A model generated the notes under the pieces. That model made no database searches and was not told the DNA's origin. It worked only from the letters and a program-made list of their open reading frames with translations. Shown in pieces: positions 1 through 64,000 of a stretch of DNA of 64,000 bases. The first letter of the stretch is position 1. Each line of letters opens with the position of its first letter. The stretch spans positions 186,001 to 250,000 of the forward strand of contig JAFZVB010000013.1 in assembly GCA_017618055.1 (NCBI GenBank). Reading direction: 5' to 3'. The DNA comes from Clostridia bacterium (GTDB lineage Bacteria > Bacillota > Clostridia > Christensenellales > CAG-917). The translations under genes and the position numbers were made by a program.

Positions 1-2203
1 CTGGAATATGCATATCGAAAACTGATGTTGTGATAGCACCGATTGTTGAATACTTATAACCAAGTGCCTTAATGTCATCAAGAACCATAGCTGTCTTTGT
101 TGCTTCGTGATATTTGAAGCAGTTATCTACAATTTGTCCAAGTTGTGTCTTACCAACAGCAAGTTCCTTGAATCCGAGTTCATTTTGGATTTTCATTCTT
201 AATTTGTGAGTCTTCTTTTCGTTTTCGTCTGCGAACAATTCGAAATCTCCATCCTTATATACTTCATTAACAACTTTAACAATTGCATTGATAACTTCAT
301 CTTTTACATCAAGATGTAAAATGCCTCTGATTTCTTTAATAAGAGCACTACTTGATTCTTTACCCTTTGCTGCGTCCCAAATTGCTTGTAATTGTTTATT
401 TTCAATACATGAGTTTGGTCCTAATAATCCAGCAACTTCAATCATTAATCTGTTCTCTGGCTTTGTTCTATCTACAAAGTGTAAATCTTGTGGTAATGTC
501 TTATTGAAGATGCAACGACCGATTGTTGTATGGAGCAATCTTGAAATTGGCTTGCCATTTTCATCTGTTCCTTTAACTCTAATCCAGCATAATGTTTGAA
601 GAGTGATTTCCTTCTCTTGATATGCATGGAATGCCTCATCTTCAGATGCGAATATCTTACCTTCACCCTTTGCGCCTGGTTTTACTATTGTTAAATAGTA
701 TGAACCAAGAATAATATCTTGTCCTGGTGAAACGATTGACTTACCATCACTTAACTTAAGAATGTTGTTTGTACATAACATTAAGATACGTGCTTCAGCT
801 TGTGCTTCAACAGAGATAGGTACGTGTACTGCCATTTGGTCACCATCGAAGTCAGCATTGAAAGCTGTACATGCTAATGGGTGGAGTTTAATTGCTCTAC
901 CTTCAACAAGTACTGGCTCGAATGCTTGGATACCAAGACGGTGTAATGTAGGAGCACGGTTCAATAATACTGGATGGTCTTTAATGATTTCTTCTAAGAA
1001 TCCATAAATTTGACCACTGCCTTCTGCAATAATTTCTTTTGCTTTCTTGATTGTTGAACAGATACCTTCTTGCATTAATCTTCTCATTACGAAAGGCTTG
1101 AATAATTCAAGAGCCATTTCCTTTGGAAGACCGCATTGATAAAGTTTGAGTTCTGGTCCGATAACGATAACTGAACGTCCTGAGTAGTCTACACGTTTAC
1201 CAAGTAAGTTTTGACGGAAACGTCCTTGCTTACCTTGTAAATATCTAGATAAAGACTTTAATTCTCTTCCACCTGCACCAGTTATTGCTTTTCCTCTTCT
1301 ACCGTTAGCGATAAGTGCATCTACGATTTCTTGTACCATACGCTTTTCGTTTCTAAGAATAAGCTCTGGAGTTGGTTGAGACTTTAATTTCTTTAAACGA
1401 TTGTTTCTTCCGATAACTCTACGATATAAGTCGTTTAAGTCTGTAGTTGCAAATCTGCCACCATCTAATTGAACCATTGGTCTTAAATCTGGTGGGAATA
1501 CTGGAAGTACATCAAGAATCATCCATTCTGGTTTGTTTCCACTAATTCTGAAAGCTTCAACAACTTCGAATTGCTTAATAGCTTTTGCTCTTTCTTGACC
1601 TGTTCTGGTTGCGATTACATCCTTAAGTCTTTCACTTTCCTTATTAATGTCGATATTGGATAAGAGCTCTTTAATTGCTTCTGCACCCATTCCAACTCTA
1701 AAGGAATCTCTGGCATATTTTTCCCACAAGGTTTCGCAATCTTCAACTGAGATTACATCCATATCCTTAATCTCTGCACATGCACCCTTGTCCATAACAA
1801 TATATGCATTATAGTAGAGAACTGATTCTAATTCCTTAGGTGATAATCCTAATAATCTTCCGATAGGAGAATCGAATCCCTTTGAATACCAGATGTGTGC
1901 TACTGGAGTTGCGAGTTCAATATGTCCCATACGTTCTCTACGAACTTTAGACTTTGTGACTTCAACACCACACTTTTCACAAACTACACCCTTATATTTA
2001 ATCTTCTTATATCTTCCACAACTACATTCCCAGTCTTTTACAGGCCCGAATATTCTTTCACAGAATAATCCTCCCTTATCTGGCTTTTGTGTACGATAGT
2101 TAATTGTTTCAGACTTTACTACTTCGCCATGTGACCATTTTCTGATTTGTTCTGGAGAAGCGAGACTTATTTTTATTGCATCAAAATTACTTAATTCATA
2201 CAT
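1..2203 (-). CDS. rpoC: DNA-directed RNA polymerase subunit beta' (partial)
   Basis: Catalytic beta' subunit of RNA polymerase. Only the N-terminal 734 residues are here; the 3' part lies beyond position 1. My translation from ATG at 2203 starts [12 protein letters not shown]. It shows the zinc-binding cysteines (C60, C62, C75, C78) and the catalytic Mg-binding motif NADFDGD at bases 839-859, about residues 449-455. The trigger loop and C-terminal half are outside the window. The start is fixed by a strong SD (TAAGGAG) that overlaps the rpoB stop codon, so rpoB and rpoC are probably co-transcribed and translationally coupled. The identification is secure. Confidence 0.98.
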
Positions 2204-2217
2204 AATTTTAAATCTCC

Positions 2218-5200
2218 TTATTGATTGTCGTCATCGTCATGATCTTCAAGGTGTGTCATCAATTTTGAAAATTCATCGTCGACTTCTTCTTCAAGTGTTG
2301 GCGCTGCATCGTCTAAGCTACCAAAGATATTTTCCATATCTAATTCATTATTGTCGCCTGCGTATGCGTCCTCGTCATTATCACTTGCTGTACCATTGTA
2401 TAAAGAATCCATTGAGAAGTTTTCTGTAACGTCAACTTCTTTCTTTTCTTCTTCATTCTTGCGTTGTGCCATATCATATTCGAGCTCTTCACTTGAAATA
2501 CTTTCTTGTGAAATTCTTGTTCCATCTTCTGTTTGCATTTCGATATTCAAACCGAGAGCATTTAATTCTTTTACAAGAACATGGAATGCTTCTGGAATTC
2601 CAGGCTCGGATAAGTTTTGTCCATTGATGATGCTGTTGTATGTTCTGTTACGTCCTTCAACGTCATCTGACTTGACTGTAAGTATTTCTTGTAATGTGTG
2701 TGCTGCACCATAAGCTTCAAGTGCCCAAACTTCCATTTCACCGAAACGTTGTCCACCAAATTGTGCTTTACCACCAAGAGGTTGTTGTGTAACGAGTGAA
2801 TATGGTCCAATACTTCTTGCGTGAATCTTGTCATCAACGAGGTGATGTAACTTGAGATAGTACATATAACCAACAGTTACTGGATTTTCAAATGGTTCAC
2901 CAGTACGTCCGTCATAAACCTTAATCTTTCCATCAACCTTTGTTACAGGATTTCCGTTTTCATCAAGTTTTGGGGTTCCGTCTGCATTATATACTGGAGA
3001 TACAAATCCGTTATCTCTTAATAATGCCTTAATGTCTTTTTCGTTTGCACCATCAAATACTGGTGTACAAATCTTCCATCCTAATGAATGTGCAACAAGT
3101 CCTAAGTGTACTTCAAGAACCTGTCCGATGTTCATACGAGAAGGAACACCTAATGGATTCAATACAATTTGAAGTGGTGTACCATCTTCTAAGAATGGCA
3201 TATCTTCTCTTGGGAGAACTCTTGAAACAACACCCTTATTTCCATGACGTCCAGCCATCTTATCTCCAACACCAATCTTACGTTTTTGTGCTATGAAGAC
3301 TTTAACCTTCTCTAATACACCGTTTGCTAATTCAGCATGATCTTCTGCTTTGAATACTTGAACATCAACAACAATACCGCCTTCACCATTCTTAACTCTT
3401 AATGATGTATCTCTGTAATCTCCAGATTTCTCTTGGAAGATAGCGGCGAGTAATCTTTGTTCTGCTGTAGGTTCTGTTTCACCCTTCTTTGTAATCTTAC
3501 CAACTAAGATATCTCCAGGTTTAACTTCTGTACCAACACGAACAATACCGTTTTCATCAAGATGCTTCTTTGCATTTGCAGAGAGTCCTGCAATATCTCT
3601 TGTGATTTCTTCTGGTCCGAGTTTTGTTTCTCTAGATTCACATTCATAGCTTTGAATATGGATAGATGTAAATGCATCATTCTTTAAGAGGTCTTCACTA
3701 ATAAGAACTGCGTCTTCGTAGTTGTAACCTTCCCATTCCATAAATCCGATAAGAATGTTTCTACCTAATGAAAGTTCACCGTTATCTGTTGCTGGGCCAT
3801 CTGCAATAACTTGGTCTGCTTCAACTCTTTCTCCTTTGCTTACGATAGGATGTTGGTTGATACATGTGTTTTGGTTACTACGTTGGAATTTGGAAAGTTG
3901 ATATGTATCTTCTTTGCCATCATCTGTTGAAATAACGATATTATCTGCATCTACATATTTAACTACACCAGCATTCTTTGCGATAACAACAACACCAGAG
4001 TCATGTGCAATACGATATTCAACACCAGTTGCAACGATAGGTGCTTCTGGCTTAAGAAGTGGAACTGCTTGACGTTGCATGTTAGAACCCATTAAAGCAC
4101 GGTTCAAGTCATCGTTTTCAAGGAATGGAATCAATGCTGTAGCAACAGAAACTAATTGCTTTGGATTTACGTCCATGTAGTCAACCTTTTCTTTTGGATA
4201 CTCACGGATCTTTTCCATTTCTCTACATGTTACACGGTCGTTAACGAAACGGCTGTTTTCATCTAATGGTTCGTTTGCTTGTGCAATGATGTATTTATCT
4301 TCTTCTTCAGCTGTCATGTAAACAACTTCGTCTGTGATAACACCAGTTGCTTTATCAATCTTACGATATGGAGATTCAATATAACCATATTCGTTGATTC
4401 TTGCATAAGTTGCTAAGGATGAGATAAGACCAATGTTTTGTCCTTCTGGAGTTTCAATAGGACAAATTCTTCCATAGTGTGAGTGGTGAACGTCACGAAC
4501 TGCCATTGTTGCACGTTCTCTGTTCAAACCGCCAGGACCTAATGCAGAAAGTTTTCTCTTATGAGTTAATTCTGCAATTGGGTTTGGTTGATCCATAAAT
4601 TGGCTCAATTGTGATGAACCAAAGAATGTTCTTAATGCTGTTTCAACTGGCTTTGTGTTAATTAAAGTCTTTGGCTTTAATTCTGTACCTTCAGCTGTTG
4701 ATTGCATTTTTTCTCTTACACCCTTCTCTAAACGAGAGATACCAATTCTGAATTGGTTTTGGAGCAACTCACCAATTGCTCTTACTCTACGGTTGGATAA
4801 GTGGTCTATATCGTCTGTTTTTCCAAATCCATGTGTGAGACCAAAGTCATAGTTGATTGTTGCCAAGATATCATCTGGAGTTGCTGTCTTGCGAACCAAC
4901 TTATTTACATTTTCCTTTATATGGCTGATAAGGTCTTCTAGATTTGGATATTCATCCATCATCTCTGCGAGTTCTGGATAATATACTTTTTCAAGGATTC
5001 CTAAATCTTTTGGATTTAATGGTGTGCCATCTGGATATGCTGGAACGAATGCTTCAAGATCTACATGGTTATTACCCATCATCTTAAATTCTTTTTCATT
5101 TCCATTTTCATCTGTATATGCTACCCAAACAACATTAATACCTGCATTTTGGATTTGATTTGCTTCTTCAAGAGTTAAAACTGTGCCAGCCGAAAGAATT

Positions 5201-6222
5201 ATACCAGATAAATCACCAGCATTTTGTCCAAATTTAACGTCTCTAGAAAGTTTTTGTCCTGCAATACGTGTTGCAAGATTTAACTTCTTGTTAACTTTAT
5301 AACGACCAACTCTTGTTAAGTCATATTTTCTTTCTTCAAAGAAAGTTGAATTGATAATATCAAGACCACCAGGAATTGTGAATCCATCATTATCTTTCAT
5401 TTTGCTGTATAAGTCTTTAAGACCTATAGATGAATTCTTTCCCTTTCCATCTTTGTTAAGAGTTGCAATTATCATTGGATCATTGCCAAAGAATTCAATT
5501 ATTTCTTCGTTTGTTCCAGTTCCTAATCCGTGTCTTAAGCTATTCTTTTGGAAACGATTTTCAGAAATTGGAGGATATCCTTCAACTATAGCAAGTGAAC
5601 GAATAAGGATAGAAGTTAAAATCTTACGCTTCTTATTGATGTGTACCCAACTAATACCTTGTTGATCTTGCTCAAATTCAAGCCAGTCGCCTCTTTCTGG
5701 GGAAAGACGTGTTTTGTAACGTTTCTTACCAGTTCTCTTATCTGTCTCAAATTCGCAATATACACCAGGGCTTCTGATTAATTGTGATACAACAACACGT
5801 TCAGCACCATTGATGATAAAGGATCCGCTCTCAGTCATTAGAGGAATATCTCCAATGTAAACACTTTCTATTTTGCTGTCACCAGCATCCAAATTTTGCA
5901 ATTCATATTCTACATGAAGAGATGCTTCATAATTTAAAGCATTGTCTTTACAGTATTGAATTGAATTCTTTGGTTTGTCTGCTAAAAAGTGTCTTTTGTA
6001 AATGAGTACAAGTTTTCCATTTTGTGAAACTATTGGTGAATAGTATTGGAGAACTTCTTTGATACCGTTTTGAATGAAGTCATTATAAGAGTTCTTTTGG
6101 ATTGAAATAAGGTTTGGAATTTCAAGAACATTCTTGATTTTTGAGAATGAGTAACGTTCTGTGTTTCCGAATTTTTCTGTGTGAACTCTTTTGGCCATAT
6201 CAAACTTTGTTTCTTCAGACAT
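2218..6222 (-). CDS. rpoB: DNA-directed RNA polymerase subunit beta
   Basis: Beta subunit of RNA polymerase, 1334 residues. The rifampicin-pocket segment is visible at about residues 533-565 ([13 protein letters not shown], then [13 protein letters not shown]). It retains the Asp, His and Ser positions usually linked to drug sensitivity, with DQPNP instead of the usual DQTNP. The conserved MAGRHGNKG motif lies near residue 984. The start at 6222 has SD AAGGAG 8 nt upstream. The protein is longer than the roughly 1190 residues of Bacillus RpoB. Part of the excess is a tail of about 105 residues (from about 1230) that is very acidic and ends in a run of Asp. It is upstream of and adjacent to rpoC. 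Confidence 0.98.
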
Positions 6223-6473
6223 TATTTACACTCCTTGAAATAAATTTTCATTTGGTTCGGCCCGAAAATTTTGTGTTTTCAAAAATTTCTAAAGCACTTG
6301 TTTTTTTGTTGTTCTTAGATTATACTAACTTTGCGACACAAACCTGATTTTTATATATATATTTATAATATAAAGTCAAAATGTGAAAATATCGCAGTTT
6401 TAGAGTTTACTACAATAAGTCAATACTGTCAACTACTTTTTAGTAATAAATAAAACTTTTTATACGGAGATAT
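6223..6473. promoter_or_regulatory. Divergent intergenic region: rpoB leader and rqcP upstream
   Basis: This 251-bp gap separates divergent rpoB and rqcP. For rpoB (minus strand) a perfect -10 TATAAT lies at 6319-6324, but I see no good -35 at the right distance. The leader that would follow contains an 11-bp palindrome, TTCGG-C-CCGAA (6256-6266), and next to it an imperfect 10-bp inverted repeat (6264-6289, one mismatch). Either could be an operator or an RNA hairpin. For rqcP I found no convincing promoter. No coding sequence is seen here. Confidence 0.4.
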
Positions 6474-6737
6474 ATGAGAATAGATAAATTTCTTAAATTA
6501 TCAAGAATTATCAAACGCAGAAGTGTTGCATCAGATGCATGTGACTCTGGGCGTATTGTTATAAACGGAAAACAAGCAAAACCATCAAAAGATGTTAAGG
6601 TTGGAGATGAAGTAACTGTTTCTTTTGGAGACAGAGCAATAACATTTAAGGTGCTGTCTGTAGATGAAAGACAAACCAAGCAATCTGCATCAGAAATGTA
6701 CGAGATTATATCCAACACAATAGAGGAAGAAAAATGA
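6474..6737 (+). CDS. rqcP: RNA-binding S4 domain protein, RqcP (YabO/Hsp15-like)
   Basis: Small S4-domain RNA-binding protein of 87 residues. It starts MRIDKFLKLSRIIKRRS and contains the alpha-L core with VINGKQAKPSKDVKVGDEV, as in YabO/RqcP. In Firmicutes RqcP acts with RqcH on stalled 50S subunits to add alanine tails (ribosome quality control). That role is from the family; the sequence shows only the S4 fold and the short length. The SD GGAG is 4 nt upstream of ATG. The stop codon overlaps the ispDF start (ATGA), so the two are co-transcribed. Other short S4 proteins such as the YlmH C-terminus are less similar in length and start. Confidence 0.85.
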   Translation: MRIDKFLKLSRIIKRRSVASDACDSGRIVINGKQAKPSKDVKVGDEVTVSFGDRAITFKVLSVDERQTKQSASEMYEIISNTIEEEK

Positions 6738-7852
6738 TAAATGTAATAATTTGTGCAGCTGGATTATCCAATAGATTTGGGTCTAATAAGTTGCTTGAAA
6801 AATATGGAAAAAGCGTAATTCTAACCGAGTCAATTCGTCCATTCTTAGAAATAGATGAGGTTGAAAAAATCATTGTTACAGCCAATGAAGATGACATAAA
6901 ATTATATGAAAAAATCATTAGAAAAAATGGCTTCCCTATTGAATATAGAATAGTCGTTTGTAAAGGTGGAGAAACAAGATCAGAGAGTGTTTATAATGCC
7001 TTAGACTATTTAACAGACAATGCAAATTATGTCCTTATTCATGATGCAGCAAGACCTAATATTTCCGTAGAGTTAATAAAAAGAGTTGCGAATGAACTAA
7101 GGGAAAATGTTTGTGTTTTGCCGGTTATAGATGTTCCAAATACACTCTATACAAAAAATTTAGAATTAAGAGATAGAAACGAATTTTTCCAAGCACAAAC
7201 TCCACAAGGATTCCCAAGACAACTTCTTTGCGATGCATATGACGATTGGTTTGAAGATAAAACAACTTATACAGATGACTTCTCTCTTGTACAACACTAT
7301 AGAAGATACGCCACATTTAAATATGTTCAAGGTGATCCAACCAATGTTAAGATTACCTTTAGAGGCGATGTTAAGAAAAACTTAAGTGGGATTGGATATG
7401 ATATCCACACTCTTGAAAAAAGTGATACAGAGTTTATGCCAATTTGTGGTTTGCAAGTTCCATATGATAAAAAGCCAAAAGCACACTCTGACGGAGATGC
7501 TCCTCTACATGCTCTAATGGATGCAATTTTATCTGCTATTGGAGAACCAGATATTGGACATTTATTCCCAACATATGATGACAAATACAAAGATATCTCT
7601 TCTCTCATTTTATTAGATTCCGTTATGGATTTAGTCAAGAAAAGGGGATTCGTTATAAACAATGTAAGTATTGCTATTATCTTAGAAAAACCAAGGATTT
7701 CACCTTATATAGATGAGATGAAAGATATTCTATCTGCTCATATGGGATTAGATAAAAATTCAATTGGAATAACTTCTACAACTAATGAAGGTTCTGGTTT
7801 GGTCGGCTCTGGAGATGCTATAGCTGCTCTTGCAACTGTATCAATTTATTAA
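6734..7852 (+). CDS. ispDF: Bifunctional IspD/IspF (MEP isoprenoid pathway)
   Basis: Fusion of two MEP-pathway enzymes, 372 residues. Residues 1-215 are the cytidylyltransferase IspD, with the nucleotide loop AAGLSNRFGSNKLLE and the DAARP motif. Residues 216-372 are the cyclodiphosphate synthase IspF, with GIGYDIHTL (Asp and His metal ligands), HSDGDAPLHALMDA and DIGHLFP. The C-terminal IspF signature reads TTNEGSGLVGSGDAIAALA. The usual GRGEG is GSGDA here, so a normally conserved Arg has become Ser. Similar fusions are known in other bacteria. The start overlaps the rqcP stop by 4 nt and has GAGG upstream. Confidence 0.95.
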   Translation: MINVIICAAGLSNRFGSNKLLEKYGKSVILTESIRPFLEIDEVEKIIVTANEDDIKLYEKIIRKNGFPIEYRIVVCKGGETRSESVYNALDYLTDNANYVLIHDAARPNISVELIKRVANELRENVCVLPVIDVPNTLYTKNLELRDRNEFFQAQTPQGFPRQLLCDAYDDWFEDKTTYTDDFSLVQHYRRYATFKYVQGDPTNVKITFRGDVKKNLSGIGYDIHTLEKSDTEFMPICGLQVPYDKKPKAHSDGDAPLHALMDAILSAIGEPDIGHLFPTYDDKYKDISSLILLDSVMDLVKKRGFVINNVSIAIILEKPRISPYIDEMKDILSAHMGLDKNSIGITSTTNEGSGLVGSGDAIAALATVSIY

Positions 7853-7853
7853 A

Positions 7854-8837
7854 TTATTTGTTGTATTTCTTAACCATTATATCTATGGTCTTTTTAATAT
7901 CTTCTCTAAGGAATTGAGGTTCCAATACTTCTACTAATGTTCCAAATTGAATTGCCCAATACTTAAAAGCTTTAGGAGAGGATGTAATATATGCTATTAA
8001 ATACTTCCCGCCTTTATTCTCATTGTCTTCATAAAAGGCTACATCTTTTCCAAAACATTCTATAATCTCATCTACAACTTGTTTCTTGCATCTTATGATT
8101 ATTGTCTCTGCCCTGTCTGAATACATATAAGGTCTAGCAGTATTTAAATCTCTATAATCTATACCATGTTCATATCCTTCAACCTTGGTTATGTCTACAT
8201 ATCCCATCTTCTTTTTCTTGATTCTCATAATCCTGTCTACCTTAAGGAAGGACATAGTATTGTATTTGGATATCTTGCACATTAAATAATATCTTTGATT
8301 GTGAATGATGAACTGATATGGAGATATCTCAAAAGTGTGTTCTTTGTGTAATTGCTTGTCTACACCATATTTACCGTAGTCTATTTGAAGGGCTTGTTTC
8401 TTCTCTATTGCCTCGTCCAATGTATCTAGGTTGTAGAATACGGCTTTGTTCTCTGTCTTGTTCCAGCTCATTACAGACAATATATGACTAGCATGAGAGT
8501 TGAAGTTTCTTCCTCCCATCTTTGTAATCTTTTCTAATAATTCTCTTGAGTGAGCATCATTAAGAGATTTGTTACTTAATACAGCATCTATTAAAACTCT
8601 AATTTCTGAACTTTGAAATTCTCTTTCTCCAAGATAAGATCCCTTTCCAGATGAACAGATGTCATAACCCAATTCTTTAAGATTGGCTATGTTTCTTCCA
8701 ACAGTCTTTCTTTCTACTTCTAGACCATAGTCTGTATATAAATACTTAACTATGTCTTCCTGTAAAATTGGGTGATTTTCGTCTGTATATTTCTTTAAAA
8801 TTTCCAATACACAAACAATAGAGGCTATCTTATCCAT
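7854..8837 (-). CDS. WYL-domain transcriptional regulator
   Basis: Predicted DNA-binding regulator of 327 residues. The N-terminal 60 or so residues form a winged helix (ILQEDIVKYL..ERKTVGRNIANLKELGYDI). A WYL domain lies at about residues 140-215, with the core IHNQRYYLMCKISKYNTMSFLKVDRI, followed by a WCX-type C-terminal domain. WYL domains sense nucleic-acid or other ligands, and WYL proteins often regulate DNA repair, CRISPR or phage-defence genes. SD AGGAG precedes the ATG. It has its own promoter and sits just downstream of yolD and the Y-family polymerase on the same strand, so a role in a DNA-damage response is plausible but inferred. It converges on ispDF with only 1 nt between. Confidence 0.9.
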   Translation of the reverse strand: MDKIASIVCVLEILKKYTDENHPILQEDIVKYLYTDYGLEVERKTVGRNIANLKELGYDICSSGKGSYLGEREFQSSEIRVLIDAVLSNKSLNDAHSRELLEKITKMGGRNFNSHASHILSVMSWNKTENKAVFYNLDTLDEAIEKKQALQIDYGKYGVDKQLHKEHTFEISPYQFIIHNQRYYLMCKISKYNTMSFLKVDRIMRIKKKKMGYVDITKVEGYEHGIDYRDLNTARPYMYSDRAETIIIRCKKQVVDEIIECFGKDVAFYEDNENKGGKYLIAYITSSPKAFKYWAIQFGTLVEVLEPQFLREDIKKTIDIMVKKYNK

Positions 8838-8866
8838 TTTCGCTCCTAAAAAGTTTCAATATTAAA

Positions 8867-8899
8867 AGTATAATTGGACTTATGTACTAAATCAAGTAC
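8867..8899 (-). promoter_or_regulatory. Promoter of the WYL gene with an inverted repeat over the -35
   Basis: On the minus strand TTGATT (8890-8895) and TATACT (8867-8872) are separated by exactly 17 bp, about 35 bp upstream of the WYL start codon. A 5-bp inverted repeat, GTACT-N6-AGTAC (8884-8899), covers the -35, which would suit an autorepressor. The hexamers are read directly; the operator role is inferred. Confidence 0.6.
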
Positions 8900-8904
8900 G
8901 TAAA

Positions 8905-9237
8905 TTAGAAATCGGATGGCGATTCCGTTATTTCTATCTTGTAAATATCATCAAAATAAATCTTAGTGGTTCCAAGCTGTAAAAATTTGGATGTAGTTTG
9001 TATCTTTACAACCTTATCTATAACTTCTACATAATGTCCATTAAGATAGAAGATAACATCTATAGTGCAACCTTTAACCACTCTTGAAATAGTATTTGAG
9101 ATTTCCATCTGTTCTTCTTCAGACAATTCTTTTCTTTCTATTCTTGAGTGTTTCTCTTCTCTTTCTCTTAAAGCAGCCTGCAAACCTACTAAGGCATCAA
9201 AAGGCATAAACTGCTTTGCTCTTTCTACATTATTCAC
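8905..9237 (-). CDS. YolD-like protein
   Basis: Small protein of 110 residues that starts MNNVERAKQFMPFDALVGLQAAL, the hallmark of YolD-like proteins. A beta-rich half follows (GCTIDVIFYLNGHYVEVIDKVV). YolD-like genes usually pair with UvrX/UmuC-type polymerases in Firmicutes and their plasmids, and have been suggested to act as UmuD-like partners. Here the start codon overlaps the end of the polymerase gene by 8 nt, indicating translational coupling. The exact function is unknown. Confidence 0.85.
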   Translation of the reverse strand: MNNVERAKQFMPFDALVGLQAALREREEKHSRIERKELSEEEQMEISNTISRVVKGCTIDVIFYLNGHYVEVIDKVVKIQTTSKFLQLGTTKIYFDDIYKIEITESPSDF

Positions 9238-10489
9238 CGTTATGCCCTCCTACAAGCTTATTCCTTATTTGCGCCGTTGCTCCTTCTTTTAGATCCATGC
9301 CTCTAATAATTGCATTCTTGCCGAACTTAGACTTTATATCTAGTATTGCCATCTCGCCTTTCTTTTCTTTTTCTACTTTGTCATAATCTGTGAATAGGTT
9401 ATATCCTTCACTACCTTCACCTACTACATTAAAGAAAATACCTAGTCCTCTTATTGGCACATCCTTATATGTTGTTTCTTCAAATAATGTCTTAACATAT
9501 CCCTTAATAATAGAGAACACATTGGTGGTTTCAGCCATCTTTCTAGTGGCTCCAGTAGATGGTCTTATATCTTTAGAATACCTTACCTGAATTCCAACGT
9601 TATTCGCACAAACGTGCCTTTTCATCATCTCTTGGCACATATTAAGTGCCATTTCTGTCATTACAAGCAAAGATTTATCATAGTCATAATCTTCAAATAA
9701 TATCTGAGTTGTGGACACTGATTTGCTTCTAGATTTATATGCTTTTATGTCTGCAATAGTGCATGGTTCCCTACCCCAAGCATGGTCTATTAAAAGCTCT
9801 GCGTTGATACCAAAGGTATCATATAAGAGATTACTATCTGCATTAGTTATGTCTCTCATAGTATTAATTCCAAACTTCTTTAGCCTATTTGCTGTACCCC
9901 TTGCAACTTGCCAAAAGTCTGTTATTGGCATATGATCCCACATCTGCTTTTTGTATAGTTCTTCATCTAAATATCCTATATGGTCTGGAGAATGTTTTGC
10001 TGTAATATCTAGTGCAATCTTTGCAAGATACATATTTGTTCCTATACCAGCAGTAGAAGGAACTCCTGTCTTCTTTGCTATTAAATCCATAAGCATAGTT
10101 GCAAACTCTTTTGCACTCATCTTATACATATTGAGATAGTCTGTGGCATCTATGAAAGACTCATCTATAGAATAAACATGAATATCATCCTTGGATATGT
10201 AATCTAGGTATATCTCATATATATCTGCAGCAACATCTATATACTTTTTCATCCTAGGTTTTGCAATTATATAGTCCATATCTTTTGGGATATCAAAAAG
10301 TCTACATCTATTTTTAACTCCAAGTGTTTTCATCTTAGGAGAAATTGCTAAACATATTGCTCCCTTTCCCCTGCTTGGATCTGCAACAACTAGATTCGTT
10401 TCAAATGGACTAAGCCCGCGCTCTGCACATTCAACAGAGGCGTAAAATGATTTCATATCTATACAAAAATATGTTCTTTGCTTTTCCAT
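9230..10489 (-). CDS. Y-family DNA polymerase (UvrX/UmuC-like)
   Basis: Translesion DNA polymerase of 419 residues from the ATG at 10489. It has the first catalytic motif CIDMKSFYASVECAERGL and the second, YSIDESFIDATDYL, plus palm, finger and little-finger regions. These enzymes copy past damaged bases at the cost of mutations. A TTG 18 nt upstream is in frame, but AGGA lies 9 nt before the ATG, so the ATG is preferred. Its closest type is UvrX/Pol V UmuC-like and not DinB, judging by the YolD partner. It is probably induced by DNA damage: a LexA-like palindrome lies just upstream. Confidence 0.92.
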   Translation of the reverse strand: MEKQRTYFCIDMKSFYASVECAERGLSPFETNLVVADPSRGKGAICLAISPKMKTLGVKNRCRLFDIPKDMDYIIAKPRMKKYIDVAADIYEIYLDYISKDDIHVYSIDESFIDATDYLNMYKMSAKEFATMLMDLIAKKTGVPSTAGIGTNMYLAKIALDITAKHSPDHIGYLDEELYKKQMWDHMPITDFWQVARGTANRLKKFGINTMRDITNADSNLLYDTFGINAELLIDHAWGREPCTIADIKAYKSRSKSVSTTQILFEDYDYDKSLLVMTEMALNMCQEMMKRHVCANNVGIQVRYSKDIRPSTGATRKMAETTNVFSIIKGYVKTLFEETTYKDVPIRGLGIFFNVVGEGSEGYNLFTDYDKVEKEKKGEMAILDIKSKFGKNAIIRGMDLKEGATAQIRNKLVGGHNGE

Positions 10490-10507
10490 CTCAATAAATC
10501 CTATCAA

Positions 10508-10559
10508 AAACTTTTGTTTATGTTAGACTTATTTTAATATATTAAATCGTAAAAAGCAA
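10508..10559 (-). promoter_or_regulatory. Promoter and LexA-like site of the polymerase operon
   Basis: On the minus strand TTGCTT (10554-10559) and TAAAAT (10531-10536) are spaced 17 bp. Downstream, near +10, lies the perfect palindrome AAACAAAAGTTT (10508-10519). It resembles the Firmicutes SOS box (GAAC-N4-GTTC) with the outer G and C replaced by A and T. The promoter reading is fair; the LexA assignment is weak. Confidence 0.45.
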
Positions 10560-10612
10560 TACCTTTTTTATATTTCTTTGTTTTATAAAAACAATTATTC
10601 CCGTTTTGCATA

Positions 10613-10640
10613 TTGAATAAAAACTAAAAAGTTATATAAT
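10613..10640 (+). promoter_or_regulatory. Promoter of the phosphoribosyltransferase gene
   Basis: TTGAAT (10613-10618) and a perfect TATAAT (10635-10640) are spaced 16 bp. The start codon is about 30 nt further down and has a good SD. Confidence 0.6.
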
Positions 10641-10670
10641 TAAATTAATAAAAATCTAAGGAGTCTTAAA

Positions 10671-11207
10671 ATGGATCCAGTTTATTCAGTAAATATTGAA
10701 GGTTATATTACAGACCTACCTATCTTAACATTACCAAGTGGTGTAAAAATTTGTTTCTTTAATTTACACGGAAACCAAGAACTCACAGAGCATTGTGGAA
10801 AGATGCTTGCAAAGAAATTAGAAGGTTGCGATGTTGTTTTAACAGCAGAATCCAAAGGATTACAACTTGCTCACGTTGTTGCAAGAGAACTTGGACAACA
10901 CTATTATGCAGTATGTCGTAAGTCTAAGAAATTATATATGCAAGATGGTATTCAAACATCTATTAAATCCATAACAACTGGCGATGTACAAAATCTTTAT
11001 TTAAGCAAGCATGACGCAGACTTAATTAGAGGCAAGAAAGTTGCTATAGTTGATGACGTTGTTTCGACTGGTGGCAGCCTACACGGCATGGAGACAGTAA
11101 TTAAGGAAGCAGGAGGAGAAATATACAAGAGAGGTTTCGTTCTTGCTGAGGGAGACGCTGTGAAGCTTGATAACATAGTATATCTTGCAAGTATACCTAT
11201 TCTGTAA
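10671..11207 (+). CDS. Adenine phosphoribosyltransferase-like protein
   Basis: Type I phosphoribosyltransferase of 178 residues. The PRPP-binding loop is VAIVDDVVSTGGSL near residues 125-138, and an N-terminal segment (VVLTAESKGLQLAHVVAREL) resembles adenine or xanthine PRTs. It should transfer a phosphoribosyl group from PRPP to a purine base, but the base cannot be decided from sequence. PurR-type regulators are longer and carry a DNA-binding domain that is absent here. SD AAGGAG lies 7 nt before ATG. It is a single gene that converges on the opp operon. Confidence 0.75.
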   Translation: MDPVYSVNIEGYITDLPILTLPSGVKICFFNLHGNQELTEHCGKMLAKKLEGCDVVLTAESKGLQLAHVVARELGQHYYAVCRKSKKLYMQDGIQTSIKSITTGDVQNLYLSKHDADLIRGKKVAIVDDVVSTGGSLHGMETVIKEAGGEIYKRGFVLAEGDAVKLDNIVYLASIPIL

Positions 11208-11232
11208 TTTTTTTTTAAAATATTTGTTATAC

Positions 11233-11261
11233 AAAAAAGGGGAACTTTTCAGCTCCCCTTT
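11233..11261 (-). terminator. Rho-independent terminator of the opp operon
   Basis: An 8-bp perfect stem (AAAGGGGA at 11236-11243 with TCCCCTTT at 11254-11261) has a 10-nt loop. On the minus strand it is followed by a run of T (11233-11238). It lies about 28 nt past the oppA stop. On the plus strand there is no T-run, so it serves mainly oppA. Confidence 0.85.
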
Positions 11262-11288
11262 AATGTTACTTAATTTAGCAAACTCGAA

Positions 11289-13118
11289 TTATTTTCCGAA
11301 TTGTGCGTCATTGTTTCCTGAACCTGTTGTCCACATATCTAAGAATGAGATTGGGTCATTGTAGTCACCTAACCAACCGTTTCTTGCGATTGTGTAGTCA
11401 CCTTCTTTTCTTGTATCAAGGAATGTGTTCCATTCTTGATTTTGAAGTGACATATCAATACCAACAAGTTTGAATCTTCCTTGGATGTATTCACCAATAA
11501 CCTTGTGGCCTTCAGATGTATTATATAAGTATGTCATCTTTGGGAAGTTTGTGAATTTTACTTGGCCATTATCTTCTGTGTATGTGTAATACTTCTTTAA
11601 TGTTGTGATTGCGCTTTGTACATTAGAAGCAAAGTCTGCCTTTGCAACACTGTAATAACCATAGTTTGCACCACTCTTGTTTGCATTCTTATAGAATTCT
11701 GTTACACCATCTGCATCTGTTAATCCCATTGCAACGAAAGAAGCTGCTGGAACTTGTCCTGCTTGACCAATTTCTTCAACGATGTAGTTTCTGTCTATTA
11801 ATAATGAGAGTGCTTTACGAACTTCTTTAAGAGCATTTGCTATTTCAGCATCTGTCTTTCCATTTGTGTAAGAAGATGGAAGGATATCCATATTGTTATT
11901 GAAGATTACATAATATGTTCCTAATTGTCCATCTACATGGAATTCTGTTGGGTAAGTTGTCTTTAATGTTGCGATTTCTTCTGTTGGAACATCATCGATG
12001 AAGTCATAATCACCATTCTTATAACCTGCTAAGTCATTAACAGAATCGTCAGAAAGTTTGTTTGTGATTTTCTTCATTGAAACATTTGTTGCATCCCAAT
12101 ATAAATCGTTCTTCTCGAAGACCATCTTATTATTGTGATCCCAAGATGTGAGCTTATAAGCACCATTTCCAATATATGTATTTACCTTTGTTGCCCATGC
12201 TTCATCTGTATAAGCAACTGCTGGAACTGGGAAGTATGTTGGGAATGCACATAATTCTAAGAAGTATGTTACATCAACTGGTAATACAACCTTGATTGTC
12301 CCTGCGGCATCATCTACAGTAACATTTAATTGACCATCTGCATAACCATCGATTACTTCAAACATATAACCATAGTCTGCTGCTGTTTCTTCATCAATTG
12401 CTCTATCCCAAGCTTTCTTGAAATCGGATGCTTTTAATGCTGTTCCATCTGACCATGTTAATCCTGATCTAAGAGTGAATGTATATTCTGTCTTACCATT
12501 TTCTAATGTGACCTTTGTTGGTGCGCTTACTGCACAGTCTGGTTCAAGAACTAATTCGCCATGACTATCTAAATTCCAGCGATATAATCCAGAGAAGCAA
12601 TGGCTGATAATTGTTGCACCATCAACTGCACTATTTAATGCTGGGTCGATTGAGTCTGGTTCTGATGCAAGAACAACATTAATGTTTGTATCGGAACCAC
12701 CAACTAATGTATTCTTGAAGAACTTGTATCCAAGTGGTGAACTGAAGAAACCTGTGATGTTGGATTTAACCATATATAAATCTGTATAATAATATAGTGG
12801 TACGATACATCCTGTGTCCATTAAAAGATCTTCAGCTTTGTGCATTAAAGCAAAACGCTTTGTTGCATCTGATTCACCCTTAATATATTCAATAAGCTTA
12901 TCATATGTTTGTGCCCATGTTCCGTTTGTAACAGACTTGTCAGCATAACCATCGATAGAACTAAGATCCATTGAATATACTGCAACTTTAGATAAATCTC
13001 TTTCTTTTGCAGATTCAGAAGAATCTGAACCTTTCTTCTTTGAACATGCAGCAAATGTTACAGCTAAAACTGCTATTAATAATACTGCTATCAAAGCAAC
13101 GATAATTTTCTTTTTCAT
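11289..13118 (-). CDS. oppA: Oligopeptide-binding lipoprotein with permuted domain order
   Basis: Extracellular peptide-binding lipoprotein (SBP_bac_5/OppA class), 609 residues. A signal peptide is followed by the lipobox FAAC with Cys25. The order of segments is unusual. Residues 65-138 (WAQTYDKLIEYIK, then AEDLLMDTGCIVPLYYYTD, then PLGYKFFKN) match what is normally the C-terminal end of OppA. The usual mature N-terminus (NVVLASEPDSIDPAL) begins only at about residue 146. The protein stops at DMWTTGSGNNDAQFGK, where an ordinary OppA would continue into the segment found here at the front. This looks like a natural circular permutation. SD AAGGAG precedes ATG. It is the last gene of the opp operon. 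Confidence 0.9.
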   Translation of the reverse strand: MKKKIIVALIAVLLIAVLAVTFAACSKKKGSDSSESAKERDLSKVAVYSMDLSSIDGYADKSVTNGTWAQTYDKLIEYIKGESDATKRFALMHKAEDLLMDTGCIVPLYYYTDLYMVKSNITGFFSSPLGYKFFKNTLVGGSDTNINVVLASEPDSIDPALNSAVDGATIISHCFSGLYRWNLDSHGELVLEPDCAVSAPTKVTLENGKTEYTFTLRSGLTWSDGTALKASDFKKAWDRAIDEETAADYGYMFEVIDGYADGQLNVTVDDAAGTIKVVLPVDVTYFLELCAFPTYFPVPAVAYTDEAWATKVNTYIGNGAYKLTSWDHNNKMVFEKNDLYWDATNVSMKKITNKLSDDSVNDLAGYKNGDYDFIDDVPTEEIATLKTTYPTEFHVDGQLGTYYVIFNNNMDILPSSYTNGKTDAEIANALKEVRKALSLLIDRNYIVEEIGQAGQVPAASFVAMGLTDADGVTEFYKNANKSGANYGYYSVAKADFASNVQSAITTLKKYYTYTEDNGQVKFTNFPKMTYLYNTSEGHKVIGEYIQGRFKLVGIDMSLQNQEWNTFLDTRKEGDYTIARNGWLGDYNDPISFLDMWTTGSGNNDAQFGK

Positions 13119-13173
13119 TTTTTTTGTCTCCTTTTCTAATTTTTATCCCGTTTGGATATTTTTTGTTTTTTAT

Positions 13174-14265
13174 TTATTGTTCAGGTTTATCCTGTTCAAT
13201 ATCTGAATTATTTTGTGAAGAGTTTTCTTCTTGAGTTCTCTTCAATTGTCCATATTTATAACATGCAACAAATCTACCTGGTTCAACTTCTTCAAGTTTT
13301 GGCATTTCAATTGCACACTCATCTCCTGCAATTGGACATCTAGTTCTAAATGGACATCCAGAAGGTGCATTTAATGGACTTGGAATATCTCCTTCTAGTA
13401 ATATTCTTTGAGATGATTTTGCTGTATCTGGATCTGGAACTGGAACTGCTGACATAAGAGTAACAGTATATGGATGTAAAGGTTTATCACAAATTACATC
13501 TGCGTCTGCAAGTTCAACTACTCTTCCTAGATACATAACAGCAATACGATCTGATATATGTCTTACAACTAATATGTCATGCGCAATAAACATTAATGTT
13601 AAACCAAGTTTTTCTTGTAATTCTTCAAACATATTAATTACCTGCGCTTGAATTGAAACGTCTAGCGCACTTACAGGTTCATCACAAATAATAAAATCAG
13701 GATTTACAGCCAATGCTCTAGCTATTCCAATACGTTGTCTTTGCCCACCAGAGAACTCATGTGGATAACGTGTTGCATGCTCTTCAGGCAAACCAACTAG
13801 TCCCATTAATTCTAAAACTTTTTTCTTTCTTTCTTTTTTGCCTTTGCATAATCTATGAACATCCAAAGGTTCTCCAACAATATCTTCAACCGTCATTCTT
13901 GGATTAAGTGATGAATATGGATCTTGAAAAACCATTGTAGTTTTTAGACGGAAATTGTTGATATCTTGTTTTGTTTTAATTTCTTTATTCTTGTAGAAGA
14001 TTTTCCCGCTGGTTGGTTTATATAGATACATAAGGGTTCTTCCTAGAGTTGTCTTACCACATCCAGATTCACCAACTACACCCAAAGTTTCACCTTTCAT
14101 AATAGAGAAAGATACATCATCTACGGCCTTTAATTTTTTACTTTTAAATAATCCGCTTGGAATATCAAAGTATTCCTTAAGACCCTCTATACGAACCAAT
14201 TCTTCTTTTTCTTCAACAGGAGTTTCGTTTTCTAGCATATCATTCTTTTCGATATTTTCATCCAT
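13174..14265 (-). CDS. oppF: Oligopeptide ABC transporter ATPase OppF
   Basis: ABC ATPase of 363 residues that energises peptide import with OppD. Visible are Walker A (GESGCGKT), the signature FSGGQRQR and Walker B (FIICDEPVSALD). The C-terminal oligopeptide domain has a cysteine pattern (SGCPFRTRCPIAGDEC) of the kind that binds an iron-sulphur cluster in some Dpp/Opp ATPases. An acidic N-terminal leader of about 22 residues precedes the domain. The start has GGAGG upstream and overlaps oppD by 8 nt. A gap of 55 nt follows before oppA. Confidence 0.95.
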   Translation of the reverse strand: MDENIEKNDMLENETPVEEKEELVRIEGLKEYFDIPSGLFKSKKLKAVDDVSFSIMKGETLGVVGESGCGKTTLGRTLMYLYKPTSGKIFYKNKEIKTKQDINNFRLKTTMVFQDPYSSLNPRMTVEDIVGEPLDVHRLCKGKKERKKKVLELMGLVGLPEEHATRYPHEFSGGQRQRIGIARALAVNPDFIICDEPVSALDVSIQAQVINMFEELQEKLGLTLMFIAHDILVVRHISDRIAVMYLGRVVELADADVICDKPLHPYTVTLMSAVPVPDPDTAKSSQRILLEGDIPSPLNAPSGCPFRTRCPIAGDECAIEMPKLEEVEPGRFVACYKYGQLKRTQEENSSQNNSDIEQDKPEQ

Positions 14266-15601
14266 TTTCTTTTTCCTCCATTAGAACAACTGATCCATCT
14301 TTTAGACCTTCTAGAACATTCATCCAGCATGTTGCCATATGATCATCATTAATAACTAATCTTTCTGGCATTTCTTCTAAGCATATCTTTAAACAATTAT
14401 TGCAACGTGGTGCAAAAGCACATCCTTTTGGAAGAGCAAGTAAATCCACAGGTGTTCCTTCAATAGAACTTAATTTTCCTTCTGCTTTGCTTCCATAAGG
14501 AATAGATGCAAGTAGTCCTTTTGTATATTCATGTTTTGGGTTATAGAAAATTTCTTCCGCTGTACCTTGTTCACAAATCTTTCCAGCATACATTACTATA
14601 ACTTCATCACACATTTGTGCAATAACACCCAAATCATGTGTAATCATAATGATTGCCATTCCTAATTCTTTTTGAAGTTTTTGCATTAATTCAAGAATTT
14701 GAGCTTGGATTGTAACATCCAAAGCGGTTGTAGGCTCATCAGCGATTAAAATGTCTGGTTCGCATGCAAGTGCCATAGCAATACCTATTCTTTGTCTCAT
14801 ACCACCTGAGAGTTCAAATGGGTATTGTTTTAATCTCTTCTCAGGTTCATTTATTCCTACTAATTGTAACAACTCTATGGCTCTAGCTTTTGCTTGCTTA
14901 CGTGTTCTATTTGTATGTAATAAAATAGCCTCTTGAATTTGATTTCCAATAGTAAAAACTGGATTTAAAGATGTCATTGGATCTTGGAAAATAATAGATA
15001 TATTATTGCCTCTGATTTTTTGCATTCTTTTTTCAGAAACTCCTACCAATTCTTCGTTCTTAAACTTTACACTTCCACCAACAACTTCTCCTGGAGGTGA
15101 AAGGATTTGCATAATTGAATAAGCAGTAACTGATTTGCCAGAACCAGATTCTCCAACAATACCCAAAACCTTTCCTTTATTTAAATTAAAAGATATTCCA
15201 TTAACTGCACGGACCTCGCCATTTTCAGTAAAGAATGATGTTCTTAAATTTCTTACCTTTAGAAGTTCATCTTCATGCCATTCTTCATCAGTTTTTTCAA
15301 TATGGCTTTCTAATATTTTATGCTTTTCCTTATCTTGGATAATCTTCATGACGATTCCTAACCCAATTACTGCACATAAGAAGGCAGCTGAAACACCAAA
15401 GATTATTCCTATTAAAACATTTGGAGCATAATTATCTTTATTAACTAACATCATTACTATAAATACAATCCAACCAGCAATAACAAGCCATAAAGCACAA
15501 AATAATAAAATATCAATTAAAGACCTTTTATTTCTCTTCCATTTATAAACAGTAGCTTTTTGAGAGGTGTTTGTATTTTTTTCTTTATCTAATTCACTCA
15601 T
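14258..15601 (-). CDS. oppD: Oligopeptide ABC transporter ATPase OppD with N-terminal TM anchor
   Basis: ABC ATPase of 447 residues. The catalytic part is ordinary: Walker A GESGSGKS at 150-157, signature LSGGMRQR, Walker B ILIADEPTTALD and a C-terminal oligo_HPY region with Cys residues. The family normally starts close to the LLKVRNLRTSFF segment, which is here at about residue 113. The preceding 110 residues hold two hydrophobic helices (about 29-53 and 60-86) and a charged linker. This predicts that the ATPase is itself membrane-anchored. The start at 15601 has SD GGAGGTG, and the extension is in frame with no internal SD seen, so it is probably translated. Confidence 0.93.
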   Translation of the reverse strand: MSELDKEKNTNTSQKATVYKWKRNKRSLIDILLFCALWLVIAGWIVFIVMMLVNKDNYAPNVLIGIIFGVSAAFLCAVIGLGIVMKIIQDKEKHKILESHIEKTDEEWHEDELLKVRNLRTSFFTENGEVRAVNGISFNLNKGKVLGIVGESGSGKSVTAYSIMQILSPPGEVVGGSVKFKNEELVGVSEKRMQKIRGNNISIIFQDPMTSLNPVFTIGNQIQEAILLHTNRTRKQAKARAIELLQLVGINEPEKRLKQYPFELSGGMRQRIGIAMALACEPDILIADEPTTALDVTIQAQILELMQKLQKELGMAIIMITHDLGVIAQMCDEVIVMYAGKICEQGTAEEIFYNPKHEYTKGLLASIPYGSKAEGKLSSIEGTPVDLLALPKGCAFAPRCNNCLKICLEEMPERLVINDDHMATCWMNVLEGLKDGSVVLMEEKENG

Positions 15602-15614
15602 TTAACACCTCCAA

Positions 15615-16688
15615 TTAATCCTTAAGTTTTGGATCAAATGCATCTCTTAAACCATCACCAATTAAATTTAGTGAAAGAACGATAATACAAATGAACAATG
15701 CTGGGATAATCATTCTAAATGGATAAGTAAATACTCCAGCTCTTGCTTCAGAAGCCAACGATCCTAAAGATGGCATAGGTGCAGAAACACCTAGCCCTAA
15801 GAACGATAAGAAACTTTCTGTAAAGATGGCTGATGGTATTTGAAGTGCTGTTGTTATAATAATGATACTTAAACAGTTAGGGATTAAATGCTTTGCAATA
15901 ATTCTACCTGGTTTAGCTCCAATAGATTTAGCAGCAAGAACATATTCTTGTTTCTTTAATGTTAATATTTGTCCTCTTATAAGTCTTGCCATACCTACCC
16001 AGTACAATAAAGCAAATACCAAGAAGATACTGATCATATTTGTACCAAGTTTATCAAAAATGCCAGATGTATTATCACCAAGAACTCTATTTAATACAAC
16101 AGACAATAAAATAATCATAAGCATATCTGGCAACGAATAAATAATATCAACTATTCTCATCATTACCAAATCAACCTTGCCACCAACATATCCTGAAACA
16201 GAACCATATATAAGTCCAATAATCAAAACCAAGATGGAAGCAAAGAAACCTACTGCCAACGAAATTCTTGTCCCGTATACAACACGGATAAAATAATCTC
16301 TTCCTAAACTATCTGTACCAAATAAGTGTGGGAATACCTTTTCTCCATTTGCAATACGTGCTTGCTCTGTTTCTCCATATTGCATTGGTGATAAATTGTT
16401 ATAAGATGCATCTGACCCATACAATGACATACCAAGTTGTTGGTCGTATTTATAAGGCCAAGCAATAGGAATAAATATAACTCCTAAAACTATAATCAAC
16501 ATTAAAACTGCACATGTCATGGCAATTTTATTCTTTGCGAAACGCTTCATTGCATCTCTGAAGAAAGTATGACTGTCCCTCATAAGAGAGGCTTGCATCT
16601 TTTCTTCACTAGTTGCAGGTATAAGTTTATCTGTATTTATTTGAAAAGATAAAAAATTCTTTGTTCTCTTAAATTTTCTTTCAGCCAT
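15615..16688 (-). CDS. oppC: Oligopeptide ABC transporter permease OppC
   Basis: Inner permease of the peptide importer, 357 residues. A cytoplasmic N-terminal stretch of about 55 residues precedes a first TM helix (IAMTCAVLMLIIVLGVIFIP). An outside loop and the BPD_transp_1 domain with five further helices follow. The EAA loop that contacts the ATPases is near VLAAKSIGAKPGRIIAKHL. SD AAGGAGG lies before ATG. It sits 13 nt upstream of oppD and 10 nt downstream of oppB, within one operon. Confidence 0.95.
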   Translation of the reverse strand: MAERKFKRTKNFLSFQINTDKLIPATSEEKMQASLMRDSHTFFRDAMKRFAKNKIAMTCAVLMLIIVLGVIFIPIAWPYKYDQQLGMSLYGSDASYNNLSPMQYGETEQARIANGEKVFPHLFGTDSLGRDYFIRVVYGTRISLAVGFFASILVLIIGLIYGSVSGYVGGKVDLVMMRIVDIIYSLPDMLMIILLSVVLNRVLGDNTSGIFDKLGTNMISIFLVFALLYWVGMARLIRGQILTLKKQEYVLAAKSIGAKPGRIIAKHLIPNCLSIIIITTALQIPSAIFTESFLSFLGLGVSAPMPSLGSLASEARAGVFTYPFRMIIPALFICIIVLSLNLIGDGLRDAFDPKLKD

Positions 16689-16698
16689 AGTTCCCTCC

Positions 16699-17625
16699 TT
16701 AGTTCAAATCAACTCTTGGGTCAACAACTTTATACATAATATCGCTGACAAGGTTCATTAAGACAACCAATGTAGCAAGTACAATTGTAGTACCCATAAT
16801 CAAAGTGTAGTCTCTATTGATAATAGAACTAGTAAATGCTCTTCCAAGTCCTGGGACACTGAAAATTTGTTCAACAACTAAACTACCTGTAACAATATAC
16901 GCAATCATTGGTCCAACATAAGTAATTACAGGAATTAATGCGTTTCTTAAAGTATGTTTATAAATAACACTTAGATTTCCAACACCTTTAGCCTTGGCCG
17001 TTCTAATAAAATCTTGACCCATAATATCCAACATACTCGTTCTAGTAAGACGAGTAATATAGGCTGTTGGATATAAAGCTAAAGCAACGATAGGCATAAC
17101 CATTCCACCCTTCAACGATCCATCAACCGGGAACCAGTTCAGATACAACCCAAAAATAATTAATAGAAATGTACCTATTACAAAGGATGGCATTGCAACT
17201 GATGCGGTTGTAAATAACATAATCGCTTTATCCGCCATTCGTTTTCGGAAAACCGCCGCCGTTGTTCCTAAAATAAGTCCCAAACCAACTGCTAAGAAAG
17301 CAGCTGCGAGACCTAATTTAACGCTTGTTTTCAATCCATCTACTAAAATATCGTTTACAGATCGACCCTTTTGTTTCAAAGATGGTCCAAAATCCAAACG
17401 AATTATATTTTTAAGATAGTTGCCATATTGTTCGATTAGTGGTTTATCTAATCCATATTTTTTATTTAATGCTGCCATTGTTTCAGGACTTACGGACTTT
17501 TCAGAATTGAAAGGACCGCCTGGAATAGCATTCATAACAAAGAAAGTGATTGTAGCAATCAAGAAGATTGTTACAACAGCAATCACGAGTCTTTTAACAA
17601 TAAATAAGACTGTTTTCTTTCCCAT
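16699..17625 (-). CDS. oppB: Oligopeptide ABC transporter permease OppB
   Basis: First gene of the opp operon: a permease of 308 residues with six TM helices. The conserved OppB features are the N-terminal helix (VIAVVTIFLIATITFFVMNAIPG) and the EAA loop (IRTAKAKGVGNLSVIYKHTL). With OppC it forms the membrane channel through which peptides from OppA are imported. The SD-like GGGAGA is rather far (about 12 nt) from the ATG. Its promoter is 90-115 bp upstream. Confidence 0.95.
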   Translation of the reverse strand: MGKKTVLFIVKRLVIAVVTIFLIATITFFVMNAIPGGPFNSEKSVSPETMAALNKKYGLDKPLIEQYGNYLKNIIRLDFGPSLKQKGRSVNDILVDGLKTSVKLGLAAAFLAVGLGLILGTTAAVFRKRMADKAIMLFTTASVAMPSFVIGTFLLIIFGLYLNWFPVDGSLKGGMVMPIVALALYPTAYITRLTRTSMLDIMGQDFIRTAKAKGVGNLSVIYKHTLRNALIPVITYVGPMIAYIVTGSLVVEQIFSVPGLGRAFTSSIINRDYTLIMGTTIVLATLVVLMNLVSDIMYKVVDPRVDLN

Positions 17626-17711
17626 CTAAAACTAAATTCTCCCTAGTTTTGTTTTCAAATAAATATAAGCAAACCCTGTGTGGGCACATATTTCTACCTT
17701 TATAGTTTAAT

Positions 17712-17740
17712 ATTTTATTAGTATTGCTATGCCTTGTCAA
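17712..17740 (-). promoter_or_regulatory. Promoter of the opp operon
   Basis: On the minus strand a consensus -35 TTGACA (17735-17740) and -10 TAAAAT (17712-17717) are spaced exactly 17 bp, giving a 5' leader of about 80 nt for oppB. The whole gap 17626-17950 (325 bp) contains this promoter, the terminator of the neighbouring gene and otherwise A+T-rich sequence with no gene that I can support. Confidence 0.75.
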
Positions 17741-17894
17741 TTTATAAAAAAATATATTCTTTGTAGGTTAAAAGTTAATTTTTACATTTTTGAAAAAATC
17801 AACAATATATGACTGCACTTTAGCCCAATAAAGCACTAAATATTGTATTTAGCAACCATTTCTTTTTGTGATTAATTTATATTTTTAAAGCAAT

Positions 17895-17930
17895 AAAAAA
17901 AGACAAATTGCGCAAAATATGTCTTTTTTT
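17895..17930 (-). terminator. Terminator after the UPF0210 gene (possibly bidirectional)
   Basis: An 11-bp perfect stem (AAAAAAAGACA with TGTCTTTTTTT) has a 14-nt loop. On either strand the hairpin ends in seven T. It lies 20 nt past the stop of the cysK-ACT-UPF0210 operon. Confidence 0.8.
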
Positions 17931-17950
17931 GTGTAAAACTGATAAGTTAA

Positions 17951-19300
17951 TTAGTTTCTATATGAATGAATTGGTGCTGGGATATGTCCTCCTCTATCTA
18001 TGAATGCATCTGCGTTTCCGTTTCCAATATTCATTATTGATGCACGACCAAGCAAACCACCAAACTCAACTTCTCCTTCTTCTTTGCCAATTACTGGTAT
18101 TACTCTAACTGCTGTTGTCTTGCCATTTATAACACCAATTGCTGCCTCATCTGCAATGATTGCAGAAATAGTCTTTGCACTAGTGCTTCCTGGGATGGCT
18201 ATCATGTCTAAACCAACAGAACAAACAGATGTCATGGCTTCGAGTTTATCTATTCCTAATGCGCCAGATTTTACAGCACGAATCATGCCTATATCTTCAG
18301 ATACTGGGATAAATGCACCAGATAATCCTCCAACTCTAGAACTTGCCATAGAACCACCCTTCTTAACTGCATCATTTAGCATAGCTAAACATGCTGTGGT
18401 TCCGTGAGCGCCCACAGATGAAAGTCCCATCTCTTCGAGTACTTCTCCAACACTATCTCCAACTTCTGGTGTAGGGGCTAAAGAGAGGTCTATAATGCCA
18501 AATTCAGCATTAAGTTGCTTTGCCGCTTCCCTTCCAACAAGTTCACCCATTCTTGAAATCTTGAATGCTGTGTTTTTGATAGTCTCGGAAAGAACGGAAC
18601 AATCTTCACCTTTAATTCTCTCGATTGCTGCTTTTACAACTCCTGGTCCGGAGATTCCAACATTGATTACACAATCTCCCTCACTTATTCCGTTAAAGGA
18701 TCCTGCCATGAAAGGATTGTCTTCGACTGCATTTGCAAATACAACAAGTTTTGCACAACCAATGCAATTCTTGTCTTTTGTCTTCTCTGCTGTTTCTTTA
18801 ATGATTTCACCCATTAAACGTACAGCATCCATATTTATACCTGCTTTTGTGGAGCCAACATTTACAGAAGAACATACTACATCTGTTTCGCTTAATACCT
18901 TTGGTATTGTATGTATAAATTCTTCTTCTTGTTTTGTCATGCCCTTTTGAACTATTGCTGTATAACCACCAATGAAATTGATGTTTAATTCCTTTGCTGC
19001 TTTGTCCATAGCAAGAGCGATTTTTTCATAACCACCACTTGCTGCGCCAATTAAACTTATTGGGCTAATAGATAATCTCTTGTTAACAATTGGAATACCA
19101 TACTTTGTTTGAATTCCATCTATGATGGATACAAAGTTTTTGGCTTTGGATGTGAGTTTGTCATAGACCTTTTGAGCAGTTCTATCTGCGTCATCTGTAA
19201 TACAATCGAAAAGAGAAATATGCATCGTGACCGTTCTAATGTCTAGATGCAAGTCTTTAATCATTGTAATAGTTTGAATTATTTCGTTATGATTTAGCAT
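17951..19300 (-). CDS. UPF0210/PFL-family protein (DUF711)
   Basis: Conserved cytoplasmic protein of 449 residues. It starts [26 protein letters not shown] and carries the family segments [36 protein letters not shown] and [23 protein letters not shown]. Length and motifs fit the UPF0210 (DUF711) family, whose biochemical role is not established. As in many Firmicutes it sits directly behind a small ACT-domain gene (10 nt), which suggests that the pair works together, perhaps as an amino-acid-responsive enzyme. The SD is GAGGAG. Confidence 0.9.
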
Positions 19301-19310
19301 TTATTACTCC

Positions 19311-19580
19311 TCAAATTCTGTGCATAGAGTTAAAGATATCTTCGTGTTGAACTCTGATCTCAACTTTGAATTCTTTTGCAACTGCGTCTAGTGCCTTGGA
19401 TATATCATCTATTGTCTTGCCTTCACCAATTTCAACTAACATTATCATGGTAAAATATTCGTTTTGCATAACTGTTTGTGAAATATCTATGATATTTGCA
19501 TCTTGCTTATATAATGTCATGGAAACGTTTGCAATGATTCCCTTTGTGTCCTTACCTAATACAGATACTATTGCTCTCAT
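19311..19580 (-). CDS. ACT-domain protein (UPF0237)
   Basis: Single ACT domain of 89 residues that starts MRAIVSVLGKDTKGIIANVSMTL. ACT domains bind amino acids and form dimers that control a partner. An in-frame TTG lies 12 nt upstream, but GGAGG is 5 nt before the ATG at 19580, so that ATG is the start. It is located between cysK and the UPF0210 gene in one operon. A link to sulphur amino acids is suggested only by the cysK neighbour. Confidence 0.88.
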   Translation of the reverse strand: MRAIVSVLGKDTKGIIANVSMTLYKQDANIIDISQTVMQNEYFTMIMLVEIGEGKTIDDISKALDAVAKEFKVEIRVQHEDIFNSMHRI

Positions 19581-19592
19581 GTCATCCTCCAA

Positions 19593-20522
19593 TTATTGAA
19601 AAAGTTGTGTAGACAAATATCTATCTCCACTATCTGGCAATATAACAACTATATTCTTTCCTTCGTTTTCTTTTCTTTGTGCAAGTTTAATACCTGCTGC
19701 AAGTGCTGCTCCGGATGAAATACCAACTAATACTCCTTCCTTCTTTCCAATGAGTTTGCCATATTCAAAAGCTTCATCGTTCTCTATGCAAATTACTTCG
19801 TCATAGATACCTGTATCTAAAACTTCTGGAACAAAGCCTGCACCAATACCTTGAATCTTATGTGGTCCTGCTACACCGCCAGATAATACTGGAGATGCTT
19901 TTGGCTCTACAGCAACAACTTTTACACTTGGTTTCTTTTCTTTTAAGAACTTGCCTGTTCCTGTTATTGTTCCACCGGTTCCTACACTTGAAACTAAGAT
20001 GTCTACACTACCGTTTGTATCTTCATAGATTTCTGGCCCTGTGGTTTCATAATGTATTCTTGGATTTGCTGGGTTAACGAATTGTCCTGCAATTATTGAA
20101 CCTGGGATTTCTTTTTTAAGTTCTTCTGCTTTTGCAATTGCTCCCTTCATTCCATCTTTTCCTGGTGTTAAGACAATCTTTGCGCCATATGCGGCTATTA
20201 ACTGTCTTCTTTCTACACTCATTGTGTCTGGCATAACTATAATGGCTTTATATCCTTTTGCTGTTGCAACAGAAGCAATGCCAATACCTGTATTACCAGA
20301 TGTTGGTTCTATAATGGTTGCACCTTGCTTTAGCAAACCTTTCTCTTCTGCATTTACTATCATGGAAATTGCAGCACGATCTTTAATGGATCCTGTTGGG
20401 TTAAAATATTCTAGTTTTGCAAATAACTTTGCTTTTAGTCCCAAGTCTTGCTCTATATGGACCAATTCTAGCAAAGGAGTTTTACCTATTAATTCAGCTG
20501 CACTTTTATAAACTTTTGCCAT
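19593..20522 (-). CDS. cysK: O-acetylserine sulfhydrylase (cysteine synthase)
   Basis: PLP enzyme of 309 residues that makes cysteine from O-acetylserine and sulphide. The PLP lysine lies in NPTGSIKDRAA. The substrate loop is PTSGNTGIGIA, and the phosphate-binding glycine loop is SSVGTGGTITGTGKFLKE. Length and motifs fit CysK well; a cystathionine beta-synthase would be longer. SD AAGG precedes ATG. It is the first gene of the cysK-ACT-UPF0210 operon. Confidence 0.95.
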   Translation of the reverse strand: MAKVYKSAAELIGKTPLLELVHIEQDLGLKAKLFAKLEYFNPTGSIKDRAAISMIVNAEEKGLLKQGATIIEPTSGNTGIGIASVATAKGYKAIIVMPDTMSVERRQLIAAYGAKIVLTPGKDGMKGAIAKAEELKKEIPGSIIAGQFVNPANPRIHYETTGPEIYEDTNGSVDILVSSVGTGGTITGTGKFLKEKKPSVKVVAVEPKASPVLSGGVAGPHKIQGIGAGFVPEVLDTGIYDEVICIENDEAFEYGKLIGKKEGVLVGISSGAALAAGIKLAQRKENEGKNIVVILPDSGDRYLSTQLFQ

Positions 20523-20557
20523 ATCATGCCTTCTTTAATATAAAAAATATTAGCAAT

Positions 20558-20587
20558 ATGTTAACTTATGATATTTAAAAAAGTCAA
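20558..20587 (-). promoter_or_regulatory. Probable promoter of cysK
   Basis: On the minus strand TTGACT (20582-20587) and TAACAT (20558-20563) are separated by 18 bp, giving a leader of about 30 nt. The -10 is poor, so confidence is moderate. Confidence 0.45.
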
Positions 20588-20625
20588 TTAAATAGAATTA
20601 TTCCACAATTTTTTAAGATATTGAT

Positions 20626-20655
20626 TTGACTATTTTATCGCAAAAGTTATATAAT
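20626..20655 (+). promoter_or_regulatory. Promoter of the abiE-like operon
   Basis: TTGACT (20626-20631) and a perfect TATAAT (20650-20655) are spaced 18 bp, about 22 bp before the antitoxin ATG. No clear inverted repeat overlaps it, although AbiEi antitoxins often autorepress. Confidence 0.65.
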
Positions 20656-20677
20656 ATTTGCGAATGAGGTAACCATA

Positions 20678-21277
20678 ATGAATGAATTAAATAAACAAAT
20701 ATTATCTAGAGTCAAAAAAGAAAAATACGGGGCTTTTTCAACAAGTGATTTTTTAGATTTAGCACCATACAAAAGTATTAGCAAAGCGTTAGAGCTCATG
20801 GAAGATTCTAAAATTATATGCAGAGCAAGAAGGGGCATCTATTATTTATCAGAATATGATGCAACACTCATGATATATAAAGCACCAAGCATTTTGGATA
20901 TTGCTACAGCCATAGCAAGACAATTTAATTGGATTATAATCCCTAGTGGCAATTATGCGTTAAATATTGTTGGAATATCGACACAAGTTCCAACAAAATA
21001 TGTATTTGTTTCAAGTGGTCCCTATAATGAATATGAAGTAAAAAATAATACCATCATTTTTAAACATGCGACTTCCAAAGAAATAACAAATTATTCCTAT
21101 AACATACTAATTGCAATTCAAGCGCTAAAAACAATAAAGAAGGAAAATGTTAACCAAGACATAATAAACAAACTTAAATGTTTTCTAACATCAGATGATA
21201 TCATAGAAATAAAGGCAAAAAGAAACAATATTACTTCTTGGATTTATGAAACTCTTAGTAAAATAGTGGGGGAATAG
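20678..21277 (+). CDS. AbiEi-like antitoxin (DUF6088 type)
   Basis: Protein of 199 residues with an N-terminal winged helix (YGAFSTSDFLDLAPYKSISKALELMEDSKIICRARRGIYYL), followed by an AbiEi-like core (IPSGNYALNIVGISTQVPTKYVFVS). In type IV AbiE systems this protein represses the operon and counteracts the toxin, giving abortive infection against phage. GAGG is 8 nt before ATG. The toxin gene starts 2 nt after the stop. The assignment rests on fold-level motifs and the partner gene. Confidence 0.85.
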   Translation: MNELNKQILSRVKKEKYGAFSTSDFLDLAPYKSISKALELMEDSKIICRARRGIYYLSEYDATLMIYKAPSILDIATAIARQFNWIIIPSGNYALNIVGISTQVPTKYVFVSSGPYNEYEVKNNTIIFKHATSKEITNYSYNILIAIQALKTIKKENVNQDIINKLKCFLTSDDIIEIKAKRNNITSWIYETLSKIVGE

Positions 21278-21279
21278 AA

Positions 21280-22284
21280 ATGTATAATATAGCAAAATTA
21301 ACAAATAAGCAAAGAGAAACGATATTCAATAGATATGTTTTAGATTTTGGAGGCAATATCGATATAATTGAAAAAGATTATTGGGTCACATTGATGTTGG
21401 ATTATCTTTTTCACAAAAGCGTTTTTAAGGATTATCTAATTTTTAAAGGCGGAACAAGTCTATCTAAATGTTTTAATATTATTGACAGATTTTCAGAAGA
21501 TATAGATCTTATCTTAAGATGGGATATTCTAACTAATGACAACCCAGATGATGAAAGAACAAAAACTCAACAGGAAAAATATAACCACAAAATTAATGAT
21601 TTGGCAGAAAGTTTTATAAAAGAAAAAGTTTTACCTGCGTTAACTACAGATTTTGAACATATCTTATTAACTAAGCCTATTTTTAAAATAGAAGAAGGAA
21701 ATCCTTGTGTGATTAACTTTTCTTATCCTCGCATTTCTGATATTAATAAATCAAACATTTTAAAAAACATTAGATTAGAGATTGGGCCATTAGCAGCTTT
21801 ATCCCCTACTGAAGAAGTCGCCATTTCTCCTTTGATTGCACGAATGGGACTTCCTTTAATGGATAATACATCTACTATTATTAAAACCGTATCGCCAGAA
21901 AGAACTTTTTGGGAAAAAGTATTGATATTACACCAAGAAGCACATAGGCCTATAGATAAAGATGTTCCTCTTAGATATTCTAGACATTATTATGATGTTT
22001 ACAAAATAAGCCAAACCATATACAAAGAGAAGGCTTATTCAAATTTACAACTATTAAAAATGGTTCGAGATTTTAAGACAAAATTCTACCCATCTTCATG
22101 GGCAAGCTATCAAACTGCAAAACCTGGTTCATTTAATTTGATTCCAAGTGAAAAACATCTTTCACAATTAAGCAATGACTTTAATAATATGAAAGAAATG
22201 ATTAATGATAGCTCGTTATCAAATTTTGAAGAATTACTAACAAAGTTAAAAGATATAGAAAAAGACTTAAATAATTTAGTTTAG
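21280..22284 (+). CDS. AbiEii/AbiGii-family nucleotidyltransferase toxin
   Basis: Toxin of 334 residues from the DUF1814/AbiEii nucleotidyltransferase family. The catalytic motif FKGGTSLSKCF is followed by FSEDIDLILR, with the two metal-binding aspartates. Downstream is SPERTFWEKVLILHQEAHRP, conserved in the family. AbiEii toxins modify nucleic acids; MenA-type relatives add nucleotides to tRNA. SD GGGGGAA overlaps the end of the antitoxin gene. The motifs look intact, so the toxin is probably active. Confidence 0.9.
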   Translation: MYNIAKLTNKQRETIFNRYVLDFGGNIDIIEKDYWVTLMLDYLFHKSVFKDYLIFKGGTSLSKCFNIIDRFSEDIDLILRWDILTNDNPDDERTKTQQEKYNHKINDLAESFIKEKVLPALTTDFEHILLTKPIFKIEEGNPCVINFSYPRISDINKSNILKNIRLEIGPLAALSPTEEVAISPLIARMGLPLMDNTSTIIKTVSPERTFWEKVLILHQEAHRPIDKDVPLRYSRHYYDVYKISQTIYKEKAYSNLQLLKMVRDFKTKFYPSSWASYQTAKPGSFNLIPSEKHLSQLSNDFNNMKEMINDSSLSNFEELLTKLKDIEKDLNNLV

Positions 22285-22288
22285 GAAT

Positions 22289-22345
22289 AAGAATAAACCC
22301 CTCGGTTTCCTAGAAAAACTAGCAAAACTTTGGGGCTATTCTTTT
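22289..22345 (+). terminator. Terminator of the abiE-like operon
   Basis: A long hairpin pairs AAGAATA (22289-22295) with TATTCTT (22337-22343) and CCCC with GGGG. A smaller CTAG-AAAAA-CTAG hairpin lies inside the loop. A short T-run follows (CTTTT). It lies 5 nt past the toxin stop. Confidence 0.65.
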
Positions 22346-22359
22346 AGGGGAATTAAGAT

Positions 22360-24075
22360 TTATGCTGATACACTTACATTGCTATATATGGTTGTTCTTC
22401 CATATGAATATGCATTTGTGAATGTGTATGTCGTTCCATCTATGGTTACACTATGACTGCCGGATGAATGTAAGGATGAAGAATATGTATTAACTCCAGT
22501 TCCTCTTGTTACATTGCCATATCCTAAGACTATTAATGTTCCTCCATTAATTCTTACAGAACTATCTGCATCTATAGCTGCTGCCATTTCACTATTTGGA
22601 CCACGTGTTATAACTACACCACCACTTTGTGTATATGTTCCATTACTGTCTATTCCGTCTGTGTCTCCATTAGGAGATACTGTGACATCTAAGTATCCTC
22701 CTGTGATATTTACTTGTGGTGTTGTTTTGCCACTCTTTGCGTTTACTCCATCATCATTTGCAGTAACATATGTTGTTCCACCAGAGATATTAATAATGTT
22801 TGCTTCTAATCCTTCATATGAACTATCTATCTCAACGATTCCACCTGCGATATTTAATACATAGTCTGCATGAATTGCATCTGCGCCAGATACAGCTTGT
22901 TGTCCGCCCCAAGATCCTGGTCTTCCTGAACCTCCTGGACCCATTCTTCCACCAGCTGTACTTGTTATTGGAGAATATACTACCATCTTTATAGAACCAC
23001 CAAGGATGTTAATTGTTCCTTGTCCTGTTTCTCCAGTTTCAAAGGTTGTACCATAATTTGCATGGAGACCATCATCATAACTCTTAATATCTATTGTTCC
23101 ACCAGAGATTGTTAAGATGTTTTCAACCTTAACACCTTTGTATGATGTTGTACTTGCGCTAGATGCTGTATAACCACTATATGATCCTGTGTAGATTGTT
23201 ACGTATGGTGAATTTCCGTCTGTGTCTTCACTCATAGTGAAGTTGTGTGCAGATTGGATACCATCTCCTGCTGCATATACTGTTACGGAAGCTGTTCCAG
23301 TGATGGTTATATCTCCTCTTGTTACACCTTTCTTGTTTGCATCTGTATTCTCTGTTTTGAGACCATCTCCGTTTGTAGAAATTGCAACTACACTACCACT
23401 TGAAATTGTTATGGAATCATTACCCTTTATTGCATTATTGTATGCTGTAACTTTAAGAGAAAGATTTTTAATCTTTAAGTCTTTTGTTGTGTGGATTCCA
23501 TTGTTATATGATGCTTCTATAACAAGCGTACCTTTTCCTTTTAGTGTGAGATCTGTTTTTGCATAGATTGCGCCTTCACCTAATGTGTCTGTATCTACTG
23601 TCTTTGCGCTTCTAGTATCCTTAATTACATTCTCTGTATCTTTTTGTGCTGAGATATCTACACTATCTGCTGTGAGGATTTTAATTGGTGAGTCTTGGTT
23701 GTATTCAATTGTTACACCATTTAACTCTATAACTACTGCATCATCTTCTCCTGCTTCAACCACGATTTGTCCGTTTAGATATCCAGTTAAAGAATATGTA
23801 CCTGCTGTGGTTATTGTGTAAATATTATTCTTTTGAGAATAAGTGCCATCCTCTGTTGTTATTTCAAATGCCGTATCCTGAGATACTTCCGTTGCAGAAA
23901 TTGAATCATCTGTTACTGCCGCTTCACTTGATCCTGTGTTAGTTGTACCCTCTACTTGTGTTGTGTTATTTACAATGGTATTTGCAAGGTCTGTTAAATT
24001 AGAACATGCAAACAATGTGAACATAGCCATTGAAAGAACTAGTACTAACATTAAAATTAAAATCTTCTTTTTCAT
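22360..24075 (-). CDS. Carbohydrate-binding beta-helix lipoprotein (DUF4353-like)
   Basis: Secreted lipoprotein of 571 residues from ATG 24075. The lipobox is FACS with Cys near residue 24. The rest is a Thr/Ser-rich chain of short beta-strands with repeated ISGGTIDI, INISGGT and VRINGGTL turns, typical of the Cthe_2159-type (DUF4353) parallel beta-helix that binds acidic polysaccharides. A Gly/Arg-rich insertion (GGRMGPGGSGRPGSWGG) interrupts it near residue 390. A GTG 18 nt upstream is in frame, but AAGGAG lies 6 nt before the chosen ATG. The binding target cannot be told from sequence. Confidence 0.8.
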   Translation of the reverse strand: MKKKILILMLVLVLSMAMFTLFACSNLTDLANTIVNNTTQVEGTTNTGSSEAAVTDDSISATEVSQDTAFEITTEDGTYSQKNNIYTITTAGTYSLTGYLNGQIVVEAGEDDAVVIELNGVTIEYNQDSPIKILTADSVDISAQKDTENVIKDTRSAKTVDTDTLGEGAIYAKTDLTLKGKGTLVIEASYNNGIHTTKDLKIKNLSLKVTAYNNAIKGNDSITISSGSVVAISTNGDGLKTENTDANKKGVTRGDITITGTASVTVYAAGDGIQSAHNFTMSEDTDGNSPYVTIYTGSYSGYTASSASTTSYKGVKVENILTISGGTIDIKSYDDGLHANYGTTFETGETGQGTINILGGSIKMVVYSPITSTAGGRMGPGGSGRPGSWGGQQAVSGADAIHADYVLNIAGGIVEIDSSYEGLEANIINISGGTTYVTANDDGVNAKSGKTTPQVNITGGYLDVTVSPNGDTDGIDSNGTYTQSGGVVITRGPNSEMAAAIDADSSVRINGGTLIVLGYGNVTRGTGVNTYSSSLHSSGSHSVTIDGTTYTFTNAYSYGRTTIYSNVSVSA

Positions 24076-24168
24076 ATTGAACTCCTTTGTCACAGAAGAG
24101 TTATCTGCAACTGTCAGTTTCAGTATAAAAAAGGATTGTTAAAGAAAAATTAAAATTTTGAAAATTTT

Positions 24169-25065
24169 TTATTTTATGTTTTCTGGGTAAAAATCAAAGG
24201 TGAAATTGTTTAGTTTTTCCCACTCTCTAATATCTGTCATAGAGGACTTAATATAGTCTATTGCCTTTTGTCCATTTGGCAAAATCTCCTCTTCTGTATA
24301 AACCTTGTCTGCTTTGATGAATTTAATATCTGCCAAATTGCATGCCAGCAATAAGTTTTCTTTTTCATATGTAAATAGATTTTCGCCAATCTTAATTAAA
24401 GACATTGTAGGTATGTGTGTGTATACATCCATAATCTTTAATACTTCTTTTGCTTTATCTACAGAATATGTCTCTTTTGGATTGGATGGATAGATATTAT
24501 TTGGAGCAACATAGACAACACTTTCTCTTTTGGAACTCTCTCTTAAAATAATTTGATATGTTTCTTCTGGAGTAAGTTTTGTGGTATCTAGAATGAGATC
24601 ATAATTTCTGAAATCATACATATTTACATTGTAAACTTTGTTGTATCTATCATTTTCCATGTCTCTTCTCTTTACGAGTTCGCTCATGGCTTCTTCTCTG
24701 CTCTTGTATGTCTCTTCTTTGCTTTCTCTCTTTCCGAATACTCTATCTGCTGCTGTTGCTGGTCTAATTAGGAGGTGGACCTTATATACATCTTTTAAGA
24801 AATGCCATGCCATTCTGGAATCGAAAACTATGTTCTTTCCTTTATTGGCTTCGCCATAGTCCATTAACTTTTTGTCTATTGCATAGTCATAAGAATAATC
24901 TGTCTTGCTTCTTTCATTAAGTTCAAGAGTACTGATTCCTAATTCATTTGCATATTCTCTTTGTATCTTCCCAGTACTGAAAATATCATAGCCATCTAAA
25001 TCACGGAATAATGCACAAAGTGCCGTTTTACCACTACCTAATTGACCATTTAATGCAATAAACAT
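24169..25065 (-). CDS. P-loop kinase (cytidylate kinase-like) with extra C-terminal domain
   Basis: Cytoplasmic protein of 298 residues. Residues 1-190 are a nucleoside/nucleotide kinase fold: the P-loop GQLGSGKT at 7-14, the IVFDSRMAWHFL strand, and an Arg-rich lid (VKRRDMENDRYNKVYNVN). The C-terminal 100 residues (from NNIYPSNPKETYSV, with YTHIPTMSLIKIGENLFTYE) form a second domain that I do not recognise. Substrates may be CMP or another small molecule. GGGAG lies 9 nt before ATG. It is a single gene just downstream of the his operon. Confidence 0.65.
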   Translation of the reverse strand: MFIALNGQLGSGKTALCALFRDLDGYDIFSTGKIQREYANELGISTLELNERSKTDYSYDYAIDKKLMDYGEANKGKNIVFDSRMAWHFLKDVYKVHLLIRPATAADRVFGKRESKEETYKSREEAMSELVKRRDMENDRYNKVYNVNMYDFRNYDLILDTTKLTPEETYQIILRESSKRESVVYVAPNNIYPSNPKETYSVDKAKEVLKIMDVYTHIPTMSLIKIGENLFTYEKENLLLACNLADIKFIKADKVYTEEEILPNGQKAIDYIKSSMTDIREWEKLNNFTFDFYPENIK

Positions 25066-25166
25066 AACTTTTTACTCCCAATAAGATTTTTAACATTCTA
25101 CATTTTATAAGTAAAAATGTAAACAAATTAACATTATACCCTATATTTTTTCTTGAATTTATTTTC

Positions 25167-25184
25167 CTTGAAAAATTTTTCAAG
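25167..25184. other. 18-bp perfect palindrome downstream of hisIE
   Basis: CTTGAAAAA followed by TTTTTCAAG forms a perfect palindrome 5 nt after the hisIE stop. As RNA it would be a hairpin, but no T-run follows on the minus strand, so it is a weak terminator at best. It could also protect the mRNA 3' end. Confidence 0.4.
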
Positions 25185-25189
25185 AAAAA

Positions 25190-25843
25190 CTACTTCATCG
25201 TTTCTTGTTTGACTTTCTTGTCTATAACATGTCTCTTTTCAAGTTCTGCAATGATGTCTTTTGTACTAATTCCCATTTGAACCATAAGAACCATAACATG
25301 ATATACAAGATCACTAATTTCATAGATGGTTTCTTCTTTGCTTCCACCCTTTCCAGCAACTATAACCTCTGTGCTTTCTTCTCCAACTTTCTTAAGAATT
25401 TTGTCTAAGCCTTTGTCGAAAAGATATGTTGTATAAGAACCTTCTTGTGGGTTTGTTTTTCTACCTTTAATGAGTTCATATAATCCATCTAATGAGAATT
25501 GTTTTAATTCTTCAGATACCCAAACGATATTCTCCCCATCAAAGCAAGAATCAAGTCCCGTATGACAAGCTGGGCCATCTTTTACAACCTCTACAACTAA
25601 TGCATCTTTATCACAGTCTGCAATGATAGAAACAACGTGTTGATAATTCCCACTTGTTTCACCCTTTGTCCAGAAACATTGTCTAGATCTACTCCAGAAA
25701 CATGTTAATCCTTTTTCAATGCTAGTCTTTAGACTCTCTTTATTCATATAGGCAACTGTTAGTACCTTTTTTGAATAGTGATCTTGTACAACTGCTGGGA
25801 TTAATCCGTTGCTATCAAACTTTAATTCATCTGCGCTTATCAT
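25190..25843 (-). CDS. hisIE: Bifunctional phosphoribosyl-AMP cyclohydrolase / phosphoribosyl-ATP pyrophosphatase
   Basis: Fused HisI and HisE, 217 residues, catalysing steps 2 and 3 of histidine synthesis. Residues 1-110 are HisI, with the zinc and metal ligands in CFWSRSRQCFWTKGETSGN, DCDKDALVVEV and GPACHTG. Residues 120-205 are HisE, with YTTYLFDKGLDKILKKVGEE and an EVIVAGKG helix. It is the last gene of the his operon, 15 nt after hisF, with SD GGAG 8 nt before ATG. Confidence 0.95.
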   Translation of the reverse strand: MISADELKFDSNGLIPAVVQDHYSKKVLTVAYMNKESLKTSIEKGLTCFWSRSRQCFWTKGETSGNYQHVVSIIADCDKDALVVEVVKDGPACHTGLDSCFDGENIVWVSEELKQFSLDGLYELIKGRKTNPQEGSYTTYLFDKGLDKILKKVGEESTEVIVAGKGGSKEETIYEISDLVYHVMVLMVQMGISTKDIIAELEKRHVIDKKVKQETMK

Positions 25844-25858
25844 ATCTATTTCTCCATT

Positions 25859-26617
25859 TTATAATCTTACTTCAATTCCATTTGCTCTTAAGTCTTTCTT
25901 TAAATCCTTAATGTCTACTTGCTTGAAATGGAATATACTTGCTGCAAGTCCTGCATCTACTCCCTTACAACTCTTAAAAAGTGTTGTAAAATCTTCTTTG
26001 CATCCAGCACCGCCAGAAGCAATTACTGGAATACTTACTTTTGCACATATAGCATCTAACATTTCGAGGTCAAAACCTTTCTTAACGCCATCTGTATCTA
26101 TACTATTTACAACCAATTCTCCTGCTCCTTCTTCTTGTCCTTTGTATGCCCATTCTATTGCGTCTATACCAGTATTCTCTCTTCCGCCTTTGGCAAATAT
26201 CTTAAATTCACCATCTACTCTCTTTATGTCCATAGAAAGAACCACACATTGGCTACCATATTTTTTAGCTGCTTCGTTAATGATACTTGGATTGTATATT
26301 GCACCAGTATTTACACTAACTTTATCTGCTCCTCTTTTAAGAACTCTATCGAAATCCTCAACGGAACTAATACCACCACCAACAGTTAAAGGAATGAATA
26401 TTTGCTTTGCAACATTTACTAGTGTATCTGCAAAAAGCTTTCTTCCTTCTGCTGAAGCAGTAATATCATAGAAGACTAATTCATCTGCACCAGAGTCATT
26501 ATAGAACTTAGCCATCTCAACTGGATCCTCTACATCTCTAAGGTCTCCAAATTTTACGCCTTTAACAACACGTCCGTTACGTATGTCTAGGCATGGTATA
26601 ATACGCTTTGCTAACAT
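25859..26617 (-). CDS. hisF: Imidazole glycerol phosphate synthase subunit HisF
   Basis: TIM-barrel cyclase subunit of 252 residues. With HisH it converts PRFAR to imidazole glycerol phosphate and AICAR. It starts MLAKRIIPCLDIRNGRVVKG with the catalytic Asp, then LTVGGGISSVEDF. The second catalytic Asp is in VNSIDTDGVKKGFD. Its start shares one nucleotide with the hisA stop (TAATG), so it is translationally coupled. Confidence 0.97.
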   Translation of the reverse strand: MLAKRIIPCLDIRNGRVVKGVKFGDLRDVEDPVEMAKFYNDSGADELVFYDITASAEGRKLFADTLVNVAKQIFIPLTVGGGISSVEDFDRVLKRGADKVSVNTGAIYNPSIINEAAKKYGSQCVVLSMDIKRVDGEFKIFAKGGRENTGIDAIEWAYKGQEEGAGELVVNSIDTDGVKKGFDLEMLDAICAKVSIPVIASGGAGCKEDFTTLFKSCKGVDAGLAASIFHFKQVDIKDLKKDLRANGIEVRL

Positions 26618-27330
26618 TACTTAATTGCCTCCAATGCTTCTTTTAAATCTATCTTCTTTTCATATAATGCTTTGCCAATTATAGCACCATATATTTCATA
26701 ATCTTTTAACACCTTTAGTTCATCTATAGAACTAATTCCACCAGATGCTGTTATGTTTATGTTCTTAATTTTAGATAGTCTGCTATATACTTCTAAATTA
26801 GTTCCTTGAAGAAGTCCGTCTTTAGAAATATCTGTATATATAATGTATTTGCAACCATCATCTGCAAGTTTAGAACAGAAGTCTTCAGATTCCATATCTG
26901 TAACCATATTCCAACCGTGAATTGCAACCTTACCATTATTAGCATCTACACCAATGGCAACACTATCTGCATAGTCCTTTAGGACTAATTTGGTGAAATC
27001 TGGATTTTCTATTGCAACTGTTCCAAGTATTACTCTCTTTGCACCTGCATTTAAATAATTACGTATTCTTTCTAAATCCCTAATTCCACCACCAACTTCA
27101 ACATTGATACCTACTTCTTTAACAATATTAGTTATAATTCCATAGTTCATAGCCTTACCGGTTTTGGCACCATCTAAATCTACAACGTGCATCCACTCTG
27201 CACCGACCTCTTTATAAGACTTTGCTACATCTATTGGATCTACGTCATAAATCTTCATATCTGCATAGTTGCCTTGTCTTAAACGGACAACCTTGCCATC
27301 TTTTATGTCTATTGCAGGAAATAATATCAT
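26617..27330 (-). CDS. hisA: Phosphoribosylformimino-5-aminoimidazole carboxamide ribotide isomerase HisA
   Basis: Half-barrel-repeat TIM-barrel isomerase of 237 residues, step 4 of the pathway. It starts MILFPAIDIKDGKVVRLRQG with the catalytic Asp8. The second Asp is in YTDISKDGLLQGTNLE, and the phosphate-binding loops are EVGGGIRDLERI and TASGGISSIDEL. It overlaps hisH by 4 nt (ATGA) and hisF by 1 nt. Confidence 0.97.
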   Translation of the reverse strand: MILFPAIDIKDGKVVRLRQGNYADMKIYDVDPIDVAKSYKEVGAEWMHVVDLDGAKTGKAMNYGIITNIVKEVGINVEVGGGIRDLERIRNYLNAGAKRVILGTVAIENPDFTKLVLKDYADSVAIGVDANNGKVAIHGWNMVTDMESEDFCSKLADDGCKYIIYTDISKDGLLQGTNLEVYSRLSKIKNINITASGGISSIDELKVLKDYEIYGAIIGKALYEKKIDLKEALEAIK

Positions 27331-27932
27331 TTTAGTTCTCCAAATGCTCTTAATATATTAAGCCCAACTTCACCACTCTTTTCTGGGTGGAATTGTGTGC
27401 CATATACGTTTTTGTTCCAAACTACACCTGTTACATCTATAGCGTAGTTAGATGTTGCCGCAACATACTTAGGTTCTGTCTTTGCATAGAATGAATGTAC
27501 GTAATATACGTAATCCTTATCTTTTATGTATTTAAATAAAGGACAATTTTTTTGTGTAAAGTCTAATGCATTCCATCCCATGTGTGGAACTTTGTATTCT
27601 TTAGGGATATCAAATTGAACAACATCTCCTGGGATGAATCCTAATCCTTCATATTCTCCAAATTCATAGGACTTTTCTAAAAGGAGTTGCATTCCTAAAC
27701 ATATTCCTAATAATGGTTTCTTTTCTGCTTCTTCTTTAATTACAAGAATTAAGCCTGTACTCTCTAGTTTTGCTTTAGCATCTCCAAAAGCACCAACACC
27801 AGGCAAAATGATTTTGTCTGCATCTCTTAAGTCCTTCTCATCTGAAGTTATCTTGGATTCAAGTCCAAGGTAATCTAAAGAACTTTTTAAAGAGAAAAGA
27901 TTCCCTACTCCGTAATCTACTATTGCTATCAT
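27327..27932 (-). CDS. hisH: Imidazole glycerol phosphate synthase glutaminase subunit HisH
   Basis: Class I glutamine amidotransferase of 201 residues that passes ammonia to HisF. It starts MIAIVDYGVGNLFSLKSSL. The nucleophile Cys lies in LLGICLGMQLL. The His-Glu pair is in YGTQFHPEKSGEVG. A longer reading frame extends 24 codons upstream inside hisB, but that sequence is not HisH-like. The ATG at 27932 overlaps the hisB stop as ATGA, so I place the start there. Confidence 0.95.
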   Translation of the reverse strand: MIAIVDYGVGNLFSLKSSLDYLGLESKITSDEKDLRDADKIILPGVGAFGDAKAKLESTGLILVIKEEAEKKPLLGICLGMQLLLEKSYEFGEYEGLGFIPGDVVQFDIPKEYKVPHMGWNALDFTQKNCPLFKYIKDKDYVYYVHSFYAKTEPKYVAATSNYAIDVTGVVWNKNVYGTQFHPEKSGEVGLNILRAFGELK

Positions 27933-28543
27933 GCTAATTTTCCTTTTGTGGATGGTATTGCGTTTGGATTTCTTGGATCCATTGCTACTGCTTGCTTTAA
28001 GCATCTTGCAAGTGCTTTAAATATTCCTTCTACAATGTGGTGTATATTTGTACCTGCAAATTTTTCTATGTGGAGTGTTATTCCAGCATTGCGAGAGAAA
28101 GCTATCATGAATTCTTCAACTAGTTCTGTATCCATATCTCCAACCTTGTATTCGTTTGGGAACTCAACATTGAAGCAAAGCATTCCTCTATCTGAAAAAT
28201 CTATAGCAGACATAATTAGTGCTTCATCCATTGGTAAAAGGATCCAGCCATATCTGTTTATTCCTTTCTTGTCTCCTAATGCTTCCTTAAATGCCATTCC
28301 AAGACAAATACCAATATCTTCTATTGAGTGGTGGAAATCAACCTCTACATCTCCCTTGCATTTAATGGACATATCTACGCAAGAATGTTTTGCAAAGAGT
28401 TCCATCATGTGATTGAAGAAGCCACAGCCTGTGTCTATAAGACTCTTTCCATCTTCAGACATATAGTTGCCTGTTCCATCTAAATTGATTTTAATTTCAA
28501 TATCTGTTTCATTGGTTTTACGTTTAATTACTGCTTCTCTCAT
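27929..28543 (-). CDS. hisB: Imidazoleglycerol-phosphate dehydratase HisB
   Basis: Manganese-dependent dehydratase of 204 residues, monofunctional with no phosphatase domain. Conserved metal-binding clusters are FFNHMMELFAKHS and DFHHSIEDIGICLG in the first half, and NIHHIVEGIFKALARCL in the second. Because this HisB lacks the histidinol-phosphatase half, a separate phosphatase is needed. It is 2 nt after hisC and overlaps hisH by 4 nt. Confidence 0.97.
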   Translation of the reverse strand: MREAVIKRKTNETDIEIKINLDGTGNYMSEDGKSLIDTGCGFFNHMMELFAKHSCVDMSIKCKGDVEVDFHHSIEDIGICLGMAFKEALGDKKGINRYGWILLPMDEALIMSAIDFSDRGMLCFNVEFPNEYKVGDMDTELVEEFMIAFSRNAGITLHIEKFAGTNIHHIVEGIFKALARCLKQAVAMDPRNPNAIPSTKGKLA

Positions 28544-28545
28544 AA

Positions 28546-29640
28546 TTATGCCCCCAATATTTCTTTTATTTCTTTTAACAATACATTTAGTTGCTCTTTA
28601 GATCCAATTGTAATACGAACCCAATTCTTTAATAATTCGTCACTTAAGAATCTAACTAAAACACCTCTTTCCTTGAGTTTAAGATACAATTCCTTGCCAC
28701 CCATTTTTGGTGTAGAAACTAAGATGAAATTAGACTTGGAATCCGTTACCTTAAACCCGAGTTTTTTAAGCTCTTCTTTGAGATATTCTCTGTTCTCCAT
28801 AACTACTTTTCTAGTCTTGTTGAAATAATCTACATCTTTCATTGCCTCAACACCTGCAAGAATGCTAAGTCTGTTAAGATTATATGGGTTGAAACTGTAC
28901 TTAATTGTATTTAAATCTTGTATTATTTCTTTGCTTGCGATGGCAAATCCAACACGTCCTCCAGCAAGTTGACGTGACTTGGAAAGTGTGCCTACAACTA
29001 TTAAATTTTCATACTCATCTAAAAGCACAGATGCACTCTCACCACCGAAATCACAGTATGCTTCATCTATAACGATAATTCTGTCTTTGTTCTCGGAAAG
29101 CAATGTTTTTATATCGTTTAGTGATAGATAAAGTCCTGTTTGTGCGTTTGGATTAGCAATTGTAATATTCTCACTTATTCCTTTAAATGCACTAATATCT
29201 ATGCTAAAATCGTCTCTAATCTTTATGCTCTTAAACGGTACTCCATATAATGAACAGAATACTGGATAGAATCCATATCCTATCTCTGGGCAAGCCATTC
29301 CTTTGTCCTTATCTGTATATGCATTAAAGATAAATGCTAGCACTTCATCTGAACCATTGGAAACTATTACATTTTCCTTGGAGATGACAAAGTTTTTGCC
29401 GTTTTCTTTGACGTAATTTGTATAGTATTCTGCTATTGCTTCTACTAGTTTATTGGCTGTTGGATCTGAGTACAAATATAGTTGAGATACTGCCTCTTCA
29501 GACAATGCTTTCATAACCCCAGGACATGGCTTAAATGGAGACTCATTAGTATTCAATTTTACATACTTTTTGTCTTGTGGTTGCTCACCTGGAGTATATG
29601 GCTCTAAATCCTTAAATTTTTCACTTAGAAACTTACTCAT
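28546..29640 (-). CDS. hisC: Histidinol-phosphate aminotransferase HisC
   Basis: PLP aminotransferase of 364 residues, class I fold. The PLP lysine is in GTLSKSRQLAGGRVGFA. Other family marks are VKLNTNESPFKPCPGV near the N-terminus, SNGSDEVLAFIFNAY, NPNAQTGLYLS and the terminal WVRITIGSKEQL. Its start codon shares one base with the hisD stop (TAATG). Confidence 0.95.
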   Translation of the reverse strand: MSKFLSEKFKDLEPYTPGEQPQDKKYVKLNTNESPFKPCPGVMKALSEEAVSQLYLYSDPTANKLVEAIAEYYTNYVKENGKNFVISKENVIVSNGSDEVLAFIFNAYTDKDKGMACPEIGYGFYPVFCSLYGVPFKSIKIRDDFSIDISAFKGISENITIANPNAQTGLYLSLNDIKTLLSENKDRIIVIDEAYCDFGGESASVLLDEYENLIVVGTLSKSRQLAGGRVGFAIASKEIIQDLNTIKYSFNPYNLNRLSILAGVEAMKDVDYFNKTRKVVMENREYLKEELKKLGFKVTDSKSNFILVSTPKMGGKELYLKLKERGVLVRFLSDELLKNWVRITIGSKEQLNVLLKEIKEILGA

Positions 29641-30920
29641 TATTTCTCCTCAAAGCGAATTAATGCCGCTTTTGCATGTCCTTGTAATCCTTCACTATTT
29701 GCGAAGTCTGCTATATCTTTTGCTACCTTATTTAATTCTTCTTTTGTGTAGTAGATATATTGTGTTTTCTTTATGAAATCATCTACACCTAATGCAGAAG
29801 AGAATCTTGCACTACCAGAAGTTGGAAGAGTGTGATTTGGTCCAGCGAAGTAATCTCCTAGAGATTCTGGTGTATAATTGCCAAGGAATACAGATCCTGC
29901 ATTCTTAATCTTGTCTAACATCTTCATTGGCTCTGCAACACATAACTCTAAGTGTTCTGGTGCAATTGCATTAGCTATGTCTATAACCTTATCTAAATCC
30001 TTAGCAAGAATAATCTTTCCATTGTTTTCTATAGATGCATTTGCTATTTCATATCTTGGCAACTTCTTTATTTGAACATCTATTTGTTTTTGGACTTCTT
30101 CTGCAAGTTTGTTACTATTAGTAACAAGAACTGGCGTTGCGAGTTTATCATGTTCTGCTTGAGATAAGATATCTGCTGCTACATATACTGGGTTTGCACT
30201 TTCATCTGCAACTACAAGTATTTCTGTTGGTCCAGCAACCATATCTATACCAACTGTTCCAAACACTTCTTTCTTTGCTAAAGCAACAAAGATATTTCCT
30301 GGTCCAACTATCTTATCTACTTTTGGTATTGTATTAGTTCCATATGCGAATGCTGCAATAGCTCCTGCTCCACCAACCTTGAATACCTTATCCACTCCTG
30401 CTATCTTTGCAGCCATAAGGATCTCTGCTTTTACAGAACCATCCTTTTGTGGTGGTGTGCACATATAAATATTTGGAACTCCAGCTATTTTAGCTGGAAT
30501 AGCATTCATAAGAACTGTACTTGGGTAACTTGCTGTACCACCTGGAACATAAATACCAACATTTTCAATTGGAGATATCTTTTGTCCAAGAACTATGCCA
30601 CCTTCTTTATTTAATTCAAATCCTTTTCTAGCTTGTGCTTGGTGGAATTCTCTGATGTTTGCTGCACTCTTTTTAATAACATCTATTAAAGATGCATCTA
30701 CTTTCTTTTCTGCTTCTTTGAATTCTTCCTCTGTTACTACAAAACTAGAAAGATTAACTTTGTCAAAGTTAAGTGCGAATTCTTTAAGGGCCTCATCTCC
30801 TTTAGTTCTTACTTTGTATATAATGTCTCTTACAACATTCTCATACTCTGTATAGGATTGAATTTCCCTATTAAGAATATCTTTCATGTTTATTTTTTCT
30901 GAGTCTATAATCTTAATCAT
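29640..30920 (-). CDS. hisD: Histidinol dehydrogenase HisD
   Basis: NAD- and zinc-dependent enzyme of 426 residues that performs the last two oxidations of the pathway. Conserved segments are VGIYVPGGTASYPSTVLMNA, DMVAGPTEILVVADE, SQAEHDKLATPVLVT (Zn ligands, catalytic Glu/His), and the C-terminal APEHLELC and GPNHTLPTSGSARFSS. It overlaps hisG by 4 nt. Confidence 0.97.
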   Translation of the reverse strand: MIKIIDSEKINMKDILNREIQSYTEYENVVRDIIYKVRTKGDEALKEFALNFDKVNLSSFVVTEEEFKEAEKKVDASLIDVIKKSAANIREFHQAQARKGFELNKEGGIVLGQKISPIENVGIYVPGGTASYPSTVLMNAIPAKIAGVPNIYMCTPPQKDGSVKAEILMAAKIAGVDKVFKVGGAGAIAAFAYGTNTIPKVDKIVGPGNIFVALAKKEVFGTVGIDMVAGPTEILVVADESANPVYVAADILSQAEHDKLATPVLVTNSNKLAEEVQKQIDVQIKKLPRYEIANASIENNGKIILAKDLDKVIDIANAIAPEHLELCVAEPMKMLDKIKNAGSVFLGNYTPESLGDYFAGPNHTLPTSGSARFSSALGVDDFIKKTQYIYYTKEELNKVAKDIADFANSEGLQGHAKAALIRFEEK

Positions 30921-31537
30921 TTAATAGCCTCCCCTAGTTTAGCAACAACATCTCTAATCTCTTTTTCTTTGAACTTATAATTTGTTTTATTTGCAATTAA
31001 TTGTGCAGATAATGGCATTATTTCTTCAAATACTTTGAGATGATTCTCTTTAAGCGTTGTGCCTGTTTCTACTATATCTACTATAACATCTGACATTCCA
31101 AGAATAGGTGCGAGTTCAATTGAGCCATAAAGCTTAATAATTTCTATCTCTCTATCTTCTTTTGCATAGTATTCTCTTGCTATGTTTGGGAATTTTGTCG
31201 CAACTATTATAGGTCTAGATTTATCTTCTACATAATCTTCCTTCGCTGCAACACACATTCTGCACTTTCCTATTCCAAGATCCATTAAGGAATATACATC
31301 TGCATCACTTTCGATTAATACATCCTTTCCAACTACGCCAAGATCTGCAACACCATAACTTACATATACTGGAACATCTGTTGGTTTAACGAGGAAGTAT
31401 TGGACTCCAGACTCTTCATTTCTAAAGACTAGTTTTCTGCTTTCGTCCATGAGTTCGCTAATTGTATATCCACAAGTTTCTAATAACTTGTATGCCTTAT
31501 TTCCTAATCTTCCTTTTGGTAATGCTATGTTTATCAT
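30917..31537 (-). CDS. hisG: ATP phosphoribosyltransferase catalytic subunit HisG (short form)
   Basis: First enzyme of histidine synthesis, 206 residues. This is the short form, without the C-terminal ACT-like regulatory domain, and needs HisZ. It starts MINIALPKGRLGNKAYKLLE. PRPP contact regions are DLGVVGKDVLIE and the loop VDIVETGTTLKENHL. The hisZ gene is immediately upstream, as expected for this form. Histidine feedback presumably acts on the HisGZ complex. Confidence 0.96.
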   Translation of the reverse strand: MINIALPKGRLGNKAYKLLETCGYTISELMDESRKLVFRNEESGVQYFLVKPTDVPVYVSYGVADLGVVGKDVLIESDADVYSLMDLGIGKCRMCVAAKEDYVEDKSRPIIVATKFPNIAREYYAKEDREIEIIKLYGSIELAPILGMSDVIVDIVETGTTLKENHLKVFEEIMPLSAQLIANKTNYKFKEKEIRDVVAKLGEAIK

Positions 31538-31546
31538 ATTTACCTC

Positions 31547-32479
31547 TTATACATTTGGGTTATATACAGCTAAATCACTTAGTGATAATGCAAAACCCAT
31601 TGCTCCTTTTTGTTTATTAAACTTTTCTAGGAGTCTATCATATCTTCCACCACTTAATATTGCTCTTGGGAGTTTGGATACAAATCCTTGGAATATAATT
31701 CCATTGTAATATGCAATATCATTGATGATTGTGAAGTCTAATCTAATATTGTTTCCTTTTGATATCTTAGAAATACTCTCATAGACCTTCTCTAATTCCT
31801 CTACAGCAACTTTGATATCATTATTGAAACTTGCTTCCTTTAATGCCTTTAATGAATCCTTAAACTCTGTAGGAGCGTCAAAAATGCCTTTGATCTTATT
31901 TAAAACATCTTCACTTGTTCCATTTTTGAGTCCTATTTCTTTAAGTTGCTCGTAGTTTCTAGATTTAATGGCCTTAATAACATCATCTCTATTTTCAAGA
32001 GAGATTCCCATTGCCTCAATTATACCTGTTACAATACCCATGTGTGAGATTGCAAAAACAAATTTGCTATCTATAACAGATAATGCTTGCTCTGCTAAAT
32101 AACATATTGTACCCATATCGTCCAATGTGATTTCACCAATGTACTCTAAGCCCAATTGGTTAATTTCTTTAAAGGAAGATGAGGATGGATCAAATCTGTA
32201 TACACTTTCTCTGTAATATACCTTTTGGTTATTATCTTCTGCTCTTGCATTCTTAACGATACTAAGTGTTACATCTGGCTTAAGGGCCATGAGTTTGCCA
32301 TGTGTATCATTGAATGTGATGACGTTTTCGCCATTAAGGAATTTCTTGTTTTCAAGGTATAATGAATATTCCTCAAATCGTCTCATTTTATAAAGCGAAT
32401 AACCCTTCGATTGGAAGAGTTGTTGCATTTCGAGAAAAACTTGTTCGTCTTTTTGTAATTTATTTGTATCTATTAACAT
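31547..32479 (-). CDS. hisZ: ATP phosphoribosyltransferase regulatory subunit HisZ
   Basis: Paralogue of histidyl-tRNA synthetase that lacks the anticodon-binding domain, 310 residues. It holds class II synthetase motifs (LMALKPDVTLSIVKN, YYRESVYRFDPSS and the C-terminal LSGGRYDRLLEKF) and activates HisG. At this length, next to a short HisG, HisZ is much more likely than a true HisRS. It lies 2 nt downstream of the TrpR-family regulator gene. Confidence 0.93.
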   Translation of the reverse strand: MLIDTNKLQKDEQVFLEMQQLFQSKGYSLYKMRRFEEYSLYLENKKFLNGENVITFNDTHGKLMALKPDVTLSIVKNARAEDNNQKVYYRESVYRFDPSSSSFKEINQLGLEYIGEITLDDMGTICYLAEQALSVIDSKFVFAISHMGIVTGIIEAMGISLENRDDVIKAIKSRNYEQLKEIGLKNGTSEDVLNKIKGIFDAPTEFKDSLKALKEASFNNDIKVAVEELEKVYESISKISKGNNIRLDFTIINDIAYYNGIIFQGFVSKLPRAILSGGRYDRLLEKFNKQKGAMGFALSLSDLAVYNPNV

Positions 32480-32481
32480 AA

Positions 32482-32763
32482 TTATTTATCCTTTTTATCT
32501 TCATTTTCTTGTACTACTTTCTTCAACACTTCTGAATAACCACCCTCTCCGTGTCGGATGCAACGGGATATTCTACTAATTGTTGCAGATGAGATTCCTG
32601 TTTTTTGGATTGTTTCATCATAAGTATTGCCCTTTAACAATAATTGGGCTGCTTCTGCTCTTTTCTCAAGATTCTCAATCTCTACATAAGTACATAAATC
32701 AGCAAAGAACTTCTTTAAGTCCTCAGGATTGTCAATTTTCGCTAAAATTTCATATAAGTTCAT
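32482..32763 (-). CDS. TrpR-family repressor YerC/HisR
   Basis: Regulator of 93 residues from ATG 32763. It has the TrpR/YerC helix-turn-helix: LEKRAEAAQLLLKGNTYDETIQKTGISSATISRISRCI. YerC-type proteins leading his operons in Firmicutes have been proposed as the histidine repressor HisR. An in-frame extension upstream to 32823 runs across the promoter and operator and has no SD. AAGGAAAG lies 3 nt before the chosen ATG. It is the first gene of the operon, so it would be autoregulated. Confidence 0.88.
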   Translation of the reverse strand: MNLYEILAKIDNPEDLKKFFADLCTYVEIENLEKRAEAAQLLLKGNTYDETIQKTGISSATISRISRCIRHGEGGYSEVLKKVVQENEDKKDK

Positions 32764-32790
32764 AATCTTTCCTTTTTGTGCAATAAAAAA

Positions 32791-32843
32791 TGGCACCATT
32801 GTTATAGTGCCACTATTATACATTAGCGCATTAAAGTTGTAAA
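32791..32843 (-). promoter_or_regulatory. his operon promoter with overlapping inverted-repeat operator
   Basis: On the minus strand TTTACA (32838-32843) and a perfect TATAAT (32815-32820) are spaced 17 bp. Directly downstream, from about the -10 edge into the transcribed region, is the inverted repeat TGGCAC-N10-GTGCCA (32791-32812). A protein bound there would block polymerase. The first gene of the operon encodes a TrpR-family repressor, the natural candidate to bind it. Confidence 0.75.
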
Positions 32844-32866
32844 GTGTTTTATAAAAATTGTTAAAG

Positions 32867-33460
32867 TTATACTTTAATTACAACTCTATCTAAAGTTTCT
32901 ACTACTAAAGTATTAAAATCTTTAGCAATATCTTCTACATTATAACTATCTATTTTAGTAAGAATAGTCTTGATTATGTTCATACAACCACCAGAGAAGA
33001 ATGTAACCAATACGTCTTCATCCATATTGATATCATATCCTAATGCTCTAAGATCTCTTACTCTGTGTCTGAAGTTATTTTCAAAGTATTGTTCTACCAA
33101 AGACATAACTGCACCGTTTTCTGAATTGGTGAATATTGTCTTAATCTTTTGTTTGTTGTCTGTTAAATATTTAATAACAACTTCGAATAATTCGTTGTAA
33201 TATGCATGATATTCTTTGTTTGGAAGTAATTTTGTTGCTTCTTTATCAAAACCCATAATAATTTCATGTGTACAGAAGTTAAGTAAGTCTGATTTATCTT
33301 CAAAGTAAGCATAGAATGTTCCTCTGCTTATTAATGCATCATCACATATATCAAGAACACTAATATCTGAATATCCTCTTGTGGATAGTAATTTAACAAA
33401 GCTGTCTTGGATTAATTTCCTTGTTCTTTGTGCTTGCTTGGTTTCTTTTCTTTCTACCAT
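32867..33460 (-). CDS. TetR/AcrR-family transcriptional regulator
   Basis: Regulator of 197 residues. The N-terminal HTH covers about residues 8-55 (KLIQDSFVKLLSTRGYSDISVLDICDDA, then ISRGTFYAYFEDKSDLL). The ligand-binding half is all helical and unassigned; its shape recalls the TetR_C_7/DUF1836-like dimerisation region of Clostridia regulators. SD AAGGAG precedes ATG. It is a separate unit between the his operon and the chromate transporter, with an unknown target. Confidence 0.88.
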   Translation of the reverse strand: MVERKETKQAQRTRKLIQDSFVKLLSTRGYSDISVLDICDDALISRGTFYAYFEDKSDLLNFCTHEIIMGFDKEATKLLPNKEYHAYYNELFEVVIKYLTDNKQKIKTIFTNSENGAVMSLVEQYFENNFRHRVRDLRALGYDINMDEDVLVTFFSGGCMNIIKTILTKIDSYNVEDIAKDFNTLVVETLDRVVIKV

Positions 33461-33648
33461 AGTATTTCTCCTTTTTTTAACAAAAACATTATATCACTCA
33501 ATTCTTAAACAGACAACAGAAAAATAAACATTATGGCGTTTTTGTATATTTTTAGACATTTGGCCATTCGCTTTTTTAATACAAAAATATAACCACATAA
33601 AAACTATGTTATTTTGCAAAACGGGTATTTTATGATATAAAAACGATA

Positions 33649-34242
33649 TTATAAAGCTATTGCTTGTGGAATAAAGCCGTAAAGTATCAATCCTAATAAT
33701 GCGGATATTAAAATGACTATAATAGGATGTATTTTCTTGCCTTCGATCTTAATAAATGCTAGTGGAATCATCGCTATAAACATACCTAAAGCAGTATAAT
33801 CCATACTAAATGTTGAGGCAGAATATACTGTAGACATATTAAATATTACTACAAATATCAATGAAAGTAAGACGGATATAAGCAAGCCTGTAACTGATGA
33901 TCTTACACCCAAGAATACCTCTTGAACAGCCTTCTTTTTCATAAACCTATATAGTAATTTTACTATCAAAGTAATGATTATGAAGGATGGTAAAACTACA
34001 CCAATTGTTGCACAAAGTGCACCAAGAACTCCAGACATTTCCATACCGGTAAAGGTTGCAATATTAACTGCAAATGGACCAGGTGTACTTTCAGATATAG
34101 CTATAAAGTCTAATAGCATATCATTTCCAATCCACCCTTTTGCTGTAACTTCTCTTATAATAAGAGGAATCATTGCATGGCCACCACCTATTGTGAATAG
34201 TCCTATTTTAAAGAAGGTCCAAAACAATTCTAAATAAATCAT
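33649..34242 (-). CDS. chrA: Chromate transporter, half-size (second subunit)
   Basis: Membrane protein of 197 residues with about six TM helices. It matches one half of ChrA: FKIGLFTIGGGHAMIPLI near the N-terminus and ISESTPGPFAVNIATFTGMEM. Short ChrA proteins usually come as two adjacent genes and form a heteromer. The family exports chromate, but in anaerobes the true substrate is unproven. Its start overlaps the upstream half-gene by 4 nt (ATGA). Confidence 0.88.
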   Translation of the reverse strand: MIYLELFWTFFKIGLFTIGGGHAMIPLIIREVTAKGWIGNDMLLDFIAISESTPGPFAVNIATFTGMEMSGVLGALCATIGVVLPSFIIITLIVKLLYRFMKKKAVQEVFLGVRSSVTGLLISVLLSLIFVVIFNMSTVYSASTFSMDYTALGMFIAMIPLAFIKIEGKKIHPIIVILISALLGLILYGFIPQAIAL

Positions 34243-34889
34243 TCCTTATCCTCCTTTATCTCTAGAGTTTCTCTTACATAAGGTTTAGTGCCTTTTGTAT
34301 GGTATTTCTTGCTTATATAAATCCTTGCAAACATTGCACCAAGTGCAGAAATAAGAATACTTCCGAGAATAATATAAATAACACTTATGTTTGTAAAGAA
34401 TGCTATACAGAATGCAGCGATACACATAAGCACTCCATATATGTCTTTTCTCATATCTTTCACAAAGGTTACAACAGATCTTAATATTAATATTAAGACA
34501 CCTACTCTTATGCCCTTAAATATAGCCATAACCCAGAAGTTATCTTTTACTGCATAGATGATATAAGAAATAGCAATGATTACTCCGAAGGATGGCAATA
34601 CAACGCCTAGCGTGGCGAAGAATGCACCCAATATCCCTGCCCTAACATTTCCAACATATGTTGCTACATTTATTGCTATAGGACCTGGAGTGGCTTCAGA
34701 TATAGCAAATATATCTGCTAGTTCATCATGAGTTAACCATTTCTTCTTTTCTACAAACTCGGCTTCAAATAGAGACAACATGGCATATCCTCCACCGAAA
34801 GAAAATAAACCTATCTTAAAGAATACTAAGAATAAGGATATATAATCCTTAATCCTTTGTTTTATCTTTTCTTTTTTCTCTGGTTTCAT
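34239..34889 (-). CDS. chrA: Chromate transporter, half-size (first subunit)
   Basis: Partner half of the ChrA pair, 216 residues from ATG 34889. It carries FKIGLFSFGGGYAMLSLFEAEF and ISEATPGPIAINVATYVGNV, with about six TM helices. The reading frame is open up to an ATG at 34928, but the first 13 codons would lie inside the terminator hairpin of the preceding mrp gene. Neither ATG has a clear SD, so the start is uncertain. No independent promoter was recognised. Confidence 0.82.
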   Translation of the reverse strand: MKPEKKEKIKQRIKDYISLFLVFFKIGLFSFGGGYAMLSLFEAEFVEKKKWLTHDELADIFAISEATPGPIAINVATYVGNVRAGILGAFFATLGVVLPSFGVIIAISYIIYAVKDNFWVMAIFKGIRVGVLILILRSVVTFVKDMRKDIYGVLMCIAAFCIAFFTNISVIYIILGSILISALGAMFARIYISKKYHTKGTKPYVRETLEIKEDKE

Positions 34890-34894
34890 ACTGT

Positions 34895-34925
34895 TTATAA
34901 AAATACCCATAGAATAATCTATGGG
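34895..34925 (-). terminator. Terminator hairpin after mrp, overlapping the possible chrA start
   Basis: A perfect 8-bp stem (CCCATAGA with TCTATGGG) has a 4-nt loop. On the minus strand it is followed by TATTTTTAT. It begins about 10 nt after the mrp stop and ends just before the likely chrA start. Confidence 0.75.
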
Positions 34926-34935
34926 CATTACTTAT

Positions 34936-35754
34936 TTATTTTTCTATTGCCTTTGTGAATTCATCTAACCATTCACCTTCATATAACTCAATTAAGCCCT
35001 TATCTGCTACCTTAGCAAGATCTGGTGTAATTGGTATACGTGCTACATTCTTTATTCCAAATTTCTTTGCAACTGCTTCTGCTTGGCTCTTTCCAAAGAT
35101 ATCATATTTCTTGCCATTGTCTGGGCATTCAAAGTATGACATATTCTCAACTATTCCTAAAATAGGAATATTCATCATCTTTGCCATATTTACAGCCTTC
35201 TCTACAACCATAGAAACAAGGTCTTGAGGTGATGTAACAACCACTACACCTTTTACTGGTAATTGTTGGAAAACTGTTAGAGGTACATCTCCAGTTCCTG
35301 GAGGCATATCTATAATCATTGTGCCAACATTATTCCAGATAGCGTCTGTCCAGAATTGGCTAACCGCACCAGCGATAACTGGTCCTCTCCAAAGAACAGG
35401 ATCTGTTTCATTCTCTAAAAGATTGTTAATACTTAAGATTTGTAAACCCATTTTGGATTTAACTGGGTAAATATATGTTCCATCTGTATCTGCTCTCTTA
35501 CTTGCAATACCAAACATCTTTGGAATAGATGGTCCTGTAATATCTGCATCCATTATTGCAACGTTTTGTCCAAGTCTTTGGAAGTTAACAGCTAATAAAG
35601 AAGAAACAAGGGATTTACCTACGCCACCCTTTCCTGAAATAACTGCTATTACGTTGTCTACTTTGGATAATTGATTTAATTTGCTTTTTTGAATTTCGTT
35701 CTCACATTTTTGTGAGCATGTTGAACAATCATGTGTGCAACCGTCTGTGCTCAT
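34936..35754 (-). CDS. mrp: Mrp/NBP35-family Fe-S carrier ATPase
   Basis: P-loop ATPase of 272 residues of the Mrp/ApbC family, which carries and delivers iron-sulphur clusters. Walker A is SGKGGVGKS (about 40-48). IIDMPPGTGDVPLT is the second conserved motif. The N-terminus has a cysteine cluster, C6, C10, C13 and C17 (GCTHDCSTCSQKC). Near the C-terminus most relatives have a CPxC pair that bridges the shared cluster; here it reads ECPDNGKK, so the second Cys is missing. SD GGAGG lies 6 nt before ATG. Confidence 0.93.
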   Translation of the reverse strand: MSTDGCTHDCSTCSQKCENEIQKSKLNQLSKVDNVIAVISGKGGVGKSLVSSLLAVNFQRLGQNVAIMDADITGPSIPKMFGIASKRADTDGTYIYPVKSKMGLQILSINNLLENETDPVLWRGPVIAGAVSQFWTDAIWNNVGTMIIDMPPGTGDVPLTVFQQLPVKGVVVVTSPQDLVSMVVEKAVNMAKMMNIPILGIVENMSYFECPDNGKKYDIFGKSQAEAVAKKFGIKNVARIPITPDLAKVADKGLIELYEGEWLDEFTKAIEK

Positions 35755-35780
35755 CGTTTGCCTCCAATTTATATTATCTT

Positions 35781-37226
35781 TTATTTCTTTTTAATTACAT
35801 TTATAATTAATGCAAAGCCACCAAGAACCATTAGTGCGCCTATTGCAGCGCAAGCACCAATAACACCAGCAATGGTATCACTTATTGCAGGTTGTTCTAC
35901 AACTGGTTCTACTGCAGGTTGGCCTACTTCATATATTGCGAACTCGCCGTTTGGATCTATGTTTAAAGCTATTCTTCCATATTGGTCTACAATATAATCA
36001 TTAGCAATAATCTCGCTTCCGTTTCTAGTTACTACTAGAATGGTCTTGCCTTTATACTCTGGCATCTTGATTTCTGCAATATAGTAATCTATATCTGGAA
36101 CCTTTGCAGTTCCGTTCTCATAATATACTACCCTATATTCTCCCATCTTTCTTGCATCTGCTCTTGTATAATTAAAGAATCCATCCAATTTTTGCAAACT
36201 AAATGTTACGTTAAGTGGGAAACCATTGCTTTGGTATAGGTTTACAGATTCAAATGGTGTACCTTCTAATGTTAGGACTTTAACGTTTTCATAAACGTTA
36301 TATAATGCATATGTACTACTATCTGGGAATTCAGTTGTTGGTGTAATTGTTGTTACAGAATACTTTTCTGAAACCATTGTACCAATGATATAATATGTTC
36401 CTGGTCCATCTATTTCTCTATCTAATGCAACAGAGAATGTGTATGCATCTTCATCTCCCGGTAATACATTTTGAGTATAAAGATTATATGTTAATTCTTT
36501 AATTGGCTCTCCAACGAAACTCCATTGGTGATCCACAACTGCAACCAAGTTTCTCTTTTCAACAGTAACTTTTCTTGCAACATTAAATGCAGGATAATAA
36601 TTGCCACTTCTTGGATATACATTGAAAAGTACATCATAGGTGCCTGGAACTGGTTTTAATGTCTTATCTGCTTCATTTGCAAATTCAAATGTTGCATTTG
36701 TGCTATACATGGATGTGATTTCTTGAAGCTCTTGTCCGTAACCAATGGATACAGGTGCCATTTCATCTACGATGGATTGTGGGATTGGCGCTTTAGTTAC
36801 ACTAAACTCTCCTTCCCATTGTCCGTAATACGTACCTTCTCCAACTACAAAGCAGGAAACAACCATTTTGATATCATACTCATTTAAATCAAAACTTGGA
36901 CCACCAAAAATGAATGTAAATGAATTATCTTCATCTCTTTTGTTATCTTGGAAATCATGATATTCTGTATCTTCCTTTGTCTTCCATAAATATGTTACTT
37001 GGAAATGGTTAATATCTCTAAAAGAGATAGTACCGGTAATACTCATATTGGAATCATTAGAATAAACGCTTGTTAAAACAGAATCTGTTACAGTAACCTC
37101 TATGGTATCTGTTGCATAAGCAACACCTGCATTAGTTCCAAAGATAATTGTGCAAATAGAAACTAGCATAAATACAAGAATTAAACTTGCAAATAGTATT
37201 TTATTTAATCCAACTTTTATATCCAT
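35781..37226 (-). CDS. Cell-surface protein with C-terminal membrane anchor (unknown)
   Basis: I do not recognise the family. The 481 residues start with a signal peptide (about 1-39, cleaved near AYA). A beta-rich, Tyr/Asp-rich ectodomain follows, with Ig-like or MBG-like pieces such as APVSIGYGQELQEI, KPVPGTYDVLFNVYP and DGPGTYYIIGTMVSE. Then come a Pro/Val/Glu linker (VGQPAVEPVVEQPAI) and a single TM helix near 450-477 ending in Lys. This is a typical exposed, membrane-anchored protein. It is divergent from the two-component operon and upstream of mrp. Confidence 0.7.
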   Translation of the reverse strand: MDIKVGLNKILFASLILVFMLVSICTIIFGTNAGVAYATDTIEVTVTDSVLTSVYSNDSNMSITGTISFRDINHFQVTYLWKTKEDTEYHDFQDNKRDEDNSFTFIFGGPSFDLNEYDIKMVVSCFVVGEGTYYGQWEGEFSVTKAPIPQSIVDEMAPVSIGYGQELQEITSMYSTNATFEFANEADKTLKPVPGTYDVLFNVYPRSGNYYPAFNVARKVTVEKRNLVAVVDHQWSFVGEPIKELTYNLYTQNVLPGDEDAYTFSVALDREIDGPGTYYIIGTMVSEKYSVTTITPTTEFPDSSTYALYNVYENVKVLTLEGTPFESVNLYQSNGFPLNVTFSLQKLDGFFNYTRADARKMGEYRVVYYENGTAKVPDIDYYIAEIKMPEYKGKTILVVTRNGSEIIANDYIVDQYGRIALNIDPNGEFAIYEVGQPAVEPVVEQPAISDTIAGVIGACAAIGALMVLGGFALIINVIKKK

Positions 37227-37336
37227 GCCTATTCCCTTCTGTTTGTTTTCTGCATATATTATACAAATTATAATATATTTTTATTTGTGTTGCTAGTATT
37301 GGAGCATTTTTTGACAAATAATTATTTTTTTAATTC

Positions 37337-37369
37337 TTTAATGTTTTTTTAATATTCCTTAGGTATAAT
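37337..37369 (+). promoter_or_regulatory. Promoter of the two-component operon with direct repeats
   Basis: A perfect TATAAT lies at 37364-37369, but the -35 position has no good hexamer. Instead TTTAAT occurs at 37337-37342 and again 11 bp later at 37348-37353 (and at 37329-37334). Eleven-bp-spaced direct repeats in place of a -35 are how OmpR/PhoB-type regulators bind and activate, so autoactivation is plausible. Confidence 0.5.
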
Positions 37370-37400
37370 AAAGACATAAAATACAAACAAAGGAACTGTT

Positions 37401-38081
37401 ATGAGATTATTACTAGTTGAAGATGAGAAACAATTAAGCCGTGCTCTTTCAAAGATGCTTGAAAAAGAAGGATATGAAGTTGATGCCGTTTTTGATGGCG
37501 AAGATGGCTATTTATATGGTCTTACAAAAGCTTATGATTTAATCATAATGGATGTTATGATGCCTAAGATGAATGGCTTTGAGGCTTTAAGTAAATTGCG
37601 TGAAAAGAATATCGAAACACCTATTTTAATGCTTACAGCATTAGCAGATGAGCATGACAAGATCGCTGGACTTGATTATGGTGCAGATGACTATGTTGCA
37701 AAACCTTTCTCTTTTGATGAACTTGCTGCAAGAATACGTGCTCTTTTAAGAAGAAGAGGCAAATTAGTATCTGACAACAAACTCCAATGTGGGAACGTAA
37801 CACTAGATTTAACATCCTATACTCTTTCAACTGCAAAAGGTTCCTTAAAATTAACTGGAAAAGAATTTGAACTTGCAAGATATTTCTTTGAATATCCTAA
37901 CTTTGTTGCCACAAAAGATGAACTCATTACTAAGGTATGGGGACTAGACGGAGAATTTGAATCCAATAATCTTGAAGCATATATTTCTTTCCTTCGTAAA
38001 AAATTACAACACCTTGAGGCCAATATTAATATCGAAGCTGTTCGTGGCGTTGGTTATAGAGTAGGAAAAACAAATGGCTAA
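37401..38081 (+). CDS. OmpR/PhoB-family response regulator
   Basis: Response regulator of 226 residues. The receiver domain (1-120) has the acidic pocket EDEK, the phosphoacceptor Asp51 in IIMDVMMPKMNG, Thr in MLTALA and Lys in VAKPFSF. The C-terminal winged helix (130-222) contains LTGKEFELARYFFEYPN and EAVRGVGYRVG. It overlaps its kinase by 8 nt. The stimulus and targets are unknown. Confidence 0.95.
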   Translation: MRLLLVEDEKQLSRALSKMLEKEGYEVDAVFDGEDGYLYGLTKAYDLIIMDVMMPKMNGFEALSKLREKNIETPILMLTALADEHDKIAGLDYGADDYVAKPFSFDELAARIRALLRRRGKLVSDNKLQCGNVTLDLTSYTLSTAKGSLKLTGKEFELARYFFEYPNFVATKDELITKVWGLDGEFESNNLEAYISFLRKKLQHLEANINIEAVRGVGYRVGKTNG

Positions 38082-39441
38082 GAAGAATAAGATACAACAA
38101 AACAGAACAAGTGCTGAAGTAATACAAGACTCAAGAATGAGTCTTACTCTCACTATTACTATTATTGCATGGGTATTCTTTGCCATTATTTTTGGTGTTG
38201 TTATTGGTGCACAAGCAATCTCAAATGCAAGAACACAAAATGAGGTTTTAAATACTGCTCTTAAGTTTAATAACCCTGGTGGTTTCCCTGGACAAAAGAT
38301 ATTTAATCCAGAATCAGAAAGATGTATAGTCCTTACAAAAGATAGCGAAGGAAATGTTCAAGCAAATAATTTGCAATTAACCGTATATTCCGAAGACATT
38401 AGAAACGATATAGCATATGAGGCTATAACAACCGAAAACGGTAATTTTAAAGTAGGTTCTAACTACTTTGTAGTTAAGAGTCAAAATAACAAAAACGGAT
38501 CAACAACTTATGCCATTATGGACACAACCCAAGATCGTTCACAACTTATAGATACAACATTGATTTGTGTTATAGTACATGGTGTAACAGTTATCATTAT
38601 TGGGTTATTAGCTTTCTTCTTAACAAAACTTGCACTAAAGCCTATTGCACAATCCTTTGAAAAACAAAGAGAATTAACAGCAAATGCATCTCATGAATTA
38701 AAGACTCCTCTAACAGTTATCTCAACTAACCTTTCTGTTCTCAAATCCGAGCCAGACAGTTCTGTAAAAGATAACGAAAAATGGATTGAATCTATAGATA
38801 CCCAAGTAACAAGAATGAATGAACTCATTAAGAGTATGCTTGAGTTAAGCAAGATGGATAGCACAAAACTACTCCACCTCCCTGTGGACTTCTCTAATAT
38901 CACCGAAGGACAATGCTTAGACTATGAAGTTGTTTGTTTTGAAAAACAAATACCTCTTGAATACAATATCACACCAGATATTAATATCTTAGGAGATAAA
39001 GCTTCTCTACAAAGATTGGTTCTTATCTTATTAGATAACGCAACCAAATATTGTACAGGAGATGATAGAAAAATCACTCTTAATTTATCTTTAGATAAAA
39101 AGATGGTTCATTTAAGTGTTTTAAATACTGGTGTTCCTATATCTGAAGAAAACTCAAAGAGAGTCTTTGATAGATTCTATAGAGCAGATACATCTAGAAC
39201 CAAAGAAACAGAAGACAATAGTTTCGGTCTTGGTCTCTCGATAGCACAATCTACAGTTCAAGATCATGGCGGAAAGATTTCCTGTCATGGAGTAGAAGGA
39301 GTTGGCACACAATTTGATGTATATCTCCCTCTCCCTACAAAGAAAGAAATGCAAGAGGCAACGGAATCTCAAAAGGAAATTGAATCCAAGAAAAAAGATA
39401 GAGAAGAAAAGCGAGAAGAATATAACTCAGACGAGGCATAA
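38074..39441 (+). CDS. Sensor histidine kinase
   Basis: Membrane kinase of 455 residues. TM1 is about residues 22-47. A sensor loop of about 115 residues lies outside, and TM2 is about 163-188. The DHp helix has the phosphorylated His near 206 in ANASHELKTPLTVI. The catalytic domain has the N box (LLDNATKYC) and G box (FGLGLSIAQSTVQDHGGKI). A charged, Lys/Glu-rich tail of 30 residues follows. Together with the overlapping regulator it forms one two-component system. Confidence 0.95.
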   Translation: MAKKNKIQQNRTSAEVIQDSRMSLTLTITIIAWVFFAIIFGVVIGAQAISNARTQNEVLNTALKFNNPGGFPGQKIFNPESERCIVLTKDSEGNVQANNLQLTVYSEDIRNDIAYEAITTENGNFKVGSNYFVVKSQNNKNGSTTYAIMDTTQDRSQLIDTTLICVIVHGVTVIIIGLLAFFLTKLALKPIAQSFEKQRELTANASHELKTPLTVISTNLSVLKSEPDSSVKDNEKWIESIDTQVTRMNELIKSMLELSKMDSTKLLHLPVDFSNITEGQCLDYEVVCFEKQIPLEYNITPDINILGDKASLQRLVLILLDNATKYCTGDDRKITLNLSLDKKMVHLSVLNTGVPISEENSKRVFDRFYRADTSRTKETEDNSFGLGLSIAQSTVQDHGGKISCHGVEGVGTQFDVYLPLPTKKEMQEATESQKEIESKKKDREEKREEYNSDEA

Positions 39442-39443
39442 AA

Positions 39444-39473
39444 AAAGGGGTTTAAAAACCCCTTTATTTATTT
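39444..39473. terminator. Bidirectional terminator between kinase and convergent gene
   Basis: AAAGGGG (39444-39450) pairs with CCCCTTT (39459-39465), extendable by TTT/AAA in the loop. T-rich sequence follows on the plus strand and T on the minus strand, so it can serve both convergent genes. Confidence 0.8.
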
Positions 39474-39486
39474 AGTTAGTTTTTGA

Positions 39487-40098
39487 TTAGTCATTCTTAA
39501 TTGTTTCGATAAGAATAAGTGCTCTCTTTAAAGCAAGTTTAGAATTTACTTTGAATTGGAATGGGACCATTTCATAAACGTGTTTATGACCTGTGCTGTA
39601 ATGTGGCATTGTTCCATCTGAGAAACGTGGATCGTTTACATCTAACTTAAGATTAATTCTAAGTGATGTTCCTAAGATAGTAATCTTAGCAATAATTTCA
39701 CCATCTCTACGATATGTATCACATTGCTTTGAAATACGGCTCTTGATAACTGGTTTACCTTTTACTGGTGTTAAGAGAGCTTCTTTCATAATTGCATAAC
39801 GTTCTTTTACTGTATCGCTAGATAATGTATACTTCTCAACGAATGTTAAACTCTTTCTGTTTGCTTTCTTAGCCATTACTTTGTCCATGTTGAACTTCTT
39901 GCTTGCATATGCATCAAAGCTGCTCTTTTCTTCTTGTAAACGTTCATAAGCATTTGCGCATGGTGTTTGTTCATACTTATTGCAATATTTGCAATAATCG
40001 TAATGACCACACATATCCATATGACGAGTTTCAGAATCTAACCATTTTTGGATGTCCATCTTTTGTTGCAACTCTAAATTTGTAAGTTTCTTTGTCAT
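39487..40098 (-). CDS. Unknown protein with Cys cluster and a domain recurrent in Clostridia
   Basis: Cytoplasmic protein of 203 residues with no named family that I can assign. The N-terminal 50 residues contain a likely metal site (MCGHYDYCKYCNKYEQTPC, four Cys and a His). The C-terminal 110 residues (SLTFVEKYTLSSDTVKERY, SRISKQCDTYRRDGEIIAKI, GTSLRINLKLDVNDPRF) match a domain that I recall as repeated in hypothetical Clostridia proteins, often next to zinc ribbons. It has an AAGG-type SD. It stands alone between a terminator and an A+T-rich gap of 228 bp (40099-40326) in which I see no gene. Confidence 0.6.
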   Translation of the reverse strand: MTKKLTNLELQQKMDIQKWLDSETRHMDMCGHYDYCKYCNKYEQTPCANAYERLQEEKSSFDAYASKKFNMDKVMAKKANRKSLTFVEKYTLSSDTVKERYAIMKEALLTPVKGKPVIKSRISKQCDTYRRDGEIIAKITILGTSLRINLKLDVNDPRFSDGTMPHYSTGHKHVYEMVPFQFKVNSKLALKRALILIETIKND

Positions 40099-40326
40099 TT
40101 TAAACCTTCTTAATAATTTTATTAATCAACACTAATTTTTCGTGTATATCGGCAATTATATAATTTACTTTTTTTAATGTAAAATCAAAATTGACAATTT
40201 TTAAAAAAAATAATTAGTTTACATTGTTAAAATGGCGAAAAAATAAACATGCGTACAATTTGCACACATTAGATTACTATTTTTTATTGTTTTTGAGATT
40301 TTGAGATTTTTTATATTCTAAACTAA

Positions 40327-41127
40327 TCAATCTATTTCAATCTCTTCTGGAATATGATTGGTATAAACTGAGAAATGCGTGAAGCCAATTCTTTTTGCCA
40401 TAGCACAAACTACTTCAAAATCCTTCCCAATATCCATTCTATGACTATCTGAACCAAAGCTTATTCTTCTGCCACCAAGTTCATAATATCTCTGAAGTAT
40501 TTCTTCCGCTGGAAGAATGCCATGATGTGTATTGATTTCAAGTGCTTTATCTTTCTCTATAATTTTCTTTAATATTGCGTCTATTAAATCCTTAAAATCT
40601 GCAAGTCTTAAAGATCTATCTTTATATGGTGCATTTCTTGTAACATAACCAATGTGTCCCACGATATCATATTCGTATGGAGCATCTAAGCTTGCAAGTA
40701 TCTTTTCAAGATAATGTCTGTATATCTTCTTCTTAGACCTGAATATAAATGGATTTAAGAAATAAACATCATAATGGTCTACAAAGTGTACAGAGTTTAT
40801 AACTACATCAAATGGATACTTTTTAAATGTTTCTAAATATGCTTCGTTTGCTCCCGGATCAAAACCTGCCTCGATGCCAAATCTAAACTTAATATCTCCA
40901 GCATCTTTAGATGCTTCCTTCCATTCTTCATAATATTTATCCAAATCTATATGATTCCATGCAACAGGAGTCTTATTATATTTGCATTCTTTAAGATCCA
41001 AATCTAAGTGATCTGTTGTTGCAAGATAATAAAACCCTTTATCCTTTGCATTTTGAAGGATATCTTTTATGGTATCATGTCCGTCTGGACTATTTATTGT
41101 ATGGACGTGTGCATCGATTATTTTCAT
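40327..41127 (-). CDS. PHP-domain phosphatase, probable histidinol-phosphatase
   Basis: Metal-dependent PHP phosphoesterase of 266 residues. The metal ligands are visible in IIDAHVHTINSPDGHDTI, ATTDHLDL, GIEAGF, VINSVHFVD, DIVGHIGYV, EINTHHG and FGSDSHRMDIGKDF. The family includes HisK/HisJ histidinol-phosphatase. The his operon in this window lacks that enzyme, so this gene is the obvious candidate, though a general phosphoesterase is possible. It overlaps alaS by 4 nt (ATGA), so it is expressed with it and not with the his genes. Confidence 0.82.
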   Translation of the reverse strand: MKIIDAHVHTINSPDGHDTIKDILQNAKDKGFYYLATTDHLDLDLKECKYNKTPVAWNHIDLDKYYEEWKEASKDAGDIKFRFGIEAGFDPGANEAYLETFKKYPFDVVINSVHFVDHYDVYFLNPFIFRSKKKIYRHYLEKILASLDAPYEYDIVGHIGYVTRNAPYKDRSLRLADFKDLIDAILKKIIEKDKALEINTHHGILPAEEILQRYYELGGRRISFGSDSHRMDIGKDFEVVCAMAKRIGFTHFSVYTNHIPEEIEID

Positions 41128-42917
41128 TGGTTGTTCTCCAATATTGCCTTTATACGTCTTACACCAGCTGAGGATGATTGCTCTTTAACTATCTTGAAGT
41201 GTCCTAGTTCAGATGTGTTCTTTGCGTGTGGACCACCACATATCTCTTTAGAGATACCTACTGTATAAACCTTAACCACTTCACCATATTTGCTATCGAA
41301 TACACCAACTGCTCCTTGTGCCTTTGCTTCTGCAACAGACATTTCTTCCAAGATTACATCTTGGTTCTTCTTGATTTCCTCATTTACCAAGTCTTCAACT
41401 GCTTGAATTTCCTCTGGAGTCATTGGACGTGGGAATGAGAAGTCAAAACGAAGTCTCTCTGGTGTGATATTGCTTCCTCTTTGCATAATAGTCTTGTCAT
41501 TAAGAACTATCTTTAATGCTGCATTAAGTAAGTGTGTTGCTGTATGTAATCTTGCTGTAACTTCACCTGTATCTGCAAGTCCACCTTTGAATTTTTGTTC
41601 TGCACCAGCTTTAGATAATTCTTGGTGCTTTTTGAATGCTTCTTCATAGCCTTGAACATCTACGTCAAAACCTACTTCTTTTGCAAGTTCAATTGTCATT
41701 TCAAGTGGGAATCCAAAGGTATCATAAAGTCTGAATGCTGTCTTACCAGGAATGGTTGTTGAAGGGATGTGTTTTACTACCTTTCCAAACTCATTTATTC
41801 CTTGTTCGATAGTCTTATCAAACTTCTCTTGTTCCATTCTTAATTCGTCTTCTATTCTTTGTGCATTATCTCCAATGTTCTTGTAAATATCTTTGTATTT
41901 TTCAATGTTAAGCTTAGCAAGTTCTATTAATGCACTACCATCTATTCCAAGTACTCTACAGTATCTAACAGCCCTACGAATCAATCTTCTTAATACATAT
42001 CCTTGGTCTACATTGCTTGGTGATAATGGCTTAACATCTCCTAGTAAGAAAGTGGCTGTTCTGGTGTGATCTGCAATGATTCTCATGGCTCTTGTATCAT
42101 CTTCATTTTCGCCATATTTCTTGCCAGATAATTCTTCTAGTTTTTTTATTGAAAATGCCAAAAGGTCGGTTTCATATACCGATTTGTATCCATTAACTAT
42201 GCATAGTGTTCTTTCGAGCCCCATTCCAGTATCTACATTTTTACGTTCCATTGGGCTTAATTTTCCGTCTGAATCTTTGAAATATTGCATGAATACATTA
42301 TTCCAAATTTCGAGGTATTTCCCACATGAGCAAGCAGGTGAACAATCATCACTACACTTATCTTTTCCCGTGTCTATAAACATTTCTGTGTCTGGTCCAC
42401 ATGGTCCAGTTTGTCCAGCTGGTCCCCACCAGTTATTTTCTTTAGGCAAGAAGAATATTTGCTCATCTTTTAATCCCACAGATTTCCATATTTCTGCACT
42501 TTCATTATCTCTTGGACAACTCTCATCTCCTGCAAAGACACTAACGTTTAATTTGGTTGTATCTATACCTAAAACCTTGGTTAAAAATTCATAGGAATAT
42601 GCAATACTTTCTTTCTTAAAATATGCACCTAAAGACCAGTTCCCAAGCATCTCAAAAAATGTGCAGTGGGACTCATCTCCAACCTCATCTATATCGCCTG
42701 TTCTAACACAGATTTGTACGTCTGTTAATTTGTCTCCTGCTGGATGTTTTTCTCCAAGGAGATATGGTACTAATGGATGCATGCCAGCTGTGGTAAATAA
42801 TACAGTTGGATCATTCTCTGGTATTAAGGAAGCTGTAGGTATTACAGCATGACCTTTGCTCTTAAAGAAATCTAAATATAGTTTTCTTAATGTTTCTGAG
42901 TTCATTCTTTCACTCAT
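41124..42917 (-). CDS. alaS: Alanine--tRNA ligase, short form without C-Ala domain
   Basis: Class II synthetase of 597 residues. The catalytic part carries CVRTGDIDEVGDESHCTFFEML-type motif 2, GPAGQTGPCGPDTEMF and DTGMGLERTL. A Cys-rich insertion (KCSDDCSPACSCGKY) follows the GPCGPDTE motif. The editing domain has HTATHLLNAAL and CGGPHAKNTSELGHFKIV. The chain then ends, so the C-terminal C-Ala domain of the usual protein of about 870 residues is absent. The DIDEVGD form differs from the common bacterial GGKHNDLENVG form and resembles short AlaRSs of some uncultured lineages. It is 3 nt after the acyltransferase gene. Confidence 0.92.
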   Translation of the reverse strand: MSERMNSETLRKLYLDFFKSKGHAVIPTASLIPENDPTVLFTTAGMHPLVPYLLGEKHPAGDKLTDVQICVRTGDIDEVGDESHCTFFEMLGNWSLGAYFKKESIAYSYEFLTKVLGIDTTKLNVSVFAGDESCPRDNESAEIWKSVGLKDEQIFFLPKENNWWGPAGQTGPCGPDTEMFIDTGKDKCSDDCSPACSCGKYLEIWNNVFMQYFKDSDGKLSPMERKNVDTGMGLERTLCIVNGYKSVYETDLLAFSIKKLEELSGKKYGENEDDTRAMRIIADHTRTATFLLGDVKPLSPSNVDQGYVLRRLIRRAVRYCRVLGIDGSALIELAKLNIEKYKDIYKNIGDNAQRIEDELRMEQEKFDKTIEQGINEFGKVVKHIPSTTIPGKTAFRLYDTFGFPLEMTIELAKEVGFDVDVQGYEEAFKKHQELSKAGAEQKFKGGLADTGEVTARLHTATHLLNAALKIVLNDKTIMQRGSNITPERLRFDFSFPRPMTPEEIQAVEDLVNEEIKKNQDVILEEMSVAEAKAQGAVGVFDSKYGEVVKVYTVGISKEICGGPHAKNTSELGHFKIVKEQSSSAGVRRIKAILENNQ

Positions 42918-42920
42918 TTT

Positions 42921-44186
42921 TTATTCCTCTTTTTCTAAAAATTCTAATTTTTCCATATGGCATCCTAAAGACTCAAGCATATTGAATGTCTTATTTTGCA
43001 CTATTGTATCTGTAACAGATTTTGTAAATGCTAGGGAAACTTTCCCGTTTGCTGTTACTGCAGCTAGATTAACTGTGGCATTTTTAGATACGTTCAAATT
43101 GAATATAACCTTATCTATACCAAAGGAATCATCTAAACTTAGCAATCCCATATTGCTAAATATTATAGTTTGTCTTGACTTTAAAAACAACCTAGAAAAC
43201 CTACTTATAGCAATTTTTAAAAATAATGGTGTTATTTTTAGTGTTATAAGTCTCTCGCTTCTAACTAATGTAGAAATAACTCGAGCCATTTTATCCTTTT
43301 GTGCCTTATCCTTTAGTTGCTCATCTGCCATTCTTATATAGTCTTCTAAGGAATAGCTTGGATCTGGTTTGACGATAATCCTTATAAAATGTACAAAATT
43401 TCTAACAGTAATGCTTGGAAATAAATTTCTAAGGTTAATTGGAACCATTAAAACAATACTCTTCTTCTTTTCTACGTGTTCTCTTGTCCTTGCAATGGAG
43501 TACATCAACACACCAGAAATAAAAGATGTTACTGTTGCATTATATTTTTTACATAATGCTTTAATTTCATCTTGAGGAACAGATATTCCGTCTGCACTCT
43601 TATGAGCAAGAGTACCACCAAGTAATATAGGTTTATCTCCAAGAAGTTCCTTGAGATTGACTTCCTTGAGTTTTATAGGCTCATAAACCTTATGGAAATA
43701 ATTCTCCACTTCTTCCTCAGATGTTATAGCATCTAAATCTCTAACATTTTTTAAATTTGGGTTAAGACCAATAGCTTTGGCATAATGTGCCATCATAACC
43801 TTTAGGAATTCCATAGCACCAGAGCCATCACATACAGCATGGAAGAAATCTACAACTATCAACTTACCTTTATAAGATACTTTAATGTTGTGTCCATTAT
43901 TTTTCTTTCTGTCTATTGCTGAGAGAACTGTATTATCAAATTCAAAAATAGGCAACTCTGTATCAATGTGTTCAAAATAATACCAAGCATAACCTGCCTT
44001 AAGTTTAACACTCATAGAATGGAATCTTCTTAAAGCAGCATTAGCACTATCCTTTAGCACATCAGGATTAACATCATCTTTCATTATGACAGTATACCTA
44101 AATAGGCTCTGATCTTTCTTCGTATTAAAGATTGGATAGAACCTAGATGATGTATCTAATGCGTATGTTGTCTTCTTGTCTTTCAT
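42921..44186 (-). CDS. HxxxD-type acyltransferase / alcohol acetyltransferase-like
   Basis: Protein of 421 residues from ATG 44186 with the condensation/acyltransferase fold. The catalytic motif HAVCDG (HxxxD) sits in VVDFFHAVCDGSGAMEFLKV near residue 117. A conserved later segment is VPINLRNLFPSITVRNF. It may move an acyl group from a CoA ester to an alcohol or amine; the substrate is unknown. A TTG at 44228 opens a longer frame that would run through the promoter, so I reject it. No SD precedes the ATG. It begins the acyltransferase-alaS-PHP operon. Confidence 0.78.
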   Translation of the reverse strand: MKDKKTTYALDTSSRFYPIFNTKKDQSLFRYTVIMKDDVNPDVLKDSANAALRRFHSMSVKLKAGYAWYYFEHIDTELPIFEFDNTVLSAIDRKKNNGHNIKVSYKGKLIVVDFFHAVCDGSGAMEFLKVMMAHYAKAIGLNPNLKNVRDLDAITSEEEVENYFHKVYEPIKLKEVNLKELLGDKPILLGGTLAHKSADGISVPQDEIKALCKKYNATVTSFISGVLMYSIARTREHVEKKKSIVLMVPINLRNLFPSITVRNFVHFIRIIVKPDPSYSLEDYIRMADEQLKDKAQKDKMARVISTLVRSERLITLKITPLFLKIAISRFSRLFLKSRQTIIFSNMGLLSLDDSFGIDKVIFNLNVSKNATVNLAAVTANGKVSLAFTKSVTDTIVQNKTFNMLESLGCHMEKLEFLEKEE

Positions 44187-44195
44187 AATATAGTT

Positions 44196-44224
44196 ATAAT
44201 AGTTATTATATAGTAATAAGTCAA
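44196..44224 (-). promoter_or_regulatory. Promoter giving a probable leaderless acyltransferase-alaS mRNA
   Basis: On the minus strand TTGACT (44219-44224) and TATTAT (44196-44201) are spaced 17 bp. Only 9 nt separate the -10 from the ATG at 44186, so transcription should start within about 2-4 nt of the start codon. There is no SD. Confidence 0.65.
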
Positions 44225-44288
44225 ACAATATGGCATAAAATCGGATTTTTCAGTTTTTAAAAATTTTGCCAATTTTTTAAACAAAAAA

Positions 44289-44330
44289 GCACTTTAAGTG
44301 CCGATTGTGTTGCGTAAACTCAATTTTTTT
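44289..44330. repeat. 42-bp dispersed repeat, copy A (includes terminator hairpin)
   Basis: This copy is identical at 39 of 42 positions to 52249-52290, in the same orientation. On the minus strand it begins at the stop codon of the lipoprotein gene, runs through the conserved TTTACGCAACACAATCGGCA, and ends in the hairpin GCACTT-A-AAGTGC followed by TTTTTT, a terminator. Confidence 0.85.
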
Positions 44331-44799
44331 AATAATTTTCAAGCAAAATTATGTATTCGCAGGGCGCATTTGTAGGCAAATAATTGGTTCCAACGTTTGC
44401 TAGTCTAAATGTAACCCCATCCACTCTTTTCATAAGATTTGCACTGTATAAGTTGTCATCTTCTATGTTGTGATATATCATTATGCCCTTTGTAGATGTA
44501 TCTTGCAAGGTATCTATCTTATTAGCATAATACATACCATCATATTCGTCATATTTATACTCAGAGATATCGCCTATTGAAACCATATAGGTTAGAAGAT
44601 CATGCAATGTTGCATACTCTGCACTCTTTAAAAACACCTTATCTCCAATAGTTAACTTAACTACTCCTACCTCTACTTCTTCCCCTGGTTCATCTACTTC
44701 TTTTCCGCCTAATCCGTATACACACGAGCATAAAGATAACATGCTACCGATAAGTAGTATTAGTACAAATATTGATAGGTAAAGTCGTTTCGTTTTCAT
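44329..44799 (-). CDS. Small lipoprotein, possibly DUF4430-like
   Basis: Secreted lipoprotein of 156 residues with a hydrophobic signal and lipobox LCSC (Cys near 26). The mature part (VVKLTIGDKVFLKSAEYATL, HDLLTYMVSI, DGVTFRLANVG) has the size and strand pattern of a small transcobalamin-like DUF4430 domain, but I am not sure of that. It stands alone. The gene ends inside the repeat copy at 44289-44330. No clear SD precedes the ATG. Confidence 0.6.
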   Translation of the reverse strand: MKTKRLYLSIFVLILLIGSMLSLCSCVYGLGGKEVDEPGEEVEVGVVKLTIGDKVFLKSAEYATLHDLLTYMVSIGDISEYKYDEYDGMYYANKIDTLQDTSTKGIMIYHNIEDDNLYSANLMKRVDGVTFRLANVGTNYLPTNAPCEYIILLENY

Positions 44800-44805
44800 A
44801 CTTAA

Positions 44806-44835
44806 ATTTTAACACGTAGCGCTAAATAATATCAA
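44806..44835 (-). promoter_or_regulatory. Possible promoter of the lipoprotein gene, very close to its ATG
   Basis: On the minus strand TTGATA (44830-44835) and TAAAAT (44806-44811) are spaced 18 bp. Six nucleotides separate the -10 from the ATG, which again would give a leaderless transcript. This is weaker than the other examples. Confidence 0.45.
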
Positions 44836-44890
44836 TATTGCCAAATTTTGTCGTTTTAAGTTTACAAAACTTAATGTGACTTTCGTTATG

Positions 44891-44919
44891 TTGACTTATT
44901 TTTTATACACGTGTATAAT
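44891..44919 (+). promoter_or_regulatory. Strong promoter with a perfect 16-bp palindrome over the -10
   Basis: TTGACT (44891-44896) and TATAAT (44914-44919) are spaced 17 bp. The spacer and -10 contain TTATACACGTGTATAA (44903-44918), a perfect palindrome and a strong candidate operator. It drives the zinc-ribbon membrane protein 37 nt downstream. Confidence 0.8.
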
Positions 44920-44955
44920 AACTCTTGATACTATCTTATATAAAGGAGATTAATT

Positions 44956-45900
44956 ATGTATACAAGATGTCCTAGTTGTAGAGCCGAAATTAGTTTCGAG
45001 CCACCAAGAAATCTTGCAAACCTTCCACAAGGATACAAACATCGTATTAGATGCCCTAACTGTGGTGTAACTATTAGTGTTAAGATGCCAGATTCTACTG
45101 CTGTAGCAAAAACAGCACCAACTTATTCTTATCAAGATCCAGATCAACAAGGATATGATGAAATCAGAATGGGAGAAGGCACAGTACAAGATAAAGGCGA
45201 AGCAAGAGATATTGTTAAAGCAGATAAGAAATCAAAAACAAAGAAATGCCGTCCAAGAAGCGCTGTTATGCTTATATTCAGCTTAATCTTTGTTGCATTA
45301 AACGTACTTGCTTATCTCGATGTACAAATACCAAAAGTCAGCGATTATATTTCATGGCAATATTTCAATGGTATTAAGGTCATTGAAAACATCATAAATG
45401 ATGCAGCTGGATTTGCTGCAGGATTCTCAGGTGGAGATATGGTTTCTTTAATTGGAACAATCTTCTCATTAATCCCAGCATTAATCTTCATACTTGCAGG
45501 TATCGTTGCTCTTATGAACTTAATCGGATTAATCATTGGCAAGTATGGCAAAACATTTAATATTATAATGATAATTATAGTATTACTTTTAAGCGTAGCA
45601 TTCTTTGTAGTTCCTTATATCGTAGTATCTAAGGGATTAGCTGGACAAGGTGCAACATTTGGATTCAAAGATTACTTCGATGCAATCCTCGGAAAGTACA
45701 ACTTCCCACCAGAAGGTGTAACATGGACACCACAAAGAACAACAGAAATTGGAGAAGCTTGTGCTCAATTCATCGAACTTGAAGACCACACATACAACCT
45801 TATGCACTTAGTAGTACCTGGACTCGGATTTATCTACTTCGTTCTTGGTATCGTTGCTTGTGCAATTCCAAAGAAGAGAAAAGAAAAAGTCGAAGGCTAA
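44956..45900 (+). CDS. Zinc-ribbon protein fused to four TM helices
   Basis: Protein of 314 residues. The N-terminus is an MJ0042-type zinc ribbon (CPSC at residues 5-8 and CPNC at about 33-36: TRCPSCRAEISF, then IRCPNCGVTISV). A charged linker to about residue 97 and a membrane part with about four TM helices follow (SAVMLIFSLIFVALNVLAYL, ALIFILAGIVALMNLIGLII, IIMIIIVLLLSVAFFVVPYI and a last one near the end). The role is unknown. The membrane part resembles in layout the two proteins encoded at 49.2-50.9 kb. The SD AAAGGAG is strong, and the gene has its own promoter. Confidence 0.75.
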   Translation: MYTRCPSCRAEISFEPPRNLANLPQGYKHRIRCPNCGVTISVKMPDSTAVAKTAPTYSYQDPDQQGYDEIRMGEGTVQDKGEARDIVKADKKSKTKKCRPRSAVMLIFSLIFVALNVLAYLDVQIPKVSDYISWQYFNGIKVIENIINDAAGFAAGFSGGDMVSLIGTIFSLIPALIFILAGIVALMNLIGLIIGKYGKTFNIIMIIIVLLLSVAFFVVPYIVVSKGLAGQGATFGFKDYFDAILGKYNFPPEGVTWTPQRTTEIGEACAQFIELEDHTYNLMHLVVPGLGFIYFVLGIVACAIPKKRKEKVEG

Positions 45901-45922
45901 TACGGTTAATATTAAAAATATT

Positions 45923-45956
45923 AAGGCTCTGGTTAAATACTGGAGCCTTTATTTAT
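45923..45956. terminator. Bidirectional terminator between the zinc-ribbon gene and rlmH
   Basis: AAGGCTC (45923-45929) pairs with GAGCCTT (45943-45949) around a 13-nt loop. T-rich sequence follows on the plus strand. It overlaps the rlmH stop codon. Confidence 0.7.
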
Positions 45957-46407
45957 GGTATGGAATATGATTTAAAATAGTTTCTGCCCTATAAATCTGT
46001 TCTAAGAGCATTACTCTAAATAACTGGTGTGGGAATGTCATGTCTGAAAAAGACAATAATGAATCTGCTTTATTTCTAACTTCATCTGATAGTCCGTTGG
46101 ATCCACCTATAACAAAAGATATCTCAGATATTCCCTCATTTCTCTTGGCTTGTATAAGTTTTGCAAAATCATTAGATGTATACTTCTTACCCTTTATATC
46201 TAGGGCAATTATATAACCGTGTGCTTTATTTAAAATACCATCTCCCTCTATCTTGCATTGTTCCTCGATACTCTTTCCTTGTGGTGCTTCTGGTATTTCT
46301 ATAACTGTCATAGCATCAAATCTAGATAAACGCTTGAGATATTCTTCACAAGCTGATACAAAATAATCTTCTTTTAATTTTCCAACTGCAATAATATTTA
46401 TTTTCAT
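45949..46407 (-). CDS. rlmH: 23S rRNA pseudouridine methyltransferase RlmH
   Basis: SPOUT-class methyltransferase of 152 residues that methylates pseudouridine 1915 of 23S rRNA. It starts MKINIIAVGKLKEDYF. The knot motifs are ALDIKGKKYTSNDFAKLI, FVIGGSNGLSDEV and the C-terminal MTFPHQLFRVMLLEQIYRA with the end NHIPYHK. The ATG at 46407 overlaps the upstream stop as ATGA. A slightly longer start is possible but less likely. It is the last gene of the walJ operon. Confidence 0.97.
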   Translation of the reverse strand: MKINIIAVGKLKEDYFVSACEEYLKRLSRFDAMTVIEIPEAPQGKSIEEQCKIEGDGILNKAHGYIIALDIKGKKYTSNDFAKLIQAKRNEGISEISFVIGGSNGLSDEVRNKADSLLSFSDMTFPHQLFRVMLLEQIYRAETILNHIPYHK

Positions 46408-47372
46408 CTCATTATTCCCCATGCAAGCGAGAACGCTGTGGCGATTACACCAACAATTATTATACCACTAATTAATACCTTATCTGCAATAGTATAACTT
46501 CCTTCTCCATTAGATTGTTCTAATAGCATTCCTTTTGCTTTTGCATCTTTTCTCATCCTATCTAACATAAAGATTATAGCAACTACGCATAGCGTAAATA
46601 TCAATACTGCTATAATATAACCCCAGAATGTTCCTGTGAAGAAATCATATACTTTGTCATATGCTGTTTCAAACCAAGTTGTCTTTTGATACAAATAATC
46701 CTCTAATACATTTAGCCCGTTATTTAACATATGGACCATCATGCCGCAGATAATAGATCCTGAGTAATATGTCACCAATCCCATTACCATTCCATCTACA
46801 AACGTATAAACGGTCTGATATATATTCTGATGCATTAGTGCGAAGAATAAGGATGTTATTACTATAAGTAATATTCCTTTCTTTTTGCCTTCCTTTAAAC
46901 CTGCAAATAATAGACCTCTGTGTGTGAACTCTTCAAAGAATCCAGGAAGGAATGCTGTAAAGACTAATTCTTTAAACAATATACCAACATTATAGTAGTC
47001 CGTGGATGTAGAGGCTCTAGAATAGCCGAACATTCCAAGGAACAGACTCCATATAGTAACTATGCAAATAGAACAGAAAAGCATAAGGATGGTTATAGGG
47101 AGCGTTAAAAGCATATGTGTGCCTTTTGGCTTTTTAAAGCCAAATTCCTCGAAGATTACAGGTATATCTAAAAACTTTCCATGCTTGTTTGTTATGAAAT
47201 AAAGTGTGAATGGCATAATACCAAATATTAGTACTTGGACTATTAAAGTCCAAATATCACCAGAATCCATTAAAGAACCACTACCAAATCCTAAAGAAAA
47301 AGCAATCCTAAGCAATAATGTGCAAAGAATTACTCCAAAATATATAAATAGTACGGAAGTGGTTTTTCTCAT
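46404..47372 (-). CDS. CPBP-family intramembrane metalloprotease (A)
   Basis: Membrane protein of 322 residues, CPBP/Abi (CAAX protease-like) family. The three active-site motifs are EEFTHRG (EExxxR), FALMHQN (FxxxH) and HMLNNGLN (HxxxN/D). About eight TM helices are predicted. The role could be maturation or degradation of membrane or signal peptides. It overlaps its paralogue upstream and rlmH downstream, by 4 nt each (ATGA). Confidence 0.88.
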   Translation of the reverse strand: MRKTTSVLFIYFGVILCTLLLRIAFSLGFGSGSLMDSGDIWTLIVQVLIFGIMPFTLYFITNKHGKFLDIPVIFEEFGFKKPKGTHMLLTLPITILMLFCSICIVTIWSLFLGMFGYSRASTSTDYYNVGILFKELVFTAFLPGFFEEFTHRGLLFAGLKEGKKKGILLIVITSLFFALMHQNIYQTVYTFVDGMVMGLVTYYSGSIICGMMVHMLNNGLNVLEDYLYQKTTWFETAYDKVYDFFTGTFWGYIIAVLIFTLCVVAIIFMLDRMRKDAKAKGMLLEQSNGEGSYTIADKVLISGIIIVGVIATAFSLAWGIMR

Positions 47373-48454
47373 CTAATAATACCAACAATTAATGCTATTA
47401 CCCATTCAACAGCTACAACTATTAAAGCAATCCAAAAACTAATCTCTTGCATGAATGGTTTTGGTCCGACATAGTCTACTTTAGATAAATCAAAGAGCTT
47501 ACTATTTAAATTCTTCCAACCTTTCTTTGTGAATAAAGATCCAAAGAAAATAAAGGCATCTTTTATAGGGTTGGACTTCTTTTTGTCTTCTGCATATGCT
47601 GTTATTGTGAAATCATCTGTAACAATCTTATATTCCCCGTTGTTTCCTCCATTCTTTCCGGATTTAGAGAGTCTATAAAAGAAATAGAGCAAGAATACTA
47701 AGACTATTATGCCACCAATAGAGATGAGAATATCATAAAGTGGCCACATATTGCCGAAGTTTATATTATCTATTTGTGGAATATATGCTGTAACGAGAAT
47801 GCTTATAAAGTTATTTAGGAAATGCAATATAATGCTAGGCCATATGGAGTCTGAGATAATAAATACAAGCACTAAAACAACTCCAAAGAAGAATTGGAAT
47901 AATGTTTGATATGGATTTCCATGCATAAGCATAAATAAAAGGGCTGTCATTGCAACGCCAAACCAACCACCACGAGTAGCTACACCATTATATACAGTTC
48001 CTCTCATAAAGAACTCTTCGCCGAAGGCAGGTATTATAGCCATTATTATCATAGATAATACAAATACTCCTGGAGTGAAATCTGTTGGAGCTGTAACACT
48101 ACCATAATATCCCATAACATTAAGTAGTCTTATGAACATTGCTGTTAAAGGATAGAAGGCAACTACACAACATACTGCAATGAAAGGAATTAATATAAAA
48201 GATACTGCTCTAGGCTTAGTATTAACCCTTGCTATATATAAGAAGTCACATTTCTTTAATTTTACAAACAAAAATGCTGAGAAAAAGAATCCTATGGAAC
48301 CAACTGGATATGCAATCCATGTTCCAATGCTCATTCCACCGAATTCTCCAATGTTTTGCAAAGCAAAAGCTAGTATATTTTGAAGTACTGTTGTAACAAC
48401 TACTCCAATAATAAATACAAATCCACTTTCATTTAAAGATAATTGCCTTCTCAT
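47369..48454 (-). CDS. CPBP-family intramembrane metalloprotease (B)
   Basis: Second CPBP protease of 361 residues with the motifs GEEFFMRG, FMLMHGN and HFLNNFIS, eight or so TM helices and a hydrophilic stretch (about 265-310) before a last helix pair. It is a paralogue of the next gene, and the two overlap by 4 nt. In other Firmicutes the gene between walJ and rlmH is often the protease htrA; here two intramembrane proteases fill the place. Confidence 0.88.
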   Translation of the reverse strand: MRRQLSLNESGFVFIIGVVVTTVLQNILAFALQNIGEFGGMSIGTWIAYPVGSIGFFFSAFLFVKLKKCDFLYIARVNTKPRAVSFILIPFIAVCCVVAFYPLTAMFIRLLNVMGYYGSVTAPTDFTPGVFVLSMIIMAIIPAFGEEFFMRGTVYNGVATRGGWFGVAMTALLFMLMHGNPYQTLFQFFFGVVLVLVFIISDSIWPSIILHFLNNFISILVTAYIPQIDNINFGNMWPLYDILISIGGIIVLVFLLYFFYRLSKSGKNGGNNGEYKIVTDDFTITAYAEDKKKSNPIKDAFIFFGSLFTKKGWKNLNSKLFDLSKVDYVGPKPFMQEISFWIALIVVAVEWVIALIVGIIR

Positions 48455-49239
48455 AGTATCTTAAACAATTGTGTTGCGCAGTCTTGTGTTGCTACAGACA
48501 CATTGGTATCTCCTAGTAAATCTTTTTGGCATAAGCCATTATATACTGTCTTATATGCAAGGTCTTCTGTATTGTTCTCTTGTGATATATGTCCAAGTAT
48601 TAATTGTTGCAAGTTTCCATTAGTACTCTTTATATTGCAAGATACATTTAAGGTTACATCATTACAGATATGTCCTCTAATGCCTAGTATTCTTTGTTTA
48701 AGCCATGCTGGATAACTACCTTTTCGTAACATATTAATATCATGGTTTGCTTCAAGTAATAAAATATTGCTATCTCGTATTGCATCTAGCATCCCTTTTG
48801 TGACTACTCCGGAGTCTGTTGAGATACTAAACTTAGCATCTCCCGAGGTAATAGAATAACCTACTGGATCTACTGCGTCATGGGATATACTGAATGGATT
48901 TATATGCAAATCTCCGATGTCAAATCCATACATGAAATTTAACACTTCGCCTACTTTATCTATCGTTTTGTTACGATTAACTATGGCTTTGAGAGTTTTA
49001 TCGCTTGTGTAGACATCTGTGAATTCACTAAACTTATCTATGGATAATATGTGGTCACTATGCTCATGTGTAACCAAAACACCAGACAAATCTTCAGGGA
49101 CTAAACCTAACTTTGCAAGTTCTTCTGTAAGTCTCTTAACAGTAATACCAGCATCTATTAATACTGCCGTATTATCTGTCATAACCAGGGAACAATTTCC
49201 CTTTGAACCACTTGCAAATGATATAAATTTTAATCCCAT
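48451..49239 (-). CDS. walJ: MBL-fold exonuclease-like protein WalJ/YycJ
   Basis: Metallo-beta-lactamase-fold hydrolase of 262 residues. It starts MGLKFISFASGSKGNCSLV, the YycJ signature. The metal motif THEHSDH is followed by SHDAVDPVGY, STDSGVV and LLLEANHD. YycJ/WalJ is thought to act on DNA and, in Bacillus, sits in the walRK operon close to rlmH. The walJ/rlmH linkage is kept here without walRK. It overlaps the next gene by 4 nt. Confidence 0.92.
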   Translation of the reverse strand: MGLKFISFASGSKGNCSLVMTDNTAVLIDAGITVKRLTEELAKLGLVPEDLSGVLVTHEHSDHILSIDKFSEFTDVYTSDKTLKAIVNRNKTIDKVGEVLNFMYGFDIGDLHINPFSISHDAVDPVGYSITSGDAKFSISTDSGVVTKGMLDAIRDSNILLLEANHDINMLRKGSYPAWLKQRILGIRGHICNDVTLNVSCNIKSTNGNLQQLILGHISQENNTEDLAYKTVYNGLCQKDLLGDTNVSVATQDCATQLFKIL

Positions 49240-49240
49240 T

Positions 49241-50125
49241 TTAGATAACTGCTGAAGATCTTTCTATTTCTTCTTCTGCCAAATCTTCCTTCTTTCTATT
49301 TACTGCAGCAAGAATAATGATGAACATAAGCTTTACAAACATTAATGCTACTACGAATATCTGTACTGCATCCTTATTAACATTGAATTGACTCTTTGCT
49401 ATATTCATGACAAGTGCAACTAATGTTGTAACGAAAGCAAGTAATGCCATAGCAACGTGTGCCCCACCAGGATACTTACCACCTAATAAGCCTATAAATG
49501 AACCTATTGCAGTAAGACCACAAGCACCAAACGCAACCATATACAATATAATATATATGATTTGGTCTATAGCTGGACTTGTATGTCCTTGTACCCAGTT
49601 TGCTAAATCTCCAATTGGGTCCAATGCATTTTCACCTAAAGCTGAGAAGATATTTGGCACAAAGTGAGCAAGTATGAAGTATGCAACTCCCACAAGAGCA
49701 AATGCGAGAGTAAATAGAGAGAGCAAACGTTTTCTAACCTTAGCCTTTTGCTTTGCTTTAGCAATATTTTGAGCTTCAACCTTCTTAAATTCTGCAGATG
49801 AACCTTCACCACTATATTGAGAAGACTCATAACCAGCATTTTCGCCTGGTCTTCCTTCTGTTTTAAGGACATCTGAATCTGAGGACATATATGGAACTAC
49901 TGCCAAAGGAACTATGATTGGCTGTAATTGTACTGTAGTGTGCTTTGGTGCCACTATTGGTACGGGACCACCAGTTCCAACAACCTTTGTAAAGGTTGTT
50001 TCCATACCAGCATCTGGAGTTGCCTCGCTATATGCTTCAGTTTCTAGCTCTTTTTCTCGTTTTTGTTGCTCTTCGAGTTCTTGTAGTCTCAATAACTCTT
50101 CTTTCTTCTTGCTCTTTTTTGACAT
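49241..50125 (-). CDS. Four-TM membrane protein with long charged N-terminus (A)
   Basis: Unrecognised membrane protein of 294 residues. The first 130 residues are hydrophilic: a Lys/Glu-rich coil, a Val/Pro-rich stretch and a basic patch (KAKQKAKVRKR). About four TM helices follow, with outside loops. The layout is similar to that of its neighbour and of the zinc-ribbon fusion at 45 kb, so a small paralogous family is likely. It is located between another such protein and walJ, in the same operon. Confidence 0.7.
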   Translation of the reverse strand: MSKKSKKKEELLRLQELEEQQKREKELETEAYSEATPDAGMETTFTKVVGTGGPVPIVAPKHTTVQLQPIIVPLAVVPYMSSDSDVLKTEGRPGENAGYESSQYSGEGSSAEFKKVEAQNIAKAKQKAKVRKRLLSLFTLAFALVGVAYFILAHFVPNIFSALGENALDPIGDLANWVQGHTSPAIDQIIYIILYMVAFGACGLTAIGSFIGLLGGKYPGGAHVAMALLAFVTTLVALVMNIAKSQFNVNKDAVQIFVVALMFVKLMFIIILAAVNRKKEDLAEEEIERSSAVI

Positions 50126-50152
50126 AACGTACCTCTCTATTTAGGTTATGTA

Positions 50153-50941
50153 TTATACACCATGTTTTAAATATCCAGATTTATCTGGGTTTGCTATTCT
50201 AAGTATTATTGCTAGTAATAAGTTCACTAATGCAAAGGCTAGAAGTGTGAAATATTCGGATTCATAGAACTTATATATAAAGTCTTGAATGAAGTTTATT
50301 CTTTCTACTCCTATAGCATTTACTCCAACCAATGCCATAATGAATACTATAAGGACTGTTATTAGATAGAACATTGCAGATGCAACGAATCTTACAGGTC
50401 TTACACCACCTAGTATTGCTATGAATGATTTAATGAAATTAGCCAACAACCCTATTATTCCAAGGAATAATATCATCGAAGGAATCATGCCCATCCATAT
50501 TGTCTTAAGTGTTGCTGCATCTTGTCCTATTGAGCCTTGTATTGCTTTAACTAGTGAGCCAAACACATTGTATTGTTGTAAGGAGAAAATAAATGGTTTA
50601 GAGATATTTAATCCAAACGAACCCAATATAAATGGCAATGCAACTGCAGCTGTAACAAATAACATAATTACACCAGCAAATACGTTTCTATTTCTCTTAG
50701 TTCTTCTAACTCTCTTACTCTGATCTCTCTTTTTTGGTTGGAAATCATCTATTGTAGAGCCAGATGAACCTTCTGGACCAGAAACCTGCCTTAATTTAGG
50801 CTGGAACTCAAATGGTTGCACTGCCTTAGGAAGAACGTTTGTATCATTCTTCTTTACTGGATCTGGTGCAAGCCTTAATCCGTTTTCATCTACCGGTACC
50901 ATGACCGATGGATCTCTATATGGATCGTATTGTTCTGGCAT
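50153..50941 (-). CDS. Four-TM membrane protein with hydrophilic N-terminus (B)
   Basis: Unrecognised membrane protein of 262 residues. An 85-residue hydrophilic N-terminus ends in a basic patch (KKRDQSKRVRRTKRNR). Four or so TM helices follow (VFAGVIMLFVTAAVALPFIL, IPSMILFLGIIGLLANFI, FYLITVLIVFIMALVGVN and FTLLAFALVNLLLAIIL). It lies 1 nt after the zinc-ribbon gene. No enzymatic motif is visible. Confidence 0.7.
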   Translation of the reverse strand: MPEQYDPYRDPSVMVPVDENGLRLAPDPVKKNDTNVLPKAVQPFEFQPKLRQVSGPEGSSGSTIDDFQPKKRDQSKRVRRTKRNRNVFAGVIMLFVTAAVALPFILGSFGLNISKPFIFSLQQYNVFGSLVKAIQGSIGQDAATLKTIWMGMIPSMILFLGIIGLLANFIKSFIAILGGVRPVRFVASAMFYLITVLIVFIMALVGVNAIGVERINFIQDFIYKFYESEYFTLLAFALVNLLLAIILRIANPDKSGYLKHGV

Positions 50942-50942
50942 A

Positions 50943-52133
50943 CTAAATCTCGCTATCTCCTGGTTTTACTTCCTTTGCTCCATTTGGTTGTTCGTTGTTT
51001 CCATTTGGAGTTACTGGTTTCATTGTTACTTTTGGTTGATTAAATCTATCTGCAGGTGTGTACTGCATTAATGGTTGTTCTTGTGTTACATATGGTACAA
51101 ATGCAACTGGTTGAAGGATAGGTGGCATTTGATATGGGTCTCTACCATAGTACATATATGGGTTTTGACCTTGGAAGTTATTAAATCCATTGATATTTTG
51201 CCCACCATTCTGCATTCCAGGTGTTCCATATGGCATATTTCCTTGCCCGAGTTTGGCATTTCTGTTGTAATCTTCTGGAATATCTGTATCTACATCTACA
51301 GGTTCAAACTTTCCTTGAGCGAATTCTTCAAATGTTGGGTTTGGATCTGGTGAAACATCTGCTTGAGGAGCTGTAATAATATCTATTTTTCTCTTAACAG
51401 CCTTTGCTTGAGATATCTTACCCTTATTTAAAAGGATAATACTACGTGCCTTACTTCTACCACAGTGTGTACATGCAGCAATATCTGCAGGATTAATGGT
51501 TCCACAAACTGGACAAACATAAGTAGTACCTTCATATGAATCATCTGAAACAGCACTACTTGGGTCTGAATAATATATTGCGTATGATTTTAATGCTTGA
51601 GATAGTTTCTTTAATTGTGCAACATCTTCTGGACCTAATTCATTAAGTTTGTTTCTATATTCATCTAAAAGTGCAGCCTTCTTATTTAACTCGTCATCTG
51701 CATTATGAATTCTTTCTTGCATCTCATTAATGAAAGATTCTTTTGTTGCTTCAAAATCTGCTCTTCTTTGAGCTATCTCTTTATCTATTTCTTCTAGTCT
51801 TTCTTTCTCCATTATATCCAAGCTACGTTTTGCTTTTTGCATAGCGAGGAAGTCATCAGTAGAGTGAGTATCATCTTCCATTACTATTGGAGCACCACAG
51901 GAAACACAGTATTTGGCACCAGGCATATTTTCGGCACCACATATAGCACATTTTGGTTTACGTAAACTTTCTAATATAGTTCCACAAGCAGCACAGAATC
52001 TACTACCTGCCGGATTGATAGTGCCACACTTTGGACAGCGGGCCTCATAACTTCTAACAACATCCGCACCACAACTTGGGCAATATGCCATGCCCGGTGA
52101 TACACTGTTTCCACAAACCTTACATTTTAACAT
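50943..52133 (-). CDS. Multi-zinc-ribbon protein with coiled coil
   Basis: Protein of 396 residues. Three consecutive double-CxxC zinc ribbons lie in the first 85 residues (LKCKVCGN/AYCPSCGAD, ARCPKCGTINPAGSRFCAAC, PKCAICGAENMPGAKYCVSC). A coiled coil spans about residues 90-190. A fourth ribbon (YVCPVCGTINPADIAACTHC) is near 210. A Pro/Asn/Gln-rich, probably disordered tail follows. It looks like a soluble adaptor. First gene of the operon; SD GGAGG is 6 nt before ATG. Confidence 0.8.
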   Translation of the reverse strand: MLKCKVCGNSVSPGMAYCPSCGADVVRSYEARCPKCGTINPAGSRFCAACGTILESLRKPKCAICGAENMPGAKYCVSCGAPIVMEDDTHSTDDFLAMQKAKRSLDIMEKERLEEIDKEIAQRRADFEATKESFINEMQERIHNADDELNKKAALLDEYRNKLNELGPEDVAQLKKLSQALKSYAIYYSDPSSAVSDDSYEGTTYVCPVCGTINPADIAACTHCGRSKARSIILLNKGKISQAKAVKRKIDIITAPQADVSPDPNPTFEEFAQGKFEPVDVDTDIPEDYNRNAKLGQGNMPYGTPGMQNGGQNINGFNNFQGQNPYMYYGRDPYQMPPILQPVAFVPYVTQEQPLMQYTPADRFNQPKVTMKPVTPNGNNEQPNGAKEVKPGDSEI

Positions 52134-52172
52134 GTGTTTCCTCCACGTTATTACTCTACTAATCTATTATTA

Positions 52173-52201
52173 ATTATATATACGCGCACGTAAAAACTCA
52201 A
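52173..52201 (-). promoter_or_regulatory. Promoter of the zinc-ribbon/walJ/rlmH operon
   Basis: On the minus strand TTGAGT (52196-52201) and a perfect TATAAT (52173-52178) are spaced 17 bp. The spacer contains TACG-TGCG-CGTA, a short inverted repeat. The leader is about 35 nt. Confidence 0.65.
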
Positions 52202-52248
52202 TAAAAAACGCAAAAATAAAAAATTTTGTTGAAAAAATAACAAAATCG

Positions 52249-52290
52249 GCACTTTAAATGCCGATTGTGTTGCGTAAAGTCAATATTTTT
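52249..52290. repeat. 42-bp dispersed repeat, copy B (includes terminator hairpin)
   Basis: This is the second copy of the sequence at 44289-44330 (three mismatches). On the minus strand it follows glnS by 5 nt. With flanking bases it forms the hairpin AATCGGCA/TGCCGATT followed by a T-rich stretch, so it acts as the glnS terminator. Confidence 0.85.
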
Positions 52291-52295
52291 TATTG

Positions 52296-53921
52296 CTACA
52301 TCTTGAAAGAATCTTTCAAAGGTACTATAGAATTGTATGTATTCGTTTTCTTGGTCTTGATGAAATAACCCTCTCTCATGAACTGGAATCTAGTACCAAC
52401 AGGAGCAGAATCTAAGTATTTCTCTGCTTTTGATGATAATACTTCTAGGGAGTTAGGATTAAGTCTATCCATAAAGTCTCCCTCGCCATCTAAGATTAGG
52501 TAATCAAACATATTAAGTGTTACATCACTGCAGTCATTTGCATTTACCCAGTGTATTGTACCCTTAACTTTCATATTGGAATTAGGCTCACCAGATTTAG
52601 TGCCTTCTAAGAACTTGGCGTGTACACATGTAACGTTTCCGTCTGCGTCTACGTCTGCGCCTGTGCACTCAACTATATATGCGCCTTTCAATCTTACTAT
52701 ACCACCAACTTGCATTCTAAAATATTTTGGTGGTGGGTTAAGCATGAAGTCATCTGCCTCGATATAAAGTTCTTTTCCGAACTTGCATACGTGTTTTCCT
52801 TCTTCTGGTTTTTGAGGATTGTTATCGATGAATACATCTTCCTCTTTTCCGTCTGGGTAATTATCTATGACAAGCTTAATTGGTTTTGTAACAACCATAA
52901 CTCTTGTTGCGTTCTCATTAAGGTTTTCTCTTACACAATGTTCAAGCATTGCGATATCGACCTCGCTAACAGCCTTAGCTACACCAATTCTTGAGCAGAA
53001 GTCTCTAATTGCTTCTGGAGGATATCCTCTTTCTCTCATACCAGACAATGTGCTAAGTCTTGGATCATTCCATCCCCAAACAATACCTTCGTCTACCAAA
53101 CGCTTTAAGAAACGTTTAGACATAACTGTATGAGTAAGGTTCAATCTTGCGAATTCGATTTGTCTTGGTAATGGCTTTGGGAAACCTGTATTTTCTACAA
53201 CCCAGTTATAAAGTGGTCTGTGGTCTTCAAATTCAAGAGAACAGCAAGAGTGTGTAATTCCCTCGATTGCATCTTCAATTGGATGTGCGAAGTCATACAT
53301 TGGATAGATACACCACTTATCTCCTGTGTGTGGGTGTGATGTATGGCTAATACGATAGATAACAGGATCTCTCATATTAATATTATTTGCAGCCATATCT
53401 ATCTTTGCTCTTAAAACTCTAGCACCATTTTCAAACTCACCGTTCTTCATTCTCTCGAACAAGTCTAGATTTTCCTCCATGCTACGGTTTCTATATGGGC
53501 TTTCCTTTCCTGGTGTATGCAAGTCTCCTCTAGAGTCCTTAATTTCATCTGCTGTCAAATCATCTACATATGCCTTACCATCTTTAATAAGCATTACAGC
53601 ACATTCATACATCTTTTGGAAGTAATCTGAAGCATATCTTAATTCATCCCATTGGAATCCAAGCCATTTAATATCTTCTTGGATTGTATCCATATACTCT
53701 GTATCTTCTTTAACTGGGTTTGTGTCGTCAAAACGTAAATTGCACTTACCGTGGTATGTTTCTTTTAGACCAAAGTTAATGCATATAGCTTTTGCATGCC
53801 CAATATGAAGATAACCGTTTGGCTCTGGTGGGAATCTTGTATGAATAGCAGATACTTTGCCTTCAGCTAATTCCTCATCAATAATTTCTTCAATAAAGTT
53901 CTTTGATTTTATTTCTTCCAT
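52296..53921 (-). CDS. glnS: Glutamine--tRNA ligase
   Basis: Class I synthetase of 541 residues from ATG 53921. The HIGH-type motif is FPPEPNGYLHIGHAKA at about 30-45. The KMSKS-type motif is VMSKRFLKRL. GlnRS-specific parts follow, including the two-barrel anticodon domain (KLVIDNYPDGKEED, MQVGGIVRLKGAYIVEC). An in-frame ATG at 53954 lies inside the upstream gene and lacks an SD. Many Firmicutes lack GlnRS and use GatCAB, so its presence may mark an old transfer. It starts 10 nt after the GNAT-like gene. Confidence 0.95.
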   Translation of the reverse strand: MEEIKSKNFIEEIIDEELAEGKVSAIHTRFPPEPNGYLHIGHAKAICINFGLKETYHGKCNLRFDDTNPVKEDTEYMDTIQEDIKWLGFQWDELRYASDYFQKMYECAVMLIKDGKAYVDDLTADEIKDSRGDLHTPGKESPYRNRSMEENLDLFERMKNGEFENGARVLRAKIDMAANNINMRDPVIYRISHTSHPHTGDKWCIYPMYDFAHPIEDAIEGITHSCCSLEFEDHRPLYNWVVENTGFPKPLPRQIEFARLNLTHTVMSKRFLKRLVDEGIVWGWNDPRLSTLSGMRERGYPPEAIRDFCSRIGVAKAVSEVDIAMLEHCVRENLNENATRVMVVTKPIKLVIDNYPDGKEEDVFIDNNPQKPEEGKHVCKFGKELYIEADDFMLNPPPKYFRMQVGGIVRLKGAYIVECTGADVDADGNVTCVHAKFLEGTKSGEPNSNMKVKGTIHWVNANDCSDVTLNMFDYLILDGEGDFMDRLNPNSLEVLSSKAEKYLDSAPVGTRFQFMREGYFIKTKKTNTYNSIVPLKDSFKM

Positions 53922-53931
53922 AAGTTTTTGC

Positions 53932-54306
53932 TCAGCAACCAGAGCAACCTCCATGTAAATTTATATTTTGTGACCATATTGATGTATATCCATCTTCATA
54001 TACAAATCCAAATTTGTATAACTCTTTATGATCTCCTTCTAGTTTCAATAACATAGATGCACCTTGATACTTATATAAGACACTTCTTAAGAAGAAATCC
54101 TTGTCTCCAAATGACATTCCGTCTACATAATAGATTTTATCTATTAAAGCCGAACCATCTTGTTGTACAAAGTTTCTAGCAAATCCTACTGGTTTCTCGT
54201 CATCTAGGAATAAAAATAAAACTCCACCAGGAACATCATTTAATCCCAAGGTGTTGTAAATATTCTTTTCTTCTTCGGCACTTGTTATTAATTTTAAAGT
54301 TAACAT
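53932..54306 (-). CDS. GNAT-like acetyltransferase, small
   Basis: Protein of 124 residues with a reduced GNAT-like shape (FLDDEKPVGFARNF, then LIDKIYYVDGMSFGDKDFFLRSVLYKY, then KFGFVYED). The acetyl-CoA loop is not obvious, so the enzymatic activity is doubtful. It ends GGCSGC. It precedes glnS closely, and its 3' end overlaps one possible glnS start. The ATG has no SD and lies next to its promoter. Confidence 0.6.
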   Translation of the reverse strand: MLTLKLITSAEEEKNIYNTLGLNDVPGGVLFLFLDDEKPVGFARNFVQQDGSALIDKIYYVDGMSFGDKDFFLRSVLYKYQGASMLLKLEGDHKELYKFGFVYEDGYTSIWSQNINLHGGCSGC

Positions 54307-54314
54307 ATAGGAAA

Positions 54315-54343
54315 ATTGTACAAAACAGATAGTTAAAAGTCAA
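54315..54343 (-). promoter_or_regulatory. Promoter giving a probable leaderless GNAT-glnS mRNA
   Basis: On the minus strand TTGACT (54338-54343) and TACAAT (54315-54320) are spaced 17 bp. Only 8 nt separate the -10 from the ATG at 54306, so the transcript should start on or next to the start codon. Confidence 0.7.
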
Positions 54344-54362
54344 TTAAGGGTTATTCATTATT

Positions 54363-55136
54363 TCAAGATAATGAATCTTCTGAGGTATTTTGGTCTCCAT
54401 CACCGTATTCAACACTAACCAAGCAAAGACCTTTTGCTGGCAATGTCTTTCCTGCTGCTGCTCTATCCTTTTGAGCAACTATTCTGCCTACATCTTTAGG
54501 AGTAAGCTTACCAATGCCTACGTAATATAGCGTACCTGCCATTATTCTAACCATATTGTATAAGAAACCATTGCCACAAACCGTTATGGTAACTACGTTA
54601 TCTTTGCCCTCTACGTCTACAGAATACATTGTTCTATATGTCTTGTCTTTTATGTTGGATCCTGCAGCCATAAAACACTTAAAGTCATGGGTTCCAACCA
54701 ATTTTTGTGCGGCTTCTTTCATTGCCTCTACATTCATAGGAACTGTGCTTCTATAATGTGTATGTTCAAGCATTGGAAGTGGAAATCTAGAATAATAGAT
54801 ACTATATTTATATGTCTTTCTCTTTGCAGAAAATCTTGCATTAAATCCTTTTGGAGCAACTTCGCAAGCAAGCATAGAAATATCTTCTGGCAAGCAATTA
54901 TTAACTGAGAATGGGATCTTGTCTGCTGGGATACCAGTTTCTACCTCGAAATGAATAACTTGTCCTTCTGCATGAACTCCTGCATCTGTTCTGCCACTTG
55001 CCGTACATTCTACTTCACATCCAAAGACTTTTTGCATAGCAGTTTCTAGGACTTCTTGAATAGAAAGACCATTCTTTTGTCTTTGCCATCCAACATATTT
55101 GGTTCCGTCATAGGATATAGTAGCTTTATATCTCAT
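54363..55136 (-). CDS. truA: tRNA pseudouridine synthase TruA
   Basis: Enzyme of 257 residues that makes pseudouridine at positions 38-40 of tRNAs. The catalytic Asp is in SGRTDAGVHAEGQV. Other motifs are ISYDGTKYVGWQRQ at the start and NGFLYNMVRIMAGTLYYVGIG. Several in-frame ATGs lie within 15 nt; the one at 55136 shares a base with the ecfT stop (TGATG) and has AGGG at a workable distance. It is last in the ecf operon, the usual Firmicutes arrangement. Confidence 0.95.
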   Translation of the reverse strand: MRYKATISYDGTKYVGWQRQKNGLSIQEVLETAMQKVFGCEVECTASGRTDAGVHAEGQVIHFEVETGIPADKIPFSVNNCLPEDISMLACEVAPKGFNARFSAKRKTYKYSIYYSRFPLPMLEHTHYRSTVPMNVEAMKEAAQKLVGTHDFKCFMAAGSNIKDKTYRTMYSVDVEGKDNVVTITVCGNGFLYNMVRIMAGTLYYVGIGKLTPKDVGRIVAQKDRAAAGKTLPAKGLCLVSVEYGDGDQNTSEDSLS

Positions 55137-56020
55137 CATTTCCCTAGCCATCCTCCAAATATAATTCTGTCCATTTCAAATACCCAGTAGTATCTATCTA
55201 ATAATATCACAACTAAGTAAGCATTCATAAATAGGAATGCAAGGAGGTCTCTCCAACCTAATTTATTTACTCTATATTTCGTTCTCTTGTTCGTTGCATT
55301 ATAACATCTAGAATCCATTGCAAATGCTAATTCATCTGCTCTTCTAAATGAACTTACAAACAAAGGAATAAGGATTGGAATTAACGCTTTTGCCCTCTTA
55401 AATAAGTTGCCTGTATCAAAACTTGCACCCCTTGCTTTTTGTGTCGCAACTATCTTTTGTGTCTCTTCAAATAGGGTTGGAATAAAACGTAAAGCAATGG
55501 ATAAAATCATAGCCATATCGTGAATTGGAACCTTAATCCAACCTAGTGGTTTAAGCAAACTTTCAAGCCCATCTGCAATGGCAACTGGTGTAGTTGTTAG
55601 AGGAAGTATACTTGCACCGATAATCAACAAAACGAGCCTTAATATAAGCTTTATGGTTGTATGAACTGCTGAATCTGTAATATGAAGCCTTTTCCATGCC
55701 CATAGCACTTCACCTTGATTTGACACAAATAAATTGATTACGGCCATGAGTACAATGATGAATAAAACGCCCTTGATAGACTTCAAAATTGAACCAATTG
55801 GAACTCTTGCAAAAATGATAACAACAAGCAATACTGCAAAGGTTACCATATAACCAAAATAACCATACCAAGCTTGGTCTACTCTATTTGTTGCATTAGA
55901 TGGGATGAAGAATAATGCCACTATAAAAACAATGGTTAAAATAAGCTTTGTTCTTGCATCTAGTTTATGGACAAAGGAATTGGCTGGGTAATATTGTCCG
56001 AATGAAATATCTTTAAACAT
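55136..56020 (-). CDS. ecfT: ECF transporter transmembrane subunit EcfT
   Basis: Membrane subunit of 294 residues of the energy-coupling factor module for vitamin uptake. It has about five TM helices and the coupling-helix motifs ATQKARGASF and SFRRADELAFAMDSRCY, which contact the ATPases. SD AAGGAGG. It overlaps ecfA2 by 8 nt and truA by 1 nt. No substrate-binding S component is nearby; as in other group II systems, S genes are elsewhere in the genome. Confidence 0.94.
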   Translation of the reverse strand: MFKDISFGQYYPANSFVHKLDARTKLILTIVFIVALFFIPSNATNRVDQAWYGYFGYMVTFAVLLVVIIFARVPIGSILKSIKGVLFIIVLMAVINLFVSNQGEVLWAWKRLHITDSAVHTTIKLILRLVLLIIGASILPLTTTPVAIADGLESLLKPLGWIKVPIHDMAMILSIALRFIPTLFEETQKIVATQKARGASFDTGNLFKRAKALIPILIPLFVSSFRRADELAFAMDSRCYNATNKRTKYRVNKLGWRDLLAFLFMNAYLVVILLDRYYWVFEMDRIIFGGWLGK

Positions 56021-56870
56021 TCTTACCCTCCTTTATCCTTGCAAGTTCTGACACTAATTCCTCTGGTGTTACAACTTGTTTGATGTCTACACCTTGTTTT
56101 CTTATCTCGTTTGCAATATATGTTGCAGTTGGATATTCAAGTCTGGTCTTTTCTTTAAAGTCTTCGTGTGAGAAAACCTCAAGTGGAGTTCCATTATATA
56201 CTATTTCACCTTTGAATAAGGCTATGATATGGTCTGCCTCTTTTGCTATTTCGTCCATATTGTGTGTAACAATAATAATAGTTGGGCAAACTTCTTCTTT
56301 TAATTTCTTTATTAAAGCAAGGATATCCTCTCTTCCTTGAGGATCCAATCCAGCTGTTGGTTCATCTAAAACGAGAATCTTAGGCTCCATTGCTATAACA
56401 CCAGCAATTGCAACCCTTCTTTTTTCTCCACCAGATAGTTCAAATGGGGATCTCTTTGCGAATTTATCAAAATCTAGGCCAACTAGTTCTATTGCTCTAC
56501 GAACACGTCTGTCTATTTCAACCTTTTGAAGTCCCATATTTTTAGGACCAAATGCAACGTCTTGCTCGATTGTGTCTGCAAATAGCTGGTATTCTGGATA
56601 TTGGAAGACCATTCCTACATCAAATCTTATCTGTCTTAATGACTTTTTATCTTTTAAATCCTTGCCAAGAACAGTCCCTTCTCCATTCTTCATCTTAATT
56701 AATGCATTAAGGTGTTGGATTAGTGTAGATTTACCAGATCCTGTCTCTCCAATTATACCAAAAGTCTCACCTTCCTCTACAACAAACGAAACATCCTTAA
56801 GAGCAGTATGTTCAAAAGGCGTTTTCTTGGAGTACGTATATGTTAAATGCTTTATTTCAATTGCTGACAT
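56013..56870 (-). CDS. ecfA2: ECF transporter ATPase EcfA2
   Basis: ABC ATPase of 285 residues. Walker A is GETGSGKS, the signature LSGGEKRR and Walker B ILVLDEPTAGLD. It starts MSAIEIKHLTYTYSKKTPFEHTALKDV, typical of EcfA2 (the KTPFE segment). It pairs with EcfA1 to power EcfT. It overlaps ecfA1 by 19 nt, with SD GGAGG 4 nt before ATG. Confidence 0.94.
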   Translation of the reverse strand: MSAIEIKHLTYTYSKKTPFEHTALKDVSFVVEEGETFGIIGETGSGKSTLIQHLNALIKMKNGEGTVLGKDLKDKKSLRQIRFDVGMVFQYPEYQLFADTIEQDVAFGPKNMGLQKVEIDRRVRRAIELVGLDFDKFAKRSPFELSGGEKRRVAIAGVIAMEPKILVLDEPTAGLDPQGREDILALIKKLKEEVCPTIIIVTHNMDEIAKEADHIIALFKGEIVYNGTPLEVFSHEDFKEKTRLEYPTATYIANEIRKQGVDIKQVVTPEELVSELARIKEGKNV

Positions 56871-57685
56871 ATCTCCTCCATTAACTCATTTAAAGTGAGT
56901 GGTGCGGACTCAAAATTGAATCCGTTTTCATTTAATTGGTTTGCTATTTGTGCAGGAAGTGGTAATTTTAGTCCTGCTTCATCCATAACCTTGGACGCAA
57001 AGATTTCTTTTGGTGTATTATCTGCAATGATACTTCCATTTTTAAGTACAATAATTCTATTTGCGTGTGCAGCCTCGTCCATGTGGTGTGTAATATTGAT
57101 AATGGTTATACCTGCTTCGTTAAGTTTCTTAACGATGCTCATTATCTTTCTTCTACCCTTTGGATCTAACATCGAGGTCGCTTCATCTAGGATAATTACA
57201 TCTGGACGCATTGCAAGAACTCCAGCAATTGCAACTCTTTGCTTTTGACCACCAGAAAGTTTGGAGAATGTTCTTTCTCTATGTTTTTCCATGTCTACGG
57301 CTTCTAGAGCTTCGTTTACTCTTTCTACAATTTCTGCTCTTGGGATACCTAAATTCTCTGGTCCGAATGCGACATCATCTTCAACAATTGTTGCCACTGC
57401 TTGGTTGTCTGGATTCTGAAAAACTATGCCAACTTTTTTCCTAACTTCAAAAATGGTGTCGTCATTGGCTGTATCTATGCCATCGACCAACACTGTTCCT
57501 TTGGAAGGGATATATAATCCATTCAATAATTTGGCGAGAGTGCTCTTTCCACTACCATTCATTCCAACTAAGGCCAAATACTCACCTTGTTCGACATCGA
57601 AACTGATGTTTTTTAATGCCCTAATTGTCTTTCCATCGCCGATTGAGTAAGAATAACTTACTCCACTTATTTTCAACGTTGACAT
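56852..57685 (-). CDS. ecfA1: ECF transporter ATPase EcfA1
   Basis: ABC ATPase of 277 residues, first gene of the ecf operon. Walker A is GMNGSGKS, the Q-loop FQNPDNQAVATIVEDDVAFG, the signature LSGGQKQR and Walker B VIILDEATSMLD. The ATG at 57685 has no proper SD and lies 6 nt from the -10 of a strong promoter, so its mRNA is probably leaderless. Confidence 0.94.
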   Translation of the reverse strand: MSTLKISGVSYSYSIGDGKTIRALKNISFDVEQGEYLALVGMNGSGKSTLAKLLNGLYIPSKGTVLVDGIDTANDDTIFEVRKKVGIVFQNPDNQAVATIVEDDVAFGPENLGIPRAEIVERVNEALEAVDMEKHRERTFSKLSGGQKQRVAIAGVLAMRPDVIILDEATSMLDPKGRRKIMSIVKKLNEAGITIINITHHMDEAAHANRIIVLKNGSIIADNTPKEIFASKVMDEAGLKLPLPAQIANQLNENGFNFESAPLTLNELMEEICQQLK

Positions 57686-57691
57686 GCGCCT

Positions 57692-57720
57692 ATTATAACA
57701 AACTAAAAATTGAGTGGCAA
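57692..57720 (-). promoter_or_regulatory. Promoter giving a probable leaderless ecf operon mRNA
   Basis: On the minus strand TTGCCA (57715-57720) and TATAAT (57692-57697) are spaced 17 bp, with an extended TG before the -10. The -10 ends 6 nt from the ecfA1 ATG. The expected start point, about 7 nt after the -10, falls on the A of ATG. Confidence 0.75.
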
Positions 57721-57737
57721 CAAATCTTTTAACCTTG

Positions 57738-57787
57738 TTGACTTTACTCGCGCTACAATTATATAATTATTGGCGATATATAATTAT
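57738..57787 (+). promoter_or_regulatory. Promoter of PFOR with an 11-bp direct repeat
   Basis: TTGACT (57738-57743) and TATAAT (57762-57767) are spaced 18 bp. The -10 region ATATAATTATT (57761-57771) is repeated exactly at 57777-57787, 16 bp on. The second copy could be another -10 or part of a regulator site. The leader is about 65 nt and carries SD GGAGG. Confidence 0.6.
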
Positions 57788-57839
57788 TTATATACAAAAA
57801 TTTGAAAATAAAAAGCGAATAATTTTGGAGGAAAACATC

Positions 57840-60800
57840 ATGGCAAAAAAAATGACAATTGATGGCAATATGGCTGCTGCACATATAGCATATGCATTCA
57901 GCGATGTAGCCGCAATTTATCCTATCACTCCATCTTCTCCTATGGCAGAAGATTGCGATGAATGGGCAGGCAAAGGCAGAAAGAACTTATTCGGCAACAC
58001 ATTGAAAATTGCTGAAATGGAATCAGAAGCAGGTGCAGCTGGTGCAGTTCACGGCTCTTTAGCAGCTGGTGCATTAACATCAACTTTCACAGCATCTCAA
58101 GGTTTATTATTAATGATTCCAAACATGTACAAAATTGCAGGTGAATTACTTCCTTGCGTTTTCCATGTTAGCGCACGTGCATTGGCAGCACACGCATTAT
58201 CAATTTTCGGTGACCATGCAGACGTTATGGCATGTCGTCAAACAGGTTTTGCAATGCTCGCAAGTAACTCAGTACAAGAAGTTATGGACTTAGCATTAGT
58301 TGCACACCTCGCAACACTTAAGTCTTCAGTTCCATTCCTTCACTTCTTTGATGGATTCAGAACATCCCACGAAGAAAGCAAAGTTGAAGTAATTGACTAC
58401 GAGGAAATCAGACCTCTCGTAAACTTCAAAGAAATCGATGATTTCAGAGCAAGAGCATTAAACCCAGAACATCCACACGAAGCTGGTACAGCTCAAAACC
58501 CAGACATCTACTTCCAAAACAGAGAAGCTGCAAACAAATATTACAATGCAGTTCCAGGAATCGTAGAAGAAATGATGGAAAAAGTTTACAAGATTACAGG
58601 CCGTAAGTATGGTTTAGTTAACTACTATGGTGCACCAGATGCAGATAGAGTTATCGTTATCATGGGTAGCGGTGCTGAAGCAACAGAAGAAACAATCGAC
58701 TACTTAGCAGCTAAAGGACAAAAAGTTGGTGTCTTAAAGGTACACCTCTATCGTCCATTCCCAGTAGACGCATTTGCTAATGCATTACCAAAGACTGCAA
58801 AAGTTGTTACTGTCTTAGACAGAACAAAAGAAGCAGGTTCTCTTGGCGAACCACTCTACTTAGACGTAGTTGCAGCACTCCAAGAAAAAGGTGTAGCAGT
58901 TAAAGTATTAGCAGGAAGATATGGTCTTGGTTCTAAGGAATTCAACCCATCAATGATTAATGCAGTATATGAAAATATGGCATCTGCAAACCCAATGAAT
59001 CACTTCACAGTAGGTATCATTGATGACGTAACAAATTCATCTCTTCCAATCAAAGAAAAGATCGATGCAGCACCAAAGGGAATGATTTCTTGCAAGTTCT
59101 ACGGACTCGGCTCTGATGGTACAGTCGGTGCAAACAAGAACTCAATTAAGATTATTGGTGACTACACAGAAAAATATGCACAAGGTTATTATGCATATGA
59201 CTCCAAAAAATCCGGTGGTCTTACCGTTTCTCACTTACGTTTCGGTGACACACCAATTCGTTCAACATATTTAATCGACCAAGCAGACTTCATCGCATGT
59301 CACAAATCTTCATACGTATTAATGTATGATATGGTTTCAGACCTTAAGGAAGGCGGCACATTCCTCCTCAACTCAATTTGGGATCCAGAGGATATGGACT
59401 CACATCTTCCAGCAAAGATGAAGAACATCATCGCACAAAAGCACATTAACTTCTATACATTAGATGGTCTTGCAGTTGTTAAGGCATTAGGCGCAACAAA
59501 GGGTGTTAACACAGTTATGCAAGCAGCATTCTTCAAGCTCGCAAACGTAATGCCATACGAAGATGCAGAACGTTATATGAAGGAAGCTATTAAGGCAACA
59601 TATGCTAAGAAAGGTGATGCAGTTGTTCAAATGAACTGGGCATGTATCGATAACGCTATCACATCCTTGAAGAAAGTTAACTATCCAGAAAGCTGGGCAA
59701 CAACAACTACTGGTGCAGAACCAATCAAGATGGCAGATGACGAATACTTCAGAACATTCGTAGCACCAATCGCTGCACAAGAAGGCGACAAGCTTCCAGT
59801 TAGCGCATTCGATCCAGCAGGATTTGTTCCAACAGGAACAACCAAGTTCGAAAAACGTGGTGTTGCAGATGCAGTTCCAGTATGGGATGCAGACAAATGT
59901 ATTCAATGTAACCGTTGTTCACTCGTATGTCCACACGCAGCAATCCGTCCAACACTTGCAACAGAAGAAGAAATGGCAGGAAAGCCAGCAAGCTTTGTAA
60001 CAAAGCCAGCTACATCTGCAAAGGGATATCAATTCAGAATCCAAGTTTCTCCATACGATTGTACAGGATGTATGAACTGCGTAAATATGTGTATTGCTAA
60101 AGAAAAGGCTCTCACAGCAGTTCCAACAGCAAAAGCAATTGCAGACGAGGCAGCAAACTGGGAATATGCAGCTTCCTTAAAGGAAACAACAGCTCCAGTA
60201 AATCAAACAACAGTTATCGGTTCACAATTCAAGAAACCATTATTTGAATTCAGTGGCGCATGTGCAGGCTGTGGTGAAACACCATATGTTAAACTTGTTA
60301 CACAATTATTCGGTGACAGAATGGTTGTTGCTAATGCAACAGGATGTTCTTCAATTTACTCTGGTTCTGCTCCAACATGTCCATACACAAAGAATGATAG
60401 AGGCGAAGGTCCAGCATGGGCTAACTCATTATTTGAAGACAATGCAGAATTCGGTTATGGAATGCACATTGCTTATAAGCAAAGAAGAGGCGTTGTAAAA
60501 GAGAAAGCTGAAGCACTCGTTGCAAACGGTGGAATCTCAGACGCATTCAAGGCAGCATTACAAGAATGGTTAGATGCATTCAACAATGGACCAGCTTCCA
60601 AAGTTGCAGCTGAAAAAGTTAAAGCATTATTAGCAGACGAAGCAAAGAGCGGCAATGCAGATGTATTATACATCCAAAAAGCTGCAGACTGCTTAGTAAA
60701 GAAGTCAATCTGGATCATCGGTGGTGACGGCTGGGCATATGATATTGGTTACAATGGATTAGACCATGTTATCGCACAAAACGAAGATGTAAATATTCTT

Positions 60801-61346
60801 GTTCTTGATACAGAAGTTTACTCCAACACAGGTGGTCAAGCTTCCAAGTCTACACCAACAGGATCTATTGCTAAATTCGCAGCAACAGGTAAGAAGACAA
60901 AGAAGAAAGACTTAGCATTACTTGCAATGGACTATGGTTATGTCTATGTTGCATCTGTAGCAATGGGTGCTGATATGAACCAAGTAGTTAAAGCAATGAA
61001 CGAAGCAGAAGCATACAATGGACCATCCCTTATCGTAGCATACGCACCATGTATCAACCACGGTATCAGAATGGATAAATCTCAACTCGAAGAAAAGAAG
61101 GCAGTTGATTGTGGATACTGGCTCAACTTCCGTTACAACCCAGCATTAAAGGGAACAGATAAGAACCCATTCACATTAGATTCTAAGGTTCCAACAGGAG
61201 ACTACCAAGAATTCTTAAAAGGTGAGAACAGATATGCATCTCTTGCAAAGATTAACCCAAGTGTTGCAACTTCACTCTTCGAAAAGAACGAAGAAGAAGC
61301 AAAAGCAAAACGTGAGTTCTACGCAAGAAAGGCTGAGAACAAATAA
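57840..61346 (+). CDS. nifJ: Pyruvate:ferredoxin (flavodoxin) oxidoreductase
   Basis: Single-chain PFOR of 1168 residues that oxidises pyruvate to acetyl-CoA and CO2 while reducing ferredoxin, central to anaerobic metabolism. The N-terminal domains begin IDGNMAAAHIAYAFSDVAAIYPITPSS. Two ferredoxin-type clusters lie near residues 686-700 (CIQCNRCSLVCP) and 740-752 (CTGCMNCVNMC). The proximal cluster starts CAGCGE near 807. The TPP region GGDGWAYDIGYNGLDH lies near 960, with NTGGQASKSTPTG. GGAGG precedes the ATG at 57840; the upstream in-frame codons are not PFOR. Codon choice is that of a highly expressed gene. Confidence 0.97.
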   Translation: MAKKMTIDGNMAAAHIAYAFSDVAAIYPITPSSPMAEDCDEWAGKGRKNLFGNTLKIAEMESEAGAAGAVHGSLAAGALTSTFTASQGLLLMIPNMYKIAGELLPCVFHVSARALAAHALSIFGDHADVMACRQTGFAMLASNSVQEVMDLALVAHLATLKSSVPFLHFFDGFRTSHEESKVEVIDYEEIRPLVNFKEIDDFRARALNPEHPHEAGTAQNPDIYFQNREAANKYYNAVPGIVEEMMEKVYKITGRKYGLVNYYGAPDADRVIVIMGSGAEATEETIDYLAAKGQKVGVLKVHLYRPFPVDAFANALPKTAKVVTVLDRTKEAGSLGEPLYLDVVAALQEKGVAVKVLAGRYGLGSKEFNPSMINAVYENMASANPMNHFTVGIIDDVTNSSLPIKEKIDAAPKGMISCKFYGLGSDGTVGANKNSIKIIGDYTEKYAQGYYAYDSKKSGGLTVSHLRFGDTPIRSTYLIDQADFIACHKSSYVLMYDMVSDLKEGGTFLLNSIWDPEDMDSHLPAKMKNIIAQKHINFYTLDGLAVVKALGATKGVNTVMQAAFFKLANVMPYEDAERYMKEAIKATYAKKGDAVVQMNWACIDNAITSLKKVNYPESWATTTTGAEPIKMADDEYFRTFVAPIAAQEGDKLPVSAFDPAGFVPTGTTKFEKRGVADAVPVWDADKCIQCNRCSLVCPHAAIRPTLATEEEMAGKPASFVTKPATSAKGYQFRIQVSPYDCTGCMNCVNMCIAKEKALTAVPTAKAIADEAANWEYAASLKETTAPVNQTTVIGSQFKKPLFEFSGACAGCGETPYVKLVTQLFGDRMVVANATGCSSIYSGSAPTCPYTKNDRGEGPAWANSLFEDNAEFGYGMHIAYKQRRGVVKEKAEALVANGGISDAFKAALQEWLDAFNNGPASKVAAEKVKALLADEAKSGNADVLYIQKAADCLVKKSIWIIGGDGWAYDIGYNGLDHVIAQNEDVNILVLDTEVYSNTGGQASKSTPTGSIAKFAATGKKTKKKDLALLAMDYGYVYVASVAMGADMNQVVKAMNEAEAYNGPSLIVAYAPCINHGIRMDKSQLEEKKAVDCGYWLNFRYNPALKGTDKNPFTLDSKVPTGDYQEFLKGENRYASLAKINPSVATSLFEKNEEEAKAKREFYARKAENK

Positions 61347-61365
61347 TTAACCTAAATTAGTAATT

Positions 61366-61396
61366 TGTCCCAGTCTAAATGGCTGGGGCATTTTAT
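61366..61396 (+). terminator. Terminator after PFOR
   Basis: GTCCCAG (61367-61373) pairs with CTGGGGC (61383-61389), one G-U pair, followed by TTTTAT. It is 20 nt past the stop codon and ends just before the next gene. Confidence 0.75.
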
Positions 61397-61408
61397 ACAC
61401 TTGAAATT

Positions 61409-62230
61409 ATGGCTTTTGATATAGACTTAGTAGGAAAAATAGGGTCTATGGCTCTCATAGACAGGGAAAGTAATAATATTAACTATAATATTATCTCTAG
61501 ACTTTCTCGTGAACTCAAACCAGGAATGGTATGGGTAACTTCTGGTGCTGTAGAAATTGGCAAATTAGACTATTATGACAGATTTGGAAAGTACCTTGAT
61601 GACAATTCAGAGGACGCAAAAACTGACTATGCTGCACAAGGACAACCAATCTTAATGAAGGCTTACCGTCAATTCATAAGTGAGAAGTACGCTGTAAGAC
61701 AACTACTTGTTGAGCACCAACATTTTAATGATGAAGAAAAGAGAAAACACCTCTATGATTTCATTATGCGTTGCCCTGCACAAAATGCTATTCCTATCAT
61801 CAACTACAATGATGCAGTAAGTTATGAAGAAAACAGAAAATGGGAAATAAACAACCTCAGAAACACCCAAGAGAAAGTTATCGAATGCATAGATAATGAC
61901 GAGACAGCTTCTCAAATTGCTTGTCTTGTAAAATGCAAAACATTACTTATTCTCACAGTTTCAAATGGTATTTATACAAACCCAGAAGATAGTTCTACAC
62001 TCGTTGAAACCATCACAGGAAACAATGTAGACGAACTATTAGATAACATAACAAAGATGCAAGAATTCTGCTCTGGTGCTTCTAGAAAAGGAGCAAATGG
62101 AGCAAAGGCAAAACTTGAATATATCAAGGAACCTGTAAAGAATGGAACAACTGTTTATATAGCATCCTCCAAGTACTTAATAAGCGACATTCTCGCAGGG
62201 AACGTCCCTTGCACAAGAATAGGTCTATAA
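61409..62230 (+). CDS. Amino-acid kinase family protein, glutamate-5-kinase-like
   Basis: Protein of 273 residues from ATG 61409 with the amino-acid kinase fold. Parts that resemble ProB are MVWVTSGAVEIGK, YAAQGQPILMKAYRQFISE, NAIPIINYNDAVS, CIDNDETASQIACLVKCKTL and ILTVSNGIYTNPED. The N-terminal glycine loop (KVGTST in ProB) reads VGKIGSMAL and is degenerate. There is no PUA domain and no proA beside it, so another substrate is possible. An ATG 30 nt upstream lies within the terminator hairpin. No convincing SD is seen for either start. Confidence 0.72.
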   Translation: MAFDIDLVGKIGSMALIDRESNNINYNIISRLSRELKPGMVWVTSGAVEIGKLDYYDRFGKYLDDNSEDAKTDYAAQGQPILMKAYRQFISEKYAVRQLLVEHQHFNDEEKRKHLYDFIMRCPAQNAIPIINYNDAVSYEENRKWEINNLRNTQEKVIECIDNDETASQIACLVKCKTLLILTVSNGIYTNPEDSSTLVETITGNNVDELLDNITKMQEFCSGASRKGANGAKAKLEYIKEPVKNGTTVYIASSKYLISDILAGNVPCTRIGL

Positions 62231-62253
62231 TTTATTTCAAAACCCCATATTTG

Positions 62254-62290
62254 AACACTCAAGGCTTGTGCTTTGGGTGTTTTTATTTGA
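62254..62290 (+). terminator. Terminator after the amino-acid kinase gene
   Basis: AACACTCAA (62254-62262) pairs with TTGGGTGTT (62273-62281) with one G-U pair, followed by TTTTATTT. Confidence 0.8.
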
Positions 62291-62303
62291 AACACCCAAT
62301 AAC

Positions 62304-62332
62304 TTGTACAAAAATTTTATATATTATATAAT
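62304..62332 (+). promoter_or_regulatory. Promoter of the ECF sigma operon
   Basis: TTGTAC (62304-62309) and a perfect TATAAT (62327-62332) are spaced 17 bp. The -10 is only 10 nt from the ATG at 62343, with GAGG between, so the leader is very short. Confidence 0.65.
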
Positions 62333-62342
62333 AGAGGATACT

Positions 62343-62888
62343 ATGGATAGAACCGAACTTGATTATTTATTTACTAAATTAATGCACGGTGATGAAGACG
62401 CTTTCGAAAAAATCTACAAAGAAACAAAGCGTGGTGTCTTCTCTTTTGTCTATTCCATTTGTCATGATTACTACACTGCAGAAGAAATGATGCAGGATAC
62501 TTACATTAGAATCCGTTCTGCTATTAATACTTACAAACCAGGTGGCAATGCTCTTGCCTGGATGTTCACTATTGCCAAGAATTTAACTTTAAACGAGATT
62601 GCAAAGAGAAAGAAAGAAGTCCCAACAGACCTCGAAGATCCTTCTCTTGGACCAGCTATGACATACACAATGCCAGAGGAAGAAGACCAAATTCTTGTAA
62701 ACCTTGTAAAGAAAGTTCTTAACGAAGAGGAACAACAAATTGTTATGTTGCATGTTATCTCTGGATTTAAGCATAAAGAAATAGCAGAAATGATGAAGAA
62801 ACCACTAGGCACAGTACTATGGGCATATAATAACGCATTAAAGAAACTCAAGAAAGCATACGAGAAGGAGATAGGAGATGAAAAATAG
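62343..62888 (+). CDS. ECF-type RNA polymerase sigma factor
   Basis: Sigma-70 family, ECF subgroup, 181 residues. Region 2 (about 20-85) contains AFEKIYKETKRGVFSFVYSI, EEMMQDTYIRI and LAWMFTIAKNLTLNEIAKRK. Region 4 (about 120-175) contains EEQQIVMLHVISGFKHKEIAE and GTVLWAYNNALKKLKK. A longer in-frame start at 62268 would lie within the terminator. GAGG is 6 nt before ATG. It overlaps its probable anti-sigma gene by 11 nt. Confidence 0.93.
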   Translation: MDRTELDYLFTKLMHGDEDAFEKIYKETKRGVFSFVYSICHDYYTAEEMMQDTYIRIRSAINTYKPGGNALAWMFTIAKNLTLNEIAKRKKEVPTDLEDPSLGPAMTYTMPEEEDQILVNLVKKVLNEEEQQIVMLHVISGFKHKEIAEMMKKPLGTVLWAYNNALKKLKKAYEKEIGDEK

Positions 62889-63561
62889 CGATTTCAAAAA
62901 GAGGTTGAATCATGAGTATGAAAAAATTACTCCTGATGTCTACTCAAACATTAAGAAGGTCCCAATAAATCGTTTATTGGAAATAGAATCACCAGAGCAA
63001 GAGAAACGTAGCAAAATTGCTCTAACTTTGGTATGTATTGCCTTTATAATCCTCGCTGTTTTAGTAGTTTCTTTATTCTCCTACATGATAGTCCCAGGTG
63101 CTTCTGCTCCAACTTGTGAATATGTATATATTCAAATATACTACCAAAAAAATGGTGAAATTGGTTCGGTGCCATATGGTGTAATTATTCAAGATAATGC
63201 GGACAAATATGTAGTTTGTTTAATGAACGAGCAAGAAAAGACATCTCTAAATGTTGAAAACGTAAGCATTAACAACCTAGCAGAAAAGCTTAATATTGGA
63301 AATGGAGATGCTCTCCGTTATTCCGTTATTGCAATAGACTCTAGACAAGCAGATGATATCCTCTCTAAGTTCACTTATGCATTAAGTACATATGTAGCAA
63401 ACAAAGGAATTACCATAGATGCTGCACAGGCTTCCCTACCTGTTACAACATCATATATGGCAACATATATAAACAGCTTGAACAAAGGAATTACTGTTAC
63501 AGACACAGATTCCATTGAAACACTCATGAACTCTTATGTTTATGTAGCAAGCAAAAGCTAA
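62878..63561 (+). CDS. Probable membrane anti-sigma factor
   Basis: Single-pass membrane protein of 227 residues. A short cytoplasmic part (MKNSDFKKRLNHEYEKITPDVYSNIK) resembles the sigma-binding end of Firmicutes anti-sigma proteins of RsgI/DUF4179 type. One TM helix lies at about 47-72. The outside domain is beta-rich (YVYIQIYYQKNGEIGSVPYG) and unassigned. It is coupled to the sigma gene by overlap, which supports the function. Confidence 0.75.
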   Translation: MKNSDFKKRLNHEYEKITPDVYSNIKKVPINRLLEIESPEQEKRSKIALTLVCIAFIILAVLVVSLFSYMIVPGASAPTCEYVYIQIYYQKNGEIGSVPYGVIIQDNADKYVVCLMNEQEKTSLNVENVSINNLAEKLNIGNGDALRYSVIAIDSRQADDILSKFTYALSTYVANKGITIDAAQASLPVTTSYMATYINSLNKGITVTDTDSIETLMNSYVYVASKS

Positions 63562-63585
63562 AAATAATACATACTGGAGAAACGT

Positions 63586-64000
63586 ATGAAAAAGAATAAA
63601 ATCCTGTTACTAATTATGATACTTCTCATCTCATTATTGATGGTGGTATTTGTAGCTTGTAACAAAACTAACAATGTAACCCCAGGTGGTGATCCTGGTG
63701 ATGAAGACCAAGGAGATACACCAACCGTTACAACATTCACTGTATCTTTTGATACAGATGGCTCTAGCATAGAGTATGAACCTCAAATCATACCATATGG
63801 CGGATTAGCATCTAATCCTAATAAAGGAGATGTAACTAAGAACCCATATAAAGCAGGATATGAGTTTAGATATTGGGGATATTTAGAAAGTGGCAGTTAT
63901 GTACAATGGAGTTTTGCAACTAGCACGGTTACATCCTCTATTACTCTTAAAGCCATTTACTCTGCAAAGTCTTACTCACACACACTAGACTTAAACAACA
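63586..64000 (+). CDS. Lipoprotein with InlB B-repeat-like domain (partial)
   Basis: Start of a secreted lipoprotein cut by the window end; 138 residues are readable from ATG 63586 (SD TGGAGA). The signal peptide ends in the lipobox FVAC (Cys25). An acidic Gly/Asp linker follows, then a Listeria-Bacteroides (InlB B, Flg_new) type repeat: TVSFDTDGSSIEYEPQIIPY, then KAGYEFRYWGYLE. Such repeats are common in surface adhesins of gut Clostridia. It follows the anti-sigma gene by 24 nt, so it may belong to the sigma factor's own regulon. Confidence 0.85.
   Translation, partial: MKKNKILLLIMILLISLLMVVFVACNKTNNVTPGGDPGDEDQGDTPTVTTFTVSFDTDGSSIEYEPQIIPYGGLASNPNKGDVTKNPYKAGYEFRYWGYLESGSYVQWSFATSTVTSSITLKAIYSAKSYSHTLDLNN

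Follow-up and report, generated by a model that had tools for sequence, protein, structure and literature searches.

A terminator-like sequence shared by glnS and a nearby lipoprotein gene in a Clostridia bacterium: probable single copying of a gene end

The window analysed here is the whole 64,000-nucleotide stretch of contig JAFZVB010000013.1 from a Clostridia bacterium. In it, two minus-strand genes, for a putative lipoprotein and a putative glutaminyl-tRNA synthetase (glnS), are followed by nearly the same sequence. The copies at 44289-44330 (copy A, behind the lipoprotein gene) and 52249-52290 (copy B, behind glnS) lie 7.96 kb apart in the same orientation, and a direct comparison confirmed the agreement at 39 of 42 positions that had been reported in the first-pass annotation. 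Without gaps, the repeat extends to 56 nt at 84 % identity (about 55 bp aligned), and it is the longest and first-listed of the 23 direct-repeat families of the window. The reported position at or within 6 nt of the 3' end of each gene also held: 2 nt of copy A fall within the stop codon of its gene, and 5 nt separate the end of copy B from the glnS stop codon.

A promoter-like site of the next gene comes after each element (Table 1), although matches of this kind are not more common in the region than in shuffled sequences (45 compared to 53.5). The elements are therefore assigned to the 3' ends of the upstream genes, and a leader or riboswitch of the following genes was rejected for the same reason. 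Elsewhere in the window, 46404-48454 on the minus strand holds a tandem pair of CAAX-protease-type (Rce1-like) membrane proteins. An alanyl-tRNA-synthetase-like ORF at 41124-42917 (minus strand, named by eye) has only 597 aa; alanyl-tRNA synthetases are usually about 870 aa long, and the C-terminal domain is possibly missing.

Table 1. Features of the two gene ends and of the weaker relatives elsewhere in the genome; positions refer to the window unless a contig is given.
Feature	Position	Strand	Basis or remark
Copy A, 3'-UTR and terminator-like segment behind the lipoprotein gene (putative derived copy)	44278..44333	-	in G000 and G001, absent from G002
Short hairpin of copy A, then T-run	44288..44302	-	terminator scan; fold z -0.51
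Shared 20-mer, copy A	44299..44318	-	repeat and genome search
Lipoprotein gene, 156 aa	44329..44799	-	signal peptide with LCSC lipobox, by eye; no Pfam match
Promoter-like site of next gene, downstream of copy A, TTGACT-17-TATTAT	44196..44224	-	consensus match only
Copy B, 3'-UTR and predicted intrinsic terminator of glnS (putative ancestral copy)	52238..52293	-	hairpin kept in G001 and G002
Extended predicted terminator stem of copy B (AACA.AAUCGGCAUU / AGUGCCGAUU.UGUU), including 12 nt of the shared 20-mer	52239..52271	-	fold -17 kcal/mol, z -4.12
Shared 20-mer, copy B	52259..52278	-	repeat and genome search
glnS, putative glutaminyl-tRNA synthetase (name from the first-pass annotation)	52296..53954	-	relatives 54-97 % identical in Clostridia and others
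Promoter-like site of next gene, downstream of copy B, TTGAGT-17-TATAAT	52173..52201	-	consensus match only
C1 hairpin relative, between efp and asp23-like gene (names by eye)	C1:168162-168208		BLAST and covariance model R1
C20 hairpin relative, intergenic	C20:35776-35843		BLAST and covariance model R1

Both copies contain the 20-mer TTTACGCAACACAATCGGCA, which occurs twice in the window compared to an expectation of 0.00; none of 100 shuffled sequences contained two matches. With up to three mismatches, the search of the genome (G000; 28 contigs, 1,576,270 bases or 1.58 Mb, 95 % complete) returned two matches, copies A and B, and the reversed pattern had no match in the whole genome. The first-pass annotation had anticipated further copies and had accepted that their absence would leave a simple local duplication, which is the outcome of this search.

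The terminator scan found 9 candidates in the region compared to 6.3 in shuffled sequences, and it picked up both copies, each with a T-rich tract after the stem. The predicted folds differ in strength. The RNA of copy B reaches -17 kcal/mol (z -4.12), and none of 200 shuffled sequences folds as well, whereas copy A reaches -7.6 kcal/mol in G000 and -7.4 kcal/mol in the sister genome G001 (z -0.51 each), with 54 of 200 shuffled sequences as good as copy A. By fold energy, copy B has the stable hairpin of an intrinsic terminator and copy A does not. The stem of copy B takes in 12 of the 20 shared bases (AACA and AATCGGCA), with TTTACGC (7 bases) outside and one mismatch. Therefore, these 20 nt would not be superfluous for termination, contrary to what had been proposed. 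The description of hairpin arms that differ between the copies while remaining paired was correct in part: within the 42 bp a single hairpin base differs, C for U, both of which pair with G, but copy A has lost the partners of AATCGG in the 3' arm, with GTGCTTTTTTG where copy B has GTGCCGATTTTG. The 5' arm is retained in copy A, and a weak hairpin remains. The plain reading of these predictions is that both elements are intrinsic terminators, strong behind glnS and weak behind the lipoprotein gene, and that copy A probably acts as the weaker terminator. No match to Rfam at the gathering score was found in the window, and a known structured RNA family was rejected on this ground; one sub-threshold match lies near copy B (27 of 70 bits).

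Three genomes of the genus were compared. In G001, both 20-mers are present without change behind the same two genes and 7,960 bp apart as in G000, and the two regions are 91.9 % identical over 17,141 aligned columns. Behind glnS of the third genome, G002, lies TTTATTTAACATAATCGGCATTTAAAGTGCCGATTTTGTTATTTT, which corresponds to 16 of the 20 bases of the 20-mer and is accompanied by an identical hairpin core; this 3' end also folds strongly (z -5.95). The lipoprotein of G002 is 76 % identical as a protein. At the 3' end of its gene, there is no difference in stop codon or A-run, and beyond them the sequence diverges and contains no such palindrome (-3.7 kcal/mol, z 0.46). The site of copy A is thus filled in G000 and G001, and G002 has other sequence there instead of a clean empty site. 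Two matches to the 20-mer with three mismatches in G002 were rejected as copies A or B, one being inside an ORF (L004) and the other a site of the C20 type described below (L006). Within the family, a 30-mer search with up to three mismatches found the repeat in two of 43 genomes, G000 and G001 only. The next nearest relative (L031), with a glnS 74 % identical, has no such element at the glnS locus, where a zinc-ribbon gene lies close behind glnS.

Within G000, copy A is distinguished from copy B at 3 of 42 positions, compared to 8 of 42 (ungapped) between the B copies of G000 and G002. Since the two copies in one genome are more alike than the orthologous ones, the copying is placed later than the G002 split. 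Between G000 and G001, glnS has 92 differences in 1659 bases, with 32 of 190 fourfold sites changed; between G000 and G002 it has 172 in 1584 bases, with 56 of 181 fourfold sites changed. Most simply, copies A and B would have parted after the G002 split and before the split of G000 and G001, a polarity given by one genome, G002, which is 76 % complete. A less simple alternative is an older duplication with loss of copy A in G002, for which A and B would need a later re-homogenisation. What stands of the originally suggested mobile or regulatory 3'-end element is the apparent gain of a 3'-end sequence at a second gene, absent at the lipoprotein gene of G002 and present at its glnS; the regulatory part finds no support with two full copies only.

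The preferred explanation, to which a probability of about three in four is given, is that the 3'-end terminator of glnS was copied once to the nearby lipoprotein gene in the ancestor shared by G000 and G001, once the G002 lineage had split off. The element is then an ordinary intrinsic terminator and not a genome-wide control element. At the original site behind glnS, RNA polymerase would read past the stop codon, AACACAAUCGGCAUU in the RNA would pair with AGUGCCGAUUUUGUU to form a 14-pair stem with a UAA loop, and the transcript would be released at the U-rich stretch after the stem. About 40 nt beyond, the gene after glnS would start from a promoter-like site of its own. About 55 bp of the glnS 3' end would have been copied over 7.96 kb with unchanged orientation, and the presumed junctions would fall within the A-rich and T-rich tracts found on either side of an intrinsic terminator, suggesting a microhomology-type mechanism. 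After the copying, the outer 3' arm of copy A would have been lost, and its 5' arm and a short hairpin with T-run would have remained. Two results speak against the simplest form of this explanation. The match between copy A of G001 and the C1 site (77 % over 72 nt, E 3.5e-5) reaches further downstream than the match between this copy and copy B, which is not expected from plain copying of copy B, and the hairpin half of the element is found again at two more sites, C1 and C20.

These two relatives leave room for a small dispersed family. A stretch of 28 nt is 93 % identical between C1 and C20 (E 7e-5), and C1 has 19 exact bases in common with copy B. A covariance model, R1, was built from nine copies of the genus, leaving out the C20 sequence of G000, which is rearranged inside. 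The nine best places of R1 in the genus are its own nine source sequences, and the sites of A, B, C1 and C20 are well above the rest; the C20 site of G000, which was outside the build, reached 24 bits (E 0.7). On this evidence, a decayed MITE- or REP-like palindromic intergenic family might occupy four sites per genome, with copy B adopted as a terminator and copy A as the latest insertion. The heptamer TTAAAAA, read from the sequence, flanks copy A on both sides and could be a target duplication, but it is common in such AT-rich DNA. Furthermore, the flanks of A and B outside the hairpin do not match those of C1 and C20 beyond chance in 36 comparisons, the best of which (B of G002 against C1 of G001) was reached by 4 of 1000 shuffles. 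Counterparts of C1 and C20 are present in all three genomes, so no insertion is shown at these sites. Searches for viral, phage or plasmid sequences were without match, and such an origin of the element was rejected. Taken with this counter-evidence, the dispersed family is considered unlikely. Another hairpin with a T-run lies nearer to the upstream gene at C20, as read from the sequence, and therefore the C20 element is not needed there as a terminator. Co-regulated promoters of the genes after copy B and C1 were rejected, as the score of 28 between the promoter regions was reached by 93 of 1000 shuffles.

In the wider family, R1 (E up to 0.1) has matches in 30 of 43 genomes, or 27 of 40 outside the genus. 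These are distributed over the genera g3 (17 of 20), g8 (7 of 10) and g9 (3 of 3), with none in the seven genomes of the other six genera. Across the phylum, matches were found in 3 of 61 genomes including the own genome, that is 2 of 60 elsewhere, in a draw with the same stricter filters as the family search and fewer candidates scored per genome. One family genome, G007, has 8 places in 385 kb (E up to 1), and the 79 glnS loci of other organisms have 1 place in 1.3 Mb. Outside the genus, 17 matches were returned as loci and read. They form palindromic hairpins, and the majority are terminators separating convergent genes of various kinds. A model-free count of the motif (T-run then GT) gave 16 of 56 in G007, 23 of 120 in mixed glnS loci of other lineages and 1 of 30 in the own genome. 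Since this count does not set the family apart, a family-wide element is not claimed despite the enrichment of R1, which may stem from one ancestral element or from a terminator-making habit of the family. A lineage-specific, slowly spreading terminator module in this uncultured family (approximately TTTA..CAACAMAAWCGGCA, a TTTAA-type loop and TGCCGWTTTTGTT..TAAA), copied between gene ends and with A and B as one dated event, appears quite improbable. If it were true, terminators would be acquired by copying and not solely made anew.

The main idea of the first-pass annotation, a binding site or RNA element shared by several transcripts and regulating both genes, is very unlikely. The four copies in G000 and G001 do not differ within the 20-mer, but 20 unchanged bases are often to be expected given the glnS divergence between these genomes. 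The 20-mer occurs at two genes only, 4 of its 20 positions are changed behind glnS of G002, and 12 of the 20 bases are already accounted for by the terminator stem; there was no sign of constraint on it beyond this use. A small RNA is disfavoured likewise, since there are two full copies, of which the second has a decayed hairpin, and no Rfam match. Convergence of unrelated terminators on one sequence is hardly credible: at their ends both copies have a hairpin of the same type and a T-rich tail, but the identity spans 20 bases including 7 outside the stem, the shuffled windows never held the 20-mer twice, and the local score of A and B is 74, compared to 33 for the best of all pairs drawn from 30 oriented terminator candidates in this genome (464 kb, from bases 1-400,000 of contig C1 and the window; a set that does not return A and B together).

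Intrinsic (Rho-independent) terminators have been catalogued with TransTermHP for 343 prokaryotes (PMC1852404). The elements resemble them in the hairpin directly behind the stop codon, the T-rich stretch after it and the strong fold of copy B, and differ from those catalogued in that two in one genome have 39 of 42 bases in common. In Neisseria and Pasteurellaceae, DNA uptake sequences form terminators and generally number at least 1,000 per genome (PMC1852404). A repeated sequence within the terminators of different genes is a shared trait, but the 20-mer of A and B has two copies per genome (up to three mismatches) instead of hundreds to thousands, and an uptake sequence was rejected. REP/REPIN and MITE elements are likewise short, palindromic and intergenic (PMC2817692, PMC3116915, PMC10969869), and REPs usually exceed 100 copies per genome (PMC2817692). 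In contrast, many copies with a common unit are not seen here: full copies number two, and the flanks of the two hairpin relatives do not match.

Among the papers listed by searches for repeated or duplicated terminators, none dealt with the copying of single natural terminators. The present locus would be a small, dated case of a terminator gained by copying, with the sequence at glnS in three genomes and at the lipoprotein gene in two of those. Were copying of this kind frequent, terminators would spread as modules do. In this genome, the case means only that two neighbouring transcripts have a common 3' end.

Two further observations were made away from the window. The gap between efp and the asp23-like gene is about 840 bp long (L009:1353-2194 in contig C1 of G000; also L137 and L138) and contains a GC-rich inverted repeat (CACGCACACGTGCGCGCGTATGC), where the assembly of G001 breaks; an ATPase-like gene adjoins this gap in G001. 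In G007, of the same family, a dispersed gene-end element of about 130-150 nt has 5 copies in 384,599 bases (L212:19839(+), L219:2481(-), L220:743(-), L226:1802(+) and L228:10354(+)). Three of its loci were tested against Rfam, with no match except tRNAs. Its layout consists of GCGACCTGCATTGTCAGGTCGCTTTTTTTG, a variable hairpin and GCATCTCATC, with inverted ends AACCTCGTGATTTA / TAAATCACGAGGTT in some copies, and it gives the impression of a genuine multi-copy 3'-end element or of a small RNA.
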